A program made the translations under genes and the position numbers. From a virus, in IMG/VR virus record IMGVR_UViG_3300020185_000075, positions 1 through 47,577 of that record: a stretch of DNA of 47,577 bases. One strand, 5' to 3'. Below, piece by piece: positions 1 through 47,577 of this stretch (its first letter is position 1; every line of letters starts with the position of its first letter). The notes beneath the pieces were generated by a model. That model had not been told where the DNA came from. It searched no databases and saw only the letters and a list, made by a program, of their open reading frames with translations.

Positions 1-1301
1 TTGGAATTGGAACGAGTAGTCCTGTTGCTAAATTAGATATTCATATGTCCGACTCTAATGGTGATTATGGTCGTGGACGTGACGGCAATTTAAATTTAGA
101 AAATACAAATACATTAGTTACTGAAGGCGGATGGTTGTCAATATCTGGTTATATGGGAAATTCAGCTAGTGGCGGACAATATCAGATGGGTTATATAAGT
201 GGTGGAAAGCAGACAACTGCAGCTGATGGAGACTATGGTGGCTACTTAACTCTTTGGACTACATCAGGTGGAGCAAATGGCGAAGCTAATAGTGGTGGCT
301 ATGAACGCATGAGAATAGACTCATCAGGTAATGTTGGAATTGGAGACACTTCGCCTGACCAAAAACTTCATGTAAATTCAGGAGCATCAAATGTTGTAGC
401 TAAATTTGAAAGTACAGATTCTATAGCTGTAATACAGCTTAAAGATAATAATGGTGAAGCAGAAATAGGAGCTATTGGAAACGATATAGGCTTTTATCCA
501 GCAGGTGCTGAGAAGGTCAGAATAGACCAATCAGGGCATTTGCTTTTAGGAACATCTACAACACCATCATCTAGTGATGTAAAACAAGTTATATCTAGTT
601 CAACAGGAGCTTTTACTCAGTATAGCTATAATGGTGGTGCTGGTTCTGTTATTGGTGCACCTGCTGCTTCTGAGATGGCATTTTATACAACTACTGGGAA
701 TATTGGCTCTGAAACTTATACAGAACGCTGGAGATTTAACTCATCAGGACACTTCACACCTGCTCAACAACATACTTATGATATAGGTGGAACAAATGCT
801 GAAGTTAGAAATATTTATGCACAAGGCATAAGTTTTGCTAGTAATGCCCATGCAGGTGGTATGACCTCAGAACTACTTGACGATTATGAAGAAGGTACTT
901 ACACCGCAACAATTTCCTGTGCAAGTGGAAGTATTACTCTTAATACATCTTTTAATGCGTTAAGGTATACTAAGGTAGGCAGACAAGTACATGTACAAGG
1001 TACTTTAGCTGTATCATCAGTAAGTAGCCCATCAGGTGCCACTTATTTAAACTTACCTTTTGCGTCAGGGTCAGACACTAAAAGGTCAGGAAACGCTGAT
1101 AATGTTATATCAGGTTACTTTAATGGAAGTGCAATAACTAATGGAATATATACAATGTATGGAAACATACCTGAAAGTAGTTCTACTAACAGATTATTCG
1201 TAATGCCAGGACATCAAAATAGTTATGCTACTTATAATCTTGGAGATAATTTTTCAGCGAGCGGGACAGATTATTATGTTAACTTTACATATACTATTTA
1301 A
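1..1301 (+). CDS. Tail fibre protein, C-terminal part (5' end outside window)
   Basis: The reading frame is open from the left edge (first full codon at base 3), and the first ATG at 45 is internal, so this is the C-terminal part of a larger protein. It holds the motifs typical of marine phage fibres: repeated stretches of the kind SSGNVGIGDTSP and GHLLLGTS, then a DDYEEGTYTATI motif and a YTKVGRQVHVQG motif that mark the C-terminal domain of many fibre or tail-spike proteins. The very start reads GIGTSSPVAKLDI, the same repeat. It probably belongs to the gene that begins at 46724 at the other end of the window. Role: host recognition at the tail. Fibre assignment is firm by style; the receptor is unknown. 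Confidence 0.8.
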   Translation, partial: GIGTSSPVAKLDIHMSDSNGDYGRGRDGNLNLENTNTLVTEGGWLSISGYMGNSASGGQYQMGYISGGKQTTAADGDYGGYLTLWTTSGGANGEANSGGYERMRIDSSGNVGIGDTSPDQKLHVNSGASNVVAKFESTDSIAVIQLKDNNGEAEIGAIGNDIGFYPAGAEKVRIDQSGHLLLGTSTTPSSSDVKQVISSSTGAFTQYSYNGGAGSVIGAPAASEMAFYTTTGNIGSETYTERWRFNSSGHFTPAQQHTYDIGGTNAEVRNIYAQGISFASNAHAGGMTSELLDDYEEGTYTATISCASGSITLNTSFNALRYTKVGRQVHVQGTLAVSSVSSPSGATYLNLPFASGSDTKRSGNADNVISGYFNGSAITNGIYTMYGNIPESSSTNRLFVMPGHQNSYATYNLGDNFSASGTDYYVNFTYTI

Positions 1302-1351
1302 CAACTAATATACCTAGTGGATTCTAGGTACGGACAAAAGGAGAAAATAGA

Positions 1352-1645
1352 ATGGCAATAACAAAAGAAATAATAGAAGATAAAATAGAAGTTGTAGGAG
1401 ACTACAAAACTATACAAGTAAGAACAGCTACAGTCATCAAAGAAGATGGTGTAGAGCTATCAAGGTCTTTTCATAGACACGCATTAGAATGTGTAAGCTC
1501 TGTACAAAATGATGACGATAGTTGGACTCATACAGATACTGATGTATCAGGAGAGTCTACAGAGGTTCAGGGCATAGCTTCAGCCGTTTGGACAGACGCA
1601 GTGAAGACTGCAAAACAGAACGCTAACGAAGCAAACTCAATATAG
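1352..1645 (+). CDS. Small conserved-type phage protein, 97 aa
   Basis: A 97-residue soluble protein starts at ATG 1352 behind a good ribosome binding site (aaaggagaaaatagaATG). It has no signal peptide or membrane segment and no motif I can assign. Small proteins of this type, starting with MAITKEI and containing a short beta-rich region, often sit just after tail-fibre genes in marine phages, so a fibre-associated or virion role is possible but unproven. The next gene follows after 8 bases. Confidence 0.7.
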   Translation: MAITKEIIEDKIEVVGDYKTIQVRTATVIKEDGVELSRSFHRHALECVSSVQNDDDSWTHTDTDVSGESTEVQGIASAVWTDAVKTAKQNANEANSI

Positions 1646-1653
1646 GAGATATT

Positions 1654-1812
1654 ATGGATATAATGAGTATGGTTACTTGGATAACCACTATTGTGACTGT
1701 TGCATCAATCGTTGCAGCATCCACGCCAACACCTAAAGACGATGAGTGGATCGGTAAACTTTATAAGTTTGTAGATCTTCTTGCTCTTAATATAGGTAAA
1801 GCTAAGCAATAG
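1654..1812 (+). CDS. Small membrane protein, 52 aa
   Basis: A 52-residue ORF starts at ATG 1654 with a strong ribosome binding site (taggagatattATG). Residues 4-22 (MSMVTWITTIVTVASIVAA) form one hydrophobic segment, followed by a TPTPKDDEW turn and a short amphipathic tail ending IGKAKQ. It lies between two other small genes in a tight run that leads into the membrane protein at 1818, so a lysis or envelope role is plausible. No family could be recognised with certainty. Confidence 0.6.
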   Translation: MDIMSMVTWITTIVTVASIVAASTPTPKDDEWIGKLYKFVDLLALNIGKAKQ

Positions 1813-1817
1813 AATAA

Positions 1818-2168
1818 ATGTCTGAAGCTGTTTCAATAATAACCGAGCTAGGTTTTCCCATTGCGGCAGCTTTAGGATTGGGTGTTTTTGTTTGGAAGTT
1901 AATTAATAGGATTATTGACGGAATGGAAACTAAACTTGACACCATGGACGATAAAGTTCAGACAAGCCTTAACACCATGGAGGAGAGAGTCTCCACAAAA
2001 CTTGATAGTCAGTATGGCATTATAGTAAGCTTAATAGATAGGGTAAGGGCATTAGACAATCAAAGTATAAGACAGGATGTTCTTTTAAAGACACTGTTAG
2101 GTGTTCCAAACTTAGTTGATATTGATAAAATAGCGAAGGCGGATAGAGATGATCAAAGAAAAGATTAA
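1818..2168 (+). CDS. Membrane-anchored coiled-coil protein, 116 aa
   Basis: The N-terminus has one clear membrane segment (about residues 10-30, FPIAAALGLGVFVWKLI). A long heptad-rich coiled coil follows, with the repeated pattern METKLDTMDDKV / MEERVSTKLDSQ (about residues 36-85). The layout resembles small phage membrane proteins seen near lysis genes, but I cannot name a family. The gene starts 5 bases after the previous stop and overlaps the CsgF-like gene by 20 bases. A role as a lysis accessory or as an anchor for the curli-like cassette is inference. Confidence 0.65.
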   Translation: MSEAVSIITELGFPIAAALGLGVFVWKLINRIIDGMETKLDTMDDKVQTSLNTMEERVSTKLDSQYGIIVSLIDRVRALDNQSIRQDVLLKTLLGVPNLVDIDKIAKADRDDQRKD

Positions 2169-2646
2169 CGAAGAAAGAGAAAAGCTTTTTCTTATAAGAG
2201 TTATTTTAACCATTGGGTTATTTCTTTTTGCAGGGGTTATTGTCCAAAACATAGAATCCGATGAGATGGTGCATAAATTTAAGTCGCCTTCATTCTCTGG
2301 TATAGGGACTTCTGCCCATTATCTTACTATTGAAAACCAACAGTTTAATCGAAAGCAAGCACTAAAAGCAGAAATAAAAGCATTACAAGACGAGATAGAA
2401 AGAGACAAAGAAAATACAACTCTTGCAAGATTTATAAGAAACCTAGAATCCAGGATCTATGCTCAGCTATCAAGACAACTAGTAGAAAACCTATTTGGAG
2501 AAACTCCAAGCGATAGTGGTGTTCTGGAGCTAGAAGGCAACAGGATAGAGTATAATGTTGTAGACGGCATAATAACTTTAAACATTACAGATTCAGATGG
2601 TAACACGACAACTATATCTCTCCCTATCGGTAGCTTTACTTTCTAG
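2149..2646 (+). CDS. csgF: CsgF-like curli assembly protein
   Basis: CsgF is the small periplasmic/outer-membrane factor that caps the CsgG channel and couples curli subunit export to nucleation. This 165-residue protein starts with a hydrophobic signal or anchor (about residues 13-33). The CsgF N-terminal signature follows at residues 42-51 (VHKFKSPSFSG, compare the F-x-F-R-N-P-N-F-G-G of Escherichia coli CsgF). After a helical middle comes the C-terminal beta pattern (about 125-162: NRIEYNVVDGIITLNITDSD, then a TTTISLPIG strand), matching the end of CsgF. It is about 25 residues longer than the E. coli protein, mostly in the N-terminal anchor. It overlaps csgG by 50 bases, the usual genetic partner. 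The family call rests on motif order and context. Confidence 0.82.
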   Translation: MIKEKINEEREKLFLIRVILTIGLFLFAGVIVQNIESDEMVHKFKSPSFSGIGTSAHYLTIENQQFNRKQALKAEIKALQDEIERDKENTTLARFIRNLESRIYAQLSRQLVENLFGETPSDSGVLELEGNRIEYNVVDGIITLNITDSDGNTTTISLPIGSFTF

Positions 2647-3463
2647 CTGTGCGTTAATAGTAGATCCTTTAGAAAATAACCTACCCCCTTTTCAAAAAAT
2701 AGAGAAACCAGAGATAGGATCTTTATTGGTTCCAAGCCTTGCTAATATTCAACATAAGAATAAAAAGAAACCTGTTGTAGCTATATATGCAGGTTCTTTT
2801 ATAGACGCAACAGGGCAAAGACGCAGCAATAGTTCTTATGCAACCTTCTCTTCTGCGGTTACACAAGCACCAGACGCATATCTTATAAGAGCACTCAAAC
2901 ATGCGGGAAGTAACCATGATGGTTTCTTTGAAGTTGTTGAAAGGGTGGGGTTGGATCATGTAACTAAGGAGCGTCAGATAATAAGAAGCACAAGACAGGA
3001 TAATAAGGAAAAACAGAAGTTACCAAATTTAATGTTCGCTGGCTTGATAATGCAAGGCGGTGTGATATCTTATGAGAGTAATGTAAAAAGCGGCGGAGCT
3101 GGAGCTCGCTATCTTGGGATTGGAATGTCCAGGCAGTTTAAGCAAGATACTGTAACCATATCTTTAAGAACTGTATCTGTCAGCACTGGAAAGGTATTAT
3201 TAGAAGTATTAGTTACAAAAACGATATTAAGTGCTTCTATAGATCAAGATGTTTTTCGTTTTATTACCGATTCGACAGAGCTTGTCGAAATAGAAAATGG
3301 TTTAGTAAGAAACGAATCAATAAACATAGCCCTACAGACAGCAATAGAAACCGCAGTATTAAAAACAATAAAAGAAGGAGCAACTAGAGGATATTGGAAC
3401 ATTGATGAAAAATTTAAAAACATTAATTGCGATGATGCTTGTATCTCCGCTATACGCGGCTGA
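2597..3463 (+). CDS. csgG: CsgG-like outer-membrane curli secretion lipoprotein
   Basis: CsgG forms the nonameric outer-membrane channel through which curli subunits are exported. The sequence opens with a short lipoprotein signal ending in a lipobox (LSSC, Cys18). The hallmark CsgG segments follow: VVAIYAGSFIDATGQ (60-74), the constriction-loop region with Phe84 in YATFSSAV, and then ESNVKSGGAGARYLGIG (160-176), almost identical to the E. coli protein. Further on are RTVSVSTGKVL, VTKTILS, DVFRFI and the SAIETAV-like LQTAIETAVL. Length (288 aa) is close to the usual 277. The start at 2597 lies inside the csgF-like gene and is the one that gives the signal peptide. The last 14 residues are unlike CsgG and overlap the curlin-like gene. 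This is the best supported gene of the cassette. Confidence 0.93.
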   Translation: MVTRQLYLSLSVALLSSCALIVDPLENNLPPFQKIEKPEIGSLLVPSLANIQHKNKKKPVVAIYAGSFIDATGQRRSNSSYATFSSAVTQAPDAYLIRALKHAGSNHDGFFEVVERVGLDHVTKERQIIRSTRQDNKEKQKLPNLMFAGLIMQGGVISYESNVKSGGAGARYLGIGMSRQFKQDTVTISLRTVSVSTGKVLLEVLVTKTILSASIDQDVFRFITDSTELVEIENGLVRNESINIALQTAIETAVLKTIKEGATRGYWNIDEKFKNINCDDACISAIRG

Positions 3464-4115
3464 TAACGAAATATATATAGATCAAAGCGGAGCAACGGCA
3501 AACATAAACTTAGAACAGCTAGGGTCATCAAATATTATAGGTGGCTTGCAATCAATTGCTGGCACCCTCACGGCTCTCGACCTAGACGGTCTTAACTTAA
3601 CTTTAGACATAAATCAAATAGGTAACACAAATAAATTCTTAGGCGATATATACGGTGACTCAGTAACTGGTTATTTTAATTTTGACGGTGATGGTAACAA
3701 CTTTACTATACAAGCAGATCCTACAAATACCTATGGTATAGATAACTCAGACTATAATGTTGATGTAACTGGTGGCTCTAATAACTTTACATTAGATACA
3801 GGCACATCATCTCTAGCATCTAGCTTAGACTTAGACTGGATTATTAATGGCGACAGCAACACTTTTGATTTTGATATAAACTATGATGGTGCTACTAACT
3901 ATGTAGATGTAGATGGAGATAGCAACACGGTTAACTTTACAGGAAGCGGATATGCAGGTGGATACTTCTATCTTGACCAAACAGGAAACAGCAGAACATT
4001 CAACATCATACAGTCATCAACTCTTGCTTCTGATTGGTTACAGATTAACTCTACTGGTTCTAACGGTACTGTTTGTGTCGTTCAGAACGATGGCGGAACA
4101 ACCACAAGCTGTTGA
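3405..4115 (+). CDS. Curlin-like repeat protein, probable CsgG export substrate
   Basis: The 236-residue product begins with a Sec signal peptide (MKNLKTLIAMMLVSPLYAA, cleavage expected before DNE). The mature part is rich in Asn, Gly, Asp, Ser and Thr. It carries degenerate curlin-type repeats: IDQSGATANINLEQLGSSN, LDINQIGNTNKF and YLDQTGNSRTFNI. Between them are several DGDGNNFTI / GGSNNFTLD / DGDSNTVNF units where Gln is replaced by Asp/Asn. It ends with two Cys (CVVQ and TTSC). CsgA/CsgB proteins carry five repeats of S-x5-Q-x-G-x2-N-x-A-x3-Q; here the N- and C-terminal repeats fit and the middle ones drift. ATG 3405 is used, inside csgG (59-base overlap). Position after csgG supports a secreted amyloid-like subunit or adhesin. 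Confidence 0.75.
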   Translation: MKNLKTLIAMMLVSPLYAADNEIYIDQSGATANINLEQLGSSNIIGGLQSIAGTLTALDLDGLNLTLDINQIGNTNKFLGDIYGDSVTGYFNFDGDGNNFTIQADPTNTYGIDNSDYNVDVTGGSNNFTLDTGTSSLASSLDLDWIINGDSNTFDFDINYDGATNYVDVDGDSNTVNFTGSGYAGGYFYLDQTGNSRTFNIIQSSTLASDWLQINSTGSNGTVCVVQNDGGTTTSC

Positions 4116-5145
4116 TATAGGAAATATATCTGAGCTAAATGGTTCTGCACAAATACTAAGAGATAAAACTTATGAAGCAAAAGAGTCTTTTGATATACAA
4201 CAAAATGATGAAGCAATTACGGCTAATGGTCGTATGGCTATTACGTTCTTAGACGACTCCAAAGTAAAACTTACCGAACACTCTCAGCTAACCATAGACG
4301 AATACATCTTTGACCCCAACCCTAGTAAATCTAAAATGGCTATTACCTTTGGTCTTGGTACTGCAAGGTTTATTACTGGCGGTCTAAATAAGATAGATAA
4401 AAACAATATAGACCTCAAAACCCCTACAGCAAACATAGCAATACGAGGTACTGATTTTACAGTTACCGTGGATGAAATAGGCAGGTCGTTGTTAATACTT
4501 TTACCAGATGAGTTTGGTAATTCTAGCGGCGAGATATTAGTAACTACAGCCATGGGTACAGTTATATTAAACAAACCCTATGAGGCTACAACAGTAGATG
4601 TTTTTGAGAAATCACCTAGCTCACCTGTTATTTTAGATCTAACACTAGACCTTATAGACAACATGCTAATTGTTAATCCTCCTAAAGAAGAAGTGGTTAT
4701 AGAAGAAAATATACAAACCAAAAAGAAAAACATACTAGACTTTGATGATCTTGATGAAGACTTTTTAGAAGAAGACTTCTTAGACTCAGAGAGAGAGCTA
4801 GAGTTTACAGAGCTAGATATAAACTATCTTGATGTAAACTTCTTAGAGGACTTGCTAGATGTTATAGATGCACTACAAGAAATACAACAAGAAGATCAAC
4901 TAGCTCAAGATGCCACATCTACCAATATAGTTGGCACACAGTTAGGACAGGATTTAAAAACCCAGGTTACATCTTTTATAACAGGAGAGGTGCTAACACT
5001 TATGCGTAGTGTTAGTGATACGGCTAGAGTAGATATAGACTCCGCTGGTAGTTATACTGTTATTTTTATACAAGATGGTACATCCAATGTTATTAAAATT
5101 AATGGCGGGAATGGTAGTGCTATTAAAATAACTCAGAGCAATTAA
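4090..5145 (+). CDS. FecR-domain protein, probably exported
   Basis: Near the N-terminus is a FecR domain: an IGNISELNGSAQILR opening, AITANGRMAITFLDDSKVKL, SQLTIDEYIFDP, then LKTPTANIAIRGTDFTVTV. Such domains are periplasmic or surface modules in signalling and assembly systems. A very acidic linker follows (about residues 215-275, rich in Asp, Glu and Leu, for example DLDEDFLEEDFL) and then a small beta-rich C-terminal domain. From ATG 4090 the protein starts MAEQPQAVD with no signal peptide. In the same frame just upstream (TTG 4024 or ATG 3952) lies a hydrophobic stretch, LLLIGYRLTLLVLTVLFVSF, that would be a good signal peptide; the true start is therefore uncertain (see findings). It overlaps the curlin-like gene and the cyclase start (ATG 5145 shares the last base). 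Confidence 0.82.
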   Translation: MAEQPQAVDIGNISELNGSAQILRDKTYEAKESFDIQQNDEAITANGRMAITFLDDSKVKLTEHSQLTIDEYIFDPNPSKSKMAITFGLGTARFITGGLNKIDKNNIDLKTPTANIAIRGTDFTVTVDEIGRSLLILLPDEFGNSSGEILVTTAMGTVILNKPYEATTVDVFEKSPSSPVILDLTLDLIDNMLIVNPPKEEVVIEENIQTKKKNILDFDDLDEDFLEEDFLDSERELEFTELDINYLDVNFLEDLLDVIDALQEIQQEDQLAQDATSTNIVGTQLGQDLKTQVTSFITGEVLTLMRSVSDTARVDIDSAGSYTVIFIQDGTSNVIKINGGNGSAIKITQSN

Positions 5146-6893
5146 TGAAAAGGCTACTATTCACGATACTTATAATACTAGTGTTGCCTTTATTATATCA
5201 GTCAACACCAACAGAGATACTAAAGCTAAAAGTATTTGATGCTTTAATTAAAACTCCCAACCCTTCTGGATACTTTACTGTTCTTAACATAAATGAAGAA
5301 GATATAAATAAAGAAGGGGGATATCCAATACCTCGCAAGAGACTTGGAGAGATACATACAGAGATAATGTCTAATGGTGCTTTGGGGGTTGGTTGGGTTA
5401 TTTCTTTTCCCCACCCTGATCGACTCGGGGGAGATAAAGAATTTGCAGAGTCTTTACAACAAGGTACATCAATATTAGCTATGTTTGAAGCCCCAAATCA
5501 AATATACCCAAAAACAATTGGAACAGTGATACAAGGACCAGATGTTAGTGGTATGTTATCCAAAGGTGTGGTTCAAAATACTAACAACCTTAGAAATTAT
5601 ATACAACAGGGTATTGCAGCCGCACCTTCTGACATAGACAACCTAGTCAGAAGAATGCCTTTACTTTTAAAAACACCAGACGGTTATGTTAGTTCGTTTG
5701 GTACTGAGGTGCTCAAAAGCCTTGTTGGTGCAAAAACCTACATTATAAAAACAAATGATAATGGTATAGAGGAGATAGCCGTTAGAGGATTGCCACCAAT
5801 TAAAACAGATAGCCTTGGTCGTAAATGGATTAGTTGGGTAGATACACCACAAACTGATTTACAAGAAATGAATGTTGAGGGTAAGTTTGTTTTTGTTGGA
5901 ATTACCGCACCAGGAATCATGCCACAGGTTGCAACTCCAATTGGATTATTAGAGCCACACAAAATTCAAGCAGCATTATCTGAATCAATTCTTATTGAAA
6001 ACTCTCCGATGATCCCAGACTATGCTTTGGCGTTGGAAATTTTGGTTTTTTTAATTTTTGTCTCTCTGACGTGGCTTGTAATAAACTATCTTGGTATAAC
6101 CAAGGGCATAAGTATAGCTGTAGTATTGCTATTAACCACGGGCTTCTTAGGAGCTTATAGTATTCAGAAAGGTTATTTAATAGATTTTTCTTGGACTTTT
6201 ATCTCACAGATCTTAATTTCCGTTATTGCCTTCTATTTAAACTTTAGAAAACAGTTTAAACTCCGTCAACAGGTCAAAAAACAATTTGAACATTACCTTG
6301 ACCCAAGACAGGTAAGACAACTACAGGATAATCCAGAGCTATTAAAACTAGGAGGAGAAAAAAGATACGCAACATTTCTCTTTACGGACGTAAGAGGATT
6401 CACGTCTTTGTCAGAAAAGCTAGAGCCAGAAGAAGTAACCGAGATAATGAATAAGGTTCTTACCATACAGTCAGATACTGTAAAGTTTTATGATGGAATG
6501 GTAGATAAATATATTGGTGATGCAATGATGGCAATCTTTAATGCACCTTTAGACTTAGAGGGTCATGAACAGGCTGCTGTTTTATGTGCTAAAGAGATAC
6601 AAGACAAAGTACAGCTATCTGGTTTGGGTCTTGAAATAGGAGTGGGTGTTGCTACAGGGTTTGCAGTCATAGGCAACATGGGTAGTTCAACTAGGTTTGA
6701 TTACACAGCTATTGGTGACTGCGTTAATACTGCGGCAAGGCTTGAATCCGCCACCAAAGAGGCAGGGTTTGACATATTGATAGGAGAAGAGACTGCCAAA
6801 AAGTGCGGTTTTGAGTTAAAATTATTAGAACCAATTAAAGTTAAGGGAAAAGAAAAGCCCTTACAAATTTATACTATTAATCATGGCAGTTAA
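5145..6893 (+). CDS. CHASE2-domain membrane adenylate cyclase (class III)
   Basis: Predicted to make cAMP from ATP at the inner membrane in response to a periplasmic cue. An N-terminal membrane segment (4-19) is followed by a CHASE2-type sensor (about 25-285). Three membrane segments come next (about 294-315, 321-340, 348-365), then a linker (YLDPRQVRQL) and the class III cyclase domain (about 405-580). Catalytic residues are all visible: metal-binding Asp415 (FTDVRGFT) and Asp459 (YIGDAMMA), base-selecting Lys455 and Asp519 (a Lys/Asp pair indicates ATP rather than GTP), and transition-state Asn528 and Arg532 (VNTAARLES). Length is normal for the class. The gene begins on the last base of the FecR-domain gene. 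Bacterial CHASE2 cyclases and FecR proteins are often neighbours, so this pair likely arrived together. Confidence 0.92.
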   Translation: MKRLLFTILIILVLPLLYQSTPTEILKLKVFDALIKTPNPSGYFTVLNINEEDINKEGGYPIPRKRLGEIHTEIMSNGALGVGWVISFPHPDRLGGDKEFAESLQQGTSILAMFEAPNQIYPKTIGTVIQGPDVSGMLSKGVVQNTNNLRNYIQQGIAAAPSDIDNLVRRMPLLLKTPDGYVSSFGTEVLKSLVGAKTYIIKTNDNGIEEIAVRGLPPIKTDSLGRKWISWVDTPQTDLQEMNVEGKFVFVGITAPGIMPQVATPIGLLEPHKIQAALSESILIENSPMIPDYALALEILVFLIFVSLTWLVINYLGITKGISIAVVLLLTTGFLGAYSIQKGYLIDFSWTFISQILISVIAFYLNFRKQFKLRQQVKKQFEHYLDPRQVRQLQDNPELLKLGGEKRYATFLFTDVRGFTSLSEKLEPEEVTEIMNKVLTIQSDTVKFYDGMVDKYIGDAMMAIFNAPLDLEGHEQAAVLCAKEIQDKVQLSGLGLEIGVGVATGFAVIGNMGSSTRFDYTAIGDCVNTAARLESATKEAGFDILIGEETAKKCGFELKLLEPIKVKGKEKPLQIYTINHGS

Positions 6894-7026
6894 GATAAAA
6901 GTAAAAAGTGTAGACCCACAAAGAAGAAAGTCTAAACGCACTTCAATAGGCAGTTCATTGAACACCTATCCAAGAAACAAGAATGCCAAGAATCAGTATA
7001 AGAAATATAGAGGACAAGGAAGATGA
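6883..7026 (+). CDS. Tiny basic protein, 47 aa
   Basis: A 47-residue ORF (ATG 6883) overlaps the end of the cyclase by 11 bases and the next start by 4 (ATGA). It is rich in Lys, Arg and Asn (MAVKIKVKSVDPQRRKSKRT, later KNQYKKYRGQGR), with predicted pI well above 10. Overlaps on both sides argue for real translation. It resembles the tiny basic proteins at 30852-31862 in composition. Nucleic-acid binding or a minor virion role is a guess. Confidence 0.6.
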   Translation: MAVKIKVKSVDPQRRKSKRTSIGSSLNTYPRNKNAKNQYKKYRGQGR

Positions 7027-7508
7027 AGTTTAAGTTAATAAAAAATTTAATAGGTGCGGTTGCTCCAACACTAGGCTCTGCATTGGGCGGACCTCTTGGA
7101 GGTCAGGCGGCATCAGTGGTAGCAAAGGTGCTTGGATGTAATGCAGATCCGAAGTCTATCAACAACGCAATACAAAGTGCAACTCCAGAACAGATGTTAG
7201 AGCTCAAGAAAGCAGAACAGGAGTTTGAAGTGCAGATGAAGGAGCTAGATGTTGATGTCTTTAGACTAGAGGTAGCAGACGGTCAAGACGCAAGAAACAA
7301 GTTCAGTAAGGATTGGACAGCTCGTATTATGGGGATTGCAGTAGTTGGAGGTTTTATGGGGTATATATTTCTTGTTACTCTACAGCCACCAGAGCAGAAC
7401 TCAGAAGCTTTAATTAATTTAGTTTTAGGATATTTGGGTGGATTGGCTAGTGCTGTGATATCTTTTTATTTTGGTGCATCAAATACATCAAATAACGAAA
7501 AGGATTAA
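7023..7508 (+). CDS. Holin-like membrane protein (3TM gene-transfer-release type)
   Basis: This 161-residue protein has the layout of the GTA_holin_3TM group: a Gly/Ala-rich hydrophobic N-terminus (about 8-38), a charged helix with the typical Asp-Arg segment (VADGQDARNKFSKDW, 85-99), and two strong membrane segments at about 101-120 and 131-150. Holins of this type open the inner membrane at the end of infection. No muramidase lies next to it; the nearest candidate lysis enzyme is at 36087. The start ATG overlaps the stop of the small basic gene, so it is probably coupled to it. The call rests on topology and residue pattern. Confidence 0.72.
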   Translation: MKFKLIKNLIGAVAPTLGSALGGPLGGQAASVVAKVLGCNADPKSINNAIQSATPEQMLELKKAEQEFEVQMKELDVDVFRLEVADGQDARNKFSKDWTARIMGIAVVGGFMGYIFLVTLQPPEQNSEALINLVLGYLGGLASAVISFYFGASNTSNNEKD

Positions 7509-7510
7509 AA

Positions 7511-9193
7511 GTGGCTGGATTTAAACTAAATACATTCGGAGGGTTAAATAAAAAAATAGCCCCAAGACTATTGCCAGAGGATGTTGCTCAAGAAACCTCT
7601 AATACATTTTTGGACAGAGGTAGGCTTGAGGGACTACCGCAAGATCTCAACGACCCATCAGAGGCAGGCTCAACACATCCAGCTTCAAACATAAGTGCCG
7701 CAACAAGCACAATATTTAAAGCAACAGACAGTGCGTGGTTCACATTCAATGATGATGTAGATGTTATTAAGAGTCCAATAAGAGAGGACTCATTTAGCAG
7801 ATTTTACTTTACTGGATTTTCTGGAAGCTCTGGGTTCCCAAGAATGGTCGATGCTGCGAACGGCATATCAGGAAGTGGTCCTTACCCAGTTACTAGCTAT
7901 AGATTAGGCTTACCAACTCCAGGTGCATTTACTTCTGCTCCAAGCATTGACAATACAACTGCGGCTGATGGTGCTACAACAAGCTCAAGGGCTTATGTTT
8001 ATACAGAGATAACAACATTCGGAGAAGAGGGACCGCCAAGTCTCGTTACGGCTTCAGAGATTATTGATGCGGCTAATGGATCTACAGTTACTCTGTCACT
8101 ACCAGCTGGATCAAGTGGTGTTTATTCTATAGCGAAAAGAAGAATATATAGAACAGATTTAAATGGTGTATTTAGATTTGTTAAAGATGTTGCAGGTGTA
8201 TCATCGGGAACAACAACGGATGCTGTCTTGGATGCCTCTCTCGGGGAAGAAATAGAATCAGCAGACAACTTAGCACCGCCAGATGATGTCACATCAAATC
8301 ACCCAAACGGACCAATGTTTGGAATAACAACAATGCCTAATGGTATAACAGCAGGCTTTAGTGGTAACACTCTACTATTTAGTGAACCATTCTTACCACA
8401 CTCATATCCTTTAGCAAATCAGTTAACAACAGCAACTGACGTTGTGGGTATAACAACTATAGGATCAGGCTTGTTAGTTACAACAAAAGGCAAGCCAGTT
8501 ATAGTTTCTGGTACAGATCCAAGGGCTATGGCTTCTTTAGAGATAGACGCTAACCTACCAAATACAAATAAAAGATCTTTGGTAGATATGGGTGAGTATG
8601 CTATTTATGCATCACCAGACGGCTTGGTATTGGCAGCAAACTCAGATGTTCAATTAATAACCCAACAAATATTTACTCGTGATCAGTGGCAGGAATATTA
8701 TCCAAACAATATAGAGGCATATGAATACGAAGGAAAGTACATAGGCTTTACTTGGGATGGGTCTGACACATCAACAAAGAAAGGTTTCTTGTTTGATCCT
8801 AGGGGTCAGAAGAATGCGTTTATTGATTTAGACTTTTATGCACACGCTGGATTTAATGACAGGGAGAACGATGAGCTTTACCTTGTTATTGGGGGAGTAC
8901 TTAAGAAGTTTGCTAGATCAACAAGCACAAGATCTTACTCTTGGAAATCAAGAGAGTTTTATTCAAACAAGCCAATATCTCCAGGCGTAGCAAAAATAAG
9001 TGCTGAGTCCTACAGCGATCTTACCTTTAAGTTATACGCAGATGGATCTCTTAAGCATACTCAGGTGGTCACTAATAATAATATCTTTAGATTACCTGGA
9101 GGTTATCAGGCTAAATCATTTTACATAATCATTGAGGGTACAGATGCCGTCAATGAGGTTTGTGTATATGAAAGCCCTAGGGAGATAACTTAA
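7511..9193 (+). CDS. Phage tail/stabilisation structural protein, 560 aa
   Basis: The gene starts at GTG 7511, three bases after the holin-like stop. The N-terminus (FKLNTFGGLNKKIAPRLLP) and the repeated beta-rich blocks suggest a beta-propeller-like virion protein, similar in general style to podovirus tail nozzle or stabilisation proteins. A segment around residues 155-250 (SRAYVYTEITTFGEEGPPS, later IAKRRIYRT) is a fibronectin-like module common in phage tail proteins. It sits directly before the tail-tip gene. I cannot assign it to a named T7 or P22 protein with confidence; a virion role is well supported by context. Confidence 0.75.
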   Translation: MAGFKLNTFGGLNKKIAPRLLPEDVAQETSNTFLDRGRLEGLPQDLNDPSEAGSTHPASNISAATSTIFKATDSAWFTFNDDVDVIKSPIREDSFSRFYFTGFSGSSGFPRMVDAANGISGSGPYPVTSYRLGLPTPGAFTSAPSIDNTTAADGATTSSRAYVYTEITTFGEEGPPSLVTASEIIDAANGSTVTLSLPAGSSGVYSIAKRRIYRTDLNGVFRFVKDVAGVSSGTTTDAVLDASLGEEIESADNLAPPDDVTSNHPNGPMFGITTMPNGITAGFSGNTLLFSEPFLPHSYPLANQLTTATDVVGITTIGSGLLVTTKGKPVIVSGTDPRAMASLEIDANLPNTNKRSLVDMGEYAIYASPDGLVLAANSDVQLITQQIFTRDQWQEYYPNNIEAYEYEGKYIGFTWDGSDTSTKKGFLFDPRGQKNAFIDLDFYAHAGFNDRENDELYLVIGGVLKKFARSTSTRSYSWKSREFYSNKPISPGVAKISAESYSDLTFKLYADGSLKHTQVVTNNNIFRLPGGYQAKSFYIIIEGTDAVNEVCVYESPREIT

Positions 9194-11622
9194 TGGGTAA
9201 GCCAAAAGGCACATTCTCAGTACCAAGAAGTTTTGACTCTGAGCAGAAAAGATTTGCTCAACTGCTTAACGAATCTGTGGCTGTTCTCAAAGGAGAGCTT
9301 GGAGATCCTTTAGATGCTGCTGTAACTTATAATGATTTAATAAACTCTGGACTGGCAAAGAGAGATCTTAGAATCGGTAGTAATGGTTTTATTGGTGGGG
9401 GTGGCGTTGGTATTATTCCTGGCGATGGACCTGTATTAGATATACCACCAGCACCAACTGGGGTTCAGGCAAACGGAGCATTTCAAAATATACTTATTCA
9501 ATGGGACAAGCCAACATTTCTTGGATTCTCATATGCTGAGGTATGGGCGGCAACATCTAACACCTTTGCAGACAGAGTTCTAGTTGGAACATCTACAGCG
9601 TCTTTATTTTCACATCAAGTTGGTAACGGACAAACTCGATATTATTGGATTAGGTTCGTAAATACACAGGATGTGGCAGGACCGTTTAACTCAACAACAG
9701 GAATAGGTGATAGCACTGTTATTGATATTGGTGCACAGATGGCTCTGCTATCAGAAGAGCTGCAAAACCTTCCTGGATATACAGCACTAACAACCTTGAT
9801 TACTAATGCAGATGTGGCAAACGCTGCCGCCGCAGCCACCGCAAATACAGCAGCAAGAGTTATAAGATCAACGTCCGCACCAACAACAAGAGCTGATGGA
9901 ACCGCCCTGGTGCAAAACGATGTATGGATTGACACAGACGATAATAATCAGATGTATATAAGAAATGCTTCTAATAATGGATGGGAAGAGGCACGAGACG
10001 GCACCTTGGTAAATTTAGTAAACAGTATTAATACTCAGCAAGGCACCAATACCACAAATATAGCCTCTGCAACGAGTGATATTATTACCCTCACGAGTGA
10101 AAACTCTAGTAGGGCTTCTGAAATAACAACACTAGAAAGCACAATTAATGATTCATCAACAGGACTAACAGCTGCTCATTCAGCCATATCAACAGAAGCA
10201 ACAACAAGAGCATCAGCAGACACAGCTTTAGCTACCGACATAACCAACTTGACCTCTACAGTTGGAACAAATACCTCTGCCATATCTACAGAAGCAACAA
10301 CCAGAGCATCAGCAGACACAGCTTTAGCAACCGACATAACCAACCTAACGTCAACAGTTGGATCCAATACATCAGATATTGCAACCGAGCAAACCACAAG
10401 AGCCAATGCGGATACGGCACTTGCAACAGATATAACAAATCTAACATCCACGGTAAATTCAAATACTTCTGCAATATCTACAGAACAAACAACAAGAGCT
10501 AATGCAGACACCGCACTAGCCACTGACATAACCAACTTAACTAGTACTGTTAACGGAAACACATCTGCCATATCTACAGAAGCTACAACAAGGGCTAATG
10601 CAGATACAGCTAACGCCACGGCTATAAGTAACCTTAGCTCAACAGTTGGAACGACCAATGCCAACGTATCTACATTACAAACATCTGTATCTAACCTAGA
10701 AGGTGATGCTGATGCAATGTTTGTTATACAGGTTGCCACTGAATCTGATGGTAGTAAGTCAGCAGCAGGTATGGTTATTGGATCTAATGCAAGTAGCGGT
10801 AGTGGTGCACAGTCATATGTGCAGTTTCAGGCTGATAAGTTTGCAATATGGAGTGGATCTACAAACGTAGCCCCATTCATTGTTAACAGTGGAACTGTTT
10901 TCATAAAAGATGCCATGATTGAAAACGGTGCTATAACAAATGCAAAAATACAAGACGCAACCATAGATAATGCGAAGATAACTGCTACATTAGACGCTGC
11001 AAAAATAACAGCTGGAACCCTGTCCGCAGATAGACTAGATGCCTCTGTCATACTTTCAACAGACTTGGCAACAAACACATCTACTTCTATACACGGTGGT
11101 AATATAATTACCAATACTTTAAATGCAGACAAAATAGTAACAAACTCTATTACTGGTACACAGATAAATGTTGATACTCTTAATGTAAAAAGTTTTGATA
11201 ATGTGAGCTCAACCATAGTCAGTCATGTAACGGCAGGTACTAAATTTCGATTAGCCAGGGATGGTCAAACATATATACAAAGAACGGGAACATATACAGG
11301 AAGCAATGCCTCATTCGTTCCAGTAACAATTACACAGGTAAGAAACAACGCAGGTTATGTTGCTATCTTTTCAGGTGTTTTGGGTAACGTAAGTGGTGGT
11401 AGAGTTCAGTATTCATTAAATAACTCTACTTGGGTTAATGCAAGTGGTAATACTAATATTTATTGGAATGCAGGAACTTATAGAGGTTATACCTATGTCT
11501 ATACGGGAGAGATAACCACGCTATCTGCTTCACAGTCTACAGTCTACTGGAGAGTATATTTCTCTGGAAGTTATAACCACACACAGCTTTCACTTAATGT
11601 AATGATGGATAACACAAGATAA
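9193..11622 (+). CDS. Tail-tip / fibre protein with fibronectin-like and gpJ-type domains and 32-residue repeats
   Basis: The 809-residue protein overlaps the previous stop by one base. Order of parts: a short N-terminal region, a Gly-rich linker (GFIGGGGVGI), and a fibronectin type III-like domain (about 90-175, PPAPTGVQANGAFQNILIQW). Then comes a small domain often seen in tail-tip proteins (TSAPTTRADGTALVQNDVWI), followed by five 32-residue coiled-coil repeats (about 332-491). Next is a segment like the C-terminal part of lambda J-type proteins (VQFQADKFAIWSG, then ENGAITNAKIQDATIDNAKI), and finally a beta-rich head. This is a trimeric fibre or central tip. The host-binding part is likely the last 200 residues. 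Confidence 0.82.
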   Translation: MGKPKGTFSVPRSFDSEQKRFAQLLNESVAVLKGELGDPLDAAVTYNDLINSGLAKRDLRIGSNGFIGGGGVGIIPGDGPVLDIPPAPTGVQANGAFQNILIQWDKPTFLGFSYAEVWAATSNTFADRVLVGTSTASLFSHQVGNGQTRYYWIRFVNTQDVAGPFNSTTGIGDSTVIDIGAQMALLSEELQNLPGYTALTTLITNADVANAAAAATANTAARVIRSTSAPTTRADGTALVQNDVWIDTDDNNQMYIRNASNNGWEEARDGTLVNLVNSINTQQGTNTTNIASATSDIITLTSENSSRASEITTLESTINDSSTGLTAAHSAISTEATTRASADTALATDITNLTSTVGTNTSAISTEATTRASADTALATDITNLTSTVGSNTSDIATEQTTRANADTALATDITNLTSTVNSNTSAISTEQTTRANADTALATDITNLTSTVNGNTSAISTEATTRANADTANATAISNLSSTVGTTNANVSTLQTSVSNLEGDADAMFVIQVATESDGSKSAAGMVIGSNASSGSGAQSYVQFQADKFAIWSGSTNVAPFIVNSGTVFIKDAMIENGAITNAKIQDATIDNAKITATLDAAKITAGTLSADRLDASVILSTDLATNTSTSIHGGNIITNTLNADKIVTNSITGTQINVDTLNVKSFDNVSSTIVSHVTAGTKFRLARDGQTYIQRTGTYTGSNASFVPVTITQVRNNAGYVAIFSGVLGNVSGGRVQYSLNNSTWVNASGNTNIYWNAGTYRGYTYVYTGEITTLSASQSTVYWRVYFSGSYNHTQLSLNVMMDNTR
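10186..10665 (+). repeat. Five tandem 96-base repeats inside the tail-tip gene
   Basis: Five in-frame units of 96 bases encode 32-residue repeats beginning ISTEATTRASADTALATDIT; later units swap to TEQTTRANAD and the last is more diverged. Each unit has a heptad-like pattern with conserved Thr, Ala and Leu, expected to form a trimeric coiled-coil shaft. DNA identity between units is high enough to allow length change by recombination. A long open frame on the opposite strand here is only a by-product of this repeat. Confidence 0.9.
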
Positions 11623-11990
11623 TGAATTTATTTACAATATACAAAACATCTACTGGCGAAATTTTATACAACACATCAACCGTTGCTGAGATAGATGAGC
11701 TTGGTTTACAGGCAGGTGAGGGTGCTGTTGAGGGGCACTATCAGTCTAATGAGTACAAGATCCTTGAAGAAGTTGCTGTATTAAGGACGGACAATGTGTT
11801 GGAGATGTTAAGGATAAAGAGAGGTCAATTACTATCAGAATCAGATTGGACTCAGACATTAGACACACCATTAACAGATTCAAAGAAGGCAGAGTGGGTT
11901 ACTTACAGACAAGCCTTAAGAGATCTACCGTCTAATAACTCAGATGCGACTTCTATAGATGATGTAACATTCCCTACAGAACCAGCTTAA
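11622..11990 (+). CDS. Phage tail assembly chaperone-like protein, 122 aa
   Basis: The second half contains the signature of the tail assembly chaperone family found next to fibre genes: LRIKRGQLLSESDWTQTLDTPL, then KKAEWVTYRQALRDLPSN (about residues 65-105). Such proteins help folding or attachment of fibres. Its ATG (11622) shares one base with the stop of the tail-tip gene, so translation is coupled. The N-terminal half (LFTIYKTSTGEILYN) is beta-rich. Family assignment is from the motif W-T-Q...W-x2-Y-R-Q-x-L-R-D. Confidence 0.8.
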   Translation: MNLFTIYKTSTGEILYNTSTVAEIDELGLQAGEGAVEGHYQSNEYKILEEVAVLRTDNVLEMLRIKRGQLLSESDWTQTLDTPLTDSKKAEWVTYRQALRDLPSNNSDATSIDDVTFPTEPA

Positions 11991-12020
11991 ATCGTAATAT
12001 AATAGTACATAATTATGCAA

Positions 12021-12040
12021 TTTAATGATATCTTACAAGA
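12021..12040 (+). promoter_or_regulatory. Candidate shared leader/promoter box (TTTAATG-N2-ATCTTAC-N-AG)
   Basis: The 53-base gap before the gene at 12044 contains tttaatgatatcttacaaga. An almost identical box lies at 27283-27302, just before the replication gene at 27309. Both end in a purine-rich ribosome binding region. An upstream TATAAT (in cgtaatataatag) could serve as a -10 element. No known factor can be named. Confidence 0.35.
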
Positions 12041-12043
12041 GAA

Positions 12044-12448
12044 ATGTTAACCCAAGTTGATATAAGAGTTTACTGGGATTCCGTCAAGCTTGGCTTGCGG
12101 GAAATAAAAAAAGAAGCAAACCCAGATTGGCGACCAGAGGACATATATACTGCTATAGTAAACGGAGTAGCAGAGCTTTATATAGATATAGAGCAAGAGC
12201 CGTGTGAGAGCTTTATTGTTTTACAAGAAAAGCCAGCAATGTTCAGTCCAACAAAGTCGTTACTTATTTGGGTGGCATATGACAAAAGAGGAGATGCTAA
12301 CGATATGTACATGGAATACATAGAAGAAATGGCTAGAGAAAGAGGATGTGACAGGGTTGAACTCTGGACTCCATGGAGAGGTCTAGCTCAAGCATTATCT
12401 CACAAGGATTATAAAACGAAATTATACATAGTGGAAAAGGAGTTATAA
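12044..12448 (+). CDS. GNAT-like protein at the T7 gp13 position, 134 aa
   Basis: This protein lies at the head of the internal virion protein block, where T7-like phages carry gp13, a small acetyltransferase-like protein. Visible features are a beta-rich middle (YTAIVNGVAELYIDIEQE), a hydrophobic strand (KSLLIWVAYDKRG) and a C-terminal helix-strand unit (MARERGCDRVELWTPWRG). This pattern fits a degenerate GNAT fold. The acetyl-CoA P-loop (R/Q-x2-G-x-G/A) is not obvious, so catalytic activity is doubtful. It overlaps the next start by one base. Confidence 0.62.
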   Translation: MLTQVDIRVYWDSVKLGLREIKKEANPDWRPEDIYTAIVNGVAELYIDIEQEPCESFIVLQEKPAMFSPTKSLLIWVAYDKRGDANDMYMEYIEEMARERGCDRVELWTPWRGLAQALSHKDYKTKLYIVEKEL

Positions 12449-13035
12449 TGAGTGGCGGTGGATCAACAACAATAAAAGATACAAAATCACAGAAGGCTTT
12501 AGCCTCTATTGCTGCACAAAGATTTAATCTTTATCAACAATACTACGTCCCTTTTGAGAATCAGTACATGTCTGATGTTTTTTCAATGAAAAGCCCAACT
12601 GCTTTTGAAAATGTAGAAAGCTTTGTTACTTCTGTTCAACAGCCAGAATTTCAGGCTGCAAGAAGAAGTATGCAGGAAAGAGCATTTGCAATGGGAGCAG
12701 ATCCAACCAGCGGTCAGTATCAGGCAGCAGCGGCTCAAGCACAACAAGCACAGGCAGCTGGCATGGGAAGAGGAGGAGCGGAGGCTCTATCAGGTCAGGT
12801 CGACAGATACTACCAAGGAATGGAAAACATAATAGCCATGGGTCAAGGACAGGCTGGTCAGGCTATGTCTGGTCTTGGTGATGTTGCAAATATTGCACAG
12901 AAGAGGGGAAGGGCGGTAGCCCAGGAATCAATGGGAGACTATACATCAGCTCTTGGTGCCGCAGGCACAGCAGCTGGTCTTGGTTATGGCTACTACTCAG
13001 GAAAATCATCTAACACACCTAAAGGAATAGGATAG
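12448..13035 (+). CDS. Internal virion protein, gp14-like, 195 aa
   Basis: A Gln/Ala/Gly-rich helical protein with the pattern of podovirus internal core proteins: RFNLYQQYYVPFENQY near the N-terminus, an Ala/Gln-rich helix (QAAAAQAQQAQAAGMG), and a Gly/Ala-rich hydrophobic C-terminus (LGAAGTAAGLGYGYYSG) that could insert in a membrane. Such proteins are ejected into the host with the DNA. The start overlaps the previous stop by one base. Exact equivalence to T7 gp14 is inferred from order and composition. Confidence 0.68.
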   Translation: MSGGGSTTIKDTKSQKALASIAAQRFNLYQQYYVPFENQYMSDVFSMKSPTAFENVESFVTSVQQPEFQAARRSMQERAFAMGADPTSGQYQAAAAQAQQAQAAGMGRGGAEALSGQVDRYYQGMENIIAMGQGQAGQAMSGLGDVANIAQKRGRAVAQESMGDYTSALGAAGTAAGLGYGYYSGKSSNTPKGIG

Positions 13036-13037
13036 TA

Positions 13038-13508
13038 ATGGCATTTTACGATTTATATAATGAAAGTAACGATGATCCTTACAATCCTAATGACGGCAGT
13101 TTGTATGTAAATCCATATAGAACAGGTGATCAATCCGCACAAGACACGCTAGCAAACCTATATGAGTCAGAGTTTCAAGATTATTTAAATAGGTTCTTTC
13201 CTGTAGAGCAAGACTTGATAGCTCAAATGACAACGGGATTTGAACAATTACAACAAGAAGAGATAGGAAGAGCACAATCAGCAGTTGCAAGACAGTATGC
13301 TAATACAAGGGGTCAGGAAACAAGAAGAAGAGCTGGCTTTGGTTTGACTAGAGGATTAACACCAGAAGCAGATTATCAAAGATCTGAAACATCTTCATTG
13401 GTTGCGGCAAGAAACTTTGCAAGAATGAGATCAGAAGAAAGAAGAAGTCAGATAATGTCTGGCGGTCTAGGAAGTGCAATGACACAAAGGAGTGCGTTAA
13501 GTGGCTAA
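13038..13508 (+). CDS. Internal virion-type protein, 156 aa
   Basis: The 156-residue product opens with an acidic, Asn/Tyr-rich segment (MAFYDLYNESNDDPYNPNDG), then long helices (EQDLIAQMTTGFEQLQQEEI) and an Arg-rich, Gln-rich region (TRGQETRRRAGFGLTRGL). It starts two bases after the previous stop and overlaps the next start by 8 bases. Composition and place in the block point to a small internal or ejected protein. No family could be named. Confidence 0.62.
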   Translation: MAFYDLYNESNDDPYNPNDGSLYVNPYRTGDQSAQDTLANLYESEFQDYLNRFFPVEQDLIAQMTTGFEQLQQEEIGRAQSAVARQYANTRGQETRRRAGFGLTRGLTPEADYQRSETSSLVAARNFARMRSEERRSQIMSGGLGSAMTQRSALSG

Positions 13509-13992
13509 AGGATTAATAGGAATAGGTAGAGAGCAAAAAAGGCAGGCGTTGGCGGGTCTTACAAGATCTGCTGAGCTGGAAGCACAACAAGATATAGCAA
13601 ATATGCAGCTTAGTGCACAGAAGAAGGCTGCTGAAATGAATGTTGTTGGAACCGCTGGTGGAATTACAGCTGCATCTTTATTAGCAAAGCGTGGTGCTTC
13701 AAAAGTGATAAGCGGTGCATTAATGTCACCAATTCCAGGAGGCACGGCGGCTGCAACCGCAGCAGCAAATCCAATAGCAGCACAGCTAGGTTTATTGGGA
13801 GGCAAGGCGGCGGCGGGGACTGCGGCAGGAAGTGCAGCGGCATCCACAGCAGCAGGGAGTGCGGGGGCGGCAACGGCGGCAGCTGGAGGTGCGGCGGCAT
13901 CGGGTGGGACAATGGCAGGATTAGCAGCGGCGGCACCATGGGCAGCATTAATTATAGGCGGAGGATATCTTCTTAAGAAGTTATTTGATTAA
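13501..13992 (+). CDS. Ala/Gly-rich internal virion protein, 163 aa
   Basis: GTG start at 13501 inside the previous gene. A charged N-terminal helix (residues 1-45, with QQDIANMQLSAQKKAAEM) is followed by a strongly hydrophobic Ala/Gly-rich region (about 50-158) with several possible membrane helices, ending GGGYLLKKLFD. This matches the style of podovirus ejection proteins that build a channel across the envelope. DNA here is notably richer in G and C than the neighbours because of the Ala/Gly codons, not because of transfer. Confidence 0.68.
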   Translation: MAKGLIGIGREQKRQALAGLTRSAELEAQQDIANMQLSAQKKAAEMNVVGTAGGITAASLLAKRGASKVISGALMSPIPGGTAAATAAANPIAAQLGLLGGKAAAGTAAGSAAASTAAGSAGAATAAAGGAAASGGTMAGLAAAAPWAALIIGGGYLLKKLFD

Positions 13993-13994
13993 AA

Positions 13995-15572
13995 ATGGCA
14001 AATGAATTTGGAACAGGTTTTAGTCAGGGATTAAACTATTATACAAAGTTTGCAGAAATGCAACAGAATAAACTCCTGGACGAGGAAAGATTAAAAACAG
14101 AAAAGCTTAGACAAGAAAGCTATCAGTTTGAATTAGAAGAAAAAAAATCTACCCAAGATGTAAGAATGGAAGGCATTCAATCTGAAACAGATTTCAGAAC
14201 CGCAAGAGCAGAAAAAACAAGAGTCGAAACAGATGAATTTATTGCACAGGCAAATAACAGAAAACAAAATGCAGACTTGCTTCTTGAAACAAACAAAAAT
14301 AATTTAGAAATTACAGACTTGCAATTAACAGCACAGGCAATAGAAACAGATGATGCTGTAAGGGCTAGAGCTTTTAAAAACTTAATGAATGCATACGCAA
14401 TTGCTGGCGATGCATCAATAGATATTGACGTAAGGTCGAATGCAGTTGAGGAGGCGTTAACGCAAGTAAGACCATACATCGACTGGACAAAATACTTAGA
14501 TGATAGTTACTGGCAGGGCTGGGAAAAAATCACTCCACAACTTGAGTCTGGTGACTTTGAGGGCATAGCAAGAGATCATTCAGATGTTCTTTCCGTTATA
14601 TACAAGGACAGCCTGGATACATTTAAGGGAAAAGATTTTGTTGCAAAAGACGGAAGAAAGGGAGTTATTCAGGGAGTAAAGCTTTCAGGAGACTTTAATC
14701 CCATACCCGAATCTGCAAATTCCTTGGTTGGTGGAACATATTCTGTTCTTTTTGAGGGACAAACAGAGCCAGAGGATGTGTTTACTTTCATGCCAGACAA
14801 GGCACAGTATGCAAAAACCATAAAAGAAGATCAGGAAGGTTCTGATGCCAAGGTTGTTTCTATTGCAGATATGGTAGATAAAGTTGCGGCAGAGAAGGAC
14901 TTTGCCATGTATTTAATACAGAGTCCTGAAACATTTAACTCCTTAATGAAAGCATCTAAAGGCAGTATTAGCCTTACTGGTTCGCCTGCTGACAAGAAAA
15001 ACAAAGTAGATATGTATAATCAAATAAAGGACAAAAGAACAAAAGCCCTAGGTGATTCATTTAAACAAGCCACTGAGTTTGCTGAAGAGCAGTACGGTGG
15101 GGAAAGTGAATACCTGCAATCTCTTTACAACAACCTACCAGCACCAATAGTGACATCAAACATTAAAAAGACAACGGATGAATACGGTGACGAAACATAT
15201 GAATATAAGGATGGAAAAAATGCAGACACCCTGACCGCAGAATACCATAAAGAATATTTGAATTTAGAAAAAATTTCGGGCGATATTGAAAACGCATATG
15301 CTTCTTTTGAAAAACTTGAAAAAAGACTACCAGGACAAAAGGCAATATATGGCTTTGGACCAGTCTCCATATCATTTGATAAAACAAAATCCTATGTGGA
15401 TGCAATTCTTGAGGATAGCTACGGTGCAGATGTCTATAATAAATACAAGCAAGACGCATCTATTCAATACGAAAGAGCTTATAATGGAAGAAGTCTTGAA
15501 GATGCAACCGATGCAGAGTATCTTGCATTCATGGAAGCCTTTATTGAAAGAAACTCAACTATAGGAAACTAA
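13995..15572 (+). CDS. Internal virion protein, gp15-like, 525 aa
   Basis: Starts at ATG 13995, two bases after the previous stop. N-terminal residues 1-110 are a long charged helix (ERLKTEKLRQESYQFELEEK and onward), followed by a mostly alpha-helical body rich in Lys, Glu and Asp. It lies between the channel-like small proteins and the giant 2,422-residue protein, the position of T7 gp15. T7 gp15 is about 750 residues, so this is shorter, and equivalence is inferred from order only. There is no signal peptide. Confidence 0.66.
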   Translation: MANEFGTGFSQGLNYYTKFAEMQQNKLLDEERLKTEKLRQESYQFELEEKKSTQDVRMEGIQSETDFRTARAEKTRVETDEFIAQANNRKQNADLLLETNKNNLEITDLQLTAQAIETDDAVRARAFKNLMNAYAIAGDASIDIDVRSNAVEEALTQVRPYIDWTKYLDDSYWQGWEKITPQLESGDFEGIARDHSDVLSVIYKDSLDTFKGKDFVAKDGRKGVIQGVKLSGDFNPIPESANSLVGGTYSVLFEGQTEPEDVFTFMPDKAQYAKTIKEDQEGSDAKVVSIADMVDKVAAEKDFAMYLIQSPETFNSLMKASKGSISLTGSPADKKNKVDMYNQIKDKRTKALGDSFKQATEFAEEQYGGESEYLQSLYNNLPAPIVTSNIKKTTDEYGDETYEYKDGKNADTLTAEYHKEYLNLEKISGDIENAYASFEKLEKRLPGQKAIYGFGPVSISFDKTKSYVDAILEDSYGADVYNKYKQDASIQYERAYNGRSLEDATDAEYLAFMEAFIERNSTIGN

Positions 15573-15575
15573 GGT

Positions 15576-18500
15576 GTGGCAGATACATTTGACTTCAACA
15601 ACCCCCTCGGACTTGACGAGGAACTAGAAAAAGAAAACTCTTTATTGGGATCTCCTGATATTGAAAAACCGCAAGAGGAAAAGCCCTCGGAGTTTAGCTT
15701 TGAAGATCCCTTAAGACAAGAATACCTAAGAAAAACAGCAACGGGTCCAGTTCCTTCTGACTTTGATGGAACTCCAATAGGTGCTGCCGTTGGATTTATA
15801 GGAGATGTGTTTGTTAAGCCAGTTCTTGAGCTGGGAAAAGAAGCAGAAGAAAGATATCCTGACACAGCCTTTGAAAATACAAAGTACATACTTGATGGTA
15901 TCAAGGCAACAGACTTAAAGTCTACAGCAGAAAAAGTTTTTACTTTTGCTTCAATTGTTTCAACAGAAGAAGCAACAAAGTATGCAAGAGGTGAGGCTCA
16001 GTTAGGCGGTATTGATTATGGTGGAAGCGGTTATGCTGATATGTACAATGCACAACTTCAGATCAGGTCTAAAGATAAATACAAGAACGATCCAAAATAT
16101 AAAAAAGCTGTTGATGATAATTTAAAAAAAGCTCAAGAAGAATCACAAAAAGAATTTAAACGAATTGACAAAGCTATTGCAAAGAAAAGGGCTGACAACA
16201 ACCTGGGTCCTTACGGAAGTGATATATCAAGTGCGGTCGAAAGCATTGCTGTTATAGGAACAGGAATGGCTGTAAATTATCTTAGCGGAGGAACATCAAC
16301 TCCAGCGATAACAGGTGCAACTCTTTCATATTTTGGAATACAGACCGCAGCCGCCTCATACTCAGAGGCTGTTCAGCAAGGTCTACCGCATGACACGGCG
16401 TTGGGCTATTCAACCATAAACGGAATATTAGAGGCTGGAACGGAAATGGTTCCAGTTATAAGATTCCTTTCTCCGAAGGGAAGAGGAACAATTAAAGATG
16501 TAATTAAAACGGATTTAATAACAGTTGCAGCCGATGTTGGAATGGAAAATATAAATTCTGTTTTACAAGAAATAAACTCAGTATGGTTCGATCTAGAGTC
16601 AGAACTAAAAACCGCATACGAAAACAAAAACGACCCGCTATATGAAGGAAGGTCTGTAGGAGAGGTCTTAGTAGATATAGCTGGTCACACAACCCTATCT
16701 GCTGGGATGGCTTCAGGATCTATATCTGCATTTAGGACAACTGGAGGTGTTATTTATAGCAAGGAAGTAAAAGACTTTATAAGAAACCAAAAAGACAATC
16801 CTGAGTTAGAATTATTTATAGAAAACTTCAACAATAATGTTAATAATTTAACTCTTAACTACAACGCAATTGATAGTGCATCAAGAATACTTTTAGATCC
16901 AAACGCCAACGGCAAGGGATGGACGGCAGATGAGGTGATTGCATTAGAATACTTTAACCAGCCATTTATAGACTTTAGAAAACCTTTGGTGGTTGGAGAA
17001 GAGGGTGAAGTTTCTCAATCAACAAGCCCAGTTTTTAATTATGATGTTATTGAGGTATCAAAAATACCTAAATATATAGAATCTCTTGAGTTAAAATTTC
17101 CAGCAAAAAAACAAGAAGAGTTTAATTTTGAGGATCCCCTTTCAGGCGGATTGGCAAAGAAGGTTGCAGGACCTTTGACTTCTGAAATAGATTTAGATCT
17201 ATCTCCAATAATAACCCAGAGGCTTGACGCAAACATAAATCTTCTTGAGACAGACTTGCCGATTAACCCAACCTTAAATATAGATCAGATAAGAAATGAC
17301 TCATATGATCAAAAAGAATTAGATCTAACAAAAAGTTTAATTATAGATACCAGGACCTTTGAGGAAAAATTCCTAGAGGAGCCATCTGGAGAACAAAAGT
17401 ATTATAGATTCAGAGACTTAAATAACGAAGAGGGTATAAATGCCTCTAAAGGAATTATAGATTTAACTAAATCAGGAATGCCGCTAGATATATTTACAGA
17501 TCTTGACTTTGTTGGTGTTCATACTAAAGACAATAGATATAAAACATTTGATGCCTCATATGGAATTTATATGCCAACACTTAGGGGTGTGTCCTTCTCA
17601 CCTATTTCTGGAATATCAGAATTAAATTTTACAAATAAGTTAGGGTCTAAACTAAACTTAAGATCAACCATAGCCCATGAAATGGGACATCATATAGACT
17701 TTACGATTGGAAGATCTCCCAGCGATAATCTTAATATACTTCAACCAGCAACATCAGAATCTCCTTTATTTAATTTACCAAACTTTAGCTATAATGAAAG
17801 CACGGGAACTCTAGATATTGCAGATAACTCTGGTGGAGAGATAATGAGAGAAGCTCTCAGAATGTTTAATGAGGGTCAGAAGGGTAAATACTATGACGGC
17901 AACATGCTTAGATATCCATTCAATGAAATGATTGGAATGAATGGAAGCATGACCCCAGCCCAAGAAAGAATGATTAAGGCGGAGGTATTTGGTCAACTCC
18001 ATGAATTATATTATACTAATAGATCACTGTTAGAAGAGAAGGCTCCAACAGCACTAAAATTAATAGAGGAACTGAACGATGCAATTTCAATTGACGGAAC
18101 TACAAAGAAAGCTCAGAGAGTACAACTTGCTTTTCAAACACCCAGTGCCCAGCGAAGTGTTGAGGTTTCAGACAGAAGAACAGACGCTGAAAATGATAGA
18201 TCAGGCGATAGCGTCCCAGAAGCCAGTGCAAGATTGGTTGGACAGGAAGAATCTACAGACAGGGACAGTGTTCGACCTAAAATATCAGATCTAAAACAAG
18301 TAGGTACAACTGGTCAGGTTGTCGGAGCTCCAGAAGGAATGGACTCCAAACAAAAGGTAGGGGCACTTAGACGAAAAATGAGAGGTCTTGCAGAGCAAGG
18401 AGTCTCTCAAAGATTCTGGTATGAACAAAGCGGTCAAGCTCTACTGGATATAACAAACAACAATAAAGAAGACGCAGATAAGCTTGCACAAGTTATTGCA

Positions 18501-21500
18501 ATAACCTCACCAGGAACCCCAGTAGAAGCAAACTTTAATTATGCATTACAGGCTTATTATCAATATGTTGCTGGAGAAACGGTAAAGACTGGAAGATTTC
18601 CAAAGGCAATGAGCGAAAAGATAATTAATGTCTTTGAGGGCAAGGACTGGGGGGGGAGAAAAACCAACGAATTTTATAACAACATAATGAGGGTTATAGA
18701 TCCGTCCAGGACACAGGGAGTAACCGTAGATGTTTGGATGGTCAGAGCATTTAACTTTGATACTGACGCACCAACGCCAGCACAATACTCATTTGTGGAA
18801 AATGAAATACAGAAAATATCTAATCAGCTTGGCTGGGAACCTCAACAAGTACAGGCTGCTATATGGACAGCTCAAAAGGCTAGAGACGAAGGAACCGATG
18901 TAAATGCCGCTGGGTTTAATTACGCTAATGCACTAGAGAAGTCACTAGGTCAAATAAGCTGGGAGTCTATACCAGGAAGAACATCAGGGCATATGCCTGA
19001 GATGTTTAATGTGCCATACGAGCAGTTGCAGGAATACCATGTTGCAATATCAAAAGCCTTGCAAGATGAAAACGGATCGGACTTTATTGCCAACACCCTG
19101 GGAATACTGTCGCCTGGAATAGTTGAGGCACCAGGATTCTTTGAGGGCAAGGTAAGCCCAGGATCACAAACACAGATAGCCCTAACAAAAATATACAAGG
19201 CAGATCCAAAAACTGAATTTGCAAAACTAGAACCAGCGGCAGAGGATCTAGCAAAAGCATACTCAGCAGCCATTGGAATACTTTTAAAACAGGACGGTAT
19301 TGGGTATCACAAACCATTCTTCCAAAAAGGAATAGCCAAAACTAAGTTAAATGGAATGGATATTAATATAGGAAGACCATTAACTGAAAACGAAACACAG
19401 ATGATTGCAGAGGCAATGGAAAAAGAGTCAGGAATCAAAGACTATAATCCTATAGGGACAGCAAATGGTGCAAGGCTAATTAACTTCTCATACCTTGACA
19501 TACCAAACTTAAAATTTAAAAAGATTGTAACCAATGTTTTAGATGGTGTACAATTTGAAAATAACGAAGATGTTGACCTTGGACAATTTGCGTCCAGTGA
19601 GGGATATCTTTCTAACGACTGGAGTAAAAATAAAAATGGCGAAAGTTACATTGAGAGTATTAGAGGAATCTCACCCGATCTTCAAAGAAGGGTTGAGAAT
19701 ATCGTCAGGGACCTCAAACAGAGAATTGATGAAGTCGACCAAACCTTCTCAGAAAAATACGGATGGACAAGAGATGAGTCAATCAACTCAAACTACACAG
19801 GACAAGCAGACCTAACTCCACCAACCTTATCTAAAAAGGTTCTACCAGAAGAAGAATCTCAATTCGATATTTACGAGACAATGACATCTAACGATGCATC
19901 TCAACTATTTCAAGCATTTTCACAATTCCAAGAGCAGGCTGTAGATAAACTAGACAGGCTAAAGGCTTTTGAAGAAAAACTAGGAAAGTTCGTTAGTCCA
20001 AAAGAAATGAGAAGACTTTCTGTTGTAAGAAAAACAGATGTGTATCATGGAAAAGTTAAGTACGGAATGGACAAGGCTGTGGAGGCAACCACAGAAATAT
20101 CTGAGTTCTTAAATAGCGTCAATATATCAAGAGAAGAGTTCAACGATTTTCTTAAAAACCTACACGCCCCAGAAAGAAACAAAAAGATTAATGAAAAATA
20201 CAACAAAGAAATTCCTGAGCTTGAGGCTGAGCTTCTTGTTGAAACAGAAAAGGCAAAAAGAACTGTCCTTAAAGGAAAGATTACTAAAAGAAAAAATGTA
20301 TTAGCAAAATATCAGGACAGTGGATCTGGAATAAAAACAGATAAGGCAATTGAAACTCTTAAGTCTCTTGGGATTGAGTTTAACGAAAAGACAAACAAGG
20401 CAAGTGCAAGCAATGAAAAGGGCAAGAACCTCTTAGATGCATTCAAGCTATTTGAATCGTATCAGCAGGACACATTAAATATATACAGAGATCAGGATCT
20501 TGTAGACGAGCAAACCCTAGAGGACTGGGATAGCTCATATAGATACTATGTACCACTGGTTGGGTTCTCTGTTGAAACTATTGAAGATAACTCACCAAGA
20601 GCGACTGGCGGTGGAATAAGTGTCTTTGGAAGAGAGGTAATGGAGGCTAAGGGAAGGACTTCTGAGTCAGGACCACCTCTAGAACAGGCTGTTATAAGAA
20701 GGCAGTCGGCTGTGGTTCGGGGGGAAAAGAACTTCATAGACAAATCCTTAGCTGAGCTTGTTAATACATTCCCAGATAAGAAGCTATGGCAAGTTAGGGG
20801 TGTAAAAAGAAACGAAAGACCGCACGAGTGGGATGGCAAAGAATCTAAGATAGGATTTAAAGAAGACGGCAAACAAAAGTTTATTGTTATAAGAGACGAG
20901 AGACTGGCGAAGGGATTAGATGCTTGGGGAAATAACAGCATGCATTGGTCAATTGGCGTTATGAGAGGGCTAACAGGAACGCTGTCCAGCCTATATACAT
21001 CCCTTGCTCCAGAATTTATTGTTGGAAACTTCTTTAGAGATTACCAGACTGGATACTTCAATCTATTAAAAGAACAAGAGATAGAGGGCGGGCGAGCACA
21101 GAACCTAGATCTAGCAAAGGCGTTCAAGCCAAACAATATAGCCAAGACAATGAGGCAACTTAAGGATGGCTATGTAACCAAAAGCCTACAAAAAAAAGAT
21201 CCAGAAACATTCGCACTCTTTGATGCGTTCCAGAAGTTTGGAGGTCAGACTGGGTATGTGAATGCCAAAGACATAGATCAAATAGCAAAAGCCATGGAAG
21301 AGCTTTCTTTGGTTCACTCTGGAAAGGGAAAGGTAAATGCTAAGAAGGTTTATAATTCAACATTTAAAATGGTTGAGAACATAAACAATGCTATTGAAAA
21401 TACTGCGAGGTTTGCTGTCTTTAAAGAATACATTAATGCCGCTGGCGGTACAAAGAAAGCATCCAAACAAGACTTCGATGATGCCGCAGTTTTGGCAAAG

Positions 21501-22844
21501 AACCTAACTATAAACTTTAATAGATCTGGAAAACTTGGACCTATAGTTAACGCATTTTATATTTTTGCAAACGCATCTGTTCAGGGTTCTGTAAACATGT
21601 TTAGAGGAATGAACCCAATAGGATTTGAGGATGGGAAAATTGTTTGGAGTGGAGTTTCAAAGTCTGCAAAAAATATAATCGGCGGTCTTACTGGTCTTGG
21701 TGCACTTGTGCAGATGTACTCAATGTTAGTATCAGATGAGGACGAAGATGGAAAACTCCTTATTGACAAGATACCAGATCACGAAAAAGAAAGATTTATG
21801 GTTATTCCGATACCTGGCGTAAAGTTTCAGGATGGCGAAGTCAAATTTAATAAATACAGCAGAAGATATACCGTTAATGGTAAGCCATTTGCTTTAGCTA
21901 TTCCTTTGCCGTATGGGTATAACATATTCTATAACCTAGGAAGAATGGGAACCGAGATAGCAAGTAAGCCAATACTTGGATACCAAAAAAGAACGCCAGT
22001 AGAAATGGGCAAGGATATGGCTGGAATAATATCTGGAGCATTCTCCCCAGTGGGTATAGGTTATTCTCAAGATCAAGGGATAGACCTTATAAAAACAATT
22101 GTCCCATCAGTAGCTAAGCCATTGTATGAATCTAGGGTAAATGAAAAATGGACAGGTGCACCAGTTTATAAAGAACAGTTTCCAGGAACCGCAGAAGTCC
22201 CGCAATCATCAAGAAAGCTTAGAAACACCAATGAGTTCTATAGAGAGTTTACAATGATGGTTAACAGTGCTACTGGTGGCGGTAAGTTCGATAAAGGAAT
22301 GGCTGACTGGAGCCCAGATAAAATGAAGTTCTACTTGCAGTCCTATCTCGGTGGTATGTATACAATGGCTGAAAGAACAGCATCAATATCAGGAAAGGTA
22401 TACAACAACCTTACAAAGGGATCAAACGAAAGTATAGAACTAAACGAGGTTCCATTCGTTAGAGTCCTAACAGCAGACCCTATGGACTATGTTGACGCAA
22501 GCAACTTTTATAAAAAGAAAGATCTTGTTGTTCAAAAGGCTGGTGAGTTCTTAAACTATACAAAGGACAGAGACAAGACAGCAAGAAGAGAATACATAGA
22601 AAGAACTGGATTTGATAGAGAATACTTAAAACTAAATAATGTTGTGAAGAACGCAGATAAAGAGCTTAGAAAATTAGGCGAAAGAGAAAAGACAATATTA
22701 AATCTACGAGATAAAAACTATGCAAAATATTCAATGCTGTCAGACCAAATAGATGAAGATAAACATAAAATACATCTCAAATATAACAAGATCCTACAAG
22801 ATGGTTTAGATAAAATTGAGAAAAAGAAAAAGAAGCGGGACTAA
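15576..22844 (+). CDS. Giant internal virion protein, 2,422 aa, with metalloprotease motif and polyvalent-protein domains
   Basis: The largest gene starts at GTG 15576, three bases after the previous stop. It is the gp16-position ejection protein and carries several separate modules. A helical N-terminal region contains a hydrophobic Ala/Gly stretch (about 215-270). A zinc metalloprotease motif, HEMGHH (His701, Glu702, His705), sits within a segment like peptidase domains of large phage polyvalent proteins. A helical domain (about 905-1110) contains SPGTPVEANFNYALQAY and VDVWMVRAFNFD, known from similar phage giants. A Lys/Glu-rich coiled coil follows (about 1530-1600). A C-terminal region (about 1780-2200, EFIVGNFFRDYQTGYF, then VNMFRGMNP) resembles the polyvalent-protein domain LPD38. 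The module order fits DNA ejection plus delivery of enzymes into the host. Domain names other than the HExxH motif are moderate-confidence calls. Confidence 0.85.
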   Translation: MADTFDFNNPLGLDEELEKENSLLGSPDIEKPQEEKPSEFSFEDPLRQEYLRKTATGPVPSDFDGTPIGAAVGFIGDVFVKPVLELGKEAEERYPDTAFENTKYILDGIKATDLKSTAEKVFTFASIVSTEEATKYARGEAQLGGIDYGGSGYADMYNAQLQIRSKDKYKNDPKYKKAVDDNLKKAQEESQKEFKRIDKAIAKKRADNNLGPYGSDISSAVESIAVIGTGMAVNYLSGGTSTPAITGATLSYFGIQTAAASYSEAVQQGLPHDTALGYSTINGILEAGTEMVPVIRFLSPKGRGTIKDVIKTDLITVAADVGMENINSVLQEINSVWFDLESELKTAYENKNDPLYEGRSVGEVLVDIAGHTTLSAGMASGSISAFRTTGGVIYSKEVKDFIRNQKDNPELELFIENFNNNVNNLTLNYNAIDSASRILLDPNANGKGWTADEVIALEYFNQPFIDFRKPLVVGEEGEVSQSTSPVFNYDVIEVSKIPKYIESLELKFPAKKQEEFNFEDPLSGGLAKKVAGPLTSEIDLDLSPIITQRLDANINLLETDLPINPTLNIDQIRNDSYDQKELDLTKSLIIDTRTFEEKFLEEPSGEQKYYRFRDLNNEEGINASKGIIDLTKSGMPLDIFTDLDFVGVHTKDNRYKTFDASYGIYMPTLRGVSFSPISGISELNFTNKLGSKLNLRSTIAHEMGHHIDFTIGRSPSDNLNILQPATSESPLFNLPNFSYNESTGTLDIADNSGGEIMREALRMFNEGQKGKYYDGNMLRYPFNEMIGMNGSMTPAQERMIKAEVFGQLHELYYTNRSLLEEKAPTALKLIEELNDAISIDGTTKKAQRVQLAFQTPSAQRSVEVSDRRTDAENDRSGDSVPEASARLVGQEESTDRDSVRPKISDLKQVGTTGQVVGAPEGMDSKQKVGALRRKMRGLAEQGVSQRFWYEQSGQALLDITNNNKEDADKLAQVIAITSPGTPVEANFNYALQAYYQYVAGETVKTGRFPKAMSEKIINVFEGKDWGGRKTNEFYNNIMRVIDPSRTQGVTVDVWMVRAFNFDTDAPTPAQYSFVENEIQKISNQLGWEPQQVQAAIWTAQKARDEGTDVNAAGFNYANALEKSLGQISWESIPGRTSGHMPEMFNVPYEQLQEYHVAISKALQDENGSDFIANTLGILSPGIVEAPGFFEGKVSPGSQTQIALTKIYKADPKTEFAKLEPAAEDLAKAYSAAIGILLKQDGIGYHKPFFQKGIAKTKLNGMDINIGRPLTENETQMIAEAMEKESGIKDYNPIGTANGARLINFSYLDIPNLKFKKIVTNVLDGVQFENNEDVDLGQFASSEGYLSNDWSKNKNGESYIESIRGISPDLQRRVENIVRDLKQRIDEVDQTFSEKYGWTRDESINSNYTGQADLTPPTLSKKVLPEEESQFDIYETMTSNDASQLFQAFSQFQEQAVDKLDRLKAFEEKLGKFVSPKEMRRLSVVRKTDVYHGKVKYGMDKAVEATTEISEFLNSVNISREEFNDFLKNLHAPERNKKINEKYNKEIPELEAELLVETEKAKRTVLKGKITKRKNVLAKYQDSGSGIKTDKAIETLKSLGIEFNEKTNKASASNEKGKNLLDAFKLFESYQQDTLNIYRDQDLVDEQTLEDWDSSYRYYVPLVGFSVETIEDNSPRATGGGISVFGREVMEAKGRTSESGPPLEQAVIRRQSAVVRGEKNFIDKSLAELVNTFPDKKLWQVRGVKRNERPHEWDGKESKIGFKEDGKQKFIVIRDERLAKGLDAWGNNSMHWSIGVMRGLTGTLSSLYTSLAPEFIVGNFFRDYQTGYFNLLKEQEIEGGRAQNLDLAKAFKPNNIAKTMRQLKDGYVTKSLQKKDPETFALFDAFQKFGGQTGYVNAKDIDQIAKAMEELSLVHSGKGKVNAKKVYNSTFKMVENINNAIENTARFAVFKEYINAAGGTKKASKQDFDDAAVLAKNLTINFNRSGKLGPIVNAFYIFANASVQGSVNMFRGMNPIGFEDGKIVWSGVSKSAKNIIGGLTGLGALVQMYSMLVSDEDEDGKLLIDKIPDHEKERFMVIPIPGVKFQDGEVKFNKYSRRYTVNGKPFALAIPLPYGYNIFYNLGRMGTEIASKPILGYQKRTPVEMGKDMAGIISGAFSPVGIGYSQDQGIDLIKTIVPSVAKPLYESRVNEKWTGAPVYKEQFPGTAEVPQSSRKLRNTNEFYREFTMMVNSATGGGKFDKGMADWSPDKMKFYLQSYLGGMYTMAERTASISGKVYNNLTKGSNESIELNEVPFVRVLTADPMDYVDASNFYKKKDLVVQKAGEFLNYTKDRDKTARREYIERTGFDREYLKLNNVVKNADKELRKLGEREKTILNLRDKNYAKYSMLSDQIDEDKHKIHLKYNKILQDGLDKIEKKKKKRD

Positions 22845-22901
22845 TAAGTACATATACTAGTAGGGGGAAATATGACAAAGATTATTAACCCCGCTGTAAA
22901 A

Positions 22902-23723
22902 CTAAGATATCAGAGTATTACTTACCTCACAAGCATCGCTCAAATAATCTTTTGACAGATGTGCATACCTGTTGACGATGTTAAAGTCTGACCAACCACC
23001 AAGATGTTGTAATGTGTGAAGCGGTGTTCCGTTCTGCACATGGTGAGTAGCCCAAGTATGCCTTATATCATGCCACCTAAAACCTTCTAGGTTGGACTTC
23101 TTTAATGCGTTATACCAGCCAGTGTTAGAAGCCCTGTTCATTTTTCTTCCCGAGTAGGTGAAAACATAAGGACCCTGTTGTTTAATCGATCCTAGGAGCT
23201 CTCTGCACTTATTGTTTAATGGAACGCAAAGGCTCTTTCCGTTCTTTGTTTCACTACCATCTATAGCTATCTGGTCTTTTTTTATGTCATCCCATTTAAG
23301 ATTAAAGCAGTTGGACATCCTCACCCCAGTTAGGAGGCTAAATATAAAAGGCTTTTGCAAGTGAGAGGGGAGCTCCCTTTGCAGTCTTTTTATATCATCA
23401 ATGGTAAAGTACTTAATTCTTTTAGAATCTTCCTTCACTCTTTTGATTATGGGCTTGGTATCCAACCACCCTAACTCTTCGTAGGCGTACATAAGCACAG
23501 CCCTGAAGTAGTTTAAATATCTGTTAACGGTACCAGGACTTTTCTTTATTCCCGATCTCGCCTTCACGATATGTTCTTTAGTAATATCCTTAAGATCAAC
23601 TCCATCAAAGAGTGGATCAAAATACTTGCGATAGGTAAAGTCATTCTTACCCATCTTATTAAACCTGTAGTATTCAGTAACGGCTTCTTTCCATGTATTC
23701 ATTTTGAATCCTTCTTGGTCCAT
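22902..23723 (-). CDS. int: Tyrosine recombinase (phage integrase)
   Basis: Catalyses site-specific integration of phage DNA. An N-terminal SAM-like DNA-binding domain (about 8-85) precedes the catalytic domain (about 100-270). The catalytic set is complete: Arg135 (LLTGVRMSN), Lys160/163 on the beta-turn, His218 and Arg221 (WHDIRHTWA), Trp244 at the His/Trp position (LGGWSD), and nucleophile Tyr253 (NRYAHLS). At 273 residues it is compact. ATG 23702 (MNTWKEAV) is an alternative start; both lie inside the upstream small gene. It is last in a minus operon with a good promoter at 24214-24242. No attachment site could be identified. The phage is therefore probably temperate. Confidence 0.93.
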   Translation of the reverse strand: MDQEGFKMNTWKEAVTEYYRFNKMGKNDFTYRKYFDPLFDGVDLKDITKEHIVKARSGIKKSPGTVNRYLNYFRAVLMYAYEELGWLDTKPIIKRVKEDSKRIKYFTIDDIKRLQRELPSHLQKPFIFSLLTGVRMSNCFNLKWDDIKKDQIAIDGSETKNGKSLCVPLNNKCRELLGSIKQQGPYVFTYSGRKMNRASNTGWYNALKKSNLEGFRWHDIRHTWATHHVQNGTPLHTLQHLGGWSDFNIVNRYAHLSKDYLSDACEVSNTLIS

Positions 23724-23829
23724 TTAATAATTCTTTTAGTTTCAAAGCCCAAAGTTTTTTAAACTCTGGATCCCTAGCTCTTTTCTTTGCTTCGTTTAAA
23801 GCAACGCACCTTCTTGTTATGTTATCCAT
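23674..23829 (-). CDS. Small basic protein upstream of integrase, 51 aa
   Basis: A 51-residue ORF (MDNITRRCVALNEAKKRARD at the start) overlaps the preceding tiny gene by 8 bases and the integrase start by 50. It is rich in Lys and Arg and predicted to be helical. Its place directly before int in the same operon is where excisionases often sit, but there is no recognisable winged-helix signature, so that role is only a suggestion. Confidence 0.5.
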   Translation of the reverse strand: MDNITRRCVALNEAKKRARDPEFKKLWALKLKELLNGPRRIQNEYMERSRY

Positions 23830-23902
23830 TTAACAAAACCAGTAGTGCAGCACATAAAAGCATACCCATTACAGAAATTATAACCAAAGTGTCATGCTTC
23901 AT
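23822..23902 (-). CDS. Tiny single-pass membrane peptide, 26 aa
   Basis: The peptide MKHDTLVIISVMGMLLCAAL plus six more residues is almost wholly a membrane segment. It starts at ATG 23902 within the end of the previous gene (11-base overlap) and its stop overlaps the next start. The coupled arrangement favours real translation, but size makes this tentative. Confidence 0.4.
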   Translation of the reverse strand: MKHDTLVIISVMGMLLCAALLVLLNG

Positions 23903-24182
23903 TTTTTGCCGCCTTCTTGTTATCCCTATGTAGTTTATACAACCTTTTAAAATACTGTATCTCTTCTTGCATGTTGCCCCAGATCTCATCTTTTGCCTCT
24001 TGCCTTTTTGATGTATCAAGTTTTGTTAGTATTTGAAAGTCTGACTTCTTTGGGGTCCACCAATTATAGTTCAAGGACTTGTATGCTGGTGATGGTTCCC
24101 CCTCTGTTTTGCACCTCCACTCAACAGTTCCGTGTTTAGTCTCTTCATTAAAGACCAGTAATGCGTTTGGATATATGTCCAT
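23892..24182 (-). CDS. Hypothetical protein, first gene of integrase operon, 96 aa
   Basis: A 96-residue soluble protein starts at 24182 behind a clear ribosome binding site (agggagataatATG) and the sigma70-type promoter at 24214-24242. It has a beta-rich N-terminal half (IYPNALLVFNEETKHGTVEW) with a WRCKTEG turn, and a charged helical C-terminus rich in Lys and Arg. I do not recognise the family. As the promoter-proximal gene of the integrase operon it may act in lysogeny control or early takeover. Confidence 0.65.
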   Translation of the reverse strand: MDIYPNALLVFNEETKHGTVEWRCKTEGEPSPAYKSLNYNWWTPKKSDFQILTKLDTSKRQEAKDEIWGNMQEEIQYFKRLYKLHRDNKKAAKNEA

Positions 24183-24197
24183 ATTATCTCCCTATTT

Positions 24198-24230
24198 AAT
24201 TAATAATGTAAACATTGTAATTTATTAATT
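24198..24230. repeat. Inverted repeat around the integrase-operon -10 element (candidate operator)
   Basis: Arms AATTAATAA (24198-24206) and TTATTAATT (24222-24230) are perfect inverted 9-mers, 15 bases apart. They flank the minus-strand -10 element at 24214-24219 and cover the expected transcription start near 24207. This is the geometry of a repressor operator. A candidate binding protein is the ribbon-helix-helix protein at 25485-25643; that link is inference. Confidence 0.5.
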
Positions 24231-24242
24231 CATGATTGTCAA
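24214..24242 (-). promoter_or_regulatory. Sigma70-type promoter for the integrase operon
   Basis: On the minus strand a perfect -35 TTGACA (24237-24242) is followed after 17 bases by TACAAT (24214-24219). Transcription would start near 24207, about 25 bases before the start codon at 24182. The -35 overlaps the last codons of the nuclease gene at 24239. Confidence 0.65.
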
Positions 24243-24667
24243 ATTGTGTATCTTTTAAAGATTTCTACAGGGACTAGGCATGCTATCTTTTCTTGATCAT
24301 CTCCCCTACCAAGGATTGATTGAGACTTTATGTTATTAATCATAATGCATTCAATAATCTTTAATGGCGTTATCCAAAGCATTTGTTTTCCAGTTTCTAT
24401 GATCCAGAAGTCTGCTTCGGTAGTAAGAAGTGCTGATGGTTTATTAAACATAAATAGTTCAATAAGAATGTTGCCAGTCTCTTGGCTTTTGTAGTCAACC
24501 TTAACTTCTATCTTAAGGTTTTTTTCTGGTACAAATATGTCGTAGGGTTTAAACTTTCCAGGAACAAGAACAGCCGATGGATATTTGTTTCTTAAAGAGT
24601 TTAATATTTTGTTTTCTATCTCATGCCCAACCGCCAGATCTTTTTTAAAAGCATCTGATGATGTCAT
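24239..24667 (-). CDS. PD-(D/E)XK nuclease-like protein, 142 aa
   Basis: The core motif of PD-(D/E)XK nucleases is visible: PYDIFV with Asp43, then a strand with LKIEVKVDYK giving Glu54-x-Lys56, plus an N-terminal helix with GHEIENKIL supplying the usual acidic residue. A Trp-rich strand (ADFWIIETGKQMLWITP) follows. Size and pattern fit small phage nucleases of the Holliday-junction-resolvase or repair type. It overlaps the next upstream gene by 4 bases and lies in the recombination operon, so a role in recombination intermediate processing is likely. Substrate cannot be told from sequence. Confidence 0.72.
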   Translation of the reverse strand: MTSSDAFKKDLAVGHEIENKILNSLRNKYPSAVLVPGKFKPYDIFVPEKNLKIEVKVDYKSQETGNILIELFMFNKPSALLTTEADFWIIETGKQMLWITPLKIIECIMINNIKSQSILGRGDDQEKIACLVPVEIFKRYTI

Positions 24668-24939
24668 TCTTCTTCGTCTTTTGGTTTGCTTGTAAAGGTT
24701 TGTCTTATTTCATAGCCCTGAGAAATGTTCTTCATATTTATTCCCTTTCTAACAACCTCTGATAGCTCATTCCACTCAAGGATTTCATCCTCATACCTTC
24801 CGCACGTCTTACATCTTTGATCCCCAAGGGTTGTAGTGCAAACACCACCAGTACACGGAGATCCAGACAGGGATCTCTTTCCTAGAATAGCCGAGAGTCT
24901 CTCAAAATTTGAAAGACCCTTGTCTATATCGTCAGTCAT
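24664..24939 (-). CDS. Cys-rich DUF1289-like protein, 91 aa
   Basis: The central part has four Cys in two pairs (SPCTGGVCTTTLGDQRCKTC), followed by GRYEDEILEWNELS. This is the layout of DUF1289 proteins, which have a small zinc-binding fold followed by a helix with W-x-x-L/M-S. Function of that family is not established. Coupled to its neighbours by a 4-base overlap at its 3' end and a 1-base overlap at its 5' end. Confidence 0.7.
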   Translation of the reverse strand: MTDDIDKGLSNFERLSAILGKRSLSGSPCTGGVCTTTLGDQRCKTCGRYEDEILEWNELSEVVRKGINMKNISQGYEIRQTFTSKPKDEEE

Positions 24940-25202
24940 TAGGACTCTTCTTTATCCTTCACTTCTTTTTGCTCAATAACCTTGTAGGTTTCTGGTAGGT
25001 ATGAAGTAAGGTTAGTTCTCTCAACTTCAGCACCCACTTGGATAAGTCTTACGAGTTCTCCTAGAAGTGGCTGTATTGTTTGTTGATAAAACTGTTGTGC
25101 CGCAACAGCTCTGTTAGCCTCTTCAGATAAGTCTTCTATGTTATAAGATCTTACCTCTTCATCTACCTTTACTGTTATTGTTGGCTTTTCTTTATTTTCC
25201 AT
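24939..25202 (-). CDS. Small acidic helical protein, 87 aa
   Basis: The N-terminus has a beta strand pair (TITVKVDEEVRSYNIEDL) followed by a long helix (EEANRAVAAQQFYQQTIQPL) with coiled-coil character and an acidic Lys/Glu tail. The pattern resembles small phage proteins of the DUF6447 kind, but the match is from memory of the motif only. It sits between the SSB-like gene and the DUF1289-like gene in the recombination operon. Confidence 0.62.
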   Translation of the reverse strand: MENKEKPTITVKVDEEVRSYNIEDLSEEANRAVAAQQFYQQTIQPLLGELVRLIQVGAEVERTNLTSYLPETYKVIEQKEVKDKEES

Positions 25203-25211
25203 GGTTGCTCC

Positions 25212-25484
25212 TTAGAATGGTAAATCGTCTTCTGTAATCCCAGAAGGGAAAACTTCTTCAGACTTTGGTGCTGGTGCTGATGCTCCATAACCCTCTGTTT
25301 TTGGCATTACACTAAAACTCATTACGGGAGCTTTTGGATTTGCACCTGGTTTTCTTGCCCAACCATTTAGAAAGTATTCTTTGCCCTCAATATTTATACC
25401 CCCAGTATAATCTGGTTGTGTTTCTTTTTCTTTTTTATCGTTTTTCCAAATAGATCCACGATTACTATTGTCATACTGTTTCAT
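25212..25484 (-). CDS. SSB-like / DUF736-type protein, 90 aa
   Basis: A 90-residue protein with the motif NRGSIWKNDKKEKETQPDYT, then a GGINIEGKEYFLNGWARK strand pair and a flexible Pro/Ser-rich tail that ends in an acidic, aromatic tip (EDDLPF). Such acidic tips ending in Phe are typical of single-stranded-DNA-binding proteins, which recruit partners through them. The neighbours are an exonuclease and an annealing protein, which fits a role in protecting single strands during recombination-driven replication. The ATG follows the stop of the ribbon-helix-helix gene with no gap. Confidence 0.7.
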   Translation of the reverse strand: MKQYDNSNRGSIWKNDKKEKETQPDYTGGINIEGKEYFLNGWARKPGANPKAPVMSFSVMPKTEGYGASAPAPKSEEVFPSGITEDDLPF

Positions 25485-25643
25485 TTATTTCTCCTTTTTA
25501 GACCAGTCCTCTAGAACTTTATTTACAATATAAGCAACCTTCCGATCATTAAATCTATGACCTTCTATCTTGCTAACTTTTACAAGCTTATCGTATATAT
25601 CGCTGTCGATTCTTGAGCTAATTGATTTTTTTTCATTAGCCAT
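25485..25643 (-). CDS. Ribbon-helix-helix (Arc-like) DNA-binding protein, 52 aa
   Basis: This short gene (ATG at 25643) gives MANEKKSISSRIDSDIYDKL followed by a second helix (RKVAYIVNKVLEDW). The pattern is a ribbon (SISSRID) followed by two helices with the usual hydrophobic spacing of Arc/MetJ-type repressors, which act as dimers. It lies one base after the exonuclease gene and directly before the SSB-like gene. It is the best candidate for the repressor that binds the inverted repeat at 24198-24230. Confidence 0.68.
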   Translation of the reverse strand: MANEKKSISSRIDSDIYDKLVKVSKIEGHRFNDRKVAYIVNKVLEDWSKKEK

Positions 25644-25644
25644 T

Positions 25645-26592
25645 TTATTCCTCCAGTAGTTTGGTGTAAAACCTAGAGTCGCCCTCAGATCTGTAACTTT
25701 CCATTACATCCACGGGTATCTCTTGATCCTTTACCAGTCTGGCATAGTTTATTCTCCCTCTTGCTTGTGTCATATGACATTTCACTTGTGAGGTACTAAA
25801 TGCTCCACCGTGTTTTGCTATCAACACAGCAGACAATATCTTTTTCCTTTCATCTAGGATTGAGATTTTGTCCTTGAGCTCCTTCAGTTCTTTTAAAACA
25901 GATGCTAATTCAGACGTATCATCTTCATCATCAACTGACTTATAATTTATTCCAGGCTCTTCTTTGTCTTGAGTCCACCTTTCAATATAATTTGGGTCTA
26001 TCCTTTTTTCGTTATACCAGACCATAAACTCTTCTGCTTTTGGTATGTATGTTTCTGCCCAAGACATATCTCTTTCAATCCATTCTTGGTAGTGCTCATC
26101 ATTGCTATACCATTGAAAGAAAAGCATTTCATCTATGTCCATGCATTCCATAGCCATTTGCATTTGGTGCCAATAGTTTATTTTTTGTTCTTTAACATTG
26201 GTGCATGGTTTTCCCTGTGGGCATTTAACCTCTACGGCTGAAACCTTGCCATCCCTTCCCTGAACTATAATACCGTCTGGAGATATACCCATCCAGTCAT
26301 GTTTAGGGTGTATAACAAAAGAGGGTTGGGTTATCTTGTAGCCCATTTCTGATAGTGTTGCTAAGGCTAGTGGCTCGCTGTCTGTGCCATGCTTCATTGC
26401 ATACATGGCAAATTGATTAAAAGGATCTTGAGTTAATTTGTTAGCCTCTCTGTACATATCTCTTCCCAAAGACTCCCATTGATCACCCTTGGTCCAAATA
26501 CATTCCTTAGCTGTCTTACATATTCTTGTGCCAGTAATTCTGTTTGCTCTTTGCTCATGCCACTCAGGTGTGCCTTGTTTTATTTTAGCCAT
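25645..26592 (-). CDS. YqaJ-type viral recombinase / lambda-Exo-like exonuclease
   Basis: 5'-3' exonuclease that trims double-stranded ends for strand annealing. The YqaJ motifs are clear: QGTPEWHEQRANRITGT (6-22), HGTDSEPLA (68-76, acidic residue in a helix), SPDG with Asp106, VEVKCP with Glu121 and Lys123, and the Q-x-Q helix (HQMQMAMEC, about 142-150). All catalytic residues are present, so it should be active. A coiled coil follows (about 230-270). It overlaps the ERF gene by one base, forming the standard exonuclease/annealing pair. Confidence 0.9.
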   Translation of the reverse strand: MAKIKQGTPEWHEQRANRITGTRICKTAKECIWTKGDQWESLGRDMYREANKLTQDPFNQFAMYAMKHGTDSEPLALATLSEMGYKITQPSFVIHPKHDWMGISPDGIIVQGRDGKVSAVEVKCPQGKPCTNVKEQKINYWHQMQMAMECMDIDEMLFFQWYSNDEHYQEWIERDMSWAETYIPKAEEFMVWYNEKRIDPNYIERWTQDKEEPGINYKSVDDEDDTSELASVLKELKELKDKISILDERKKILSAVLIAKHGGAFSTSQVKCHMTQARGRINYARLVKDQEIPVDVMESYRSEGDSRFYTKLLEE

Positions 26593-27206
26593 TACTTAAT
26601 TACCTTGCTGTATAAAAGATTAAGTTGAACTCTGGTTTCTTTATCGTTACTAAGATCTGCAACTTTGTCATACTGTTGGAAAAGTTTTAGTGCTTCTTCT
26701 TTTGTTTTAACTTTTTTAAGTTCTTTTTTAAACTCATCTATCATTGATATTTCTTGTTGATCATTCTCTGGTTTTGAATTTTCATCCACTCCCTCAAGCT
26801 CTGGCTCAACAACTCCTTCAAAAGGAACGCAGAATGTTTCCAGCAAAGCGTTTCGATATGCAAATGATCTTGCCGCCTCAAGATCTTTGGCTTGCTGTGA
26901 TAGGCTGTGACCAACATATGATCTATCTACATATGAACCATCTTCAGTACACAAAAACCTTAAGGTTCCAACAACTCTAGTAAGAGTATTTTTGCCATCA
27001 ATAAATTTTGTAGATACATTTAAGTCTGGTTGAACTATTGTAAGTATTTTATTTTCATACAGTGGTTTTGAAAAAGACTGAATGATCTGATCGATACCTC
27101 TGTATTTATATTTCTGATAGTTATTGACACCCTCTTTTGCTATTGGGTTGTGCATCATGTAAGTTTGTACGTTTTGCAACGCCTCGTATATTTTTTCTTT
27201 TGCCAT
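26592..27206 (-). CDS. erf: ERF-family single-strand annealing protein
   Basis: Recombinase that anneals complementary single strands, partner of the exonuclease just downstream. The ERF core is visible: KYKYRGIDQIIQSFSKPLYE (31-50), TRVVGTLRFLCTEDGSYVDR, and the glycine/alanine motif QAKDLEAARSFAYRNALLE near residues 105-125. An acidic, low-complexity linker (about 130-150) and a helical tail complete the 204 residues. First gene of the minus recombination operon, with a promoter-like region just upstream (27227-27265). Confidence 0.88.
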   Translation of the reverse strand: MAKEKIYEALQNVQTYMMHNPIAKEGVNNYQKYKYRGIDQIIQSFSKPLYENKILTIVQPDLNVSTKFIDGKNTLTRVVGTLRFLCTEDGSYVDRSYVGHSLSQQAKDLEAARSFAYRNALLETFCVPFEGVVEPELEGVDENSKPENDQQEISMIDEFKKELKKVKTKEEALKLFQQYDKVADLSNDKETRVQLNLLYSKVIK

Positions 27207-27226
27207 AATTATTTCTCCTTGGAATG

Positions 27227-27265
27227 ATTGTATTCTTTATAATATATTAAATCAAGTATTTACAA
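27227..27265 (-). promoter_or_regulatory. Divergent intergenic region: promoter for the recombination operon
   Basis: The 102-base AT-rich gap 27207-27308 separates divergent operons. On the minus strand two good arrangements occur: TTGTAA (27260-27265), 18 bases, TATAAA (27236-27241), which leaves a usual leader of about 20 bases, or TTGATT (27250-27255), 17 bases, TACAAT (27227-27232), which leaves a very short one. For the plus strand only a weak TTTACA (27259-27264) with TTTAAT is visible. The shared box at 27283-27302 may serve the plus operon. Confidence 0.5.
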
Positions 27266-27282
27266 TAATTATATTCTTGTGT

Positions 27283-27302
27283 TTTAATGTGATCTTACGA
27301 GG
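27283..27302 (+). promoter_or_regulatory. Second copy of shared box before the replication operon
   Basis: The sequence tttaatgtgatcttacgagg matches the box at 12021-12040 at most positions (TTTAATG, two variable bases, ATCTTAC, one variable base, AG). Both precede the first gene of a run, within 30 bases of the start codon. Confidence 0.35.
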
Positions 27303-27308
27303 GAAAAT

Positions 27309-27941
27309 ATGTCATTAGAATACATCACTAAAGTCTTGAAGGTGGAGGTTAAACCCACCCAGAAACTTATATTAATAGTCTTGGCAAACTACTCAGACGA
27401 GTTTGGACAGTCATACCCATCACATAAAAAACTTACAGAGCTAACAAATCTGTCGTTGACCGCAATCAAAAGCAACTTAAAAGCACTTAAAGATATTGGT
27501 TATGTGGACTGGGAAAAAAGAAACAATACAAGCAATCTTTACAAATTAAATGTATGGGCGGGAGGTGACTACCCACGGGCGGGAGGTGACTACAATACTA
27601 AAGGTAATACTAAAAAGAAATATATACTTGAGTTGAATAGAATTAATGAAATTTTTAAAGAGCAGTGCGACAAGGTATTTTATGTGCATAGTGCAAATGC
27701 TTTTAAGGCAGAACCTAGATGGAAGGAACTGCGTGAGCTGGGGAGAAAAGGAATCATCTCACCAAAGACTGGTATTGTTATTGATCTAACGCTAGAGGAG
27801 TTCTGGTATAAATATTTTGAAGTGGCAAACTCAGAAGGTCATAAAAAGTGGATTAGATCTTACTGGAGTAAGAAGCCACAACTGGTAACGATGTTAAGTG
27901 TAAATCAATTTGAATCAATTATAGAGAGGCGATATGGATAA
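27309..27941 (+). CDS. Helix-turn-helix replication protein, 210 aa
   Basis: The N-terminal 75 residues form a winged helix-turn-helix of the HTH_36 type: KPTQKLILIVLANYSDEFGQ, then PSHKKLTELTNLSLTAIKSN and LKDIGYVDWEKR. A short linker with a repeated RAGGDY/WAGGDY motif joins it to a C-terminal alpha-helical domain with many aromatic residues. The gene overlaps the DnaB-type helicase by 8 bases. Phage replication initiators and helicase loaders have this arrangement, so an origin-binding or loader role is likely. The origin itself may lie in or near this gene but I could not identify iterons. Confidence 0.75.
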   Translation: MSLEYITKVLKVEVKPTQKLILIVLANYSDEFGQSYPSHKKLTELTNLSLTAIKSNLKALKDIGYVDWEKRNNTSNLYKLNVWAGGDYPRAGGDYNTKGNTKKKYILELNRINEIFKEQCDKVFYVHSANAFKAEPRWKELRELGRKGIISPKTGIVIDLTLEEFWYKYFEVANSEGHKKWIRSYWSKKPQLVTMLSVNQFESIIERRYG

Positions 27942-29238
27942 TATTTATGAATTAGAGGCAAACACAATTGGGTCCATGATATTGGACTATGGAAAGTTTC
28001 AGGAGGCACAGGAGAAGGGGTTGCTACCAGAGGACTTTGAGTTCTTATCTTATAGGCAGGCATATGAGATCATGATCGACAAGAACGCAAACGACATAGT
28101 AACAATAAGAAGCAACCTGAAAGATGACTACGCATTTAAAGAGGTGCAGGAGGCAACAGCACACTGTGTCAGTCCAGCTGGATTTGGCAGTTGGCTTAAA
28201 CTTATGCATTCCAAAACAGCAAACAACAAACTACTTAAGCTCGCAAGAGAAATACCAGAAATTGTTGAAGAGAAAACCAGCATAGACGAAAAAGTAGATA
28301 GGGTTAATCAACTACTTATTGAAAATAAAATAACCAAAAATTCTGGTGCACCCAAGGAAGCAAGAGATATTCTTGAGACGGTGCATGCGGAACTAATGAA
28401 CGCTGGAACTGAGTCACAGAACATTGTCAAAACTGGTTTCCAAGGTATAGACTCGAAGATCAGAGGTTTCAAGCCTGGTGATTTAATTATTGTTGCTGGA
28501 AGACCAGGAATGGGAAAGACTACATGGGCTCTAAATATTGCATCGAACAATATATATAACGGCAAGAATGTTCTAATCTTTAGTTTGGAAATGACCAACG
28601 AACAGTTGGTAAAAAAGATCATAAGCTCAGAGTCTGGTATATCAACAGACAAGATGTTGAGCGGAGAGCTTACAAGCTCTGATTGGAAAAATTTTGAAAG
28701 ATCAAAAGAAAGACTATCTAAGTGTGATTTATATATTTATGACAAGTCCCCAATAACAATTGAAACCTTGGTCAATAAAACAAAGGCAATTCAGGCTGTT
28801 AAAGACATTGATCTAATAGTTGTGGACTACTTACAGCTACTTATGACCTCCAGCAAGGCACCCAGTACATCTGATAACAGGACAGCATCAATGACCTACA
28901 TATCAAACCTTTTAAAGGGTCTAGCAAAAGAAATAGGATGCCCAGTTATATCTTTATCACAGCTGAACAGAGGAGTGGAATCAAGACCAGACAAAAGACC
29001 AGTGCTTTCCGATCTGCGTGATTCTGGCTCTATAGAACAAGATGCGGATATGGTTATAATGTTATACAGAGAAGATTATTACGATGCTCTGGAAACAGGG
29101 AACTCTGAAATAATAATCAAGAAAAATAGAATGGGAGAAACAGGAACATTTGAATTAAGTTTTGATGGGGCTATGTCTAAATTCGTAGACCCAGAAGACG
29201 TTGCATTCGGGAGAAGAGAAGAATATGGAATCATCTGA
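27934..29238 (+). CDS. Replicative DnaB-type helicase
   Basis: Unwinds DNA at the replication fork. The N-terminal helical domain (1-110) is DnaB-like. The RecA-type ATPase domain (about 165-420) shows Walker A GRPGMGKTT (189-197, Lys195), DnaB motif H2-like LIFSLEMTNEQL, Walker B LIVVDYLQLL (Asp298), motif SLSQLNRGVESRPDKRP and the arginine-finger region LRDSGSIEQDADMVIMLYR. At 434 residues it is normal for the family. No separate primase or DNA polymerase was seen in the window, so the phage probably uses host enzymes for these. Confidence 0.93.
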   Translation: MDNIYELEANTIGSMILDYGKFQEAQEKGLLPEDFEFLSYRQAYEIMIDKNANDIVTIRSNLKDDYAFKEVQEATAHCVSPAGFGSWLKLMHSKTANNKLLKLAREIPEIVEEKTSIDEKVDRVNQLLIENKITKNSGAPKEARDILETVHAELMNAGTESQNIVKTGFQGIDSKIRGFKPGDLIIVAGRPGMGKTTWALNIASNNIYNGKNVLIFSLEMTNEQLVKKIISSESGISTDKMLSGELTSSDWKNFERSKERLSKCDLYIYDKSPITIETLVNKTKAIQAVKDIDLIVVDYLQLLMTSSKAPSTSDNRTASMTYISNLLKGLAKEIGCPVISLSQLNRGVESRPDKRPVLSDLRDSGSIEQDADMVIMLYREDYYDALETGNSEIIIKKNRMGETGTFELSFDGAMSKFVDPEDVAFGRREEYGII

Positions 29239-29560
29239 AAATTTTCATCAACAGCTAAGAGATATAATACCAAAAATATCAGAGGCTAGAGTAAACGTAT
29301 TGAAGGCGGACGTTGGTCTTAAAAGAGTATTCTGGAGAGAGCTATGTATTGCCAAGGAAGACGGTGAGAGAAGTTATAACTCACAGAAATCTAAAGCAGA
29401 AGCAACTGACGAATATGCACAGGCATCAATGAAAGTTGCGGTGGCTAAGGCATCACTTGACGCATTACAAACAGAGAAACTGGCGGTAGACATGCAGTTT
29501 GAAGAGTGGAGAACCAAAATGGCAAACTTAAGAGTAGAGAGGAACAGATATGGAGCATGA
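29225..29560 (+). CDS. Hypothetical coiled-coil protein, 111 aa
   Basis: ATG 29225 (MESSENFHQQLRD) is chosen because it follows a purine-rich ribosome binding site (gggagaagagaag) inside the helicase end; a longer start at 29201 is less likely. The product is helical and Lys/Glu/Ala-rich (EYAQASMKVAVAKASLDALQ), with no known domain. It overlaps the helicase by 14 bases and the next gene by 11. Confidence 0.65.
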   Translation: MESSENFHQQLRDIIPKISEARVNVLKADVGLKRVFWRELCIAKEDGERSYNSQKSKAEATDEYAQASMKVAVAKASLDALQTEKLAVDMQFEEWRTKMANLRVERNRYGA

Positions 29561-29708
29561 TAATTTTAAAAGCTTTTGTAGAATGATGCATGAGGAATGC
29601 AGATCAGAAAGAAGAAGACATAACGAAAAAGAAGTTAGTTTTGAGGACTACATAAAGGCTAACAACAAAATGTTATTGAAGAAGTATGCAGGGCAGATCG
29701 CCAAATAA
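29550..29708 (+). CDS. Small charged protein, 52 aa
   Basis: A 52-residue ORF (start MEHDNFKSFCRMMHEECRSE) sits between two coupled genes, overlapping the first by 11 and the next by 23 bases. It is rich in Arg, Lys and Glu and likely helical. It fills what would otherwise be a gap in a tightly packed operon, which supports it. Function unknown. Confidence 0.55.
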   Translation: MEHDNFKSFCRMMHEECRSERRRHNEKEVSFEDYIKANNKMLLKKYAGQIAK

Positions 29709-29994
29709 AGAAGAGCGGGATTGGATGGATTCTATATCTAACTTTGGATGTATAGTGTGCCATCTTTTCTATGACTGCTACTCACCAGCAGAGGTTCATC
29801 ATATAGATGGAAAAACAAAACCACAGGCACATCTTATGACACTTGGTTTATGTTACAGGCATCATAGAGAGGGCATTAACAATGATCTTTATGTTTCACG
29901 ACATCCTTTCAAGAGAGAGTTTGAGAGAAGATATGGAAAGCAAACTGATCTTTTGAAGAAACTAAAGAATTTAATTAAGAGCAAGGGAGAATAA
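29686..29994 (+). CDS. Ref-like HNH nuclease (RecA-dependent type), 102 aa
   Basis: The pattern GCIVCHLF (Cys22, Cys25), AEVHHIDG (His38, His39), LGLCYRHHREG (Cys56, His59, His60) and FERRYGKQTDLL is that of the Ref family, small zinc-bearing HNH nucleases first known from phage P1 that cut DNA at RecA-made displacement loops. The His-His pair and second His-His pair required for the active site are present. It lies in the replication operon and may support recombination-dependent replication or host DNA breakdown. Zinc and HNH residues are seen; RecA dependence is known for the family only. Confidence 0.82.
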   Translation: MQGRSPNKEERDWMDSISNFGCIVCHLFYDCYSPAEVHHIDGKTKPQAHLMTLGLCYRHHREGINNDLYVSRHPFKREFERRYGKQTDLLKKLKNLIKSKGE

Positions 29995-29995
29995 T

Positions 29996-30157
29996 ATGAA
30001 GTGTTGGCAATGTAACGAACAATTAATATGGGGCGGGGATCATACAGGCGAAGATTATGATAATGAAGACTATGAAATTGTAACCAATCTATCTTGCCCT
30101 AAATGTGATGCCTTGGTTATTGTATATCACCAAAAAAAAGAGGCTAAATATGAGTAA
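29996..30157 (+). CDS. Zinc-ribbon protein, 53 aa
   Basis: Two Cys pairs (MKCWQCNE at the N-terminus and LSCPKCDAL after an acidic stretch EDYDNEDYE) form a zinc ribbon in a 53-residue product. It begins at ATG 29996, one base after the Ref-like gene's stop, and overlaps the next gene by 8 bases. Such small ribbons are common in phage early regions; partners are unknown. Confidence 0.7.
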   Translation: MKCWQCNEQLIWGGDHTGEDYDNEDYEIVTNLSCPKCDALVIVYHQKKEAKYE

Positions 30158-30293
30158 TCATGGAGAGTGGAAAGGAGGCAAGGGTTCTGTAAGAAGAAAC
30201 TCTAACGAAAAACTATATTCAGAAAACTGGGACAAGATTTTTAATAAAAAAAATAAGGAAGATAAATGCCAAAAAGAAAAAAAGAAAAAATAA
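30150..30293 (+). CDS. Small basic protein, 47 aa
   Basis: ATG 30150 overlaps the zinc-ribbon stop. The product starts MSNHGEWKGGKGSVRRNSNE and ends in a run of Lys (EKKKK). No domain recognised. The 3' end overlaps the DUF3310 gene by 28 bases. A longer start at 30105 is less likely because it would lie deep in the previous gene. Confidence 0.55.
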   Translation: MSNHGEWKGGKGSVRRNSNEKLYSENWDKIFNKKNKEDKCQKEKKKK

Positions 30294-30559
30294 ACTATAA
30301 GTACAACGAAGGCGAACTAATTAACGAATTTGCAAAGTATGTAGATAAAACGTATGAGCAACATTACTCCTTAAACAAGTTTCAGGCTACAGAATTTATC
30401 ATGGACAGTGGTCATGGAGAGGGCTTCTGTATGGGCAACGTGATGAAATATGCACAACGCTATGGAAAAAAAGAAGGCAAGAACAGGGCTGACATACTTA
30501 AAGTAATTCATTATGGGTTCTTTGCATTGTATAACCACGACATGCAAAACAAGAAGTGA
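30266..30559 (+). CDS. DUF3310 / SaV-like protein, 97 aa
   Basis: The DUF3310 signature is clear: YSLNKFQATEFIMD, then GFCMGNVMKYAQRYGKK and RADILKVIHYGFFAL. Proteins of this group are widespread in phages and are sometimes called nucleotide kinases; the real activity is not well established. Starts at ATG 30266 after a purine-rich ribosome binding site inside the previous gene. Confidence 0.82.
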   Translation: MPKRKKEKINYKYNEGELINEFAKYVDKTYEQHYSLNKFQATEFIMDSGHGEGFCMGNVMKYAQRYGKKEGKNRADILKVIHYGFFALYNHDMQNKK

Positions 30560-30849
30560 AGCACCTCACAGAATTTGGAGATATAGATTTACTGAGTTAT
30601 GCACACAAGATTGCCAACATGCCATCACAGGCGGATAGAATAAAATATTTAGAAGATGTAGATGAAAAGTTTTATGATTTGTTGTATCTTTTATCTATGC
30701 AGATGGGAGTCTGCAATACTATTGCAAGGCTTTCGACTCGGGAAAAAAGAAAGGAAGCATGGGAAGAATTACCAGATCATACCAGATCACTTAAGAGTAT
30801 GAAGGGAATGGTCTATAATAAAGTAGTTAGAAAATTTAAAAGGAAATAA
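30556..30849 (+). CDS. Hypothetical helical protein, 97 aa
   Basis: GTG start at 30556 overlaps the previous stop by four bases (GTGA). The product (begins MKHLTEFGDIDLLSYAHKIA) is helical, with an acidic first half and a basic tail (YNKVVRKFKRK). No known family. The coupled start makes it a convincing gene. Confidence 0.62.
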   Translation: MKHLTEFGDIDLLSYAHKIANMPSQADRIKYLEDVDEKFYDLLYLLSMQMGVCNTIARLSTREKRKEAWEELPDHTRSLKSMKGMVYNKVVRKFKRK

Positions 30850-30851
30850 TT

Positions 30852-30968
30852 ATGCCACAAGGAAAAGGAACATACGGAAGTACAAGAGGCAGACCGCCAA
30901 AAGCAAAAAGAATGTCTAAAATCAAAAGCATGTTAAAAGGTAAAAAGAAGACTAAGAAAAAAGCGTAA
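30852..30968 (+). CDS. Tiny basic protein, 38 aa
   Basis: This 38-residue ORF starts two bases after the previous stop and its own stop overlaps the next start (TAATG). It is dominated by Lys, Arg and Gly (MPQGKGTYGSTRGRPPKAKR), with an AT-hook-like GRPPK core, and ends KKTKKKA. Minor-groove DNA binding is suggested by that motif. Confidence 0.6.
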   Translation: MPQGKGTYGSTRGRPPKAKRMSKIKSMLKGKKKTKKKA

Positions 30969-31153
30969 TGGCTTCTAAAAAGAAATCCACAGTCAACTCT
31001 GCTGGTAACTATACGAAACCAACCATGCGTAAGAACCTGTTTAATCGTATAAAGGCAGGATCAAAAGGTGGTAGAGCTGGTCAGTGGTCAGCAAGAAAAG
31101 CCCAAATGTTAGCAAAAATGTATCGAGCAAAGGGCGGAGGATATAAAAAATGA
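30968..31153 (+). CDS. Small basic phage protein, 61 aa
   Basis: A 61-residue Lys/Arg/Gly-rich protein (NSAGNYTKPTMRKNLFNRIK, then KGGRAGQWSARKAQMLAKMY). Short proteins with exactly this layout are common in marine phages, usually beside other basic proteins; the function is not known to me. The start overlaps the previous stop, and its stop overlaps the next start by 4 bases. Confidence 0.72.
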   Translation: MASKKKSTVNSAGNYTKPTMRKNLFNRIKAGSKGGRAGQWSARKAQMLAKMYRAKGGGYKK

Positions 31154-31281
31154 TTGGTAAATTATTTGACAGGTTTATTGAGTGGAGCCTTAACAGGCAA
31201 GAACAACACTTAATGCAAAAACCTAAACCCAAGAGAAGAGTCTCAAGGGTAAGACGCAAGGCTAACGCCAAAAAGAAATAA
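31150..31281 (+). CDS. Small basic protein, 43 aa
   Basis: Starts MIGKLFDRFIEWSLNRQEQH with an amphipathic helix, then a Lys/Arg-rich tail (PKPKRRVSRVRRKANAKKK). Overlaps the previous gene by 4 bases and is followed by the next after 3. Fourth in the run of basic proteins. Confidence 0.58.
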   Translation: MIGKLFDRFIEWSLNRQEQHLMQKPKPKRRVSRVRRKANAKKK

Positions 31282-31284
31282 GTT

Positions 31285-31527
31285 ATGCCGTTAAAGAAAA
31301 CACAAAAGTCTTTAATCAAATGGACAAAACAAAAATGGAGAACGGCTAGTGGTAAAAAATCTAGCAAGACTGGAGAGGTTTATGCTCCAGCTAAGACCAT
31401 TGCTAAGTTAAAGTCTACAGCAAAGGGCAGAAAGAAATTGTCCAAGGCTAACACAGTTAAGAGGAAGGCAACCGCAAAGGGTAAACAACATGCCAAACAC
31501 GGATTGCACAAGGGTAGGAAAAGATAA
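31285..31527 (+). CDS. Lys-rich phage protein, DUF5872-like, 80 aa
   Basis: Contains SLIKWTKQKWRTASGKKSSK, then GEVYAPAKTIAKLKSTAKGR and a Lys-rich tail with KHGLHKGRKR. This layout is that of a phage family often called DUF5872 (W-T-K-Q-K-W-R-T plus a Y-x-P-x-K segment). The function is not known; strong positive charge suggests DNA or RNA binding. One-base overlap with the next gene. Confidence 0.72.
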   Translation: MPLKKTQKSLIKWTKQKWRTASGKKSSKTGEVYAPAKTIAKLKSTAKGRKKLSKANTVKRKATAKGKQHAKHGLHKGRKR

Positions 31528-31862
31528 TGGCTACAGTAAAAGATACTAAAAGAGTTTCAAACGGAGTCGTTTACAGGGGTAAGAAGTACCCTGGGTTTAA
31601 CAAGCCAAAAAGAAACAGTGGGTCAAGCAAACACAAGATGGAGGTTCTTGCTAAAAAGGGTAATGAAATTAAGGTCGTCAGATTTGGTCATAAAGACTAT
31701 GGTCATAATTACTCTAGCAAAGCTAGGGACAACTATCTTAAACGATCCGCAGGAATCAAGAACAAATCTGGTGGGCTTACGAAGGATGATAAGTTCTCTG
31801 CAAACCACTGGGCGAGAAAAGTATTATGGGCAGGCAAAGGCGGAAAGAAAAAAAGTCCCTAA
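31527..31862 (+). CDS. Basic phage protein, 111 aa
   Basis: The product is basic and Gly/Lys-rich, with YRGKKYPGFNKPKRNSGSSK, then KMEVLAKKGNEIKVVRFGHK and a C-terminal FSANHWARKVLWAGKGG. Similar proteins with a K-V-V-R-F-G motif are common in marine phages next to the other basic proteins; function not established. Last of the five-gene basic run. Confidence 0.72.
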   Translation: MATVKDTKRVSNGVVYRGKKYPGFNKPKRNSGSSKHKMEVLAKKGNEIKVVRFGHKDYGHNYSSKARDNYLKRSAGIKNKSGGLTKDDKFSANHWARKVLWAGKGGKKKSP

Positions 31863-31910
31863 AATATATCTTAGATGAATTAATTTACAATTTCGTTTAT
31901 CATAATAGGT

Positions 31911-32078
31911 GTGATCTTATATAGCGAACAGGAATTACATACTGCCTACAGGGTATATGTCTCCTCGTTTAAAGAAACCCCACATTTAATTATTCCAACA
32001 CTAAAAGAATTTAGAGAAATTTATGAAGAGTATTGGGACTGGTACTTTAGCAATGAGCAAAAAAGAAGAACTCATTAA
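31911..32078 (+). CDS. Small aromatic-rich protein, 55 aa (GTG start)
   Basis: An open frame from GTG 31911 gives a 55-residue product that starts MILYSEQELHTAYRVYVSSF and has a Tyr/Trp-rich helix (EYWDWYFSNEQKRR). The next gene starts inside its end (26-base overlap). The GTG and lack of a strong ribosome binding site make this moderate. It would fill the otherwise unexplained 160 bases before 32023. Confidence 0.45.
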   Translation: MILYSEQELHTAYRVYVSSFKETPHLIIPTLKEFREIYEEYWDWYFSNEQKRRTH

Positions 32079-32250
32079 TCTATTTAAGGAAAAAGGATTC
32101 GATAGAGTTTCTCTTCGATGGATTCCAACAAACCCCTACGGCAAAAGACATAAGTTGACTGGATGGATTTATAGAATATCTGGTGACGATGAGTGGTCTG
32201 TTCTTGGGAAAAACTTTGAGGATTCATCAAGGGCTATTGATCTCTTATAA
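32053..32250 (+). CDS. Small protein, 65 aa, last in the replication operon
   Basis: Begins MSKKEELINLFKEKGFDRVS, followed by a beta-rich C-terminal half (LTGWIYRISGDDEWSVLGKN). ATG 32053 is the natural-looking start; ATG 32023 (ten residues longer) is an alternative with a slightly better upstream purine stretch. A terminator follows six bases after the stop. No family recognised. Confidence 0.58.
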   Translation: MSKKEELINLFKEKGFDRVSLRWIPTNPYGKRHKLTGWIYRISGDDEWSVLGKNFEDSSRAIDLL

Positions 32251-32255
32251 ACAAA

Positions 32256-32285
32256 AAAGCGGAGTAAGGACCCCGCTTTATTTTT
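32256..32285. terminator. Bidirectional intrinsic terminator between converging operons
   Basis: Stem AAAGCGG (32256-32262) pairs with CCGCTTT (32273-32279) around a 10-base loop, with a T-run after it on the plus strand (32281-32285) and an A-run before it that becomes a U-run on the minus strand. It sits between the plus replication operon and the minus early operon, whose last gene ends at 32293. Confidence 0.85.
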
Positions 32286-32292
32286 GTTCGAT

Positions 32293-32439
32293 CTATTTTT
32301 TCTTTCTGTGTTCCTCCTCGTAAGTAGTAAACCTTTTCTTACATCTCAGGCATTCCCTTCGTCTTTTGATGATCTCTCCGTCAATGATCTTACGGACATC
32401 AACAACCCTTGATCCTGATCCACATTCTGAACAAGTCAT
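32293..32439 (-). CDS. NrdR-like zinc-ribbon protein without ATP-cone, 48 aa
   Basis: The sequence [20 protein letters not shown] followed by [19 protein letters not shown] is the N-terminal zinc ribbon of NrdR, the bacterial repressor of ribonucleotide reductase genes. All four zinc Cys are present (3, 6, 30, 33), as are the RRRECLxCxKRFTTYE residues that contact DNA. The ATP-cone domain (about 100 residues in NrdR) is absent. It may compete for NrdR boxes on host DNA. Last gene of the minus operon, overlapping its upstream neighbour by 4 bases. Confidence 0.78.
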
Positions 32440-32675
32440 AATCCCATCCTTTTATAATCTTTTTGTTGTTCCTCGTATAATTCTTTCCACATTCTACCAA
32501 CTAATTCTTGCAAATTTTGCTGTTGTTTTATGTGTGATCTGCGAAGTGCAACATTGGTTAATTTTTTCTCCCATTCGTTTTTTTCCATAAGACCAGATTC
32601 AAAAAAAGAATGAATTTGTTTTATTTCTTTTTGATCCTCGGGGTGTGAAAGCCCATCTATAAATGAAAGTTTCAT
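32436..32675 (-). CDS. Hypothetical charged helical protein, 79 aa
   Basis: ATG 32675 ([20 protein letters not shown]) is preferred over an upstream start, because the ribosome binding site GGAGGTGG lies just before it in the end of the previous gene. The product is helical with many Lys, Glu and Gln. It overlaps both neighbours. No family recognised. Confidence 0.62.
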
Positions 32676-33004
32676 TACGCCACCTCCCAAGGTTCATAGT
32701 CTTGAAGATCATCTTCGTGATAGTATTCCATTCTCCATACCGTTCTGGCATCCCACTTACAAGAAAAAATACCAGAGTCCTTAAGATCATAAAAAAGATT
32801 CCAGAACTTCTCACGTCTTTTCTGTACAACAGAACTTCCAAAGTCTGAACAAATCATATGTCCAATATCTCTTTTGCTCTGTGCGTCTAGGAACTTTGCT
32901 ACTCTGTGCCTATCTTTCCAATTTATTGGAATAATCTTGTTGGTAGGACTCATTCCATGTTTTGACATATCCCCAGATACTGAGGCTAAACATAACTTGA
33001 TCAT
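32675..33004 (-). CDS. Hypothetical protein, 109 aa
   Basis: A mixed alpha/beta protein (KIIPINWKDRHRVAKFLDAQ, then RREKFWNLFYDLKDSGIFSC). It ends EPWEVA, where the codons supply the ribosome binding site of the next gene. Start ATG 33004 overlaps the previous stop (TAATG). No known family, but the conserved coupling and good coding character support it. Confidence 0.65.
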   Translation of the reverse strand: MIKLCLASVSGDMSKHGMSPTNKIIPINWKDRHRVAKFLDAQSKRDIGHMICSDFGSSVVQKRREKFWNLFYDLKDSGIFSCKWDARTVWRMEYYHEDDLQDYEPWEVA

Positions 33005-33501
33005 TACGCCACCTCCTCTGGTCTAAACTCCCACATAGCAACATCACCAATAAGCTTGCTGGAAACAATATCCTTTAAGCTTTGAGTCAACCAGTAAGCA
33101 TCAGACTTTACCCAGTCCTCATGCTCGCATGACTGATACATATAGCACTTGATCATGCCGTAAAGGTCCTTAGTGCTTACCTTGGGGTAGCCCTTGGTTC
33201 TTGACTGACATTGATTGACATAAAGTAGGATCATACTTTCATCAAACTCGTTGTCCTCGCCTTCAGGGTTCCATGCAAAGAAACCCTTCCAGCTATCTGG
33301 ATATCTAGCCTGTAAGCTTTTGATATTCTCTCTGGCTAATATCTCAGCCGCCTCTTGCGGGGAAGAAAAAGAAATCTTCTCCTTTGTCACCATGTTATAG
33401 GCATGAGTCACAAGATCATTACTAGCCATTGGCACACTACCATTAGCAAAGAACTTACTCATCTCACCTATATGATCTGCATTACATAAATACGCACTCA
33501 T
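33004..33501 (-). CDS. Hypothetical early protein, 165 aa
   Basis: A 165-residue soluble protein with a helical N-terminal half (ADHIGEMSKFFANGSVPMAS) and an acidic middle (AWNPEGEDNEFDESMILLYV). The C-terminal part is Cys/Trp-containing (KCYMYQSCEHEDWVKSDAYW). I do not recognise the family. Position in the minus early operon, far from the virion genes, suggests host takeover or a defence-related role. Confidence 0.68.
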   Translation of the reverse strand: MSAYLCNADHIGEMSKFFANGSVPMASNDLVTHAYNMVTKEKISFSSPQEAAEILARENIKSLQARYPDSWKGFFAWNPEGEDNEFDESMILLYVNQCQSRTKGYPKVSTKDLYGMIKCYMYQSCEHEDWVKSDAYWLTQSLKDIVSSKLIGDVAMWEFRPEEVA

Positions 33502-33641
33502 TATTTCACCTCCCTTAGTGTTTCATGATCTTCTTCAGTTGATTCACCATCCAAGACTCTTGATAGAGCCTTGAGCTGGTCCGTGTTTAGATTATCCAAT
33601 ACATCTAAATTGAATATTCCTAAGTTATTAAATTGGTCCAT
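33501..33641 (-). CDS. Small acidic protein, 46 aa
   Basis: Starts MDQFNNLGIFNLDVLDNLNT and ends TLREVK. It is acidic and helical. Both its start and stop overlap neighbours in the TAATG manner, and its last codons (GGGAGGTG) form the next ribosome binding site, so translation is well supported despite the size. Function unknown. Confidence 0.58.
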   Translation of the reverse strand: MDQFNNLGIFNLDVLDNLNTDQLKALSRVLDGESTEEDHETLREVK

Positions 33642-33823
33642 TATTCACCTCCTTGTGTTATTAAACCTTGTTCTATTAAACTCATTGCAGTTCTACCAAA
33701 CCAACCTTGAAGTTGCCAAGCAAGACCAGTATCAACTAAATGTTGCCATGCCTCCCTGACTTGATCCTCATGATCTGCTGGAATAAATCCCTCTGCAATA
33801 CCTACTGCTGTGAAGTTATCCAT
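33641..33823 (-). CDS. Small conserved-type phage protein, 60 aa
   Basis: The sequence begins MDNFTAVGIAEGFIPADHED and continues with a helix containing AWQHLVDTGLAWQLQGWFG. Proteins with the pattern E-G-F...W-Q-x-L-x-x-T-G-L-x-W-x-L-Q-G-x-F-G are common in marine phage early regions. ATG 33823 is used; the longer upstream frame has no ribosome binding site. It ends TQGGE, whose codons give the next ribosome binding site. Confidence 0.7.
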   Translation of the reverse strand: MDNFTAVGIAEGFIPADHEDQVREAWQHLVDTGLAWQLQGWFGRTAMSLIEQGLITQGGE

Positions 33824-33930
33824 TATGATTGACCTCCAAAAGATAAAGCTATTGCTAGTGCCATTGATAATCCCACTGGCACACATATTATGATCGCGAA
33901 TAAAATGTAAGTAAGTCTATCTCTATCCAT
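33823..33930 (-). CDS. Tiny membrane protein, 35 aa
   Basis: A 35-residue ORF with one membrane helix (MDRDRLTYILFAIIICVPVG, then LSMALAIALSF). Its stop overlaps the next start, and the last codons GGAGGTC supply a ribosome binding site. Small early membrane peptides of phages often alter host membranes or block superinfection; no direct evidence here. Confidence 0.55.
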   Translation of the reverse strand: MDRDRLTYILFAIIICVPVGLSMALAIALSFGGQS

Positions 33931-33932
33931 AA

Positions 33933-34112
33933 TTACACCTCTCTTTTTAATGCAACCCACTCAAACTTGTAACCAAGCTTCTTGAGAAGATTTAGATCAA
34001 GATCAGAAAAGGTCTTGGTTCCCTTGAAAGATGCAAGCATCTTGCCTTGGATACAAGATGGATAAACCAACTCATTTCCAAATACGTTTTTTATTATCAG
34101 TTCTATTGTCAT
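33933..34112 (-). CDS. Hypothetical protein after ribozyme 1, 59 aa
   Basis: Starts at 34112 (MTIELIIKNVFGNELVYPSC) behind the ribosome binding site GGAGG that lies 21 bases downstream of the predicted hammerhead cleavage site at 34139/34140. The product is beta-rich at first, then helical with KLGYKFEWVALKREV. No family recognised. It is the first gene downstream of the last ribozyme. Confidence 0.65.
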   Translation of the reverse strand: MTIELIIKNVFGNELVYPSCIQGKMLASFKGTKTFSDLDLNLLKKLGYKFEWVALKREV

Positions 34113-34133
34113 ATTTCCTCCTACGGTTTGTTT

Positions 34134-34183
34134 GACTAAGACGCCTCACGGCGTTTCGCTCATTCAGAGCTCATCAGTTAGTC
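34134..34183 (-). ncRNA. Type I hammerhead ribozyme 1
   Basis: On the minus strand all invariant parts of a hammerhead occur in order. Stem I is GACTAA (34183-34178) pairing with TTAGTC (34139-34134). The CTGATGA core is at 34177-34171. Stem II is GCTC/GAGC with loop TGAAT. GAAA is at 34157-34154. Stem III is CGCC/GGCG with loop GTGA. The cleavage triplet GTC (34142-34140) is followed by the predicted cut between 34140 and 34139. Stem I is open, so this is a type I ribozyme. The G of the upstream gene's TAG stop is its first base. The downstream product starts UUAGUCAAAC and carries the next gene's ribosome binding site. Confidence 0.9.
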
Positions 34184-34671
34184 TATTCTCCATCAAAGTA
34201 AGCTGTCCAAGACCTCTCCAAGTTGAAGGTAAATGTATGAGTTTTGCCATTATTATATGTATCGCCTTGAGACATAAAAACTGAGTCAAAATAATTTCTT
34301 TGAGGAAAGTCATCCATCGCCTGACGCCCTAAAGCCCCCATGAATCCCTCAAACCTTTCAGCGTGCTCAGATGGAATCTCGCTTGTAAATCTAGCAGAAT
34401 ATATGTGCCTCACACAGTCATCTCCACGATTGATGTTTTGTGCTGTAAAGTTGGTCATGAAAGCCCAGTCAAGATCGACACCTCTTAGTCCAAGCTTGTT
34501 ATATGCAAATTCAAATACCTCATTATGAAACCACATAAGGATATTGTCATAGTCCTCCCATCCATCAAGTCCGCTTTTATAAAAAGCAGTTCGCCCCGCA
34601 TAATGCTTAGCAGTTGGATCAAGCGTTGTGCTGTTGTTTATTAGTTCTAGTTTTTTCGTTAATGTTGTCAT
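34183..34671 (-). CDS. Hypothetical early protein between ribozymes 2 and 1, 162 aa
   Basis: The true start is ATG 34671 (MTTLTKKLELINNSTTLDPT), behind CGTAGGAGGG in the ribozyme-processed leader. The longer open frame to 34743 runs through ribozyme 2 and is not real. The protein is alpha/beta with many aromatic residues (GWEDYDNILMWFHNEVFEF, then RSWTAYFDGE). No domain recognised. Its TAG stop is built into stem I of ribozyme 1. Third gene after the operon promoter. Confidence 0.75.
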   Translation of the reverse strand: MTTLTKKLELINNSTTLDPTAKHYAGRTAFYKSGLDGWEDYDNILMWFHNEVFEFAYNKLGLRGVDLDWAFMTNFTAQNINRGDDCVRHIYSARFTSEIPSEHAERFEGFMGALGRQAMDDFPQRNYFDSVFMSQGDTYNNGKTHTFTFNLERSWTAYFDGE

Positions 34672-34692
34672 ATTCCCTCCTACGGTTTGTTT

Positions 34693-34759
34693 GACTAAGA
34701 CCTCCTCGATTCGCGGGGAAAAGAGAAGGTTTCGACTATTCAAGTCTCATCAGTTAGCC
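34693..34759 (-). ncRNA. Type I hammerhead ribozyme 2
   Basis: Same plan as ribozyme 1 with different stems. Stem I GGCTAA (34759-34754) pairs with TTAGTC (34698-34693), including one G-U pair. CTGATGA is at 34753-34747. Stem II is GACT/AGTC with the same loop TGAAT: both sides of the stem have changed together compared with ribozymes 1 and 3. GAAA is at 34733-34730. Stem III is longer, ACCTTCTC with GAGGAGGT, around a 15-base loop. Cleavage falls after GTC, between 34699 and 34698. The first base is the G of the upstream TAG stop. Confidence 0.9.
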
Positions 34760-35178
34760 TATGAGTGATAGTACATATCCCAGCTACGAACTATGTCGTA
34801 TATGTTGTACTCAGAACCATTCCTGATAGCATCAGCAAGATCATTGAAGACCGCTGATCTATACTCATACCTGTCAGGCTTATTGATGGTGTAGCCCTTG
34901 TCCATGAAGTAGGCAAAGGGTTCGATGAGCCCATAATCCTTGGACTGCTCTTTAGTGATCCATTTAGCCATGTCTTCCGCCTGATCATGGAATGATCTTT
35001 TGAGCTCAACATATTTTAAGAATCCCTCATGATTGATTAAGTACAATTCATCCTTGCCAGTTAAATCAGCTATTAAAGGCTTGTCAGTTTTATCAGCGGC
35101 ACCCATAATCTTAGTAGCAACAGCCAGTTCTTTTTCCCAAGTTACTTGAGCATCAGTTTTAGTATTTAGTTTTGTCAT
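34759..35178 (-). CDS. Hypothetical early protein between ribozymes 3 and 2, 139 aa
   Basis: Starts at ATG 35178 (MTKLNTKTDAQVTWEKELAV) with the ribosome binding site TTAGGAGG 20 bases after the ribozyme 3 cut. The protein is mostly helical with a short beta region (GKDELYLINHEGFLKYVELK) and a Tyr-rich C-terminus (EYNIYDIVRSWDMYYHS). No known family. Its TAG stop runs into stem I of ribozyme 2. Second gene of the operon. Confidence 0.75.
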   Translation of the reverse strand: MTKLNTKTDAQVTWEKELAVATKIMGAADKTDKPLIADLTGKDELYLINHEGFLKYVELKRSFHDQAEDMAKWITKEQSKDYGLIEPFAYFMDKGYTINKPDRYEYRSAVFNDLADAIRNGSEYNIYDIVRSWDMYYHS

Positions 35179-35202
35179 ATTTACCTCCTAAGTAATTGTT
35201 TT

Positions 35203-35256
35203 GACTAAGACTGCCATTGCTGGCAGTTTCGCTCATTGAGAGCTCATCAGTTAGCC
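35203..35256 (-). ncRNA. Type I hammerhead ribozyme 3
   Basis: Stem I GGCTAA (35256-35251) pairs with TTAGTC (35208-35203). The core CTGATGA is at 35250-35244. Stem II is GCTC/GAGC with loop TCAAT. GAAA is at 35230-35227. Stem III ACTGCC pairs with GGCAGT around a six-base loop. Cleavage follows GTC, between 35209 and 35208. The TAA stop of the upstream gene (35253-35251) forms the last three bases of the 5' strand of stem I, so the ribosome must clear this stem before it folds. Confidence 0.9.
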
Positions 35257-35664
35257 TGCTTTGCGTATCACCTCCTCGTGTAACACTCTTGGGTTATTAA
35301 ACTTCTTGAAGCCATAACTGTCGCAGAAATAAAAGTTACCTAGATCATCTTCAACAATGTCACCAACGCTCAAGCTGTGATAGTTTGCGTGCTTCACAAT
35401 TGATGATGCTGTATCATCAGAGTCAGAGTTAAGAGCGATAAAAACATCCTCAATATTATTTCCCTCGATCTTTACATCACAAACATGATTGTAATATTTG
35501 AAATAGGAATCACTCCATGCCTCAAAACCCAAGATCATTGTGTCAAGATGTGCTTTGTACTCAGGGTACTTCTTGCCAGCAGAAGTATGGCTCTCACCAT
35601 CTGTATTAACAAAGTCATAGACCTCGTCGCTTACTGTTATTTGATATACGTTAAATGTTGTCAT
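35251..35664 (-). CDS. YodL-like early protein, first gene of the ribozyme operon, 137 aa
   Basis: Starts at ATG 35664 (MTTFNVYQITVSDEVYDFVN) after AAAGGAGG; the upstream extension to 35706 crosses the promoter's transcript start and is not used. The C-terminal half has the motif YHSLSVGDIVEDDLGNFYFC followed by DSYGFKKF, close to the S-L-S-V-x-D-x-V...Y-x-C-D-S-x-G-F pattern of YodL-like domains, which are found on plasmids and phages near anti-restriction proteins. Being first behind a strong promoter, it should be made early and in quantity. An anti-host-defence role is inference. Confidence 0.75.
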   Translation of the reverse strand: MTTFNVYQITVSDEVYDFVNTDGESHTSAGKKYPEYKAHLDTMILGFEAWSDSYFKYYNHVCDVKIEGNNIEDVFIALNSDSDDTASSIVKHANYHSLSVGDIVEDDLGNFYFCDSYGFKKFNNPRVLHEEVIRKAG

Positions 35665-35704
35665 AATTGCCTCCTTTGGCTGTTTGTTTGTAAACATTGA
35701 TTCC

Positions 35705-35734
35705 ATATTAATGCCATACTATATGTAGTGTCAA
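35705..35734 (-). promoter_or_regulatory. Strong sigma70-type promoter of the ribozyme operon
   Basis: On the minus strand a consensus -35 TTGACA (35734-35729) is followed after 18 bases by TAATAT (35710-35705). Transcription would start near 35698. The leader (with ACAAACAAAC and then AAAGGAGG) resembles the leaders made by ribozyme cleavage downstream (AAACAAACCGTAGGAGG). Confidence 0.75.
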
Positions 35735-35827
35735 CAAATTTCTGCAATTATTTTTTTGATCTATAGAAATGTTTGTCTTGATCCTGTATCTTTATTTCAT
35801 CATCAACAGAACTTTTATCTGAAAAAA

Positions 35828-36097
35828 ATGGATACATCAGGAATAGAAATGCGTATAGCAAACCTTGAGAAACATATGGAAGAGGTCCTTTCATTTGTAA
35901 GGCACATACCAGTGCTTGAAGAAAGGGTTGGAAGATCATTGAGCCAGTCTTCAGATCATGAGATCAGACTAAGGACTCTTGAGAAATCACAGATGAGAGA
36001 TAACGTGCAATCCAAGTGGGCTGAAAGAATTATTGGTGGTGTTGCAATTGGTTCTATCATGGGAATTGGCGGAGCAATATTTACTTATGTTCTTTAA
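35828..36097 (+). CDS. Membrane coiled-coil protein, XhlA-like, 89 aa
   Basis: Starts at ATG 35828 (MDTSGIEMRIANLEKHMEEV), forms a coiled coil through residue 60 and ends in one membrane helix (IIGGVAIGSIMGIGGAIFTY). This is the layout of XhlA-type proteins, which pair with a lytic enzyme. It overlaps the next gene by 11 bases. The 163-base gap upstream (35665-35827) contains the minus-strand promoter and no clear plus-strand promoter. Confidence 0.7.
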   Translation: MDTSGIEMRIANLEKHMEEVLSFVRHIPVLEERVGRSLSQSSDHEIRLRTLEKSQMRDNVQSKWAERIIGGVAIGSIMGIGGAIFTYVL

Positions 36098-36518
36098 GAA
36101 AAATGATCAAGCGGACGCAACGCTGGAGAGATTCGCATACTTGCCTGATGGAACTCTTGGCAAACTAACAATAGATGATCAGGTCTTTTGGATCGCAGAG
36201 CGTCCTTGGCGGGGAAATAAAAAAGAGGTCAGCTGTATACCAACTGGCACATATACATGTAAGGCATATACATCAAAAAGATTTGGTGAAACATTCGAGA
36301 TCACAGACGTAGAAGACAGAACATACATACTATTCCATGTAGGCAACTTCCCTGAGAAGGACTCACACGGATGTCTTCTTGTAGGCGAGAGCTTAATGAA
36401 GGGAACCACCGCAGTATCGTCAAGCAAGGTGGCAATGAAACGATTCAGGGAAACACTTAAAGATGTTGAAGAGTTCGAGATCGAAGTCAAAGACACAACA
36501 CCATACGACTGGTCATAA
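36087..36518 (+). CDS. DUF5675-family protein, probable lysis-related, 143 aa
   Basis: ATG 36087 (MFFKKNDQADATLERFAYLP) is used because it overlaps the membrane protein's end; the longer frame lacks a ribosome binding site. The DUF5675 signature is clear: LERFAYLPDGTLGKLTI, ERPWRGNKKEVSCIPTGTYT, then ILFHVGNFPEKDSHGCLLVG. The fold resembles L,D-transpeptidase/peptidase-like barrels, with the conserved His and Cys in SHGCLLVG. This family is often found near phage lysis genes. As no lysozyme or amidase was seen, it is the best candidate endolysin, but activity is unproven. Confidence 0.75.
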   Translation: MFFKKNDQADATLERFAYLPDGTLGKLTIDDQVFWIAERPWRGNKKEVSCIPTGTYTCKAYTSKRFGETFEITDVEDRTYILFHVGNFPEKDSHGCLLVGESLMKGTTAVSSSKVAMKRFRETLKDVEEFEIEVKDTTPYDWS

Positions 36519-36981
36519 GACTAGGACGTGCAAGACTTGTTTAATCAACAAGCATATAGATGACTATGAGGTAGCCAAGGGCTACAAGAGAAGAGAATGT
36601 CGAACCTGCCGTTCCGCGGGGAAAAGAAAAAAGATCAGCAATAGTCCATATCTTTATATAAACAACCTACACGGACAACTAGCATATAGAAGGAAGAAGA
36701 CACACGACTTTAGTGTAGAGAGAGAAGACCTACATGATCTATACGATAGACAGGAAGGAAGATGCCAGTACTCAGGAATAACGATGACCCATATCAAGGA
36801 TGGATCAGGAAAGCACCTTAGTAATATCTCTATTGAAAGAGTTGATAACAGTGTTGGATATGTGAAGGAGAACATAGCACTTGTCTGTCTTGCCTGTAAT
36901 ATGATGAAGTACACCTTGGACTTAAAAGAATTGCTGAATTGGTGTAAAATTATTGCTAAACATAACGAGGATTTATTATGA
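36463..36981 (+). CDS. HNH endonuclease next to terminase, 172 aa
   Basis: A zinc-binding pair of Cys motifs (CKTC at 23-26, CRTC at 46-49) is followed by the nuclease core: RCQYSGI (Cys101), SIERVDNSVGYVKENI, and VCLACNMMK (Cys142, Cys145, Asn146). This is the cross-over of McrA-like HNH and intron-type nucleases. HNH proteins next to terminase genes are known to work with TerL in packaging of several phages; this one overlaps the small terminase by 4 bases. The start (ATG 36463) lies in the previous gene; no better start exists. Confidence 0.78.
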   Translation: MLKSSRSKSKTQHHTTGHKTRTCKTCLINKHIDDYEVAKGYKRRECRTCRSAGKRKKISNSPYLYINNLHGQLAYRRKKTHDFSVEREDLHDLYDRQEGRCQYSGITMTHIKDGSGKHLSNISIERVDNSVGYVKENIALVCLACNMMKYTLDLKELLNWCKIIAKHNEDLL

Positions 36982-37388
36982 CCATAAAGGACAAATCATT
37001 AATGCAAAGGAAGGCTGAATTTGTACAGCACTTCTTAGTAACAAAGAACGCAACTGAGTCAGCAAAGAGGACGGGATATTCTGAGGCATCTGCTTATAAT
37101 CAAGGGCACAGATTGATGAACGATGACGAGGTTCAAAAAATGCTTGCATTTGAGTTAGCTGAGTCCAAGGAACGTAACCTCAAGGATCATGACAGCATCA
37201 TAGAGCGTCTCAAAGAGGAAGCCCTTGGTGATGTCAACGGTCATACAGCAGGCTCTAGAGTAAAGGCTTTAGAGCTCCTCATGAAGTATTATCAGATGAT
37301 CGATTCTGCTCAGAAGGTTGAGCTTTCAATGAAGGATTCTTGGTTTGATACGTTGGATTTTGTCAAAGAAGAGGATCACCTTAATTAG
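36978..37388 (+). CDS. terS: Terminase small subunit
   Basis: The N-terminal 60 residues have the Terminase_2-type helix-turn-helix (MQRKAEFVQHFLVTKNATES, then AKRTGYSEASAYNQGHRLMN). A central oligomerisation helix and the R-V-K-A-L-E-L-L motif follow (HTAGSRVKALELLMKYYQMI). It recognises packaging DNA and recruits the large subunit. 136 residues is normal. It overlaps the HNH gene by four bases. A palindrome (37375-37393) lies across its stop codon. Confidence 0.88.
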   Translation: MTIKDKSLMQRKAEFVQHFLVTKNATESAKRTGYSEASAYNQGHRLMNDDEVQKMLAFELAESKERNLKDHDSIIERLKEEALGDVNGHTAGSRVKALELLMKYYQMIDSAQKVELSMKDSWFDTLDFVKEEDHLN

Positions 37389-37393
37389 GTGAT
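37375..37393. repeat. Palindrome across the end of the small terminase gene
   Basis: ATCACCT, a 5-base spacer TAATT, then AGGTGAT: a perfect 7-base inverted repeat covering the terS stop codon. No T-run follows, so it is not a standard terminator. It might be a TerS binding (pac/cos) site or an RNA hairpin between terS and terL. Confidence 0.55.
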
Positions 37394-37412
37394 ACTTCCT
37401 TACAATAAAAAC

Positions 37413-37520
37413 ATGTCGACATCAAGAAACCCTGTATTAATAGGGGCTGGGGGTGCTGGACAAGGTACCTCATATACATATATACCCATGTATCCCTTTG
37501 TCCTTATGGGGGGTATGTAA
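37413..37520 (+). CDS. Possible Gly-rich peptide, 35 aa
   Basis: An open frame in the 134-base gap between terS and terL encodes MSTSRNPVLIGAGGAGQGTS and ends FVLMGGM. It has no clear ribosome binding site (ttacaataaaaacATG). Its stop lies two bases before the terL start. It could simply be a leader that couples to terL. Kept as tentative. Confidence 0.35.
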   Translation: MSTSRNPVLIGAGGAGQGTSYTYIPMYPFVLMGGM

Positions 37521-37522
37521 TT

Positions 37523-39103
37523 TTGCAAACGGAAATCGAAAAATCAAAATATAAAAAAATTATAAATACCTTTAAAACGAATCTCAGTCTTTACGCAAAG
37601 CATTGTTTAAAAATTATAGATAAACAGGGAAAGCTAATCTCTTTTGAATTTAATGCTGCACAACAATTACTAGACGATCAGATTAATAAACAGTATGCGG
37701 AAAGAGGCAATGTAAGAATTCTCATCTTAAAGTCTCGTCAAACGGGTATATCGACCTACTGCCAGGCACGAGGTTTCTGGAAGACAGTATCTGCACAAAA
37801 CCAAAATGCGGTAGTAGTATCCCATCTTAATGAATCCACCAAAGCGATTTTCGGAATGGTGCGTAATTTCTATGATAATTTACCCAACCCCCTTGTCACA
37901 CCAGAGCTCAAGGAGCATACAAATAACTCAATGGCGTTTACCCATGGCTCGCGATGGAGAATTGCGACCGCGAGAACGGGAGAGGTTGGTCGTGGCTGGA
38001 CAACAAACTATTTGCATGGATCTGAGGTAGCCTTCTATCCCAACTCAGATATTATTCCAGGGTTGCTACAAACAGTCCCCGAAGCAGAGTCCGAAATATT
38101 ATTGGAGTCTACCGCGAATGGAGCGGGCGGATGGTTCTACGATGCATGCATGCGATCCTTGCGTGGCGAGGGCGAATGGGAAATATGTTTTATACCTTGG
38201 TACATGATGCCAGACTACAAGCGTAAGGTTGATCCATACTTTGAATTAGAACGCGAAGAAGAAGATATTAAGCGTATGTTTGATCTTAGCGATGAGCAAA
38301 TAATGTTTAGGCGTTTAAAGATACAGGAGCTTGGCGGCGAAGACCTGTTCAGGCAGGAGTATCCCTCTACCCCGCAAGAGGCGTTTCTGACTACAGGTAG
38401 ATTATTTGTTGAGCCTAAGTTCATAGACCAGGCGGCAGTTGAATGCTATACCCCCGTTGAACGCTACGATGTTCGCGATACTGAGCTTGTCCCCCACGCG
38501 AAGGGGCTCCTAAAAATTTTCGAGAATCCAAAGGATTCTCTAAGATACTGTATTGGTGTTGATGTTGCGGAGGGATTGGAGCATGGCGACTACTCGGTAA
38601 TACAGGTACTAGATCACTTGGGAAACCAAGTTGCGACCTGGAGTGGGCACGTTGACCCGTTCGACCTTGCGAGCATTGTTTGTAAGATTGGAATCTACTA
38701 CAACAAAGCATGGACTTTAATTGAAAGAAACAATCACGGACTAACTACAATAAGAAAAGCACAGGAACTTAACTACCCAAATCTATTTGTAGAACAAACC
38801 GTTGACGATGCCTATGTTGATAAAATGACAAGGCGTGCAGGTTTCTTAACAACCAGCAAGACAAAGCCATTAATTATTGATAACTTAGCACACTTACTTC
38901 GCCAAGGAGAAAGTGGTATAGTTGATATGGAACTTATAGACGAGCTACGTACTTATGTGGTAGACGCTAGAGGAATAACAAATGCACAGAATGGTTGTTA
39001 TGATGATAGAATAATGGCATACGCAATTGCTTTGTTTGGTTTGAACAGCATGCCAAGGAAGCACAGGCAGAATTTTAAAAGAACAAAAAAACAATATTTT
39101 TAA
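37523..39103 (+). CDS. terL: Terminase large subunit
   Basis: ATPase-nuclease motor that packages DNA into the procapsid. The ATPase domain shows Walker A (KSRQTGISTYC, Lys70 to Thr78), Walker B (YLHGSEVAF, with acidic Glu167) and the coupling motif LLESTANG (193-200). The nuclease domain has its first acidic residue in CIGVDVAEG (Asp347), the ERNNHG motif, and the final DDRIMAYAIALFG. Start is TTG 37523 behind a G-rich stretch (tatggggggtatgtaat); no ATG alternative exists near the N-terminus. The portal gene follows directly. Confidence 0.95.
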   Translation: MQTEIEKSKYKKIINTFKTNLSLYAKHCLKIIDKQGKLISFEFNAAQQLLDDQINKQYAERGNVRILILKSRQTGISTYCQARGFWKTVSAQNQNAVVVSHLNESTKAIFGMVRNFYDNLPNPLVTPELKEHTNNSMAFTHGSRWRIATARTGEVGRGWTTNYLHGSEVAFYPNSDIIPGLLQTVPEAESEILLESTANGAGGWFYDACMRSLRGEGEWEICFIPWYMMPDYKRKVDPYFELEREEEDIKRMFDLSDEQIMFRRLKIQELGGEDLFRQEYPSTPQEAFLTTGRLFVEPKFIDQAAVECYTPVERYDVRDTELVPHAKGLLKIFENPKDSLRYCIGVDVAEGLEHGDYSVIQVLDHLGNQVATWSGHVDPFDLASIVCKIGIYYNKAWTLIERNNHGLTTIRKAQELNYPNLFVEQTVDDAYVDKMTRRAGFLTTSKTKPLIIDNLAHLLRQGESGIVDMELIDELRTYVVDARGITNAQNGCYDDRIMAYAIALFGLNSMPRKHRQNFKRTKKQYF

Positions 39104-41113
39104 ATGAAGATAAAAAACGAACTAGAACCAGGGGGGATTTCAGCAGCGGTTGATACAGATGATCAAGAGCAGACTGAATTAAATTCCCTAGGACAAATAC
39201 TACAATCCAAATACACGGAGTACAAAGATGCCCGTGATGATATAGAGGATGATTGGATAGAAGACTTGCGAGCATTCATGGGTCAATACGATCCTGATGT
39301 TCTTGCGAAAATCCAATCCAAGGGAGACAGATCCCAAGTCTATGTTGGCTTAACAAGAACCAAGGTACTTGCAGCCTTCTCAAGAATGACTGATCTATTA
39401 TTTCAACCAGGTCAAAAATTCTTTTCAATAGAAGCAACACCTATAACCAAACAACCCTTTGTAGAAAAAGAACTCACCGAGAAAGCCGCGTTAGAAATTA
39501 TGCAGGCTGCTGAGGTTGTAGACCCAGGACTTGTTGATGATTTAATCCAAGCAAGACTTAATGAATTAGAAACAGAGCTTGCAGAGGAAACAGAAAGAAG
39601 AGTAGAGAACATGGAAGAGGCAATTCTTGACCAAGCCATCGAAGGAAACCTAGAGGGTAAGATGAAGGATGCAATCATGGAGCAGGTTATCTTTGGTACT
39701 GGTGCAATGAAGGCTGGTACGCTTAGAGTTGAGAAAGACCATAAGTGGGTTAAGACAGAAGAAGGTTTCGCGTTAGTATACGAAGAAAGCCCAATGCCCG
39801 AAATGGAGGCTGTGTCTATATTTGATTTGTACCCAGATCCTTTCGCGACATCCATGGACGATATGCGAGACATATTCAGAAGACATATTATATCCCGACA
39901 GGAGTTCGTAGACCTTAAAGACTTTCCAGGTTTCAACAAGGACATGATTGAGGAATGCCTTGACCATTATCCAGAAGGAAACCATGACGAAGAGCAACAC
40001 GAGAAAGACAGAAGAGACATAGCTAATGTTAACGATAGATCCACAGAAACAAACAAGTTTGAAATTACAGAGTTCTGGGGTTCATTAAACGGTCATGATC
40101 TTGAAGAGGTAGGTATAGAGTTTGAAGGCGATGCCGATCTATCCCAAGAGTACAGTGCTAATGTATGGACTGTAGGCGGTAAGGTAATTAAAGCACAACT
40201 CAACCCGCTTCCAGGCGGTGTCATACCTTACTTCATTTTCCCGTATGAAAAGAACCCACATGCGTTCTGGGGTACAGGCGTACCTAGAATGATGCGTGAT
40301 TCGCAGACTACAATGAATGCGGCTACAAGAATATACTTAGATAACGTAGCTCTATCATCGGGTCCTATGGTTGAAGTTAATACTGACATCATGGCTTCAG
40401 GTGAAGATCCAACAGATCTATATCCTTGGAGGGTATTCTTGAGAGAGGGTGGGGATGGGAATCAGCCCATGGTTAGATTCTATCAACCACAGTCCAATTC
40501 TCCAGCACTGGTATCAGTAATTGAATTATTCAGAAGGTTCGCGGATGAAACCACCGCGTTACCATCATACACACACGGACAGACACAGAGCTCTTTAAAT
40601 AGAACTGCCACAGGTATATCTATATTAATGAGTAATGCAAACATTGTTCTGAAGTCCGTTATTAAAAACATTGACGACTATTTAACCAAACCAATGATTC
40701 GATCATTGTATGACTGGAACATGACTTGGAATGATAACGAGTTAGTCAAGTCAGACATGAGAGTTGTTGCAAAAGGATCCACTGCATTAATACAAAAAGA
40801 AGTACAGTCACAAAGACTACTACAGTTCTTATCACTAATTAATAATCCAATGGACGCTAATATGATTAAGAGAGATAAACTCTTAACAGATATAGCTAAG
40901 TCATTAGATATTGATCCAGAAGAAGTAATTAAAAATGAAAAGGAGTTAATGGATGAGCAAGCACTACAACAAGCTATCCTTGCCAGCCAGCAAGGCGGTC
41001 AGGCAAATCAAATCCCAAATGCCGAAGGAGTGGGCGGACCTGATGTTGGAAATGGAACGCCTCCGCCAAATGGAGAGGGACCAGTTGGAAATAACGGAGG
41101 ACTACCGCTTTAG
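39104..41113 (+). CDS. Portal protein, 669 aa
   Basis: Starts right after terL. The sequence shows the portal pattern: an N-terminal helical part (YTEYKDARDDIEDDWIEDLR), the wing region (DRSQVYVGLTRTKVLAAFSR), a long Glu-rich crown/stem portion and a central FWGTGVPRMMRDSQTTMNAA motif. Near the end is the helix with SLNRTATGISILMSNANIVL, typical of podovirus portals. The C-terminus is Gln/Gly/Pro/Asn-rich (GNGTPPPNGEGPVGNNGG) and coincides with an overlapping gene in another frame. Length is normal for a P22-like/HTVC-type portal. Confidence 0.88.
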   Translation: MKIKNELEPGGISAAVDTDDQEQTELNSLGQILQSKYTEYKDARDDIEDDWIEDLRAFMGQYDPDVLAKIQSKGDRSQVYVGLTRTKVLAAFSRMTDLLFQPGQKFFSIEATPITKQPFVEKELTEKAALEIMQAAEVVDPGLVDDLIQARLNELETELAEETERRVENMEEAILDQAIEGNLEGKMKDAIMEQVIFGTGAMKAGTLRVEKDHKWVKTEEGFALVYEESPMPEMEAVSIFDLYPDPFATSMDDMRDIFRRHIISRQEFVDLKDFPGFNKDMIEECLDHYPEGNHDEEQHEKDRRDIANVNDRSTETNKFEITEFWGSLNGHDLEEVGIEFEGDADLSQEYSANVWTVGGKVIKAQLNPLPGGVIPYFIFPYEKNPHAFWGTGVPRMMRDSQTTMNAATRIYLDNVALSSGPMVEVNTDIMASGEDPTDLYPWRVFLREGGDGNQPMVRFYQPQSNSPALVSVIELFRRFADETTALPSYTHGQTQSSLNRTATGISILMSNANIVLKSVIKNIDDYLTKPMIRSLYDWNMTWNDNELVKSDMRVVAKGSTALIQKEVQSQRLLQFLSLINNPMDANMIKRDKLLTDIAKSLDIDPEEVIKNEKELMDEQALQQAILASQQGGQANQIPNAEGVGGPDVGNGTPPPNGEGPVGNNGGLPL

Positions 41114-41222
41114 CCAAGGGCGTTGCGACATCCTAAAATTTATAGTATCTTTGGATACAATTGCCACGAAGGTAATAGAAGCGTTAGGATCCCGAAGGGA
41201 CACACCTAACATATATAGTTAA
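40953..41222 (+). CDS. Overlapping gene in portal 3' end, 89 aa
   Basis: This +1-frame ORF starts at ATG 40953 behind an AAAAGGAG-type ribosome binding site (ggagttaatggATGAGC), runs over the last 161 bases of the portal gene and goes on for 109 bases beyond it. The product is a well-formed charged protein: AVRQIKSQMPKEWADLMLEM, then RLRQMERDQLEITEDYRFSQ and DILKFIVSLDTIATKVIEAL. It explains the low-complexity portal C-terminus, which is the signature of overprinting, and fills the gap before the scaffold gene. No family recognised; packaging or head-tail role by place. Confidence 0.65.
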   Translation: MSKHYNKLSLPASKAVRQIKSQMPKEWADLMLEMERLRQMERDQLEITEDYRFSQGRCDILKFIVSLDTIATKVIEALGSRRDTPNIYS

Positions 41223-41253
41223 TTTTATCGACACACCCACGAGGACCGAGAAA

Positions 41254-42228
41254 ATGGAAAGAGAAAAAACTAGAGGCGAGTTAATCGCTGAAAGGCTTGA
41301 AAACGAAGCTGATGAGATGATGAAGCAAGTTGCTGAATCTAAGACGGAATCTGAAGTTGAATCTAAAGGGTTAGCTACTCAAGAAGATGAAACCACAGAC
41401 ACCCCAGAAGAGATTGAAGAGGAACTAGTAGAAACTTCACCCGATGAATCTCAGGAGACTGAAGACGCATCTGATCAGGAAGAACACGAGGTTCAGGAAG
41501 AAGATGTTAAATCTGATAAGGGTTTACTATCTGCTGACCAATGGGAAGAAAGGTACAAGAATGCTCAGGCACGAATGACCAAGGCTACCCAGAGAGAGAA
41601 AGAACTTGAAGCCAAGATATCTGAAATGTCTAATAAGATAACAGCTATCGAAAGCATGAAGTCCGATACACGAATTGAAAGACAGAAAGAGGAAGTGAAT
41701 GTTGACCTCGCTGAAATAGTCAAAGACTATCCAGAGATTGTTAAACCACTTCAGCAATATGTTGATGCTCGCATCGCGTCTGTTGATCAAAGAGTGAACC
41801 AGGCTACAGAAGAGGTCTTGAAAACTCAACGAGAGGAAGCAGATAAGAAACATTACGGAGCTATTGCAGATGTACATCCTGACTGGAAATCTACATCAGA
41901 GAGTGAGGACTTTGCTCTTTGGTTAGGAAGACAATCAAGAATGTGGCAGAGTGCAGCTAGCGAAGGTGATTCTGAGGATGTTATATCCCTCTTATCAAAA
42001 TATAAAAAAGATTTAGGTCTGAATCCGAAAAGTGTTTCCAAAGCGGAATTAGTGGAGAAGGCGAAGCAGAATGTTGAACCAACTTTATCTAAGGCTAGGA
42101 AACAAAATACAGGTAGTAACAAAAGAATTTGGACCGCTGCTGAAATTGGCAAACTAAACGACAAACAGTTTAGAAAGCATGAGAAAGAAATTGATCAAGC
42201 CTATGCCGATGGTAGAGTGAAGCCCTAG
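41254..42228 (+). CDS. Scaffold protein, 324 aa
   Basis: Very acidic and helical. The first 90 residues are dominated by Glu/Asp/Ser/Thr (EEIEEELVETSPDESQETED). A coiled coil follows (ITAIESMKSDTRIERQKEEV), and the C-terminal part contains a basic patch (KARKQNTGSNKRIWTAAEIG) that would bind the coat protein. Place between portal and capsid is the scaffold position of podoviruses. Sequence identity between scaffold proteins is low, so the call rests on composition and order. Confidence 0.85.
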   Translation: MEREKTRGELIAERLENEADEMMKQVAESKTESEVESKGLATQEDETTDTPEEIEEELVETSPDESQETEDASDQEEHEVQEEDVKSDKGLLSADQWEERYKNAQARMTKATQREKELEAKISEMSNKITAIESMKSDTRIERQKEEVNVDLAEIVKDYPEIVKPLQQYVDARIASVDQRVNQATEEVLKTQREEADKKHYGAIADVHPDWKSTSESEDFALWLGRQSRMWQSAASEGDSEDVISLLSKYKKDLGLNPKSVSKAELVEKAKQNVEPTLSKARKQNTGSNKRIWTAAEIGKLNDKQFRKHEKEIDQAYADGRVKP

Positions 42229-42275
42229 TTAGTTTGTTGCTATTAAATTAATTTTTTTAAAAAGAGGTAATTATA

Positions 42276-43142
42276 ATGGCATATTCAACATCTGGCGGAA
42301 GTTTTAGTTTCGCAAGTGGAGAAAATCATTTCATACCTGAAGTCTTCTCAAAGAAGTTACAAGCTAAGTTTTATGCTCAGACCATGTTGTCTGAAGTTAC
42401 AACTAACGAGTACGAAGGAGAGATCTCAGGGTTAGGTAATAAAGTAAATATCAGAACAGTTCCTGCTGTATCAGTAGCTGACTATTCTGGCTCTATTTCA
42501 TATAGTGATGTAACATCATCTACTATTGAATTAGATATCAACAAGGCTAAAAGCTATGCTTTTAAAGTTGACGATATCTTAAGAGAACAAGCAGATATCG
42601 ACTTCATGAACGAAGCAGCTAATGACGCAGCTCAGAACATGAAAATCGCTATCGAGCAAGATGTGTTCGCAAACGTAGCCGCTGGTTCGTCTTTAACAGA
42701 CATCAACGGAACACCTGCTAACATTACATCTTCTACTGTTCTAGGGCATATTCTTGATGCTGGTCAACAGCTTGATGAGAACAACATTCCAGAAGATGGA
42801 AGATTCATGATCATCAACCCTGCTGTTGCAACAGTGTTAAAGCAATCAGAACTAAGACAAGCATACTTAACTGGTGATAATGTATCTCCATTAAGAAATG
42901 GCTTTATTGGTACAGTTGATAGATTCAATATGTATGTATCTAACAACCTAAGCACAACATCTGGAGTAACATCTGGTTTGTATGGGCATCCTAAAGCTGT
43001 TGCTTACGCTTCTCAAATGACTAACACTGAAACTGTAAGACTTGAGTCTTCATTCGGTGATGGCGTTAGAGGTTTGTCTGTATACGGATACAAAGTTATC
43101 CTACCTACAGCTATCGGCGAATTTAAGCTACAAACTGCTTAA
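42276..43142 (+). CDS. Major capsid protein, 288 aa
   Basis: Starts at ATG 42276 with a strong ribosome binding site (aaaagaggtaattataATG). The pattern is that of HK97-fold coat proteins of marine podoviruses: GENHFIPEVFSKKLQAKFYA, then NKVNIRTVPAVSVADYSGSI, followed by the A-domain strands (SSTIELDINKAKSYAFKVDD) and an AMKIAIEQDVF-type spine helix. The C-terminal KVILPTAIGEFKLQTA ends with the usual P-domain strand. Followed by a strong terminator, consistent with high expression. Confidence 0.9.
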   Translation: MAYSTSGGSFSFASGENHFIPEVFSKKLQAKFYAQTMLSEVTTNEYEGEISGLGNKVNIRTVPAVSVADYSGSISYSDVTSSTIELDINKAKSYAFKVDDILREQADIDFMNEAANDAAQNMKIAIEQDVFANVAAGSSLTDINGTPANITSSTVLGHILDAGQQLDENNIPEDGRFMIINPAVATVLKQSELRQAYLTGDNVSPLRNGFIGTVDRFNMYVSNNLSTTSGVTSGLYGHPKAVAYASQMTNTETVRLESSFGDGVRGLSVYGYKVILPTAIGEFKLQTA

Positions 43143-43157
43143 TACTGGCTATTGCTT

Positions 43158-43185
43158 AAAGGGAGTTTCGGCTCCCTTTTTTTTT
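43158..43185 (+). terminator. Strong intrinsic terminator after the capsid gene
   Basis: Stem AAAGGGAG (43158-43165) pairs with CTCCCTTT (43172-43179) around a TTTCGG loop, followed by a T-run. It separates the head genes from the adaptor/tail genes. Confidence 0.92.
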
Positions 43186-43254
43186 AGAAAAAAATAGATA
43201 GAACACTTATATTTATGGTATCTTTATTATGGTTAATCAAAGAAGGAACTACAC

Positions 43255-43548
43255 ATGACAAAAGACGAACTATTAAAATTAGCTAAAGAAGAACACAATG
43301 TTACTTTAAATCCGAAAGAGAAACTTGCGGACTTAGAAGATAAGGTAGCTACATTAGAGGCAAATAAAGATGTTAAGGAAGTTAAGGCTCCAAAGAAAAA
43401 AGAGCCTGTAAGTAAAGATCCTATAGCATCAAGAAGTGAGCACGGCAAGGTTGTTCTATGGAACCCACGCCACAGAGCAGAGTTCTGGCAGTTTGTTCAT
43501 GACAAAAAGCATCTAACAGAAGAAGAAATAAAAACACTAGGACTATAA
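43255..43548 (+). CDS. Small head-region protein, 97 aa
   Basis: Start ATG 43255 follows AAAGAAGGAAC. The N-terminal coiled coil (LAKEEHNVTLNPKEKLADLE) leads into a Lys-rich linker and a compact tail with SRSEHGKVVLWNPRHRAEFW. Its place directly after the capsid gene suggests a head decoration or head-tail protein, but I cannot identify it. Its stop is immediately followed by the next ATG. Confidence 0.65.
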   Translation: MTKDELLKLAKEEHNVTLNPKEKLADLEDKVATLEANKDVKEVKAPKKKEPVSKDPIASRSEHGKVVLWNPRHRAEFWQFVHDKKHLTEEEIKTLGL

Positions 43549-44214
43549 ATGGCAACCGTTAAAGTAATAGATTTAATTGATAGAGCTGAGGAGATCTTAC
43601 AGGATACTACTAACGTAAGATGGTCCCAACAAACTCTGTTGAACTATCTAAATGATGCTCAGAGAGAGGTCGTTTTATTTAGACCAGATGCAAATCCAAT
43701 TAATGAAACATTTACTCTAACAGCAAATAGTGCAAAACAAACACTACCAAGTTCAGCATTAAGATTAATATCAATTTATAAGAATACGAATCCAACAACA
43801 AAACCAATTACTAATATTGAAAGAAGGGTTTTGGACGATCAAATAGAAGACTGGCATGGAACCACAGGAACTAATGTTGAGCACTATGCTTATGACCCAT
43901 TAGATCCAAAAGTGTTTTATGTTTATCCTGGATCAACAGCATCAGACGCAACAATAGATATTGTTTACAGCTCAGCACCGACAGACATAACGATAGCTAA
44001 CTTTACAACAACAGCTACTACAATATCCTTGGACGATGTTTACGCCAACTCTATACTTGACTACATGTTATATAGAGCATATCAAAAAGATACTGAGTAT
44101 GCTGGCGACATGAATAAGTCAGGCGTATATATGCAATTATTCCAACAGTCTTTAGGAATTAAAAACCAAGTTGACGCAGGATCTACTCCTAAGCCGTCAA
44201 CACCAGCACAATAG
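43549..44214 (+). CDS. Head-tail adaptor protein (DUF6682-like), 221 aa
   Basis: The N-terminal helices show the adaptor pattern VIDLIDRAEEILQDTTNVRW, then SQQTLLNYLNDAQREVVLFR with the typical W/Y-x-x-x-x-L-L-x-x-L-N-D-A-Q-R. A beta domain follows (NETFTLTANSAKQTLPSSAL; DPLDPKVFYVYPGSTA), then a helix near the C-terminus (ANSILDYMLYRAYQKDTEYA). This is the podovirus tail adaptor that joins portal to tail. Place after capsid and before the next adaptor gene is normal. Confidence 0.82.
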   Translation: MATVKVIDLIDRAEEILQDTTNVRWSQQTLLNYLNDAQREVVLFRPDANPINETFTLTANSAKQTLPSSALRLISIYKNTNPTTKPITNIERRVLDDQIEDWHGTTGTNVEHYAYDPLDPKVFYVYPGSTASDATIDIVYSSAPTDITIANFTTTATTISLDDVYANSILDYMLYRAYQKDTEYAGDMNKSGVYMQLFQQSLGIKNQVDAGSTPKPSTPAQ

Positions 44215-44220
44215 TGATTT

Positions 44221-44898
44221 ATGGCAGTAGCAAAAAAGATAGAGTCTTTAGCACCTAGGGTAAAGAGAGAAGCCCCAAGCTGCCCTTCATTCATTGTTAT
44301 AGACGAACTAAGAAACGCAATAATAGATTTCTGTGTTAATACAGATATATATCTATCTGAGCTTACACTCTTTCAAACAGTAAATGGTATTAACCAATAC
44401 GAGTCAGGAGATCTTGATATTCCCAATGGGGCAGAGCTAAATCACATTATAGATATCTTTTCGGAGTTCGGAGAATCAACCACACAGGTATCAGAGAAAA
44501 GTTTAACAAGACTTACACCAAAGCCCTTGATTGGATCGCCGTCTCTTTTTGATGCATATGGAAAGGGAAGACCTAAATACTATAGTCAGAAGGATCAAGA
44601 AACCATCCTGTTTGCACCAACACCAGATAAGAACTATCAACTCTATGCACTCTATAGTCTTAAGCCTACAGCAACCGCAACCACAGTTCCAAGTATTATA
44701 ATAAACGAATACCAAGAAGCAATTGTGCACGGTGCACTTTATAGATTACAGATGATGAAAGATAGTCCTTGGTCTGATGTTCAGGCGGCAGATCTTAATA
44801 AAAAAATGTATGATAAGGCAGAGGCTGTTGCAGTAAGAAAATCTAAATACGGCGGCGTTGGAGCACCACTGACTATTAAGTATCAGGAGTTTGTATAA
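44221..44898 (+). CDS. Second adaptor / neck protein, 225 aa
   Basis: The N-terminus has a helix-turn-helix bundle (ECPSF-type: REAPSCPSFIVIDELRNAII, then FCVNTDIYLSELTLFQTVNG) followed by beta strands and a closing pair of helices (IVHGALYRLQMMKDSPWSDV, YDKAEAVAVRKSKYGG). It resembles the second half of the adaptor/nozzle set in marine podoviruses. It starts six bases after the previous stop and overlaps the next gene by one base. Confidence 0.72.
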   Translation: MAVAKKIESLAPRVKREAPSCPSFIVIDELRNAIIDFCVNTDIYLSELTLFQTVNGINQYESGDLDIPNGAELNHIIDIFSEFGESTTQVSEKSLTRLTPKPLIGSPSLFDAYGKGRPKYYSQKDQETILFAPTPDKNYQLYALYSLKPTATATTVPSIIINEYQEAIVHGALYRLQMMKDSPWSDVQAADLNKKMYDKAEAVAVRKSKYGGVGAPLTIKYQEFV

Positions 44899-45272
44899 TG
44901 GCTTATTCAGAAACAATTAAATTAGTTAAGGGAGATACACTTCCAGAGCTCACTATTACATTAAGAGATAGCAATACGGCTGCATCGGGCAAGACCCTGG
45001 ATCAAGAAGATCCATCAACCTTTGCACCTATAGATATTACAGGCGGAACTGTAAGAGTAAGAATTAGAAAGATAGGATCTACTACAATACTAAAAACAAT
45101 AGTAGCAACGATAACAGCCGCATCGGACGGCAAGGTTAGTATGTTATTTCCAGCAGACACATTCGCTGAAGCTGGTTTCTTTGAGGCAGAGGTTGAGTAC
45201 ACGACTTCTGGCGGAAACATACAAACTGTTAATGACTTAATAAAATTAAGTGTGAGAGATGATTTTGACTAA
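44898..45272 (+). CDS. BppU N-terminal-domain-like protein, 124 aa
   Basis: A single beta-sandwich domain: ETIKLVKGDTLPELTITLRD, then TGGTVRVRIRKIGSTTILKT and FFEAEVEYTTSGGNIQTVND, ending with a closing strand (LIKLSVRDDFD). This is the pattern of the N-terminal domain of baseplate upper proteins of lactococcal phages, reused in many tail-fibre regions. It probably attaches a fibre. One-base overlaps with both neighbours. Confidence 0.75.
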   Translation: MAYSETIKLVKGDTLPELTITLRDSNTAASGKTLDQEDPSTFAPIDITGGTVRVRIRKIGSTTILKTIVATITAASDGKVSMLFPADTFAEAGFFEAEVEYTTSGGNIQTVNDLIKLSVRDDFD

Positions 45273-46270
45273 TGGCTATAAAGTTACTAGTAGAATACTC
45301 TTCTCTACATCTTACAGCCACAAGACAGAAACTAGCCTCTCTATCACTATCTAGCGAGCCATCTGCCCTTTTACAATTTGTAGATCTAACCAGCTCACAA
45401 AGCTATGTAAGTCTTGACGCAGATCTTTTCTTAGACGCAGAAACTAAAAACCTTTACTTCTCTTCTCAGTATGACTCGCCACAGGTTCAGGTCATATCTA
45501 TGTCAGAGGACTCAGTATTTGATTTTGCTAAAGTTCTAGGAGATAGCCTTGCGTTTGATGACAGTCAGTTAGTTAAGAGCCTTAGTAAGTCCGTTGACGA
45601 AAGCATAAGCCTTACAGAGGACGTTGTTATAGTTAAGATATACTTCAGGGACTTTGCCGACAACTTCTCATTCGCTGATACACAGTCACTGTTATCTGGT
45701 CTAGGTAAGCAAGATATAGCAACAATAACAGAGAGTCTTGTTTTAAATTCTTCATTATCGAAGTCGGATACCGTAACGATATCAGAGACATCTGTCATAG
45801 CCACAGACATAAATAAGGATGACTCAGTTGCCATATCAGAATCCTTTGATAGGGTTGTTTCTTATATAAGGGCATTCACAGACGCAGTAACGCTGGACGA
45901 TCTTGCTAGTGCACAGGATCCTTTACAAACGGATAATATTTTAAACAAAGATAACTTTACTACAGTAACCGATGAGTTGGCTTATTCAATAGCCTTTCCA
46001 AAATCAGACTCCATATCTTTTACGGATGATCCTGAGATATCTTTTACAACAAACAGGACAGACTCCCTTTCTTTATCAGAAAGTCTTGCCCTTAACTTAC
46101 AATCAATAGCTTCCGATAGCACTTCACTATCTGATGCAGAAGTGATATCTTTTGCAAAGAGTTTATCTGATTCATTAAGCATCACCGAATCTATTAATAT
46201 TTCATTAATAACAGGTGCTCAAGGCTTAGTATTGAATGATGCTAGACTCAACACTAATGTATTAAATTAG
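45272..46270 (+). CDS. Repeat-rich tail protein, 332 aa
   Basis: After an N-terminal part (KLLVEYSSLHLTATRQKLAS), the protein is built from repeats of about 30 residues. Each has a Ser/Asp-rich core such as SKSDTVTISETSVIATDI, NKDDSVAISESF, KSDSISFTDDPEISF and ASDSTSLSDAEVISF. This looks like a thin elongated shaft. Similar repeats are common in phage and plankton-virus tail proteins of unknown structure. It overlaps the previous gene by one base. Confidence 0.75.
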   Translation: MAIKLLVEYSSLHLTATRQKLASLSLSSEPSALLQFVDLTSSQSYVSLDADLFLDAETKNLYFSSQYDSPQVQVISMSEDSVFDFAKVLGDSLAFDDSQLVKSLSKSVDESISLTEDVVIVKIYFRDFADNFSFADTQSLLSGLGKQDIATITESLVLNSSLSKSDTVTISETSVIATDINKDDSVAISESFDRVVSYIRAFTDAVTLDDLASAQDPLQTDNILNKDNFTTVTDELAYSIAFPKSDSISFTDDPEISFTTNRTDSLSLSESLALNLQSIASDSTSLSDAEVISFAKSLSDSLSITESINISLITGAQGLVLNDARLNTNVLN

Positions 46271-46279
46271 GAGATTTAA

Positions 46280-46705
46280 ATGTTAAATGATGGATTAAAA
46301 CTTACAGGTAAGTTAAGCATTGCAATCAATAATGAGGTTGTGCAAGAAATACCAAACCTAGTGGTTACTGCTGGAAAAGGATACGTTGCTTCAAGAATGA
46401 AGGACGCTACTGCTACAGCTATGTCACACATGGCAATAGGTACTGGAACTACTGCGGCGGCTGCATCCAATACAGCATTGGGAACTGAATCAGGAAGAGT
46501 GACTTTAACGTCAACAACCGTTTCAGCTAATGAGGTTGAATATGTTGCATCTTTTGGGGCAGGCACAGGAACAGGAGCTATAACAGAGGCAGGTATATTA
46601 AATGCTTCTTCTTCTGGAACTCTTCTTTGTAGAACAGTATTTTCTGTTGTAAACAAAGGTGCTGCTGACGCAATGACTATTACTTGGACTGTTACAGTAA
46701 GTTAA
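46280..46705 (+). CDS. Small tail-fibre-associated protein, 141 aa
   Basis: A beta-rich protein with the pattern NLVVTAGKGYVASRMKDATA, MAIGTGTTAAAASNTALGTE and GTLLCRTVFSVVNKGAADAM, found in small phage tail proteins just before large fibres. It starts at ATG 46280 with a ribosome binding site (taggagatttaaATG). No enzymatic motif. Probably a collar or fibre-connecting protein. Confidence 0.75.
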   Translation: MLNDGLKLTGKLSIAINNEVVQEIPNLVVTAGKGYVASRMKDATATAMSHMAIGTGTTAAAASNTALGTESGRVTLTSTTVSANEVEYVASFGAGTGTGAITEAGILNASSSGTLLCRTVFSVVNKGAADAMTITWTVTVS

Positions 46706-46723
46706 TTTTAAGGAGTTATAAAT

Positions 46724-47577
46724 ATGGCTGTTAAGTTTACTAACAACGCCAGAACAACTCTTGCTGCTGACATATCAAACAGTGCAACCACAGCAACAGT
46801 TACTAGTGGTTCTGTATTCCCAGTATTAAATGCTGGAGAATATTTCTATTGCACATTTGATAATGGAACAAATAACGAAATTGTTAAGGTTACTGCAAGG
46901 AGTGGCAACACCCTTACCATAGTTCGTGGTGTAGATAACACAACGGCTAGAGCCTTCTCAACAGATGACGCTGCGGAGCTAAGAGCTACTGCTGGTCTTC
47001 TAACTGACATACAAGAAAACATTGCAGCTAAGTCTGCAAACCAAACAGTATATAACGCAACCACTGCATCAAGTGCGACAGACTATGACATAGGTATAGA
47101 TCCTGGTCTTGAAAGCAACGCAATGGTATTTCTCAATGGTGTAATGCAACACCATGACACTTTTTCATTTAGTGGATCCACATTAACATTTGATACTGCT
47201 CCATCAAACGGACTGGCTTTAGAGGTTATTGTTGATAACCTAATTAACCTTCAGTCGTCTAACTTAACCGTAGACACATTTACCGCAGCGGACGTTGGCG
47301 GTAATCCACAGGTTGACTTTGTTTTATCTGATGCCCCTGCGGGAGAAACAAATCTGATTGTATTTGTGGATGGAGTATTCCAGGCTAACGACACTTACAC
47401 TATTTCAAGCACAACACTAAGCATGACCGATGGCGTAACTGCTGATATGACTGTAACGGTTTATGTAATGAACCCAGTTAATATAGGTGCTCCTAGCGAT
47501 AACACAGTCACTAGCTCCAAGCTATCTGGCAACATAACCATGCCTGCCGATCTTACGGTAACAGGTGACGTGGCATT
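46724..47577 (+). CDS. Tail fibre protein, N-terminal part (3' end outside window)
   Basis: Starts at ATG 46724 after TTTTAAGGAG. The first 90 residues include a domain seen at fibre bases (SNSATTATVTSGSVFPVLNA, then IVRGVDNTTARAFSTDDAAE). Two similar beta-sandwich repeats follow: AMVFLNGVMQHHDTFSFSGS, and NLIVFVDGVFQANDTYTISS. Then comes a trimerisation-like lead (TVTSSKLSGNITMPADLTVT). The frame is open to the right edge. The style matches the fragment at the left edge, and both are probably parts of one fibre gene. Confidence 0.82.
   Translation, partial: MAVKFTNNARTTLAADISNSATTATVTSGSVFPVLNAGEYFYCTFDNGTNNEIVKVTARSGNTLTIVRGVDNTTARAFSTDDAAELRATAGLLTDIQENIAAKSANQTVYNATTASSATDYDIGIDPGLESNAMVFLNGVMQHHDTFSFSGSTLTFDTAPSNGLALEVIVDNLINLQSSNLTVDTFTAADVGGNPQVDFVLSDAPAGETNLIVFVDGVFQANDTYTISSTTLSMTDGVTADMTVTVYVMNPVNIGAPSDNTVTSSKLSGNITMPADLTVTGDVA

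Follow-up and report, generated by a model that had tools for sequence, protein, structure and literature searches.

What do three hammerhead-like RNA elements, set one behind another at consecutive gene junctions, do in a phage operon? The question is posed by the virus record IMGVR_UViG_3300020185_000075, of which we analysed positions 1 to 47,577 (the window, 47,577 nucleotides). A leftward operon runs here from about 35705 to 32256. The initial annotation had placed three minus-strand hammerheads in it, one after each of its first three genes; the positions given were exact, each element has a perfect core, and the three do follow genes A, B and C. Read from right to left, the region contains:

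35705-35734, minus strand: promoter-like site upstream of gene A (TTGACA, 18 nt, TAATAT; 10/12)
35251-35664, minus strand: gene A, first gene of the operon, 137 aa, YodL-like (PF14191, 25.7 bits, cut-off 24)
35203-35256, minus strand: predicted hammerhead ribozyme 1, type I, gene A/gene B junction (model score 65.3 bits, E = 2e-14)
34759-35178, minus strand: gene B, 139 aa, belonging to no known family and starting 30 nt downstream of predicted cut 1
34693-34759, minus strand: predicted hammerhead ribozyme 2, type I with a long stem III, gene B/gene C junction (59.8 bits, E = 5.2e-13)
34183-34671, minus strand: gene C, 162 aa, belonging to no known family and starting 27 nt downstream of predicted cut 2
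34134-34183, minus strand: predicted hammerhead ribozyme 3, type I, gene C/gene D junction (63.8 bits, E = 4.9e-14)
34113-34139, minus strand: predicted 5' leader after cut 3, UUAGUCAAACAAACCGUAGGAGGAAAU, nearly unstructured
33933-34112, minus strand: gene D, 59 aa, belonging to no known family and starting 27 nt downstream of predicted cut 3
32256-32279, minus strand: terminator-like hairpin at the operon end, 10 bp followed by a U-rich tail

Each of the A/B, B/C and C/D junctions is largely taken up by one predicted type I hammerhead. The full set of parts that had been claimed for them was borne out, with core, stems and GUC verified and both folding and a covariance model in agreement: all three elements present, in order, stem I, CUGAUGA, stem II, GAAA, stem III and GUC at the cut site. 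Stem I has 6 bp (GGCUAA or GACUAA with UUAGUC), stem II has 4 bp and a 5-nt loop, and stem III has 7, 8 and 5 bp in the elements beginning at 35203, 34693 and 34134, respectively, with the A15.1-U16.1 pair counted. Thus, positions 35256-35203 read GGCUAA CUGAUGA GCUC UCAAU GAGC GAAA CUGCCA GCAA UGGCAG UC UUAGUC, and positions 34183-34134 read GACUAA CUGAUGA GCUC UGAAU GAGC GAAA CGCC GUGA GGCG UC UUAGUC. Cleavage is predicted between 35209 and 35208 in ribozyme 1, between 34699 and 34698 in ribozyme 2, and between 34140 and 34139 in ribozyme 3. All three carry the consensus core CUGANGA and GAAA in order, the A15.1-U16.1 pair with an NUH cleavage triplet (here GUC), and three helices round the core with G10.1-C11.1 and an open stem I; for each, the hammerhead secondary structure is also the energy minimum on folding. 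Judged by sequence and predicted fold, the three elements are type I hammerhead ribozymes, and no further hammerhead of type I, II or III was found in the whole window.

By chance, the window should contain the bare core pattern 0.12 times; it contains six overlapping matches, at three places. The full type I structure appeared in none of 60 dinucleotide shuffles of the window and nowhere in 8.2 Mb of shuffled phage genomes. The covariance-model check that the initial annotation had called for gave a divided answer. At gathering thresholds, Rfam 15 returned no match in the window, the elements lying below all gathering scores; the families RF02275 (HH9) and RF03152 (RAGATH-1 hammerhead) gave weak, sub-threshold matches at the right places, and these two families and RF00163 have the same core and topology as the window elements. 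Twenty-seven elements of other phages, including some of the window's clade but none of the window itself, were used to build a covariance model, which found exactly the three elements (59.8-65.3 bits, E 5e-13 to 2e-14) and nothing else. Because this purpose-built model finds all three, we judge the Rfam miss to be a limit of sensitivity. In 140 kb from seven element-rich related sources, only two elements passed at the RF00163 gathering level (in L047 and L092). With sub-threshold matches in place and few relatives passing, the Rfam thresholds are too high for this hammerhead branch, and standard annotation misses the elements because they fall below them.

A pattern search with the core, four stem I pairs and the first two stem III pairs fixed and stem II left free revealed a large family. 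At least 120 viral contigs carry elements; the matches listed number 162 and represent 122 unique elements. The same search through 257 billion bases of cellular genomes gave a single match, where about three would be expected by chance (our own arithmetic, assuming uniform base composition). That match, on a contig binned as Daejeonella (Bacteroidota), is a type I element at 3800-3856, with a type III element at 3599-3648, about 150 nt apart (L127). It scores 55.8 bits with the covariance model and, given this score and the neighbouring type III hammerhead, looks real.

Pairing in stems II and III, most of which the search pattern did not require, is far above that of shuffled partners: among the unique viral elements listed, the four bases on each side of stem II are fully paired in 79% versus 12%, and those of stem III in 80% versus 5%. 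Across 27 gap-free sequences, 99.5% of cells pair and both sides have changed in 8 of 16 pairs, with 100 compensatory cells as against 27.5 in shuffles and at most 26 in slid controls. Covariation of this kind in aligned sequences is the signature of selection on structure. A 6-bp stem I and a U-N-A-A-U loop II are typical of this hammerhead family; at the places where a tertiary contact between the periphery of stem I and loop II would form, loop II is mostly U-N-A-A-U and an A is frequent beside stem I.

Placement is equally regular. Where an upstream gene is recognisable, its stop codon starts between -13 and +11 of the core in 168 of 179 elements, and the next start codon follows the cut by a median of 28 nt; a Shine-Dalgarno match is present in 142 of 173 elements. 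The window follows the same geometry: the gene A stop codon UAA (35253-35251) forms the last three nucleotides of the 5' strand of stem I in ribozyme 1, and the final base of the UAG stop codons of genes B and C is the first base of stem I in ribozymes 2 and 3, respectively. Arrays reach up to ten elements; those of 10, 9 and 8 hammerheads (L047, L092 and L051) lie on one strand within about 8 kb, and each of the three includes one type III element.

The leaders predicted after cuts 1 and 2 are similar to that after cut 3, and these predicted post-cut leaders (UUAGUCAAACAAACCGUAGGAGG) look like the promoter-proximal leader that precedes gene A (UUUACAAACAAACAGCCAAAGGAGG); once cut, each gene would thus have the kind of 5' end that the first gene has. 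The freed leaders are predicted to have almost no structure, and their pairing with the start region was no stronger than in shuffles. The promoter-like site at 35705-35734 is weak by itself, such sites being no commoner in the window than in shuffles. Downstream of gene D, genes E to I carry no further ribozymes, and this 3' part of the operon is a run of short, overlapping or abutting genes. Among genes A to I, the only functional matches are YodL-like (A) and DUF7417 (F), and AlphaFold models are poor (mean pLDDT 49 for gene A and 44 for gene B). The last operon gene (32293-32440, minus strand) encodes a short CxxC zinc-ribbon protein that, by eye, resembles the N-terminal part of NrdR. Elsewhere in the window, a tyrosine integrase gene (PF00589, 22902-23723) suggests that the phage may be temperate.

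We then asked where such elements lie in cultured phages. BLAST with one element gave weak matches in unannotated gaps of two cultured pelagiphages, HTVC168P (L146, OR420735) and Eistla EXVC025P (L147, MT375521), in which the following hammerheads lie between early genes:

HTVC168P, 488-551: type I
HTVC168P, 1226-1287: type II
HTVC168P, 39714-39775: type III, directly preceding gene 1 when the two record ends are joined
Eistla EXVC025P, 8787-8845: type I
Eistla EXVC025P, 9264-9326: type II
Eistla EXVC025P, 10041-10104: type I

Further cultured phages were chosen by their RNA polymerase alone, not by ribozyme. HTVC109P, HTVC019P, HTVC142P, HTVC031P and HTVC021P have hammerheads before the polymerase gene or the first gene, and Roseobacter phage CRP-125 has one near the record end. 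In these records of cultured T7-like pelagiphages and a Roseobacter phage (L154, L155, L158, L159, L160 and L161), the hammerheads are unannotated; across the cultured pelagiphages, types I, II and III occur between early genes or before the first gene. No hammerhead was found in HTVC120P or HTVC200P, and none in the 50 kb examined of HTVC103P, which has gene F in common with the window.

The same distribution emerged from 80 viral contigs retrieved by their T7-like RNA polymerase, without use of ribozymes. We counted 132 hammerheads (81 type I, 25 type II and 26 type III; 88 unique sequences) in the 177 kb that precede the polymerase gene, against none in 193 kb of polymerase genes, none in 286 kb downstream and none antisense in 656 kb. 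At least one is present in 36 of the 40 contigs with more than 2 kb upstream, most often three. Relatives of the window retrieved by terminase (at least 76% identity, more than 4.5 kb upstream, n = 22) have hammerheads in 17 cases, all on the operon strand, and lack them in five. Across 48 terminase-group contigs, 43 upstream elements lie on the operon strand, with none on the other strand and none downstream. In T7-like SAR11 phages, the hammerhead device is thus confined to the early region, yet it is not universal. Nor are hammerheads essential, because HTVC103P, HTVC120P, HTVC200P, the five terminase relatives and one B/D junction (in L104) do without them. By the genes identified so far, the window phage is not T7-like; the T7-like relatives make early expression of its operon plausible by analogy.

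Within the window's clade, the genes around the ribozymes are reshuffled. Gene orders are A-B-C-D in the window, A-C-D in L032/L143, A-B-D in L148, x-C-B-D in L104/L128, C-B in L018, x-A-B-y in L110/L131 and x-B-D in L133, and a hammerhead sits at each of these shuffled junctions except B/D in L104. The part from D to I is largely collinear. Throughout the clade, a leader stays attached to the gene that follows it and a stop codon to the gene that it ends; the joins therefore fall inside the ribozyme. Identical stem III hairpins (for example, CGCCGUGAGGCG and CUCCCUACGGGGAG) precede different genes. One element, at 3908-3980 of L136, is chimeric, with two GAAAC-stem III hairpins in tandem, and is likely a scar of recombination, of the kind that an unequal join between two ribozymes would leave.

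In the T7 early transcript, RNase III sites lie at early gene junctions upstream of the RNA polymerase gene and leave hairpin 3' ends; RNase III cleavage needs no conserved catalytic core. Hammerhead cleavage leaves 5'-OH and 2',3'-cyclic phosphate ends. Against this background, we consider it probable that the three elements are functional type I hammerheads that let the mRNA of the leftward operon be processed at its gene junctions without any protein. This reading draws directly on structures, covariation, placement, strand bias and cassette shuffling, and from these we infer self-cleavage of the elements, the resulting RNA ends, an effect on stability or translation, and early timing in the window phage. 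The polycistronic RNA would fold, and each hammerhead would cut itself after GUC. Messages of genes A, B and C would then end in the stem II and stem III hairpins with a 2',3'-cyclic phosphate, and those of B, C and D onward would open on a 5'-OH, with a short A-rich leader spanning the 27-30 nt up to the start codon. Each gene would become a unit translated and decaying on its own, much as RNase III sites achieve for the T7 early transcript; the decoupling of stability or translation that the initial annotation proposed would follow in this way. With its own leader and cutting site, each unit would be interchangeable, making the genes exchangeable cassettes and the repeated ribozymes the sites at which recombination joins them. 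Stem I of the window elements is short and open, and no tertiary contact with it emerged, so cutting in vivo may be fast or slow.

The main rival is a regulated switch, in which upstream translation, or a ligand or protein, controls cleavage and turns the next gene on or off. A terminating ribosome would cover the core, so that cutting occurs only when ribosomes are sparse and not as constant processing. The stop codon indeed overlaps or abuts stem I in most elements, including all three in the window, although this may reflect only the compactness of the genomes. Varied stems and loops, together with three topologies at equal places, leave no constant domain for a ligand or protein to bind, and comparable arrays were cleaved in vitro without any factor (PMC3088659); we regard such a switch as unlikely. 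Another idea is that the elements are repeated DNA segments kept as recombination targets for cassette exchange, with ribozyme activity incidental. The varied cassette orders and sets with joins inside the ribozyme fit that idea, as does the chimeric element in L136, but a DNA target should conserve its letters, whereas here the stems change in compensatory fashion around a constant catalytic core. Types I, II and III, moreover, occupy equivalent places with little sequence order in common, and this explanation is accordingly quite improbable.

Tandem same-strand hammerheads about 0.5 kb apart also recall retrozymes, in which pairs of hammerheads excise what lies between them for ligation into a circular or otherwise stable RNA. 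In the phages, what lies between hammerheads is in each case a protein-coding gene that has a ribosome binding site of its own, the arrays are unequal in number and topology and often consist of a single element, and Perreault et al. sought spliced or circular products and saw none (PMC3088659), leaving excision of this kind very unlikely. Chance or non-functional resemblance could appeal to the missing match at the Rfam gathering level. Set against it are the empty shuffles of window and phage genomes, the perfect cores, the covariation and the covariance-model matches, and we give it almost no credence. mRNA processing by the ribozymes themselves thus stands as the best explanation, as initially suggested, with a layout that repeats across many phages, although the idea of such processing had already been proposed for prophages.

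With that precedent, the initial impression that no phage operon of this layout had been described is not supported. In 2011, Perreault et al. reported prophage genes that stand singly between clustered hammerheads, such as the triple array around ardA in Agrobacterium tumefaciens, and suggested that these process mRNA; tandem elements of this sort from phages were shown to cleave both in vitro and in E. coli (PMC3088659). Those clusters share with ours several same-strand hammerheads in a row, single phage genes between them and the same processing proposal. They reside in prophages of cellular genomes and have no constant genes, whereas the present elements are almost confined to virus contigs (at least 120 versus one cellular-genome contig) and, with the two sets compared by description, differ in keeping a constant stop-to-start geometry, in having shuffled cassettes and, among T7-like relatives, in lying only in the early region. 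In haloviruses HF1 and HF2, an early helicase gene is preceded at 13 nt by a hammerhead (PMC3088659). It too lies just before a start codon among the early genes of a tailed virus, but it stands alone, and its core is of an atypical, salt-dependent type. HDV-like theta ribozymes are also small self-cleaving ribozymes of tailed phages, encoded by gut phages, with another fold and a link to tRNA-based recoding, not to mRNA junctions (PMC10879173). Bacterial hammerheads are enriched near Mu-like phage genes and near other ribozymes, for reasons unknown (PMC10085705).

A further analogy, of function only, is to the RNase III sites of T7, whose job the elements of T7-like pelagiphages match in position and number. 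Both systems place one cutting site at each early junction upstream of the polymerase gene and yield hairpin 3' ends, and the hammerhead-bearing T7-like pelagiphages, as related phages (Autographiviridae), have theirs in the same place. In the phages described here, cleavage would be RNA-catalysed and protein-free and would yield a 5'-OH and a cyclic phosphate instead of the 5'-phosphate and 3'-OH of RNase III. In the T7 record, RNase III sites carry no annotation.

Phage hammerheads, their tandem layout and the processing idea are already known. As far as the literature searched shows, what is new is that the family is large and uncatalogued, that in T7-like phages it keeps to the early region, that stop codon, ribozyme and start codon stand in a fixed geometry, and that cassettes are shuffled. 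Open-licence PMC text, preprints aside, contained no report of hammerheads in pelagiphages or Autographiviridae, which is weak evidence of novelty. More tentatively, marine phages, including the abundant SAR11 phages, may commonly have a ribozyme-punctuated early operon that uses any of the three hammerhead topologies and keeps early genes as autonomous cassettes recombined inside ribozymes, a generalization we hold to be possible at somewhat less than even confidence. If true, phages would have an RNA-only equivalent of the T7 RNase III system and, with it, a general answer to the shuffling of genes in phage operons. Confirmation would mean that phages common in the ocean process their early messages with no protein nuclease involved, and would suggest how small early genes are exchanged. 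The role of phage and bacterial hammerheads has been a standing question since 2011, and their regular placement in cultured SAR11 phages (HTVC168P, Eistla EXVC025P, HTVC031P, HTVC109P and others) makes the phage role directly testable.

Two variants of the core recur among the relatives. An extra U between A9 and stem II (CUGAUGA-U-stem II) occurs in L012, L054, L069, L074, L087, L090, L097, L115 and L117, in elements that are otherwise hammerhead-like and placed as the others are. A mismatch at the usually conserved pair 10.1-11.1, with A at 11.1, is found in L009, L011, L029, L030, L034, L049, L066 and L075.
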